Below are positions 1 through 32,599 of a DNA stretch of 32,599 nucleotides, piece by piece; the first letter of the stretch is position 1, and each line of letters opens with the position of its first letter. This DNA comes from Patescibacteria group bacterium. Its GTDB lineage: Bacteria > Patescibacteriota > Microgenomatia > UBA12405. Made by a program: the position numbers and the translations under genes. The stretch is from NCBI GenBank assembly GCA_013387215.1, contig WARW01000018.1:1-32599 (forward strand). Direction: 5' to 3'. The notes below the pieces were generated by a model. The model had not been told where the DNA came from. It made no database searches and was given only the letters and a program-made list of their open reading frames with translations.

Positions 1-1234
1 CAACTAAAAAAGTGCCTTTACTTCCGTCTTTTTCAGACCATTTAATTTTGCATCCGGCATATTGAGAGGGGATTATTCCTGCAGTTTCCACTACATTATT
101 TTTAGTTCCATTCAAAATTCTGACCTTATCACCGCTGAAAACATAACTAGTCCCATTGTTTACATAAACAAAATCATCTTTTTTCAGATTTTTTCTGACT
201 TGACCGATTGGGCTTTGTTCCAAATAGGCTTGTTGCAATTCTTCAATCGTCATTATATTTTTTTGTTCCTGACCAATCTTTTCATCAGCAGCTTCCATAT
301 CGTCTGAAGACAACACCACCTTAGCACCGGATATTTTATCTACAAATACGTAAGTATTGATGGTTAAACAATTTGTCTTGCTTCCATTAATCATGTATTG
401 GAAAGCTTTATAGGTAGCATCCAAATCAATCATGTCTCCCGGCATATTTTCCTCAATTATTTGATCGCTGCCAAACAAAGCTTTTCTCTCAGCATCAGTA
501 TAGTTGACTAAAACCGATTGTGTTTCTCTGTCAAATAATACCTTAGCTCCAAAAGTTTCACTGATTGCCTTAAAAGACACTTCAACTTTACCGTTTTTAT
601 TCAAACGAGGCGCCAAATCTAAAGTTACCGTTCTTTTTTTACCTTTCTCTGTCACTGTCATCAGTTTGCTGCCATTTTTTATTTTGGTAACTTTTCCTTC
701 GCGGGTAACAGTTGTAATTTGACTCTTTTTATCAAACACAGATTTTGCCCCTAAAATATTTCCTACCATTTCAAGCGGCAGCATTGCCTGTCCTTGAACC
801 ATTTCTGGTGATGTATCAGTTTTTCTGATTAAATTTGTCCCCTCAGAACTTGTTAGCAAATAATAAGGTTTATTAACTCTGACAATTAATTTGTTTTTAG
901 AATTGTTTTTGTTGACTTCCACACTGGCAGTTTTTTCCACATTAGCAGTAGAAGCCATTGCCACCAAAGATGACAAGGCCTTATCATAACGGGCACTGAT
1001 ATCTAACTCTGGGTTAACCGAGACATAAGCACTATCCAATTTTGCTCTATTTTCGCTACTGTTTGTTGAAGCAAATACTGCTGTTCCTTCTGTCAAAACA
1101 GACACGAGCGCAGTTCCAACAGCAATTTCTTTTTTGTGATTTTGCACAAAATCAGAAAAATTCGAACTAGAAGAATTTTCTTCTAAACTTTTAATTTCTT
1201 CCGAGGTAGGGTTATATGTTTTTATTTCTTTCAT
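1..1234 (-). CDS. Copper amine oxidase N-terminal (stalk) domain-like exported protein, C-terminus truncated by window edge
   Basis: Open minus-strand frame from ATG at 1232-1234 to the window edge, absent from the ORF track because it has no stop in the window. Translation MKEIKTYNPTSEEIKSLEENSSSSNFSDFVQNHKKEIAVGTALVSVLTEGTAVFAS...; repeated LPLEMVGNILGAKSVFDKKSQITTVTREGK and FKAISETFGAKVLFDRETQSVLVNY resemble Cu_amine_oxidN1 repeats. Confidence 0.75.
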   Translation of the reverse strand, partial: MKEIKTYNPTSEEIKSLEENSSSSNFSDFVQNHKKEIAVGTALVSVLTEGTAVFASTNSSENRAKLDSAYVSVNPELDISARYDKALSSLVAMASTANVEKTASVEVNKNNSKNKLIVRVNKPYYLLTSSEGTNLIRKTDTSPEMVQGQAMLPLEMVGNILGAKSVFDKKSQITTVTREGKVTKIKNGSKLMTVTEKGKKRTVTLDLAPRLNKNGKVEVSFKAISETFGAKVLFDRETQSVLVNYTDAERKALFGSDQIIEENMPGDMIDLDATYKAFQYMINGSKTNCLTINTYVFVDKISGAKVVLSSDDMEAADEKIGQEQKNIMTIEELQQAYLEQSPIGQVRKNLKKDDFVYVNNGTSYVFSGDKVRILNGTKNNVVETAGIIPSQYAGCKIKWSEKDGSKGTFLV

Positions 1235-1269
1235 ATTTGTATCCTATAAGCTAGGACAATATTGATGGA

Positions 1270-1298
1270 ATTATACGATTTATATACTATAAAATCAA
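1270..1298 (-). promoter_or_regulatory. Sigma70-type promoter for the stalk-domain gene
   Basis: On minus strand TTGATT - 17 nt - TATAAT (plus: ATTATA 1270-1275, AATCAA 1293-1298), upstream of ATG at 1234. Confidence 0.6.
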
Positions 1299-1442
1299 GT
1301 ATTTTTTAAATCCCATAGTATTTTATACATATCAATTACACACCAATCTTTAGCCGTTGCTCAAGCTGATTCTAAGCTAATTCAAATCGAGAAAAACCTT
1401 ACCTAAGTTAGGAGATACACAAAACCTATATTATTAGTGAAA

Positions 1443-1970
1443 TTAGTTTCTAATTGTTATTTTTGAATTAAATTCTTTTTGGGCGTAATCCGCATTACTG
1501 GCGCTCGTAATACCTGCACTTATAATAAAATCAAAACTCACATCACCTGGAACACTAGGCGAGGTGCCTGGACTGCAGCTTACAAAATTTGAACAATCAG
1601 AAACATTCACTTCATCAATACTGGTTAAATTAATTATTTCCCTTGCTGATTCGGAAGATATTTTTCCTTTTTGATTTCCGAATGGGGGAGTACATTTTAA
1701 TACTGTAATATCTCCATCCAAAGTACTTACAAAAGCCATTGATGTTCCCACTCCAGACATTGGACAATCCATCCCCACTGCTTTAGCATTTAAAATATTT
1801 TTTCTTATTTCCCCCAAAGCCCAATTGCCGTTTTGAGTAACTTTATTGGTTACCGACATTTTATTATTAGCTCTGAAAGTGCTCATCAACGCTCCGACTA
1901 TTGATGCTAATATGATTGCCATCATTGTCAAAACCACCACTATTTCAATTAAAGTAAACCCTTTTTTCAT
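1443..1970 (-). CDS. Type IV prepilin-like / pseudopilin protein
   Basis: MKKG|FTLIEIVVVLTMMAIILASIVG class III signal; start chosen at the internal ATG (1970) rather than the ORF-track start (2069). Confidence 0.85.
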   Translation of the reverse strand: MKKGFTLIEIVVVLTMMAIILASIVGALMSTFRANNKMSVTNKVTQNGNWALGEIRKNILNAKAVGMDCPMSGVGTSMAFVSTLDGDITVLKCTPPFGNQKGKISSESAREIINLTSIDEVNVSDCSNFVSCSPGTSPSVPGDVSFDFIISAGITSASNADYAQKEFNSKITIRN

Positions 1971-2395
1971 TAATCGCTTCTCCTTGAAAAAAATCTTTGA
2001 AATGTCGAAGTTTGGTTTTGACCTCCAGTGCCGCCGCTCCAACCAATTTTCACCACTACATTTGCGCAATCAGTAAGTCCGACACCGCAGTTGCTTGATG
2101 CATCATCTATATTTGTAAAACCAACTGAATAAATATAGTTGTCGAAATCAGAACTCGACCACTTTTTATTATATTGGCCTTGCAGTTTCCAAAAATTATC
2201 CGGATCATTTTTCTTTTGGCTGATCAAATCTTCCATCACTATTTGACTTAATTCAGCTGCTTTCTTTCGATCAAAACCTCTATTCCTGGAATTTATAGTA
2301 TTAACCAAAAGAATAATTACACCAGTAATTACAATTGCAACAATACCGATTGCAAAAACTAGTTCTACTACACTTTGCCCTGATTTAGTTTTCAT
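1970..2395 (-). CDS. PilV-like minor prepilin with Gln at +1
   Basis: MKTKSG|QSVVELVFAIGIVAIVITGVIILLV; stop overlaps the next start (TAATG). Confidence 0.75.
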   Translation of the reverse strand: MKTKSGQSVVELVFAIGIVAIVITGVIILLVNTINSRNRGFDRKKAAELSQIVMEDLISQKKNDPDNFWKLQGQYNKKWSSSDFDNYIYSVGFTNIDDASSNCGVGLTDCANVVVKIGWSGGTGGQNQTSTFQRFFSRRSD

Positions 2396-2888
2396 TTATA
2401 AGTCCTGAAGAATTTATATGGATTACTTCTGTATCACCCACACCTTCAGTTGAAGAAATAATAACATCTATTGCACCGCCCATTACACTGGGATCTCCAC
2501 CAATGGAACTGCCCTTATAAGAGGCAAATTTAATTGTTGCTGATGGTGGGTTTATAACAACATTTACTCCATCAGGAGACACGTCTTTACTAAAATAACT
2601 TGTTCCAACATCCATTGCAACCGCTGCAATGTGGCCGTTTGCATTAATATCTACTTGAACATAATTTAAAACATTATTCGTCTTAGAAACACCTTCAGGT
2701 AGCTGCATTGTCGCCGCATAATTCCGTGCCAGTTTTAAAGACGATATTAATTCATTTTTAGTTCCATTTATTTTCTGACTGCCATTAAAATTATTTAAGG
2801 ATACTAAACCAATTCCGGCAAACAACATGATTATCGTTATTGATATTATTAACTCTATTAAAGTAAATCCAAACGAGCTTTTTTTCAT
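2385..2888 (-). CDS. GspH/FimT-like prepilin
   Basis: MKKSSFG|FTLIELIISITIIMLFAGIGLVSLNNF. Confidence 0.8.
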   Translation of the reverse strand: MKKSSFGFTLIELIISITIIMLFAGIGLVSLNNFNGSQKINGTKNELISSLKLARNYAATMQLPEGVSKTNNVLNYVQVDINANGHIAAVAMDVGTSYFSKDVSPDGVNVVINPPSATIKFASYKGSSIGGDPSVMGGAIDVIISSTEGVGDTEVIHINSSGLINEN

Positions 2889-2903
2889 AACACGATTGAA
2901 TAA

Positions 2904-3317
2904 TTATGGGTTTACGACTCTATAATTGCAAGTTTTACAAGTCGGAGATGCACCACAATTTGTGCTATAACTTCCCGTAGTGGCTCCCACATCTTCCATT
3001 TGAGCATCTAAAGTATAATCATAAGAACTACCAACACTTCGAACATAATAATAAGAACAACCGGACTTTGGATCAGTTGGCCAAGCTTGTAAAAATTTAT
3101 TTGTTATTAGAGAATTCGTGTCAGGTGGATAAACACCAATCTGCTGGCGGTACATTTCCAAAGCAATAGCCACTTTTTGGATGTCTGCTGCTCTTCGGCT
3201 GTCTCGTGACTTTTTACTGGTTCCGGCATAATTTACCACTGCCACCACTGTTAACACTGCAATAATGGTTACGACCACAATTAATTCAATTAAAGTAAAA
3301 CCCTTTCTTGTTTTCAC
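2904..3317 (-). CDS. GspG-like prepilin
   Basis: MKTRKG|FTLIELIVVVTIIAVLTVVAVVNYAGTSKKSRDSRRAADIQKVAIALEMYRQQIGVYPP. Confidence 0.85.
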   Translation of the reverse strand: MKTRKGFTLIELIVVVTIIAVLTVVAVVNYAGTSKKSRDSRRAADIQKVAIALEMYRQQIGVYPPDTNSLITNKFLQAWPTDPKSGCSYYYVRSVGSSYDYTLDAQMEDVGATTGSYSTNCGASPTCKTCNYRVVNP

Positions 3318-3748
3318 TGTTGGCTTTTAACACAATAATAAGGACCGGTTGTTCCAGTACCGCTGCCAAAAGCACAAATACCATCTGAATTACCATTGGA
3401 ACGACTTTCCATAGCTGCGCATGCACAATAGGTTGTTGCAATATTGTAAACATAATTTGTCCAGCCAACACCTTTAGGATCTTTTGGGAAGATATCTAAA
3501 ACAACTTGGCTATTTGCGGTCCAGTCAGTTGGAGCATTAGTACCCGCAGGATAAATAAAATTGTTCAAAGAATAAAATTGTTCTGCTGCCGATTGAAGTT
3601 CTTTCATATCTTGAAGTCTTTTTGAGTCTCTCGCTTTCTTTTGGGCGGCTGAAAATGATACTGAAATTAATGCCGATAATATGGCTATAATTGAGATAAC
3701 AACCAACATTTCAAATAACGTAAAACCGTTTATTTTATTTTTTTTCAT
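3314..3748 (-). CDS. GspG-like prepilin
   Basis: MKKNKING|FTLFEMLVVISIIAILSALISVSFSAAQKKARDSKRLQDMKELQSAAEQFYSLNNFIYPAG. Confidence 0.85.
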   Translation of the reverse strand: MKKNKINGFTLFEMLVVISIIAILSALISVSFSAAQKKARDSKRLQDMKELQSAAEQFYSLNNFIYPAGTNAPTDWTANSQVVLDIFPKDPKGVGWTNYVYNIATTYCACAAMESRSNGNSDGICAFGSGTGTTGPYYCVKSQQ

Positions 3749-4257
3749 TATGGTAGGGTAGTCCCTGGAGTAGTGTTAGGACTCGATAATCCAAAACAAT
3801 AATTATAACCACCTAAATTAATGTTTAGTTTACAGTCGGCATCATTAGTGTTTTCTAACTTAGCAAACAAATTGTACGATTTTCCGCTGGCACTCACCAC
3901 ATAACGAAAGGGTGGTTGACCTGATTTTGTTTCAAAAGGCACCACTTTCATATAAGTATAATTATTGCTTGAAAAATCTTTTGTACTCATATTAGTATCA
4001 CCAATCATTTCGTTTATAGTCTTGTTGAAAGTCGTGAATTTGTCAGTAGCCAACGGAAATTTTCCATTATCATCATAGTACATTTGTAAAGCTTTGGTTA
4101 ATGCGTTTAGTTCTGCTTTTCTTTTTATATCACGGGCTTTTTTCTGGGCTGAAGCAAAAGAAGCTGTTACTATAATAGTCAGAATCCCAATAATAGCAAT
4201 CACCACCAAAAGTTCTACTAATGTAAAACCATTTTTATTTTTGGAAATAAATTTCAT
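3748..4257 (-). CDS. GspG-like prepilin
   Basis: MKFISKNKNG|FTLVELLVVIAIIGILTIIVTASFASAQKKARDIKRKAELNALTKALQMYYDDNGKFP; start placed at ATG 4257. Confidence 0.85.
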   Translation of the reverse strand: MKFISKNKNGFTLVELLVVIAIIGILTIIVTASFASAQKKARDIKRKAELNALTKALQMYYDDNGKFPLATDKFTTFNKTINEMIGDTNMSTKDFSSNNYTYMKVVPFETKSGQPPFRYVVSASGKSYNLFAKLENTNDADCKLNINLGGYNYCFGLSSPNTTPGTTLP

Positions 4258-4258
4258 A

Positions 4259-4750
4259 TTACTGAGCACAGACAACATATAACTTATCAGCCGTATTGCC
4301 AATACCTAATCCACAAACACCAGTTACACCGCTGCCGCATTTCACTTGAGAATTTACATCATCATTGCCGCTGCCGGCATCAAGACCCACACAAAGTTGA
4401 AAAGAATCACCATTATCTGTTTGATAATAAGTAAAACCAACGCCTGCAATACCAGGAATTACCTTTAATAATTCTGTTTGATCAGCAGCAGAAAAATTTG
4501 CCACTGAAGTAAAACCAGTTCCGACAGGATACGATTGATGATCATTATAATAAAGCCTTAGTGCATTTTTCATTCCATTCAAGTCTTCAATTCTTTGTGC
4601 ATCTTTAGCTCTATCTCTTGCTCCCATAAAATTAGCCATCAAAATTGCCGTTAAAACTCCGATTATTGATATAACTACTAATAATTCAACTAAACTAAAA
4701 CCCAAATTTAAACGTCTGATATTCTTAAGTTTTCGAATTAATAACAACAT
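4259..4750 (-). CDS. GspG-like prepilin
   Basis: MLLLIRKLKNIRRLNLG|FSLVELLVVISIIGVLTAILMANFMGARDRAKDAQRIEDLNGMKNALRLYYNDHQSYPVG; start at ATG 4750, overlapping the upstream gene. Confidence 0.8.
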   Translation of the reverse strand: MLLLIRKLKNIRRLNLGFSLVELLVVISIIGVLTAILMANFMGARDRAKDAQRIEDLNGMKNALRLYYNDHQSYPVGTGFTSVANFSAADQTELLKVIPGIAGVGFTYYQTDNGDSFQLCVGLDAGSGNDDVNSQVKCGSGVTGVCGLGIGNTADKLYVVCAQ

Positions 4751-5189
4751 AGTTAATATCAGTATAGCAGTAACTTTTCCCACCGCAACTATAAAGTCCC
4801 TTCTTACAATCAGGATCACTTTTACTTTCAAGATCTGTAAATAATTTAAAAATTTTTGCCTTAGAATCAGCTTCATAACAATATGGTTTATCTGGCAGAT
4901 ATTGCTCTTTTGGCATTTGTTTCATATACACATAACCGCTGGCATCAACAAATGGTTTTCCCCATAAACTATTTATATCCGGATCGCTATCATTGCCTTT
5001 TTGCGGCAAATGACCATAATCAGCAAAATATGTCTGAATTGCTTTTGAAACTTCGTTTAAATCGGATTTTCTCGATACGTCTCGAGACTTAGCCTTTGCT
5101 TCAGCAAATTGAGTATAAGTAATAAAACCTAAAACCGACATCACTGCCACCACAATCAATAATTCCAAAAATGTAAAACCTTTTTTCAT
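4725..5189 (-). CDS. GspG-like prepilin
   Basis: MKKG|FTFLELLIVVAVMSVLGFITYTQFAEAKAKSRDVSRKSDLNEVSKAIQTYFADYGHLP. Confidence 0.85.
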   Translation of the reverse strand: MKKGFTFLELLIVVAVMSVLGFITYTQFAEAKAKSRDVSRKSDLNEVSKAIQTYFADYGHLPQKGNDSDPDINSLWGKPFVDASGYVYMKQMPKEQYLPDKPYCYEADSKAKIFKLFTDLESKSDPDCKKGLYSCGGKSYCYTDINYVVINSKT

Positions 5190-5227
5190 AATCTAGATTG
5201 ATTTTACTATATTTAATTCAATAAAAT

Positions 5228-5926
5228 TTAATTGCATCCCGCTTCACAGCAAGCCACTTTACATTTTTTATCGCACGATGGGCTTGCATAACAATTTGAA
5301 CCGCTGCATGCATTATTGCTTGCTCCTTTGCAGGAACCGTCTTGATAAAAATTGCAGACATCTTGTGTGTGATCTAAAGGATGATATGTACAGTTTCCAT
5401 CAATAAAAGGATCGTACCAATTAACGTTTGTGCTTGAAACTCCATAGTTTACATCTAAGGCAGTCATCTCTCCCATATGATAAGTATCAGGAAGATGATA
5501 CCAACCCGAAGGAACATCAGAATCTGTTTTATTTTCCAGATTAGTAAAAACTTTATACCATTTTAAAGCTTCCGGAGAATCCGTTAATATTTTATATGGT
5601 TCACCGGAGATTGGATCGCAGGGCCAGGTATTGAGCCAAGGAGCCATCACATTTGAGCCGCAATTTGATCTTTGCATTAATTGATCTACTAATGCGGCAT
5701 CAGGATAATGACCTTTATCATTCAAATATTCTTCAAAAGCGGTTTTTATTTTATTTAAATCTTTTTTTCTTCTAGCATCATTACCTCGATTCATCATGGC
5801 TATCGGATTTAATGTTGTAGTTAAAATTAAAATTAAAATCGCCAAAATAGAAACACAAACCAACAGTTCAACTAAAGTAATTCCTTTCGTTCCAATCCAA
5901 AAAAATTTCTTATTTTTTAAAACCAT
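5228..5926 (-). CDS. Prepilin-like protein with Cys-rich C-terminal tail
   Basis: FFWIGTKG|ITLVELLVCVSILAILILILTTTLNPIAMMNRGNDARRKKDLNKIKTAFEEYLNDKGHYPD; about ten Cys in the last ~55 residues. Confidence 0.85.
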   Translation of the reverse strand: MVLKNKKFFWIGTKGITLVELLVCVSILAILILILTTTLNPIAMMNRGNDARRKKDLNKIKTAFEEYLNDKGHYPDAALVDQLMQRSNCGSNVMAPWLNTWPCDPISGEPYKILTDSPEALKWYKVFTNLENKTDSDVPSGWYHLPDTYHMGEMTALDVNYGVSSTNVNWYDPFIDGNCTYHPLDHTQDVCNFYQDGSCKGASNNACSGSNCYASPSCDKKCKVACCEAGCN

Positions 5927-6720
5927 TTATATATTAAATTTAACACAAGATTTCCACATGACCAAGCCATTACTGTTCCCAAAATTAAATATGGACCAAA
6001 TGGAAGAACTGAATTTTTTTTAGCTTTTTTGAAAATCATTAATCCAATTCCCACGATCGCACCAACAATAAACGCCACATAAAAAGCCAATATAGTTTTT
6101 TGACCGCCCAAAAGAAATCCCATAAAAACGGCTAGTTTTACATCTCCAATACCCATACCTTTTCCTTTTGTTGCCACATATAAAGTCAATAAAAATCCAC
6201 ACGCTCCGATCGCTGCAAATAAATTAATCCAAGCCAAATTATGGTTTAAATAATTAATCGCAATAGATCCTACAACTAAAACTGCTGTTGAAAAATCTGG
6301 TAATTCCATATATTTAAAATCAAAGGTAGCGCTCAAAACTAAAAACACAATCATTAATAAACCAATCAATAAACTCAAGAATAATTTTGCATTTCCAAAT
6401 AAATCAAATGAAAAACTATTAAAATAAACAACAAACAAAACTCCTGTAGCTAATTCGACAATAGGGTAGGAAATTGGCAATTTTTTATGACAGCATGAAG
6501 TTTTGCCGCCTAAATATAACCAAGAAATTATAGGAATATTTTCCCAAATTTTAAGTCGTTTGCCGCAGTTGTCACAATAGCTAAACTTATCGTCAGCCAC
6601 TTTTTTATCCATATTTTTTTTATGGCCGTATTTTATTGCCAAACGATATTCCCACATATTCACAAACGATCCAAAACAAGCTCCTAAAATAAAAACCATT
6701 ATTTTCAAAAGTAAAAGCAT
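5917..6720 (-). CDS. pilD: Type IV prepilin peptidase / N-methyltransferase
   Basis: GACFGSFVNMWEYRL, CDNCGKRL...PISYPIVE, A24 motif KGMGIGDVKLAVFMG, FGPYLILG. Confidence 0.93.
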   Translation of the reverse strand: MLLLLKIMVFILGACFGSFVNMWEYRLAIKYGHKKNMDKKVADDKFSYCDNCGKRLKIWENIPIISWLYLGGKTSCCHKKLPISYPIVELATGVLFVVYFNSFSFDLFGNAKLFLSLLIGLLMIVFLVLSATFDFKYMELPDFSTAVLVVGSIAINYLNHNLAWINLFAAIGACGFLLTLYVATKGKGMGIGDVKLAVFMGFLLGGQKTILAFYVAFIVGAIVGIGLMIFKKAKKNSVLPFGPYLILGTVMAWSCGNLVLNLIYKWF

Positions 6721-6750
6721 AAATCATTCTAACAAATCTTTATTAACTAA

Positions 6751-6774
6751 AAACCCCGCCGATTGGCGGGGTTT
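6751..6774 (-). terminator. Rho-independent terminator downstream of the major pilin gene
   Basis: AAACCCCGCC-GATT-GGCGGGGTTT perfect hairpin; on minus strand followed by further T (GGCGGGGTTTTTAG). Confidence 0.9.
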
Positions 6775-6795
6775 GAGTTCTAAACTAATTTTACC

Positions 6796-7482
6796 TTAGT
6801 TAACCTTACCTTCAGGTACACAGATTAAGTTTGGATTAGCAGCACTTGGAACATATGACCAGTTAGAAACCTGGGTGATTCCGCAGCTAGCAGCACCTGG
6901 AACATAATCAAATAGTGCTGGAATAGCTGGATCTAAACATTTAAGATTAGCTGCTTTTGCAGAACTTCTATCTGCATTTGCTTTTGGAAAGTAACAAACA
7001 TAGTTCGATCCTGAATTACCATTGTGGAAAAGCCAGAAATTATCTTCTGGAAGTGGATTTGCTTGGAATGGAGCTTTACCGGCAAATGAACTTTTCAATT
7101 CAGAGGTATTAACTAATTCACCGTATTGACCGGCAGCATAAGTTGGTACAGTTGAACCAGCTGCATTAGGAGCTAAAATACCAAACATTGGATTGGTACC
7201 GACAGCAGCATAAGTAGTACTAGAGCTGACTGTTTGACCAATAATATTCCATGGATAAACATTTTGTGAAGCGTAATATCTTTCGAGTGCTCCTAAAACT
7301 TCTGCAGCATCGTTCTGCATTTTACTGTCTCTTGCTTTGTTGGTTTGTTCGATTGGATTGATAGTTGCCAAAACAGCCACTGATAGGATTGCGATCAAGG
7401 CGATAACTATTAATAATTCCACTAAAGTGAAACCCTTTAACCCGATATTTCTTGTTTTCATTTTTTGTAAATTTTTAATCAT
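6796..7482 (-). CDS. Type IV pilin, candidate major pilin (start 7482 or 7461)
   Basis: MKTRNIGLKG|FTLVELLIVIALIAILSVAVLATINPIEQTNKARDSKMQNDAAEVLGALERYYASQNVYPWN. Confidence 0.9.
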   Translation of the reverse strand: MIKNLQKMKTRNIGLKGFTLVELLIVIALIAILSVAVLATINPIEQTNKARDSKMQNDAAEVLGALERYYASQNVYPWNIIGQTVSSSTTYAAVGTNPMFGILAPNAAGSTVPTYAAGQYGELVNTSELKSSFAGKAPFQANPLPEDNFWLFHNGNSGSNYVCYFPKANADRSSAKAANLKCLDPAIPALFDYVPGAASCGITQVSNWSYVPSAANPNLICVPEGKVN

Positions 7483-7500
7483 TAAATATTGTTTAATATC

Positions 7501-7529
7501 ATTATTTACTACTAGAATTGCGATGTCAA
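7501..7529 (-). promoter_or_regulatory. Dedicated promoter for the candidate major pilin gene, overlapping the 3' end of pilC
   Basis: Minus strand TTGACA - 17 nt - AATAAT (plus: ATTATT 7501-7506, TGTCAA 7524-7529). Confidence 0.6.
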
Positions 7530-8723
7530 GTTATAGATTGGCATCATAACTGCGATGACCAAAAAAGCCACACCAATACCCAAAACAATCATAATCAAAG
7601 GCTCGATTGCAGAGGTTAAAGATTTAACTGATTGCTCGGCTTCTGCAGCAAAATAATCAGATACTCGCATTAAAACTTCATCCAATTTGCCGGTTGCTTC
7701 TCCGGTGGCAACCATTTGGTTTACAATCGGTGGAAAAATTTCTGTTTCTTCAAATGAATTAGCAATACTAAAACCTTTTTGAACTCTTTCTGCAATTTTT
7801 AAATACGCTTGATAATAAAGTTCATTGTCTGCCACTTTGGCCACAATTCTCAATGCCTCAACCAAAGCAATACCCGCTGCCAAAAGCATCGACAATGTTC
7901 TCATTGTGTTTGCCATGACATTTTTCTTGGTTAACTCTCCGTAAATTGGAATCTTAAATTTGTAAGTATCAACTTTTAATCTAAGATCTTCATTTTGCTT
8001 ACTTATCTTTAAAAAAGTAGCTGCAACTGCAGCAAATATTGGCAATAAAAACCAAAATTTTTGAAAGAAATTAGAAGTCGCCATTAAAACTCTTGTTGCC
8101 ATTGGCAAATCCGTTCCAAAATCTGAATAAAGTCCTAACAATTTAGGCACCACAAACACCATCATGATCACCACCACCACAATCATACCCACAATAACGA
8201 TGATTGGATAAATCATGGCTCCTTTTACTTTACTTGAAAACTCATTTTCCCGTTCAAGATTGTCGGCTAATTTCCCCAAAATTTCATCCAAAACTCCTCC
8301 TTCTTCACCGGCATTAATAGAAGCAATATATGCTTCTCCGAAAATATTTTTATATTTTTCCAAAGCCTCGCCAAGCGAATGGCCGCCCTGAACAGTGTTT
8401 AAAGCTGTATCAATAATTTCATACATTAAATTATTTCTATCGAGTTGGTTTTTTAATAAAGATAAAGCATCTGTTAAAGCCAGACCTGAGTTAAGCATCG
8501 TTGATAATTGTCTCGTAAAACTTGAAACTTGTTTCAATCCCACCCGGCCGACAAAATTCCGATAAACTTCACTCAACATTCCTTGTGTTTCTTGGGCAAT
8601 CGATAAAGGCACAAGTCCATTGCTTTTTATTGACTCCAGCACTTCTTCTTTGTCATGCATATCCAACATTCCCTTAATTGTTTTTCCATTCCAATCTTTA
8701 GCTTTGTATGCGAATCTTGTCAT
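7512..8723 (-). CDS. pilC: Type IV pilus inner membrane platform protein
   Basis: T2SSF-type domains: QVSSFTRQLSTMLNSGLALTDALSLL, GEEGGVLDEILGKLADNLERE, GATGEATGKLDE-like VATGEATGKLDEVL. Confidence 0.95.
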   Translation of the reverse strand: MTRFAYKAKDWNGKTIKGMLDMHDKEEVLESIKSNGLVPLSIAQETQGMLSEVYRNFVGRVGLKQVSSFTRQLSTMLNSGLALTDALSLLKNQLDRNNLMYEIIDTALNTVQGGHSLGEALEKYKNIFGEAYIASINAGEEGGVLDEILGKLADNLERENEFSSKVKGAMIYPIIVIVGMIVVVVIMMVFVVPKLLGLYSDFGTDLPMATRVLMATSNFFQKFWFLLPIFAAVAATFLKISKQNEDLRLKVDTYKFKIPIYGELTKKNVMANTMRTLSMLLAAGIALVEALRIVAKVADNELYYQAYLKIAERVQKGFSIANSFEETEIFPPIVNQMVATGEATGKLDEVLMRVSDYFAAEAEQSVKSLTSAIEPLIMIVLGIGVAFLVIAVMMPIYNLTSQF

Positions 8724-9790
8724 AAATTCCTGCTTCTTCTCAGTTTGTTTTGAAAATCTAACGGATTAGTTGAATAGCTTAACGCTACTTCTTCAGTAAC
8801 TCTGCCTTCTTGAACAAGTTTAGCCAAATATGATTCCATGCTAATCATTCCTACATCAGCACTGGTCTGAATAATGTTATCGATCATAAATGTTTTTCCT
8901 TCGCGGATAACATTTCTAACTGCCGGTGTAACCATCAAAACTTCAAACGCCGGTATTCTTCCGCCTTCAATTGCTGGGACTAATCTTTGAGAAATAATGG
9001 CCGTTACTACTGATGACAACTGAACTCTGATTTGATCTTTGGCCGAAGTAGGGAAGACATCAATAATTCTGTCGATTGATTGTGCAGCAGAATTGGTGTG
9101 CAAAACCGAAAACACTAAATGACCAGTTTCTGCGATAGTTAAGGCAGATTGAATTGAATCAAGGTCTCTCATTTCACCCACAAACACCACGTTTGGATCT
9201 TGCCTTAAGCAAGATCTCAAAGCCAAATCAAAACTGCGGGTGTCAAAACCTAATTCTCTTTGAGAAATAATTGATTGCTTAGGTTTAATTAAATATTCAA
9301 CTGGATCTTCAATAGTAACAATATGGTCAGCTTTGGTTTTATTGATTTCATTCAAAATCGAAGCGACAGTTGTAGATTTACCATGTCCAGTTGGACCGGT
9401 TACTAAAATAAATCCTTGTTTAAATTTCAAAAAAGTTTTAAAGAATTCTGGCAAATGCAATTCTTCAAAAGAGGGGATTTCCGCAGAGATTATTCTCAAA
9501 GCGCAAGCAATCGTTCCTTTTTGATAATAAATATTGCATCTAAATCTTGCCTGAGGCGACTCAACTGAAAAATCCAATTCTTTTTCTTTCAAAACAAAGG
9601 CTTTCTGTTCCTCGGTTAAAATTGAAAAAATCATCTCTTCCAGGGTCTTGGCATCCAAACCTGCAAAACTAGTCACTTCTCTCAACTCACCGTTAACTCT
9701 TAATTTTGGAATTACCCCTGATAACAAATGAATATCAGAAGCTTTGTTTGCTACTGCTATTCCTAATAATTCAAGTATTTTTGTATGCAT
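8720..9790 (-). CDS. pilT: Type IV pilus retraction ATPase
   Basis: VTGPTGHGKSTTVASILNEIN, LRQDPNVVFVGEMRD, TAETGHLVFSVLHTN-type motif. Confidence 0.95.
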   Translation of the reverse strand: MHTKILELLGIAVANKASDIHLLSGVIPKLRVNGELREVTSFAGLDAKTLEEMIFSILTEEQKAFVLKEKELDFSVESPQARFRCNIYYQKGTIACALRIISAEIPSFEELHLPEFFKTFLKFKQGFILVTGPTGHGKSTTVASILNEINKTKADHIVTIEDPVEYLIKPKQSIISQRELGFDTRSFDLALRSCLRQDPNVVFVGEMRDLDSIQSALTIAETGHLVFSVLHTNSAAQSIDRIIDVFPTSAKDQIRVQLSSVVTAIISQRLVPAIEGGRIPAFEVLMVTPAVRNVIREGKTFMIDNIIQTSADVGMISMESYLAKLVQEGRVTEEVALSYSTNPLDFQNKLRRSRNL

Positions 9791-9791
9791 A

Positions 9792-11531
9792 TTAATATTG
9801 TGCCACTCTTATAACTTCTTCTAAAGTAGTAATTCCTTCAAGCACCTTAACGTAGCCGTCTTGTTTCATTGTCAGCATTCCTTCTTCCATAGCTAGTTTT
9901 TGAATTGTTTTATCCGAAGCTTTTTCTACTACCAGTTTTCCAATTTTTTCAGTTATCGGCATGACTTCGTAAATAGCGATTCTTCCCAAATACCCAGTGT
10001 GATTACATTTTTCGCAGCCTACAATTTTAGGCAGCATCATTTTTTTGCCATCTTTAACATATTTATCATTAACAGTATCGTAAATTGCTCCTAAAGTTTC
10101 CCTTAATTCCTTTTCATTATCTGGAGTAATATCAGTTTGGCCAACACACTCTGGACAAACTTTTCGTAATACACGCTGACCAACCACACAGTTAAGAGAT
10201 GATACTAATAAAAATGGTTCCACTCCCATATCCAAAAGTCGTGGAGGCACACCTGAAGCATCATTAGTGTGTAGAGTGGAAAAAACTAAATGACCGGTTA
10301 AAGCAGCGTTAACAGCCAAATCTGCAGTCTCTTGGTCCCGGATTTCTCCGACCATGATTATGTTAGGATCTTGACGCAAGAATGAACGAAGTGCTGAGGC
10401 GAATGTTAAACCAGCTTGAACGTTAACCTGAACTTGATTGACACCTTTCATTTGATATTCGACTGGATCTTCAATAGTTACCACATTCACTTTTGACGTC
10501 GACACAATATCCAAAACTGAATATAAAGTAGTGGTTTTACCTGAACCTGTAGGTCCGCAGACGATAATAATTCCGTGAGGTCGTTGGATAGCGTTCATTA
10601 AATTTTTCAAAGCCAATCCTCTTAAACCCAACTCTTGCAAAGTTGGCACTTTGTGGGCTTTTTGAAGCAAACGCATAACCACCTTTTCGCCATATGTAGT
10701 TGGCAGAGTGGATACCCGCAAATCAACATCGTTCCCATCCGCTGAAAAGAAAAAGCGTCCGTCTTGAGGTACTCTTTTTTCGTCGATTTTTAAACTAGAC
10801 AAAATCTTAATTCTCGAAACCACGGCTTCGTGAACATTTCGTGGCAAAATATATTTTTCCTGCAAAATACCGTCAATTCTATATCTGATTCTGACATTGT
10901 CCTCCTGGGGTTCAATGTGGACATCGGAAGCTCTTGATTTGACCGCATATTCCAAAATTGTGGAAACGATTTTGGCAACTGGAGCTTCGGCCGCCACTTT
11001 TTCCCGATTTTCCACCAGTTCCTTTTCTTCGTCTTTTCTCTCATCCAAAGCCTTGGTGACTTCTGATGTAATATTTTTTTCTCGGATATATTTTTCTCTA
11101 ATAAAAGAAGAGATTTGTTTTTCAGTCGAAATCGAAGCGTTTATTTTTAAATTTGTTTTCTTTTCCAAAAATTCAATGGTCTCCAAATCCAAAGGATTAA
11201 CCATTGTCACAAACAAAGACTTGGTCTTAGGATCCAAACGGTAGGGGACTATCAAATATTTTTGGGCCACACTTTCCGGCACCAAAGTTAAAGCTTCCGG
11301 AGAAAACCCGATTGTTTCCAAATCCACAAAAGGCACTCTCAAAAAATCTGCTTTGCATTTAACAAAATTTGTTTCATCAACCAATCTTAATGATTTGATA
11401 ATTTCTTCTTCTGTCTCACCAGATTTTAATTGTCTTAAATTAATCTCGTTCAGTTGGTCTTGAGTAATTAAGTTTTTGTCCAGCAATACATCCTTGAGGC
11501 TCTTATATATTTTTGGACTAACATCAGTCAT
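9792..11531 (-). CDS. pilB: Type IV pilus assembly ATPase
   Basis: N-terminal MshEN domain, ASDVHIEP, VCGPTGSGKTTTLYSVLD, GEIRDQETADLAVNAALTGHLVFSTLHTND, CPECV...CEKCNHTGYLGR. Confidence 0.96.
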   Translation of the reverse strand: MTDVSPKIYKSLKDVLLDKNLITQDQLNEINLRQLKSGETEEEIIKSLRLVDETNFVKCKADFLRVPFVDLETIGFSPEALTLVPESVAQKYLIVPYRLDPKTKSLFVTMVNPLDLETIEFLEKKTNLKINASISTEKQISSFIREKYIREKNITSEVTKALDERKDEEKELVENREKVAAEAPVAKIVSTILEYAVKSRASDVHIEPQEDNVRIRYRIDGILQEKYILPRNVHEAVVSRIKILSSLKIDEKRVPQDGRFFFSADGNDVDLRVSTLPTTYGEKVVMRLLQKAHKVPTLQELGLRGLALKNLMNAIQRPHGIIIVCGPTGSGKTTTLYSVLDIVSTSKVNVVTIEDPVEYQMKGVNQVQVNVQAGLTFASALRSFLRQDPNIIMVGEIRDQETADLAVNAALTGHLVFSTLHTNDASGVPPRLLDMGVEPFLLVSSLNCVVGQRVLRKVCPECVGQTDITPDNEKELRETLGAIYDTVNDKYVKDGKKMMLPKIVGCEKCNHTGYLGRIAIYEVMPITEKIGKLVVEKASDKTIQKLAMEEGMLTMKQDGYVKVLEGITTLEEVIRVAQY

Positions 11532-11537
11532 AATTAG

Positions 11538-11566
11538 ATACTACATTTTTTTAGGAATCAAAACAA
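11538..11566 (-). promoter_or_regulatory. Promoter for pilB, predicted leaderless
   Basis: Minus strand TTGTTT - 17 nt - TAGTAT, then 6 nt to ATG (11531). Confidence 0.5.
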
Positions 11567-11570
11567 CAGT

Positions 11571-12209
11571 ATGGATATTTTTCCGTCAACTTTAATCATC
11601 TCCACCAACCCCGAAACTGTTCATAAAAAAATTACAGAAATTACCGAATCTTTAGGTCATAAATTTAATTCAAACAACCCCGATATTTTTCTGATAAATG
11701 AAGAATCTGGGTGGGGAATTGAAGTCATCAGAACTATTAAAAAATTCCTGTCTCAAAAAGCCTTTAATCATCAAAATAAAATCGTCATTATTTTTGATTG
11801 CCACAACCTAAACCAAGAAGCTCAAAATGCACTGCTAAAGACATTAGAAGAACCCGGAAGCAATAATTTTATTATTTTAACCACCAATAAACCGTCAGCT
11901 ATTCTGCCAACGATTATATCCCGCTGCCACACCATTAAGTTATCTTCACCTAAAAAATCATCAAATCAAAAATTGCTTCATATTACTGGCAATCTGGCTA
12001 AAGATTTACTCACTGCCGAAACTTTAAGTAAAAATAAAGACGATGTCTTGCCGTTATTGGAAACTCAACTCCAGCTATATCAAGAAGAATTAGTCAAAAA
12101 TCCTAATCCTAAAACCGCTAAATTCATTGAAAAAATAATCAAATCCATCCAAATGGTTCATGCTAATGTCGATCCCAAGTCAGCTCTAGATTATCTTTTC
12201 TTAGCTTAA
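11571..12209 (+). CDS. DNA polymerase III delta'-like (AAA+ clamp-loader) protein, short, no P-loop seen
   Basis: NKIVIIFDCHNLNQEAQNALLKTLEEPGSNNFIILTTNKPSAILPTIISRCHTIKL (SRC motif); no GxxGxGK. Confidence 0.8.
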   Translation: MDIFPSTLIISTNPETVHKKITEITESLGHKFNSNNPDIFLINEESGWGIEVIRTIKKFLSQKAFNHQNKIVIIFDCHNLNQEAQNALLKTLEEPGSNNFIILTTNKPSAILPTIISRCHTIKLSSPKKSSNQKLLHITGNLAKDLLTAETLSKNKDDVLPLLETQLQLYQEELVKNPNPKTAKFIEKIIKSIQMVHANVDPKSALDYLFLA

Positions 12210-12435
12210 ACATTTTACACTTTTATTACTCAATTCTTTCGCAGATTTCTAGTCTAGTCTATATAAACATTCAAATTTATCTGATCTAGTCAAAAACCCC
12301 AAGGCCACGGAAGCTATGTTGCAAATGAATAAAATTGACATTAATACTCTTAAACAAGCTTCAGAACAAATTTAACTTTTTTGAAATAACTTTTAACCGC
12401 ACTTTTCCCTTATTGACTCTGAAAAAAGTGTTATA

Positions 12436-13572
12436 ATGGTTAAGATGTTTTACCCCATCTTTACCATCAATAACAAAATACTCAAAAACATCAGCGCTAT
12501 TGAAGCCGCTAAAGCTGTTATTGATGAAGCCCCGCTTATTCCAGCCTACGAAAAACAATTCCAGCAAGAAGCTATCGTCCGCACAGTTCATTATGGAACC
12601 AGAATCGAGGGAAACGACCTAACTTTCCAGGAAGTTGCCAAACTTGTCGAAGGCCACCAGATCACCGCCACCGAACGCGATATTCAAGAAGTTATCAACT
12701 ACCGAAACGTTGTTTCATATCTCGAGGAACTTTGGAGCTTATACGATGCCAACATGCCTCTCCCTGAAGAAAAACTAATTCCCGCTGGAGACAGCCAAAG
12801 ACCATTTTTTTACAGCGAAACAATCATAAAACGTATCCACGAATTAACCACCACAAAAATTATTGCCGAATCGGAAATTGGCAAATATCGTCATCAGCAA
12901 GTCGTCTTAAAAAACACCCGCACTGGTGAAATTGCTCACCGGCCGCCGCCAGCCATCGAAGTCCCATATCTTGTTGCCGACTTTATTGATTGGCTCAATA
13001 ATCCTGAATCCCGGGAAATTCATCCAGCCATCCGCTCGGCAATTGCCCAATATGTTTTAGTCGCTATTCATCCATTTATCGAAGGTAATGGCCGTGTCAG
13101 CCGTGCTTTTGCCATGTTGCCTCTCTATGTCGAAGGCTACGATATCCGCCGTTTATTTTCTCTTGAAGAATATTTTGACCGCAATGCCGAAACTTACTAC
13201 AATACTTTGCAATCAACCCACCAGCTTTCTTCCAATATTTTTAAGCGCGATATGACTTTGTGGATTGAATATTTTACTGAAGCCTTAACTATAGAATTAA
13301 CCCGTATTAAGGAAAAAGTTCGTTCTCTTTCCCGTGATATTAAACTCAAACAAAAACTTGGCGGCAAACAAATTCACCTAACCGAAAGACAAATTAAATT
13401 AGTTGAATACATGCAGCAATTCGGCGGTTTAAGAATGCCTGATGCTCAACAACTCTTACCAATGGTTTCTGACGACACCATTTGGCGCGATCTCAAAAAA
13501 CTTGTCGATACTGGTGCAATTGAAAAACGCGGCTCCACCAAAGGCGCCTACTACTGTCTGGTAAATGTCTAA
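12436..13572 (+). CDS. Fic domain protein with C-terminal winged-helix-like region (start may be ATG 12445)
   Basis: HPFIEGNGRVSR Fic motif; N-terminal TRIEGN; C-terminal LPMVSDDTIWRDLKKLVDTGAIEKRGSTKGAYY. Confidence 0.93.
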   Translation: MVKMFYPIFTINNKILKNISAIEAAKAVIDEAPLIPAYEKQFQQEAIVRTVHYGTRIEGNDLTFQEVAKLVEGHQITATERDIQEVINYRNVVSYLEELWSLYDANMPLPEEKLIPAGDSQRPFFYSETIIKRIHELTTTKIIAESEIGKYRHQQVVLKNTRTGEIAHRPPPAIEVPYLVADFIDWLNNPESREIHPAIRSAIAQYVLVAIHPFIEGNGRVSRAFAMLPLYVEGYDIRRLFSLEEYFDRNAETYYNTLQSTHQLSSNIFKRDMTLWIEYFTEALTIELTRIKEKVRSLSRDIKLKQKLGGKQIHLTERQIKLVEYMQQFGGLRMPDAQQLLPMVSDDTIWRDLKKLVDTGAIEKRGSTKGAYYCLVNV

Positions 13573-13595
13573 GTCGTATCTTGGTATTAAAAAGT

Positions 13596-13601
13596 TATAA
13601 T
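13596..13601 (+). promoter_or_regulatory. -10 box TATAAT 6 nt before ligA ATG (leaderless candidate)
   Basis: TATAAT 13596-13601, gtcttt, ATG 13608. Confidence 0.5.
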
Positions 13602-13607
13602 GTCTTT

Positions 13608-15542
13608 ATGATCACTCTCGAGAATCTTGATCTTCAAAAAATTACCCCCGAAGAACTTGGCGAAATTTTAATGGAAGCTAAAAAAGCTTATTACGTCGAC
13701 AGTAAGCCGATTATGGATGATCATACCTACGACACATTGGAAGAAATTCTTCGTAAAAAAATTCCTCATCATCGCATCTTTACCAAAGCCGGCCATAAAA
13801 ATTTTGACACTGGTTTTGATAAAAAACACCACTCCATGCCCATGGGTTCCTTAAACAAGGTCAATATTTTTGAAGATTTAATCCATTATTTTGAATTAAA
13901 AAAAATCCCCAAAGACGCCTCGTTTGTTGTCCAGCCAAAGTGCGATGGCATTTCATTGGAAATTGAATATAAAGAGGGGAAATTACTTGATGCCATAACT
14001 CGCGGCGATGGTAAAGTTGGCGACGTCATCACTCAAAATGTCGTTAAAATGAAAAATTTTGTTCCCGAATTTAAGGATCAATTTACTGGCTCAGTACGCT
14101 GCGAAATAGTCATGTTATCAAAAGATTTCGAAAAATTAAATCAACTTTCTTCCGAAGTTTATTCCAATTCCCGCAATGCCGCCTCTGGCATTTCCCAGCG
14201 TCTCGACAGTAAATATTCTGAATATTGCAGTCTTTATGCTGTGGATGCTTATTCAAACGAAAACCCGAATTTTTTTTCTACCGAATCTCAAAAAATAGAA
14301 TTCCTTAGTAAACACGGATTCACAACTGTTGACACTATTTGTTGTCCCAAGTTTGATCAAATCGAATCGATTTATCAAGATTATTTAACTTCCACTCGAA
14401 ATGAATATCCATTTGAAATTGATGGACTGGTTATAAAAATTAACGATCTTCAAATTCAGCATGAATTAGGTGTCAAAAACAATCGGCCCAAAGGCCAGCT
14501 GGCCTACAAATTTCCTGCCCGTACCAGCGAGACCAGAATTATTTCTATTAACTGGCAGGTCGGACCATTGGGAATGTTGACTCCGGTTGCTAAAGTTGAT
14601 CCCATCGAAATTTCTGGTGCTGTCATCACGTTTGCTTCGTTGGCTAATTACGATTTAATTAAAGAAAAGGATATTAATATTGATGACATTGTGGAAATAT
14701 CCAGAAGGGGAGATGTCATCCCTCATATCGATAAGGTTGTCAATAAAGTTACTCCTGGTCACGCCTCTGCTCCAACACATTGTCCATCTTGCGGCACCCA
14801 ATTAGTTGTCGATTCAAAATTCTTGCGCTGCCCCAACACTAAAAATTGTCTAGCCCAAGTTCTTGGTTCCTTAAAATTATTTTGTGACACTTTGGAAATC
14901 AAAGGCATTTCCGACAAAACCATTGAAAAACTATACAACGCCAACCATGTCCGTCTGCCAGGCGATTTTTATAAACTTACAGTTGCCGATTTTGAAAATC
15001 TAGCTGGCCTTGGCAAAAAATCTGGCGCCAACATTGTCCGGGAAATTCAAAATAAAAAAGAACTAACTTTAAGGCAGATTCTTGATGCTTCTATTATTCC
15101 TAATTTTAGTTCTCAAAGAATCCAGCAGTTGATAAGTGCAGGTTTTAATACTCCTGAAAAAATTTTGAATATCACTGTTGAAGAGCTCGAAAGATTGCCA
15201 GGATTTCAAATTACTCTTGCCAAAAAAATCTATGAAGGCATCCAAGCCCGCAAAGATTTTATCGAATCGATTCTGTCTCAAGTCGAAATCAAAAAAACCA
15301 CCACTCTAAATAAACTAAATGGCCAAACCTTTGCTATAACTGGAACTCTAACTCGACCCCGAAAAGACATTGAAAAAGATATTGAATCTTTAGGTGGCAA
15401 AACTGTTTCCGCCGTCAGCTCCAACACCTCCTATTTGATTACCAATGAAACCGAATCCAGCTCCTCCAAATTTGTAACGGCTAAAAAATTAGGAGTGAGA
15501 ATTATTTCCGAGAAAGATTTTGCCAATTTAATCAAAGATTAA
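13608..15542 (+). CDS. ligA: NAD-dependent DNA ligase, divergent
   Basis: QPKCDGISLEIEY (KxDG), ITRGDGKVGDVITQNV, EIDGLVIKIND, four-Cys zinc module CPSC...CPNTKNC, HhH repeats and C-terminal BRCT. Start set at ATG 13608, not the upstream TTG 13581. Confidence 0.92.
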   Translation: MITLENLDLQKITPEELGEILMEAKKAYYVDSKPIMDDHTYDTLEEILRKKIPHHRIFTKAGHKNFDTGFDKKHHSMPMGSLNKVNIFEDLIHYFELKKIPKDASFVVQPKCDGISLEIEYKEGKLLDAITRGDGKVGDVITQNVVKMKNFVPEFKDQFTGSVRCEIVMLSKDFEKLNQLSSEVYSNSRNAASGISQRLDSKYSEYCSLYAVDAYSNENPNFFSTESQKIEFLSKHGFTTVDTICCPKFDQIESIYQDYLTSTRNEYPFEIDGLVIKINDLQIQHELGVKNNRPKGQLAYKFPARTSETRIISINWQVGPLGMLTPVAKVDPIEISGAVITFASLANYDLIKEKDINIDDIVEISRRGDVIPHIDKVVNKVTPGHASAPTHCPSCGTQLVVDSKFLRCPNTKNCLAQVLGSLKLFCDTLEIKGISDKTIEKLYNANHVRLPGDFYKLTVADFENLAGLGKKSGANIVREIQNKKELTLRQILDASIIPNFSSQRIQQLISAGFNTPEKILNITVEELERLPGFQITLAKKIYEGIQARKDFIESILSQVEIKKTTTLNKLNGQTFAITGTLTRPRKDIEKDIESLGGKTVSAVSSNTSYLITNETESSSSKFVTAKKLGVRIISEKDFANLIKD

Positions 15543-15867
15543 CCACTGGCACATTATTGTGTCCTGTCAAAAAATCGATTAAATTTCTGACATTCAAAAA
15601 CATCACCCAAAAAAAATAAAGTAGTGTCAAGGTCAAGAAGAATAACAGTATCCACCTTAAAAATTTATTCTTAATTTTCATTACCATTATTTGGCTAAAT
15701 CTATACGAGGCCAAAGGCAGCAATGTAATTGAAATCAGAATAAAAAACACCGCTACAAAAGTTTCAAAATCACCGGCACTAACACTTCTTTCCAAGACTA
15801 CCGCCACAATTGCAAACAAAAAAGATGCCATTACTAACCCAATATTAATTAGTAATTTATTTAACAT
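15532..15867 (-). CDS. Small membrane protein of unknown function
   Basis: Three hydrophobic segments; minus-strand TATACT 6 nt before ATG. Confidence 0.65.
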   Translation of the reverse strand: MLNKLLINIGLVMASFLFAIVAVVLERSVSAGDFETFVAVFFILISITLLPLASYRFSQIMVMKIKNKFLRWILLFFLTLTLLYFFWVMFLNVRNLIDFLTGHNNVPVVNL

Positions 15868-15923
15868 TAATATAGTATACCAATTTTTTTATTATTTTGG
15901 CGATATTTTCCAGCATTTACATG

Positions 15924-15949
15924 TTAGCAGTCAAAATTTTGACTGCTAA
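15924..15949. repeat. Perfect 26-bp palindrome
   Basis: TTAGCAGTCAAAA|TTTTGACTGCTAA, no mismatch or spacer. Confidence 0.9.
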
Positions 15950-16078
15950 TAACCAAGTAAAATTTTATTATTCCTATCCTTAGGTGAAAGTTATATATCA
16001 ATCTGTATCTTTATATATATAATGTATATTTTATGACTAAAAATAGATCAATAAATTTAAAAAAATTCCATAAAAAAA

Positions 16079-16129
16079 GGAGGGTAGGAAAATAAAGAAA
16101 ACAAAATGTTTAAATTATTTTCACCCTCC
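16079..16129 (-). terminator. Rho-independent-like terminator of the 16157-16405 minus gene
   Basis: Minus strand GGAGGGT GAAAATAA ... TTATTTTC (2-nt bulge) ACCCTCC followed by TTTTTTT. Confidence 0.75.
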
Positions 16130-16156
16130 AAATAGGGAAGTGATTTGTCATACAAG

Positions 16157-16405
16157 TTAGTCAGTTTTTTTGCCATTAAAAACGAATTCGATGCTGATTT
16201 TATAAAGTCTCAAAAACGCATACACTTCTACGCTAAATAACAAAATTAAAACTGCAAATAGTTTTACGACCGTTTTTTCATCTCCATTAGCCCATACGCA
16301 TGCTGCCATAAAACTTTGAAAGGCCATTACCAACCAGAAAATTGCCCGTGCCACAACTTTTTGTCTTGGAAGCCAATGTCCAAAACTAACCTTCACAACA
16401 AACAT
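16157..16405 (-). CDS. Small membrane protein (start possibly GTG 16396)
   Basis: Hydrophobic segments; GGAG abuts ATG 16405, so the in-frame GTG at 16396 has better Shine-Dalgarno spacing. Confidence 0.65.
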   Translation of the reverse strand: MFVVKVSFGHWLPRQKVVARAIFWLVMAFQSFMAACVWANGDEKTVVKLFAVLILLFSVEVYAFLRLYKISIEFVFNGKKTD

Positions 16406-16509
16406 CTCCTTTTTTAATGTTCACCAACCTTTTACTGTTTTAAACGCTATTATTTAAAACTCCAAAAGTATACCACCGTTTCTAAAATCAATTTGTTGTA
16501 AAATAAGCC

Positions 16510-17037
16510 ATGAAACTAATAATCGGACTGGGGAATCCTGATGCCAAATACAAAAACACTCGTCACAATTTGGGTCAGAATATAATTTTAAAATTAATTG
16601 CCGACAAAAAATTATCTCTAAAAAATTATCCAAAACTTTCAGCTCAAATTGCCGAAATGGGGCAGGGGAGTGGCGATAAAATTTTGATTGGAATTACCAA
16701 TGAATACATGAATAATTCCGGCATTGCCATCAAAAAAATTGCTGATTATTTTAAGATCATGTATCAGGATATTTATGTGGTTCACGACGAACTCGATTTA
16801 GGAGTAGGGGACTACAAAATTCAATTTGACCGAGGACCAGCCGGACACAATGGCATCAAATCAACCATCGAACACTTGGGCACTCAAGCCTTTAATCGAA
16901 TTCGGGTTGGGGTTGGCAAACCCATCAATAATATCCCAGTAGAGGATTATGTTTTAAAACCTTTTAGCTCCGACGAACAAAAAATAATCACCGAAACTTC
17001 ACAAAAAGTCTTAACTGAAATTGATAAAATAATTTAA
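16510..17037 (+). CDS. pth: Peptidyl-tRNA hydrolase
   Basis: MKLIIGLGNPDAKYKNTRHNLG, YMNNSG, VVHDELDLGVG, GPAGHNGIKSTIEHLGTQAFNRIRVGVGKP. Confidence 0.95.
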   Translation: MKLIIGLGNPDAKYKNTRHNLGQNIILKLIADKKLSLKNYPKLSAQIAEMGQGSGDKILIGITNEYMNNSGIAIKKIADYFKIMYQDIYVVHDELDLGVGDYKIQFDRGPAGHNGIKSTIEHLGTQAFNRIRVGVGKPINNIPVEDYVLKPFSSDEQKIITETSQKVLTEIDKII

Positions 17038-17041
17038 GTCC

Positions 17042-17112
17042 GGGCCTATAGTCTAATGGTAAAACAGCTCAGTCGCACTGAGTCGTTGGCAGTCCGAGTC
17101 TGCCTAGGTCCA
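17042..17112 (+). tRNA. tRNA-Ala(CGC)-like, atypical
   Basis: Acceptor GGGCCTA/TAGGTCC with G3-U70 and A73; anticodon arm GCTCA-GTCGCAC-TGAGT; T arm GGCAG-TCCGAGT-CTGCC; D arm GTCT/AAAC with one mismatch; no encoded CCA. Confidence 0.7.
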
Positions 17113-17139
17113 CATTTCCAAAAAGTGCTACCATTAATC

Positions 17140-17415
17140 ATGGTTAGAATTATTACTCTAATTGCATTGGTCTTATATGTGACTTTTGTTATTGCTGCCA
17201 TCACCTCAGGCGACAGATACACGCTCTTTTATAAAATTGCTTCTTATTCAAATGTTTACGAAAACCAAATTAATTTAGTTCATCAAGATTGTCATTTTTG
17301 CCAAGGCAAAGAATATAAATTGTATTGTTATAAAGTTCCCGATTTTAAAAATCGGATTGCTTGTCATCAAGTCTGCGTTGGAGATTTAAACGATATTTGT
17401 CCAGGATCTGAATAA
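17140..17415 (+). CDS. Small membrane-anchored Cys-containing protein
   Basis: MVRIITLIALVLYVTFVIAAITSG... CHFCQGKEYKLYCYKVPDFKNRIACHQVC; ATG 17140 preferred because the ORF-track start lies inside the tRNA. Confidence 0.55.
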   Translation: MVRIITLIALVLYVTFVIAAITSGDRYTLFYKIASYSNVYENQINLVHQDCHFCQGKEYKLYCYKVPDFKNRIACHQVCVGDLNDICPGSE

Positions 17416-17427
17416 TCAAAACTGCGA

Positions 17428-17433
17428 TATAAT
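17428..17433 (+). promoter_or_regulatory. -10 box TATAAT 7 nt before the purA/purZ-like ATG
   Basis: TATAAT, ccgttta, ATG 17441. Confidence 0.5.
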
Positions 17434-17440
17434 CCGTTTA

Positions 17441-18460
17441 ATGAAAGAACAGGGGAAATGCAGTGTTGTTGTTGGCGGCCAATATGGTTCTGAGGCCAAA
17501 GGCAAAGTTGTTTCCTATCTAGCACCTGAAATTGATATTGCTGTTCGAACTGGTTCTCCCAATTCTGGCGCCTGTGTTTATGATGGTGACACCGTCTATA
17601 AACTTCAACAAATTCCCGCTACTTTTTTAAACCGCGATTGTACATTGTGTATTGGTGCTGGCGCCTACATTAATCCCGACGTTTTGCGTCCCGAAGTTGA
17701 ATTAACTCAAACCAAAGATCGTTTATTTATCGATCGAAACGCTGGCATTATTGAACCACGCCATATTCAGCAGGAAATAAATGATGGTTACACCGAAAGA
17801 ATCGGCAGTACCAGCAAAGGCTGCGGTGCTGCTGCTGCCGATCGAGCATCCAGGAATCCTAATTTTAAGTTTGCCAGAACCGAACTTACTGATTTTCAAA
17901 TTACTGATGTTTCTCATATATTAAACAATGGTCTTGACCGGGGTAAAAATATTCTGGTTGAAGGCACTCAAGGCTATGGTTTATCGCTTCTTCATGGACA
18001 GCATCCCTACACGACTTCCCGAGACACTACTGCCGCTGCATTTATTTCCGAAGCAGGCATTTCACCTCTTCGGGTAACAGATATTTATTTAGTCATCCGC
18101 TCATATGAAATTCGTGTTGGTGGAAATTCTGGACCGCTAAAGTATGAAATCGATTGGGCCGAACTTTCCAGAAGAATTGGCAAAAATGTTATTGAAACCA
18201 CCACCGTCACTGGCCGAGTCAGAAGAGTGGGGGAGTTTGACTTGGATTTAGTCCAAAAAGCAATCATTGCCAACAACCCCAACCATATTGCCTACCAATT
18301 TTTAAATTATAAATTTCCTGAAGATGAGAATAAATCGAAGTGGTCTTCACTTTCCCAAAAAGCCCAATACTTTATAAAAGATTTGGAACAAAAACTTCAA
18401 GTACCAATCACATTAATTGGAACCGGACCAAAATCCGAAGCTATGATCGACCGCCGATAA
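17441..18460 (+). CDS. Adenylosuccinate synthetase superfamily protein, PurZ-like (339 aa)
   Basis: VVVGGQYGSEAKGKVVSYL aligns to PurA GDEGKGK; GSPNSGACV aligns to GHNAGHT; QQIPATF, IGAGAYINPDVL, STSKGCGAAAADR, VEGTQGYGLSLLHGQHPYTTSRDTTAAAF, TGRVRRVGEFD. Confidence 0.85.
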   Translation: MKEQGKCSVVVGGQYGSEAKGKVVSYLAPEIDIAVRTGSPNSGACVYDGDTVYKLQQIPATFLNRDCTLCIGAGAYINPDVLRPEVELTQTKDRLFIDRNAGIIEPRHIQQEINDGYTERIGSTSKGCGAAAADRASRNPNFKFARTELTDFQITDVSHILNNGLDRGKNILVEGTQGYGLSLLHGQHPYTTSRDTTAAAFISEAGISPLRVTDIYLVIRSYEIRVGGNSGPLKYEIDWAELSRRIGKNVIETTTVTGRVRRVGEFDLDLVQKAIIANNPNHIAYQFLNYKFPEDENKSKWSSLSQKAQYFIKDLEQKLQVPITLIGTGPKSEAMIDRR

Positions 18461-18526
18461 TTTATTGTTGTTTTTCTTACTTTATTTTTACAATCCTTTG
18501 TCTTTTAAAAAATAAAATAGATTGGT

Positions 18527-19147
18527 ATGCAACACAATAAGCTACCAATTGTAATTTTATCGGTTATTGCCTTAACTATCCTGTTTTTTAGCATTTCTAA
18601 CGCCAAAGAAATTTCCAAAGATAAATTTATTAAAAATACTGCCAATATCGATATTAAACCTCAGCTTCATCAACCTGTACCTGAATTTCAATCTCGAATT
18701 ACTAAAAAATTTTTCGGCACCTATGTCACTCCCAAAAATTCTCCTGTTTACCCTGAACGTTTCACCGGCTATCACACTGGCGTTGATGTCGAATTTGGAG
18801 ATGATTCCAAAACCATTTCAGTCTTTTCTATTTCCAATGGTCAAGTTGCCTTCTCTGGTTTTGTCAAAGGATACGGCGGTGTAATTGTCATAAATCAAAA
18901 TATCAACAATCAAAACATTTTAACTTTATATGGCCATCTAAAACCTTCAAGTCTTCCCAAAAAAGGAACTAATGTTTTAGCAGGGGATCAGATTGGAATT
19001 CTGGGTCGTGCCTATTCTGCCGAGACCGATGGTGAACGGAAACATTTGCATTTTACCATGCTTAAAGGAAGGGATATCGACTTCCGTGGTTATGTACTTA
19101 AAAAAGAAGACCTCCAAAACTGGTACAACCCACTCGATTTTTACTAA
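18527..19147 (+). CDS. M23 (LytM-type) metallopeptidase domain protein
   Basis: YHTGVDVEF (HxxxD) and KHLHFTM (HxH) plus LYGHL; N-terminal TM segment. Confidence 0.88.
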   Translation: MQHNKLPIVILSVIALTILFFSISNAKEISKDKFIKNTANIDIKPQLHQPVPEFQSRITKKFFGTYVTPKNSPVYPERFTGYHTGVDVEFGDDSKTISVFSISNGQVAFSGFVKGYGGVIVINQNINNQNILTLYGHLKPSSLPKKGTNVLAGDQIGILGRAYSAETDGERKHLHFTMLKGRDIDFRGYVLKKEDLQNWYNPLDFY

Positions 19148-19184
19148 GCTAGTACTTCCTTATGATTTCCGTTAAAATCAGAGC

Positions 19185-19490
19185 ATGGGATACAAAAAAT
19201 ATTTATATTTTTTTGGAGCATTAATTGTTTCCACTTTTATGTTCGGATCTTGCAGTCGTCCCGCTAAATTAATTAAACACAAAACTCCCGTTCCAACTCC
19301 AATTCCTACGGTTGAAATTTCTCCAACCGATATGCCCTCACCAACTCCCTCAATTGTTTTTACTTGTCCTGCCAGTGCCTGGGTAAATTGCATGCCTAGT
19401 CCCGATTCGCCTCCGCGACCTGAATGCCAGTCTGAATTTTTAAAATGGGCCCACGATAATTGTCCAGGTTTTCAAGGTGCAGCTTTATAA
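19185..19490 (+). CDS. Small putative lipoprotein, Pro/Thr-rich
   Basis: Lipobox-like STFMFGSC after a hydrophobic segment; TPVPTPIPTVEISPTDMPSPTPS linker. Confidence 0.6.
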   Translation: MGYKKYLYFFGALIVSTFMFGSCSRPAKLIKHKTPVPTPIPTVEISPTDMPSPTPSIVFTCPASAWVNCMPSPDSPPRPECQSEFLKWAHDNCPGFQGAAL

Positions 19491-19501
19491 TTTAAATAAA
19501 C

Positions 19502-20998
19502 ATGTTATCTACTTTTAAATCGATACTTAAATCTATTTTCAGAGGTATTCGTTTCGACCCCGAAGTCGATAAAATCATCAGTAAACATCCTAACGCTTTT
19601 GGTTTTCTCAAAAAACGGCTCACCCGGGATGAAAAATTCGGTCTTCAATTAACCATCGGCACTTTATCAACTTTTATTTTTATTTTTATTTTTTATGGAA
19701 TTTTACGAGAGTATTTAGAACACGATCCAATCTTTCATGCCGATCAAAGTATTCTTAACTTTATTGTGGCCCATAGAAATCTATCTTTCAGTCATTTCAT
19801 GCTTTTTATTACTTATCTTGGTCAAGCTCAAATCATAATTCTGGGTGTAGCTTTTGTCAGTATTATTCTCATTTTGCTCCGTCGCCGTTATTATCTTTAT
19901 TCCTTATTAGTTTCTGTTGCTGGAGGCCAGGCTTTTGTTTGGATTATCAAAAACATTATCGAAAGATCCCGTCCTCCAATTACCAGCGCCCTTGTCTCCG
20001 AATCCAGTTTTAGTTTCCCCAGCGGCCACAGCTTTATTGCTATCTCTTTTTATGGACTTTTATCCTACATCGTCATTCATCTCATCAAAAACAAAACCCT
20101 CAGAATTATTGTTGGCATCATCAGTCCGCTTTTGATTATTTTAATCGGTTTTTCCCGAATCTATCTCGGAGTTCACTGGGCTTCAGACGTAATTGCCAGC
20201 TATGCTTCTGGTTTGGCTTGGGTTTCAATTTTAATTACGGCTGCCAAAATAAAAAATCCAGAAACAAAAAACACTATCATTCCTAAAAAAACCATTTATA
20301 AGATTGGTATTTTGTTTTTCTTTATTTGGATAAGTTTTGTTTATTACTACTATGCCAAACATCCCCTTAAAACCCCGCCTCCAACCACCAAAAACTCCAT
20401 CAATATTTACGATAATTTAACTGAAAATTTATTTAAAAACGTTCCGCTTTATAGCACTACTATTTTTGGCAATCAAATTGAGCCCATAAATATTGTCCTA
20501 ATTGGTTCTGCTGCTAATGTCCAAAAAATATTTAATGATGCTAATTGGCTGCCCCTCGATTCGTTTAATTTTAAAAATCTTCTGGTTCTCAGCCAACGTT
20601 CTATTCTCCAAAAATCTTATCCAAAAGCTCCTGGTTTTCCATCTTTTTGGAACGACCAGCCCAATGAACTAGAATTTAATCAGCCGACCGAAATAAATTC
20701 AGCTCAGGAACGCTACCATATTCATCTTTGGCAAACTCCATTTTTAGTAAATGGCACCACACCAGTTTGGTTTGGCACTACTCATTTTGATAAATATCAA
20801 AAAACATTTTTACCAATTCATTCCGTTGATCCACCCCTCGATAGTGCTCGCGAAAAAATCAAAAATGATCTTCTAAAAACTTCGGATTTAAAATCATTTA
20901 GTCTAGTTCAAGTAGTTCCGCCAGCTATGGGTCAAAACCTCTTTGGCAGCCAGTTTTTTACCGATGGAAAAGCATATATACTATATATAAAGGACTAA
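19502..20998 (+). CDS. PAP2-family phosphatase with C-terminal LssY_C-like domain
   Basis: IKNIIERSRPP, SFPSGHSFIAISFYG, RIYLGVHWASDVIASYASG; C-terminal NIVLIGSAANVQKIFNDANWLPLDSF. Confidence 0.88.
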   Translation: MLSTFKSILKSIFRGIRFDPEVDKIISKHPNAFGFLKKRLTRDEKFGLQLTIGTLSTFIFIFIFYGILREYLEHDPIFHADQSILNFIVAHRNLSFSHFMLFITYLGQAQIIILGVAFVSIILILLRRRYYLYSLLVSVAGGQAFVWIIKNIIERSRPPITSALVSESSFSFPSGHSFIAISFYGLLSYIVIHLIKNKTLRIIVGIISPLLIILIGFSRIYLGVHWASDVIASYASGLAWVSILITAAKIKNPETKNTIIPKKTIYKIGILFFFIWISFVYYYYAKHPLKTPPPTTKNSINIYDNLTENLFKNVPLYSTTIFGNQIEPINIVLIGSAANVQKIFNDANWLPLDSFNFKNLLVLSQRSILQKSYPKAPGFPSFWNDQPNELEFNQPTEINSAQERYHIHLWQTPFLVNGTTPVWFGTTHFDKYQKTFLPIHSVDPPLDSAREKIKNDLLKTSDLKSFSLVQVVPPAMGQNLFGSQFFTDGKAYILYIKD

Positions 20999-21002
20999 TA
21001 TA

Positions 21003-21299
21003 ATGACATCAAAACCCCAAGATCTCAGAGATCAGCTTGGTAAATATAAAAAAACTATTGAATCACGCCAAAAATATGTGAAAAATGAATATCAGGCATA
21101 TGGGCTTGAACTAGCCAAAGAACTAGGCGATTGGAAAAACCGGGCAATCTATATTAGATTGGCCAAAAATGTAGACCGGAAAATAATAGAGGCCGCTAGA
21201 TATTTCGTCAAAGATCAGGACAAATCTAAATTAAAAACGCCGTTTAAACTTTTTTTATGGAAATTAAAAGAGTTGAGAAACGCACAAAAACCCGTATAA
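21003..21299 (+). CDS. Hypothetical charged protein
   Basis: 98 aa ORF in a co-directional run; no recognised family. Confidence 0.55.
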   Translation: MTSKPQDLRDQLGKYKKTIESRQKYVKNEYQAYGLELAKELGDWKNRAIYIRLAKNVDRKIIEAARYFVKDQDKSKLKTPFKLFLWKLKELRNAQKPV

Positions 21300-21310
21300 T
21301 ATAAAAGTTT

Positions 21311-22366
21311 ATGCAATTTTTGAAACACAATTATAAAAAACTTATTATCGGTCTGATTATCCTAGCAATTGTTTTTTTTGGATACCGTCAATTTAACAAA
21401 GGCAAAAAAGCCAATGCTAATATCTTTAATCCCAAAAAAGATACCATTGTTAATCCTCAACGACAAAACATAAAAGATCAAATTACACTTTCTGGATCAA
21501 TCGATGCCGAGTCAAAGGCTAATCTTCAATTTCAAACTCCAGGACAGCTCGCATGGCTTGGTGTCAAAGAAGGGGATAAGGTTAAAAAATATCAGGCTGT
21601 CGCCGGACTTAATCTTTCTCAGCTCAAAAAGCAATTAGCCATCGATTACAATAATTATCGTTCTCAATTATCTCAATTTGACGATACTCAAGATCAATAT
21701 AAAGATCAAAAAGATAATCTAACCTTAACCGATCAGATGAAACGAATTTTAGTTCGTTCTCAATCTTCTCTCGATAGTTCTGTTGCCAACTATGAACTTG
21801 GAGATTTAGCCATAAAATATGCTACTTTAACAAGCCCAATCGAAGGAATTGTCACTAATGTCAATCAACTGGCCACTGGCCTTAATATTTCTCCTGCTAC
21901 TTCCAGTATTTATATTATTGATCCAAAAAGTATTTATTTTAAATCTCAAATTGACCAAGCCGATGTCCCAAAGCTCAAAATGGGGGATAAAACTTCAGTC
22001 AGCTTAGACAGTTTTCCTGATAAAAAGTTTGACTCTACTGTTTCTTATATTTCATTTACTCCAGTTGCCGGACAATCATCAACCGTCTATGAGGTCCGTT
22101 TTGCTATGCCAATAGATAATTCCAATATGACCTATCGTTTAGGTATGGATGGAGATGCAACTGTTGACTTGGGCGAATCTCAAAATGCTTTAACTATCCC
22201 AAGCGAAGCTCTCTTTGAAGACACTGACAGTAAATATGTTTATGTTAAAACCGACAACAACCAATTAACCAAAAAAATTGTTAAGACCGGAATTGAAACA
22301 GATACAAATATTGAAATTTTAGAAGGATTATCTGAAAATGACCAAGTCGTCATCAAACAAAAATAA
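21311..22366 (+). CDS. HlyD/MacA-like efflux periplasmic adaptor
   Basis: N-terminal TM, GSIDAESKANLQFQTPGQLAWLGVKEGDKVKKYQ lipoyl half, SPIEGIVTNVNQLATGLNI. Confidence 0.88.
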   Translation: MQFLKHNYKKLIIGLIILAIVFFGYRQFNKGKKANANIFNPKKDTIVNPQRQNIKDQITLSGSIDAESKANLQFQTPGQLAWLGVKEGDKVKKYQAVAGLNLSQLKKQLAIDYNNYRSQLSQFDDTQDQYKDQKDNLTLTDQMKRILVRSQSSLDSSVANYELGDLAIKYATLTSPIEGIVTNVNQLATGLNISPATSSIYIIDPKSIYFKSQIDQADVPKLKMGDKTSVSLDSFPDKKFDSTVSYISFTPVAGQSSTVYEVRFAMPIDNSNMTYRLGMDGDATVDLGESQNALTIPSEALFEDTDSKYVYVKTDNNQLTKKIVKTGIETDTNIEILEGLSENDQVVIKQK

Positions 22367-23048
22367 CGCCAAGGTTGTTTTGGAACTAAAGAATATCACC
22401 AAGTCATATAATACTGGCGGTACTGTTTTCACTGCCCTAAATAATGTTTCGCTTAAAATTTATGAAGGTGAGTTTGTTTCTATTACCGGCCCCTCAGGTT
22501 CTGGTAAATCGACCTTAATGCACATCATTGGACTTCTCGATAATCCCACCTCGGGTGAAGTTTTATTGGGCGATCGTGATGTTTCCAAGCTAAAAGAAAC
22601 TCAATTAGCTCAAATCCGAAACGTGACTCTTGGATTTGTGTTTCAGCAATTTAACTTATTGCCCAAAACTTCTGCCATAGAAAACGTACTTTTACCGCTT
22701 TTATATTCAGATGTGCCTAAAAAATTCCGAAACCAAATGGCCACTGATTTGCTTGTCAAAGTTGGCCTTGAAAATAAAATGTCCAATACTCCGGCACAAC
22801 TTTCCGGCGGACAACAACAAAGAGTTGCCATAGCTAGGGCCTTAATTAATAATCCAAAAATTGTTTTAGCTGACGAACCAACTGGAAATCTCGATAGCAA
22901 ATCTGGTGCCGATGTCATGAAATTTCTTCATAAACTCAACGAAGAGGAGGGGAGAACTATTGTTTTTGTTACCCACGACATGGACCTCGCTAAAGAAGCC
23001 AATCGAATGATTATTATTAAAGACGGTCAAATCAACAACCATGCTTAA
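22338..23048 (+). CDS. MacB/LolD-type ABC transporter ATPase
   Basis: ITGPSGSGKSTLMHIIGLLDNPTSGEV, QLSGGQQQRVAIARALINNPKIVLADEPTGNLDS. Confidence 0.95.
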   Translation: MTKSSSNKNNAKVVLELKNITKSYNTGGTVFTALNNVSLKIYEGEFVSITGPSGSGKSTLMHIIGLLDNPTSGEVLLGDRDVSKLKETQLAQIRNVTLGFVFQQFNLLPKTSAIENVLLPLLYSDVPKKFRNQMATDLLVKVGLENKMSNTPAQLSGGQQQRVAIARALINNPKIVLADEPTGNLDSKSGADVMKFLHKLNEEEGRTIVFVTHDMDLAKEANRMIIIKDGQINNHA

Positions 23049-24261
23049 ACCAAGTATCCAAGATTTATTCCGTTCCAGTTTCAGATCGATTTTAAAGAAT
23101 AAAAGTCGTACTATTTTAACCTCGCTAGGTATCATTATTGGCGTCACATCAGTTATTCTCTTAACTTCAATTGGTAACGGGCTTAAAGTTTACATTTCCA
23201 GTCAATTTGAAGCTCTTGGAGCTAATTCTGTTTTTATTGCTCCAGGCAAAATTTTCAACGATAAAGGTGGATTTAATAATAGTGCCAGCAGCCGTTTTAT
23301 TACCACCAGTTTTAGTCTAACCGATCTAAATACTATCAAAAGAAATTTCCGTAATTGTACTGTTATTCCAATTGCAATTTCTAGTGTCGAAGTTAAAGCC
23401 AATAAAATCACTAAAAGTGATGTTGCTCTTGCTGGCACTAATTACCAATTTTCTGAAGCTGCTAATCGTAAAATATTAGATGGCGGTCGTTGGTTTACCA
23501 AAGAAGAAGATGACAAAAAAAGTGATGTGGTTGTTCTTGGCTACAATGTTGCCAACACTGTTTTTGTAAAAGGAAACCCCATCGGCAAAAAAGTAATTAT
23601 AAAAGGAAAGAACTTTAGAGTAATCGGAGTTGTTGAAAAGCAAGGCGGCTCCATGGGAGGACCAGATCCAGACAATCAAGCATACACTCCAATCGGTAAT
23701 GTTTTTAATTTAAATGGCAATCAAAATCTAGCTGAAATTTTTATTAAAACTCCCGACAAAGATTCAGTTGCTGAAACTAAAACTAAAGTCAACAAACTGC
23801 TCTTAAAAAAATACGACAAAGATGCTTTTTCTGTCTTCGACTCCAGCCAGCTTCTTGATAGCATCAACTCTATTATTAGCATGCTCACTATTGGTTTAAC
23901 CGGAATTGCCGCTATTTCTCTTATCGTCGGCGGTATTGGCATTATGAATATCATGTTAGTTTCTGTCACCGAAAGAACCAAAGAAATCGGTCTTCGCAAA
24001 GCAATTGGTGCCTATCCTAGGGCAATTTTAGTTCAATTCTTAATTGAAGCTGTCATTCTTTCTTGTCTTGGTGGAGCAATTGGTATTTTGCTTGGAGCTC
24101 TTGGTACTTTTGGAATTAGTCAATTTTTTCCGGCCAAAATTACTACTTCATCAGTATTAATTGCCTTCAGTGTCTCATCAGCAGTCGGAATAATTTTCGG
24201 TGTCACTCCAGCCAGAAAAGCTTCCAAACTCTCTCCAATCGAAGCCTTAAGATATGAATAA
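23041..24261 (+). CDS. MacB/FtsX-type ABC transporter permease
   Basis: LKNKSRTILTSLGIIIGVTSVILLTSIGNGLK, GGIGIMNIMLVSVTERTKEIGLRKAIGA, PARKASKLSPIEALRYE. Confidence 0.95.
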   Translation: MLKPSIQDLFRSSFRSILKNKSRTILTSLGIIIGVTSVILLTSIGNGLKVYISSQFEALGANSVFIAPGKIFNDKGGFNNSASSRFITTSFSLTDLNTIKRNFRNCTVIPIAISSVEVKANKITKSDVALAGTNYQFSEAANRKILDGGRWFTKEEDDKKSDVVVLGYNVANTVFVKGNPIGKKVIIKGKNFRVIGVVEKQGGSMGGPDPDNQAYTPIGNVFNLNGNQNLAEIFIKTPDKDSVAETKTKVNKLLLKKYDKDAFSVFDSSQLLDSINSIISMLTIGLTGIAAISLIVGGIGIMNIMLVSVTERTKEIGLRKAIGAYPRAILVQFLIEAVILSCLGGAIGILLGALGTFGISQFFPAKITTSSVLIAFSVSSAVGIIFGVTPARKASKLSPIEALRYE

Positions 24262-24285
24262 TAGTTAATCTGTTATCATTAATAA

Positions 24286-24849
24286 GTGAAACAAGAACTT
24301 ACTCATCACATACTGCCGCTTTTTGTTTTATTTTTGATCATAAGCGCCGTTTGGTTTTTTAACCAAGTGCCATATTCTGAAATTATTTTTCTATTTTTAG
24401 GTTTTTCAGTTGGCACCTATTTACTCGACATTGATCATTTTATTTTCTGGTTTTTTCTTCGCCCCAATCTTGAAGAAAGCCGAATCGCTCAAGCAGCTTT
24501 AAAAAATAAAGATTTCAAATCTATTCTGACTCTTTTTAAAGCCACCCATAAAAATCATACTAACTTAATTTTTCATCATTACTTTTTTCAGGTAGTTTTG
24601 GCCTTATTTACTTTCTTTGTCTTCACTTCCAGTCCAAATATTTTTGTCAAAGCTTTACTTTTAGCTTTAAACTTACACTTACTTGTTGATGAGCTTGGCG
24701 ATTATGTCACTGATAAAAAAACACTTCAGAAATGGCTTTTTGCCCGTGAACCAAAACAACTTTCGGCAGATTCGCTTAAATATTATTTAATAGTCTTCAT
24801 TCTTTTGTTATTTACTTTTGCCGTGCTTCTTTTAAAATCTAAACCATGA
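24286..24849 (+). CDS. Membrane protein with His/Asp motifs, possible metal-dependent hydrolase-like (GTG start)
   Basis: YLLDIDHFIFWFF, NLIFHHYFFQ, LNLHLLVDELGDYV inside a multi-TM protein; TATCAT 6 nt before GTG. Confidence 0.55.
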   Translation: MKQELTHHILPLFVLFLIISAVWFFNQVPYSEIIFLFLGFSVGTYLLDIDHFIFWFFLRPNLEESRIAQAALKNKDFKSILTLFKATHKNHTNLIFHHYFFQVVLALFTFFVFTSSPNIFVKALLLALNLHLLVDELGDYVTDKKTLQKWLFAREPKQLSADSLKYYLIVFILLLFTFAVLLLKSKP

Positions 24850-25358
24850 CCCAACTTTCTTCTCAAATGTTTCATGATGCCAAAAAGTATGTTTCCGAAA
24901 ACCAAGCTAAACTGGTTTCCGATGTAGAAATAATTCTAAGCCGTTTGACTCTTGCCGATCATATTAACGATTATTCTTTTGTTGTTTCTCCAATGGCTAA
25001 AGCCTATGAGGGATACTTAAAAGACTTTTTCTTAAACGTTGGTCTTATTTCAGATCATGATTACGACAGTGACCGTTTTAGGGTAGGGAAGACTCTTAAT
25101 CCATCATTACGCTATAAAAGATTTTCCGTTTTTCAGCGTCTTGCAGATTATCATGAAAAAGGTGAAGAGCTTGCCGAAATTTTGTGGGATGCTTGGAAAT
25201 ATGGACGCAATGAAATATTTCATTATTTTCCTGGAAACGTCAAAAACTTAACCCGCCAAGAAGCCGAAGAAAGAGTTTGTCTTCTTTTAAACGCCATCAT
25301 CAAATCTGGCGAATTTGTCGAAGAACACAAGAAACTTAAAAACCAGGAGTACGTCTAA
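24846..25358 (+). CDS. HEPN-domain RNase-like protein, similar in outline to RnlA/LsoA C-terminal region
   Basis: GRNEIFHYF fits the HEPN RX4H motif with polar residue after Arg; SPMAKAYEGYLKDFFLNVG; 4-nt overlap with upstream gene. Confidence 0.6.
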   Translation: MTQLSSQMFHDAKKYVSENQAKLVSDVEIILSRLTLADHINDYSFVVSPMAKAYEGYLKDFFLNVGLISDHDYDSDRFRVGKTLNPSLRYKRFSVFQRLADYHEKGEELAEILWDAWKYGRNEIFHYFPGNVKNLTRQEAEERVCLLLNAIIKSGEFVEEHKKLKNQEYV

Positions 25359-26268
25359 TTTTTCCCTTATAATCCCTAAACTTATTTATTTTTACATCCC
25401 AAAAATTTAAAGGCACAGGAATTTTATTGGCCGCTTTTGGAGCATCGATCACCAAAGTGGGGCAGGCAAGTCCGGAAATTTCTTTTCTCAACTGACTCAT
25501 GATTTCAATTTCTTTCTTAAGCGGCACCATAAAATTTTCCAAACCTTTCACTGGATCGCATTGAAAAATATAATATGGCTTCACTCCAATCGCCACCAGA
25601 TTATTAAACAATTTTTTTAATGTTTCCACCGAATCATTTATTCCTTTAAGAAAAACTGATTGCGATAAAACCATAGCTCCAGTTTGTCTGATTTTTTTTA
25701 CAGCTTCTATACAATCTTTAGTTAACTCATCTGGATGTTCAAAATTAATCAAAACATATAAACTTTGTTCATTAATGCTTTTGAATATTTTTAAAATTTT
25801 TTGATTTATTAATTTTGGATTACTAACCGGCACTCGAGTGTGAATCCTCACCACATTAATTTGCTTCATTTTTCCGATTTTTTTCAGCAAATATTTCAGA
25901 TCATCAACCACCATCAAAGGATCGCCGCCGGAAATGATTACCTCATTAATTTCTTGATGTTGGTCTAAATAATTTAAAATATTATCCAAATCACCTAGAG
26001 ATAATTTATTTTCTTCAACTTTAGAAATTTTTCTTCTCCTGGTGCAAAACTGGCAATAGGCAGCACATTTCATTGTTAGCTTAATCAAAACCCGGTTTGG
26101 ATATTTTTTAACTAATCCCTTAATTAAGGTACTTTTTTCTTCTTCTAGAGGATCATCAACAAAATTTTTATTAATTAATTTTTGCTCTATACAAAAAAAT
26201 TGGCGTTTAATAAATTCCGAAACTTCGGCCAAATTTTCTATATAATTATTTTTTTCCGAGATTTTCAT
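25336..26268 (-). CDS. KamA/EpmB-family radical SAM aminomutase-like protein
   Basis: KCAAYCQFCTRRR (CxxxCxxC), EVIISGGDPLM, RIHTRVPVSNP, PYYIFQCDPVKGLENF. Confidence 0.88.
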   Translation of the reverse strand: MKISEKNNYIENLAEVSEFIKRQFFCIEQKLINKNFVDDPLEEEKSTLIKGLVKKYPNRVLIKLTMKCAAYCQFCTRRRKISKVEENKLSLGDLDNILNYLDQHQEINEVIISGGDPLMVVDDLKYLLKKIGKMKQINVVRIHTRVPVSNPKLINQKILKIFKSINEQSLYVLINFEHPDELTKDCIEAVKKIRQTGAMVLSQSVFLKGINDSVETLKKLFNNLVAIGVKPYYIFQCDPVKGLENFMVPLKKEIEIMSQLRKEISGLACPTLVIDAPKAANKIPVPLNFWDVKINKFRDYKGKIRRTPGF

Positions 26269-26312
26269 AATTAAATTTGCATAAAAAAATCGTCATGTAT
26301 AATAGCAAATGT

Positions 26313-26507
26313 ATGACAAAAAAAATTATAGTAGATCAAGAAAAATGTATTGGTTGCAATACTTGTCCATTAGTTTGTCCTGAAATTTTCGAACTCGACG
26401 AAACCAGCTACAAGGCCAAAGTAAAAAAACAGCCGGAAAAAATTGAAGATGCAGATTCCGCCATAACTGCTTGTCCAGTTAGCGCTATCACTGTTGAAGA
26501 AGAATAG
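26313..26507 (+). CDS. Small single-cluster 4Fe-4S ferredoxin
   Basis: MTKKIIVDQEKCIGCNTCPLVCPEIFELDE...AITACPVSAITVEEE; start at 26313. Confidence 0.88.
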   Translation: MTKKIIVDQEKCIGCNTCPLVCPEIFELDETSYKAKVKKQPEKIEDADSAITACPVSAITVEEE

Positions 26508-26547
26508 TTTTTTAGTATACTCATTCTATTACATATTTTTTACTAAC

Positions 26548-27594
26548 ATGGTTAAAACCAAAAAACGTACCACAAAATCTAAAACAATCCCTCAAATAAA
26601 AGAAGTCAAAATGACTCCTGAAAATACTAGAGTTGTCAAAATACCTCTTGCTGCTGCTGTGTTCTTTAGTTTATTTTTAGTTTGTGCTGCTTTCTTCCTT
26701 GGTGCTATGGTGACTAAAGTCGGCAATAAATCTACTACTACTGCCGAGCTCACTTCTGCAAATTCTTTTGCTGTCACCAAAAGCGACAAGCCAGAATTCT
26801 TTTTCTACGTCATGAGCTTTTGCCCATACGGCAACCAAATGGAAACTGCTTTAAGACCAGTCTTTGATGCCATTGGTAATAAAGTAGAACTTCAGCCTCA
26901 CTATATTTTTGAAAAAATTACAGATCTTAAAACATCCTGCAAAGCCATGTCTGGTGACGCTACTCAATGTGCAGCCTATGTTCAAAATAAATATTTCCCA
27001 GATGAAGCAACCTGTAAAAAGACCATTGCTGATAACACAACTAAATGTATGGATGAAAATTCCTACATTAAATCTGGTGACAGTTTTTATGCTTCTCTCC
27101 ATGGTCGACAAGAAGCAAATCAAGACGTTCGTGAAATTTGTGCCTACAACATGCTCACCGATAAAAAACCTTGGTGGGATTTCGTTGCTAACGTAAATCA
27201 AGCTTGTACCGCCCAAAACGCTGATTCCTGCTGGGAAGAACAAGCTAAAAAAGCCGGTCTCGATACTGGTAAGATCACTGAATGTTTCAATAAAGATGCT
27301 ATTAACTTAATTGAAAAGGAAATTGCTTTAACAACTGCTAATAAAGTTCAAGGTTCTCCAACCTTAACTGTTAACGGTAGTCAATTCCCTCCAGAGACAG
27401 CTTATGCTCAAGATGGTAAAGGTACAATCGCTGTTGGCAAAAAAGTCTTTACTCAAGACCAATACCGATTACCAAATACTATCAAAGAAGCTATTTGTTC
27501 TGGATTCAAAAAAGCTCCAAAAGAATGTCAAAAAGAAATTGCTAATAACACCGCACCTTCAAATGCTGCAGCAGCTGGTGGTGGTTGTCACTAA
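26548..27594 (+). CDS. Membrane-anchored thioredoxin-fold, Cys-rich protein (DsbA/GILT-like)
   Basis: N-terminal TM; EFFFYVMSFCPYGNQMETALRPVFDAI; VQGSPTLTVNGSQF; many further Cys. Start ATG 26548 gives a conventional N-terminus. Confidence 0.75.
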   Translation: MVKTKKRTTKSKTIPQIKEVKMTPENTRVVKIPLAAAVFFSLFLVCAAFFLGAMVTKVGNKSTTTAELTSANSFAVTKSDKPEFFFYVMSFCPYGNQMETALRPVFDAIGNKVELQPHYIFEKITDLKTSCKAMSGDATQCAAYVQNKYFPDEATCKKTIADNTTKCMDENSYIKSGDSFYASLHGRQEANQDVREICAYNMLTDKKPWWDFVANVNQACTAQNADSCWEEQAKKAGLDTGKITECFNKDAINLIEKEIALTTANKVQGSPTLTVNGSQFPPETAYAQDGKGTIAVGKKVFTQDQYRLPNTIKEAICSGFKKAPKECQKEIANNTAPSNAAAAGGGCH

Positions 27595-27606
27595 TTTTGT
27601 TTTTTT

Positions 27607-27639
27607 AAAAGAGGCGGACCCAAAAACTCCGCCTCTTTT
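27607..27639 (+). terminator. Rho-independent terminator
   Basis: AAAAGAGGCGGA-cccaaaaac-TCCGCCTCTTTT followed by TT. Confidence 0.92.
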
Positions 27640-27672
27640 TTATTGGAATAATATCAGTATATAATTGGCATT

Positions 27673-28278
27673 ATGATTAAAGAGTTAATAATTGGCACTA
27701 CGAATCCAGCAAAAACCAATCAGGTCAGGGGAGCGCTTTTACCTTTAAACATTCAAATCTCTGATTTATCCGGCATAAATTTACCTGATGTTAAAGAAGA
27801 TGGCCAAACAGCACAGGAAAATGCTCGCAAAAAAGCCGAAAGTTATTCCAAATTTTTAAACAAAACAGTTTTATCAATGGACAATTCTCTTTTCTTTGAC
27901 GATCTTCCAAGCGAAAAACAGCCGGGAATTTTTGTCAGAAGAATTAATGGCCAAACTGATCGCTGTAACGATTCAGAAATGTTGAATCATTATGTTAATT
28001 TAGTCTCAAAGCTTGGCGAACAAACGAAAGGCAGATGGGAATTCGCTGTTTGCATTGCCAATGGCGACAAAATCTCAGAAACAACATTAATTTCTCCTCG
28101 AATTTTTACCAAACATCCAAGTCCTGTCATGATTCCTGGATTTCCTTTGGAATCAATTCAAATCGACCCCGACACTGGAAAATATATTTCCGAAATGACC
28201 CAAAACGAACAGGATATATTTTGGCAAAGAGCCATTGGTCAAAAACTTCAAGAATTTATTAAAAATATAGATTTCTAA
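27673..28278 (+). CDS. HAM1/RdgB-like non-canonical purine NTP pyrophosphatase, divergent
   Basis: GTTNPAKTNQVRGAL, VKEDGQTAQENARKKAESYSKFLNKTVLSMDNSLFFDDL...PGIFVRRI; TATAAT (27660-27665) 7 nt before ATG. Confidence 0.78.
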   Translation: MIKELIIGTTNPAKTNQVRGALLPLNIQISDLSGINLPDVKEDGQTAQENARKKAESYSKFLNKTVLSMDNSLFFDDLPSEKQPGIFVRRINGQTDRCNDSEMLNHYVNLVSKLGEQTKGRWEFAVCIANGDKISETTLISPRIFTKHPSPVMIPGFPLESIQIDPDTGKYISEMTQNEQDIFWQRAIGQKLQEFIKNIDF

Positions 28279-28280
28279 TT

Positions 28281-28823
28281 ATGAAAACAAAATTAAACTC
28301 ACACCAAATCAGAAAGAGTAGGGAAGAGGTGGCCTACAAATTGCAGGACCAAATTAAACGCAACCCTATTGTTTTAGTTCTAGATAATGTTTTAGACACC
28401 TACAACATCGGATCCTTTTTTCGTCTCGCCGATGCTCTTGCGGCCACTAAAATTTATCTTTGCGGTCCTGTTGTGACTCCACCTAACATCAAAATTCATC
28501 GCAGTTCTATTGGCACTTGGAAATGGGTTCCGTGGGAGCAATTTGATTCCACTGCCGAATGTATAAAAAAGTTAAAAGAAGAAGGTTTTGAAATTGTTGC
28601 CTGCGAACAAACAGAAAATAACACTGATTATTTGGAAACAAAATATAATTTTCCAGTCGCTCTGATTGCCGGATCTGAATCTCAAGGGGTTTCTAAAGAG
28701 GTTTTAAAGCTCGTCGATAAGACTGTAGAGATTCCTATGTTTGGCATTAATATCTCTTTAAATGTATTAGTTGCCACTTCAATAATTTCTTACAATATCA
28801 TCTCCAAACTGCCTAAAAAATAA
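28281..28823 (+). CDS. SpoU/TrmH-family RNA methyltransferase
   Basis: LDNVLDTYNIGSFFRLADAL, ALIAGSESQGVS, VEIPMFGINISLNVLVATSI. Confidence 0.92.
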   Translation: MKTKLNSHQIRKSREEVAYKLQDQIKRNPIVLVLDNVLDTYNIGSFFRLADALAATKIYLCGPVVTPPNIKIHRSSIGTWKWVPWEQFDSTAECIKKLKEEGFEIVACEQTENNTDYLETKYNFPVALIAGSESQGVSKEVLKLVDKTVEIPMFGINISLNVLVATSIISYNIISKLPKK

Positions 28824-28928
28824 GCCAAAATATTGCCTATTTTTAGAAGAAAATTACATCAAAAATCCTGTAATTTTTAGCAAGATCTTAACATTATATT
28901 TTGCGTATCTTTCCACATTATTTGCTTA

Positions 28929-28957
28929 TTGTAAAGCTAATTATGCTCTGTTAGAAT
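28929..28957 (+). promoter_or_regulatory. gyrB promoter
   Basis: TTGTAA - 17 nt - TAGAAT, about 53 nt upstream of the gyrB start. Confidence 0.55.
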
Positions 28958-28995
28958 GTGAGTAGCTTTAAAAGTTAAGTTTTTAAGTTATTTAA

Positions 28996-30951
<1,956 letters not shown>

Positions 30952-30963
30952 TTTATTTTAACC

Positions 30964-32599
30964 ATGACTAAAGATCCAAACATTTCAAAACTACAACACA
31001 TTGGCAAGGTGCTCGAAGTCGATATCGTTCCAGAAATGGAAAAGTCATATCTCGACTACGCCATGAGCGTTATCGTTCAAAGAGCTTTGCCTGATGTCCG
31101 AGACGGTTTAAAACCAGTTCATCGACGTATTATTTACGCCATGGACAAAATGGGCTTAACTGCCACCGGTAAAAACGTCAAATCCGCCGCAGTTGTCGGT
31201 GATGTTTTGAAGTCTTACCATCCACACGGCGACATGTCAGTTTATATGGCACTTGTCCGTATGGCTCAAGACTTTTCTTTGCGCTATACACTTGTTAAAG
31301 GTCAAGGAAACTTTGGTTCCATCGACGGCGACCCTCCAGCCGCCATGCGTTACACCGAAGTCAGAATGTCAAAAATCACTCCGGAAATGATTGCTGATAT
31401 CGACAAAGAAACTGTCGATATGATGGACAATTACGATGGTTCCACCAAAGAACCAACAGTTTTGCCATCCCGTATTCCTAATTTACTTTTAAACGGTGCT
31501 GATGGTATTGCTGTCGGTATGGCCACTCGTATTCCGCCTCACAACTTAAAAGAATTATGCAGTGCTATCACTCATATTTTAGACAATTGCCACCTAGAAA
31601 AAATTGAACCGGAAATTGAATTAGTTCCTATTATTGCAAAACCAAAAACTACTCAAGAATTAGTTTTGCAACCAGTTTATGCCCTAGAAAAGGAACAATT
31701 TAATTTTGAAACCGCAGCCACTGTCGAAGAATTAGCTAAATTTGTCCAAGGTCCAGATTTCCCAACCTCTGGCGAAATTTACGGCCGCTCAGGAATTTTG
31801 GAAATGTATGCTACTGGTCGAGGCAAATTTGTTCTCCGTGGTAAAACTGCTATTGAAGAAACCAAGTCTGGCAAAATCCGAATCGTTATTACTGAACTTC
31901 CATACCAAGTTAATAAAGCCGAATTTGTCAAAAAGATTGCCGATCTTCACCGTGATAAAAAAATCATTGGTATTTCCGATCTTCGTGATGAATCAGACCG
32001 ACATGGTATTCGAGTCGTAGTGGAAATCAAGAAAAACGGTAAACCAAAATCGATTCTCAATAAACTTTTCAAATACACCCAACTTCAATCCTCATATTCT
32101 GCCAATATGTTGGCACTTGTTAATGGTGTACCTCAAACTTTAAATCTTCGCCAGATGCTCTTATTGTTCTTAAGACATCGCGAAAATATTATCCGAAGAC
32201 GCACCATTTTTGATCTTAAAGGTGCCATGATGCGGGCTCATATTTTGGAAGGTTTAAAAATTGCTCTTGATGTTATCGATGAAGTCATCAAAACCATTCG
32301 TGCCTCCAAAACTACCGATGAAGCTCGAGAAAATTTGATGTCTAAATTCAAATTTACTGATCTTCAAGCCAACGCTATTTTGGAAATGCAGCTCAGAAGA
32401 CTTGCAGCTCTTGAAAGACAAAAGATTGAAGATGAATACAATGCCCTTCAACAAACCATCGAAAGCTTAACTGCTATCATCACCAAACCAGAAGTTATGA
32501 TTGGAGTTCTTAAAGATGAAAACAAAGAAATCATCGAAAAATACGGTGATCCTCGCAAAACCAAAATCTATGTTCGAAATCTTGAAGATTTCAGCGAAG
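30964..32599 (+). CDS. gyrA: DNA gyrase subunit A, truncated at window end
   Basis: Frame open from ATG 30964: [37 protein letters not shown]..., [33 protein letters not shown]. Absent from the ORF track because its stop lies beyond the window. Confidence 0.95.

Follow-up and report, generated by a model that had tools for sequence, protein, structure and literature searches.

A putative PurZ0-lineage ligase gene lacking the otherwise invariant histidine, probably acquired horizontally, at a tRNA-Ala locus of a Patescibacteria chromosome

The DNA analyzed here (the window) was one whole contig of 32,599 nucleotides (WARW01000018.1) from the 1.306-Mb, 98.6% complete genome of a Patescibacteria group bacterium, and its gene set, including type IV pilus genes, ligA, pth and gyrB, was chromosomal. 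At least seven pilin-like genes were found in a row at 1443–7482, before pilD/pilC/pilT/pilB, and constituted an expanded type IV pilin set. The gene under study lay beyond pth, where all of the features were read on the forward strand. A tRNA-Ala(CGC) (17042–17113) was followed by a small ORF of 91 aa with a hydrophobic N-terminus and a Cys-rich tail (17140–17415; no family match in profile searches) and by the PurZ-like gene (17441–18460, stop included). Downstream of it were an M23-type peptidase-like protein with weak similarity to murein hydrolase activators (18527–19147), a small Pro/Thr-rich putative lipoprotein of 101 aa with no family match (19185–19490) and, finally, PAP2.

The order pilB, holB-like, Fic, ligA, pth, PAP2, ABC genes and gyrB was kept in four congeneric genomes, as far as each examined stretch reached. 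In these genomes PAP2 lay within 13–140 bp after pth, with the tRNA-Ala(CGC) in that gap in three of them, and none of the intervening genes of the window was present in the corresponding stretch. Hence, the window carried about 2.4 kb of additional DNA here (17114–19501, forward strand), a segment with the tRNA at its left edge. No direct repeats convincing as att-type sites were found flanking this segment. Close homologues of the PurZ-like gene were searched for in 95 relatives and in a sample of other members of the phylum, and none was found; its type was known from three isolated occurrences, the window and two loci of other Patescibacteria (L076 and L077, including Candidatus Taylorbacteria), whose products were 63% identical to the window protein. 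The gene is best read, from its distribution and context, as a horizontal acquisition at the tRNA-Ala locus. The missing homologues and the GC content of the gene (42.0%, against 36.1% for the window) could also be taken as signs of a contaminant contig or an assembly artefact. Nevertheless, the pil-ligA-pth and PAP2-ABC-gyrB flanks were collinear with the four congeners at 43–89% identity, the tRNA boundary was common to the congeners and the GC3 of the gene (32.4%) was in line with that of its neighbors. A contaminant is hardly credible in the face of these data and was ruled out by synteny. The cellular neighborhood proposed in an initial annotation of this DNA was therefore that of a native chromosome, and no recognized Z-gene partner was present beside the gene.

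The ORF was intact, with no internal stops, and its 339-aa product, reading MKEQGKCSVVVGGQYGSEAKGK...RTGSPNSGACVYDG..., matched Pfam PF00709 along its length (E=3.7e-60). The initial annotation had reported that the positions of the catalytic Asp13 and His41 of PurA were occupied by Ser and Ala, and this was confirmed: Ser17 (TCT, 17489–17491) aligned with Asp13, and Ala44 (GCC, 17570–17572) took the place of His41 within N41-S42-G43-A44-C45 (NSGAC, 17561–17575). These positions were compared in an alignment of 134 homologues comprising phage and virus PurZ/PurZ0, cellular Ser-type genes, and archaeal and bacterial PurA. At position 17, 88 homologues had Ser, 38 had Asp and 7 had Gly, and position 44 was His in 133 of the 134, PurA and PurZ alike, Ala being found in the window protein only. 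Thus, Ser17 marks the family, whereas Ala44 is peculiar to the window protein, which is otherwise well preserved. The neighboring residue was also unusual, as position 45, Thr or Ser in 125/134 homologues, was Cys; Ser42 in place of Ala was shared with 50 of the 134. Since the change from His (CAY) to Ala (GCC) takes two base changes and is accompanied by the Cys, a sequencing error is unlikely. The motifs of the window protein were GSEAKGK and NSGAC, and its nearest relatives L077 and L076 had the same GSEAKGK but NAGHT.

The rest of the active site was well preserved. Across archaeal PurA and the PurZ clade, 24 positions were conserved at ≥97%, and the window protein departed from them at the His position alone; among 39 positions conserved in the Ser-type clade it was altered at H44 and P223 only, so that the protein showed no general decay. 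The PurZ base-pocket residues Y15, G16, S17, N41, T124, Q177 and V226 were all present by comparison with the published description of PurZ (PMC8342488). Furthermore, two PurZ signatures were recognized, namely GSE and an IRV[GA]GNSG-type insertion after a conserved Val. The latter lay in residues 222–239 (YEIRVGGNSGPLKYEIDW, 18104–18157), where PurA reads TRV-G-EGPFPTE (loop role in PMC8342488). Residues 254–262, TTVTGRVRR (18200–18226), contained the TTxT of the aspartate loop and an Arg pair. The catalytic pair Asp13 and His41 of PurA was replaced by Ser17 and Ala44, and the same Ala44 stood in the place of the triphosphate-binding/catalytic His of PurZ (H52 in S-2L). In PurA this His has a role in phosphoryl transfer and is required for activity; no data on mutants of E. 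coli PurA His41 were found in a literature search. The two losses, which the initial annotation had listed together, had to be separated: in PurZ the Asp is normally missing, with Ser in 147 of 147 phage sequences (PMC12884076), but the His is not, as PurZ enzymes keep this residue and H52 of S-2L PurZ, the equivalent of PurA His41, contacts the triphosphate (PMC8342488).

The family placement was analyzed in a main maximum-likelihood tree of 59 rows. All of the Ser-type proteins formed a single clade separate from PurA (100/99). Within it, the window protein grouped with L076 and L077 (100/99), and these three joined PurZ0 proteins from virus contigs and from phages Ghobes and Wayne (98/94), while the cellular cassette proteins described below (100/96) and the phiVC8-type PurZ (100/99) made up two other clades. 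A quick tree of 92 rows gave the same main points, with an SH-aLRT of 87 where the three Patescibacteria join PurZ0. At the level of sequence, the window gene was shown to be a member of the PurZ0 lineage, that of the phage (d)GMP-aspartate ligases, rather than a PurA; its placement and signatures bear out the PurZ-like character proposed initially, and a position within ordinary PurA, which would have contradicted that proposal, was not obtained. It is from the tree alone that a viral donor would be proposed. When the window protein was used as the lone query, the virus search returned no match, and alignment queries were used thereafter. Of the 28 virus contigs nearest to the window gene, 21 encoded a family-A DNA polymerase and 18 had nucleoside-deoxyribosyltransferase-like genes, as named by motif rather than by profile. 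Such genes are described as companions of PurZ0 in 2-aminoadenine phages (PMC12884076).

An ordinary PurA, converting IMP to adenylosuccinate for the AMP supply of the cell, was suggested by the solved-structure matches, in which archaeal PurA (5k7x/2d7u, 222 bits) scored above phage PurZ0 (7vf6, 164 bits), and by an Arg matching PurA R303 in VTGRVRR. An AlphaFold model of the window protein (pLDDT 96.2) gave TM values of 0.92 to P. horikoshii PurA 5k7x and 0.88 to PurZ0 7vf6, although the modeled fold by itself cannot separate PurA from PurZ. The scores against NCBIfam models all remained under the cut-offs (PRK04293, 346.7 against 368 bits; TIGR00184, 228.8 against 395.6; PurZ, 228 against 300). 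With its position outside the PurA clade and its two altered catalytic residues, the protein is most improbable as a PurA, a function that was rejected on the basis of the tree and the residues. A 7-deazapurine (ToyG-like) paralogue, considered because of a 40% match on a Rhizobium plasmid, was discarded as well, given that the plasmid protein (L038) retains the Asp and groups with PurA and that que/toy genes were absent from the window. That plasmid of Rhizobium leguminosarum encoded, at 8369–16717 of L038, FolE, a PurA-like protein, PurB, QueE, an IMPDH-like protein, nitrile hydratase alpha, QueC, HAD, PRTase and QueD, a cluster that looks like a toyocamycin/sangivamycin-type 7-deazapurine pathway. 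Two other Patescibacteria (L041 and L042) had a different short PurA-like type on a long branch, with GDSGKGK/GDGGKGV and NAEH/GAEH motifs.

The metabolic context was examined by sequence-similarity searches of the 98.6%-complete genome. No adenylosuccinate lyase or other Lyase_1 (PF00206) protein was found in it, nor in the genomes of L076 and L077, while the same search was positive in 14 control genomes and, among 57 relatives, detected lyases in 10, several of them located next to ordinary purA matches. The E. coli guaA, guaB and purB queries had no match in the window genome, which likewise speaks against a PurA serving the AMP supply. The initial annotation had raised the question of a canonical purA, and none was present there. 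Two other PF00709 proteins were encoded on contig C1 of this genome (L007, 6574–8025 and 12602–13948); they were highly divergent, with GEETKGN and GDECKGS loops, and belonged to an operon unrelated to the window gene, with apparent vWA-like and kinase-like proteins. As for the Z-gene partners, DpoZ, DmtZ and the cassette-type DCD were unmatched in the window genome, where the sole candidates, both located away from the gene, were a short DCD-like frame and an HD-domain protein of a general kind. The lack of PurB or any other Lyase_1 protein and of DpoZ/DmtZ makes both an ordinary PurA function and a complete phage Z pathway unlikely.

Selection on the gene was estimated against L077 and L076, giving a dN of about 0.33 with saturated synonymous sites. 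This comparison of codons showed purifying selection on the window gene over a long divergence, a signal that averages the whole divergence and is compatible with a recent relaxation. The L077 ORF was intact and kept the His. The L076 copy, from Patescibacteria C14-28, contained an in-frame TAA at about 8160, at the position of Gln56 of the window protein, and was either a pseudogene or affected by an assembly error. Together with the change of H44 to Ala, the longer branch of the window protein (0.41, against 0.18–0.20 for its sisters in the 59-row tree) and the three isolated occurrences, this stop could indicate a relic of a viral gene heading for loss, with the catalytic residue already gone from the window copy. 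Such a fate is unlikely, as the ORF was of full length, the other near-universal positions were intact, dN was low in spite of synonymous saturation and L077 was undamaged.

The explanation that we favor, with a probability of about one half, is that of a putative PurZ0-lineage ligase that was acquired horizontally and kept under purifying selection, and whose chemistry has become impaired or altered. Its PurZ fold and most of its purine-monophosphate, aspartate and P-loop residues would be kept, so that the binding of nucleotide, aspartate and ATP/GTP has most likely been retained. The protein would most likely act as a dimer, and the purine mononucleotide bound by it would probably be GMP or dGMP. 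Without the His that contacts the triphosphate and assists phosphoryl transfer to O6, this transfer should be slow and the ligation poor. Because the nearest relatives L076 and L077 keep the His, it is probable that the Patescibacterial ancestor of these proteins was a complete PurZ0-type enzyme. The present protein might then be a weak ligase, a ligase re-purposed with another acid (Cys45 being the candidate), or a nucleotide-binding or nucleotide-titrating protein. The phage Z-DNA pathway would not be run in this cell, since no lyase, Z polymerase or deoxyribosyltransferase partner was found, and any succino-nucleotide product could accumulate, be exported or be completed by the PurB of a host cell.

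A compensating residue such as Cys45 could also have left the window copy fully active. A full PurZ0 would make N6-succino-2-amino-(deoxy)adenylate with Cys45 or water replacing the His, the product being finished by the PurB of the host or useful in itself, for example against phages. Membership of the PurZ0 clade, the conserved base pocket and the purifying selection agree with such an enzyme; the unique loss of an invariant His, the missing PurB in the window genome and its two nearest ones and the unmatched DpoZ/DmtZ speak against it, and we regard it as rather doubtful. Hence, the synthesis of succino-diaminopurine nucleotides put forward in the initial annotation may occur, but with neither the His nor an adenylosuccinate lyase in the genome it is not the default expectation. 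More speculatively, this member of the Patescibacteria may have domesticated a PurZ0 of phage origin, which would now serve as a ligase or sensor of purine nucleotides with a changed active site lacking the Asp and His. Such a protein would bring 2-amino-adenylate chemistry, or the titration of dGMP/GMP, into cells outside Z-DNA phages, possibly in conjunction with the PurB of the host or directed against phages.

Phages are the known setting of 2-aminoadenine chemistry. With a PurZ0-clade gene fixed in the reduced chromosome of a bacterium devoid of the usual adenylate route, the question arises of whether succino-diaminopurine nucleotides have any use in cells, and this natural Ser/Ala double variant offers a ready test of the active-site requirements of PurA and PurZ.

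Additionally, a wider family of cellular Ser-type genes was observed. Among 52 bacterial and archaeal loci carrying them, a DCD-like protein was found in 37, typically directly downstream, and an RNase_H_2 protein in 31, typically directly upstream; a deoxynucleoside kinase accompanied 15, an unnamed 265-aa protein 11 and an HD phosphohydrolase 5. The resulting cassette, present in bacteria and archaea, consisted of the RNase_H_2 protein (in some cases with a C-terminal kinase-like domain), the Ser-type PurZ-like ligase and the DCD-like protein, often with the deoxynucleoside kinase and sometimes with an HD phosphohydrolase (rhizobia) or PurB. It was carried by L037, L080, L082, L083, L086, L088, L090, L094, L095, L096, L100, L101, L102, L112, L117, L125, L128 and L144, among others. 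No specific PADLOC 2023 model matched the RNase_H_2/DCD-like/dNK cassette and a keyword literature search gave no description of it, so it is apparently undescribed; it is possibly a cellular 2-aminopurine nucleotide system or a defense system. Its resemblance to the phage pairing of PurZ0 and DutZ (PMC12884076) merits a separate study. An unnamed family of about 250–265 aa starting with YVGDVxDFxKY, with no Pfam or NCBIfam match, recurred beside PurZ-like genes (L078, 4560–5306; L079, 7231–7956; L112, 9066–9860; L128, 10750–11418; and others), also in Nanoarchaeota. In the DPANN genomes of L078, L079, L084, L089 and L092 the Ser-type PurZ-like gene was the sole PF00709 gene; no Lyase_1 protein was found in the L092 genome, and the sole one of the L078 and L079 genomes resembled fumarase. 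In the group of L084, L089, L092 and L097 the NAGH motif read PQAGH, with Gln replacing the Asn. A recent survey noted four archaeal PurZ-like sequences (PMC12884076); judging by the wider set of Ser-type genes that lie in cassettes of bacteria and archaea, such putative enzymes seem to be far commoner in cells than these four.

When compared with these known and newly observed systems, the window protein shared with the cassette relatives some 40–45% identity and their GSEGKGK and GNSGPL motifs, but those proteins keep the His, lie in a cassette and form a separate clade; the window gene was rejected as a cassette member, as it had no partner nearby and, like the other Patescibacterial genes, lay outside the cassette. 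The archaeal short PurA (Pyrococcus 5K7X/2D7U, PRK04293) resembled it in length and fold, with 40% identity in the structural alignment, but possesses Asp13, His41 and the TRVGEGPFPTE loop, belongs to another clade and works with PurB. The PurZ of phiVC8, S-2L and SH-Ab-like phages had in common with it the Ser for Asp13, most of the base-pocket residues and the overall fold, although they formed their own clade and the triphosphate-binding H52 of S-2L was missing from the window protein. With PurZ0 from the 2-aminoadenine phages Archimedes (Gordonia; 7VF6), Ghobes and Wayne (Arthrobacter), the window protein shared the clade, the Ser for Asp13, the IRV-[GA]-G-N-S-G insertion, the TTVT loop and the fold. 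Nevertheless, phage PurZ0 keeps its His and is accompanied by DpoZ and DutZ/DmtZ, whereas the window copy, without that His and those partners, resides on a cellular chromosome.
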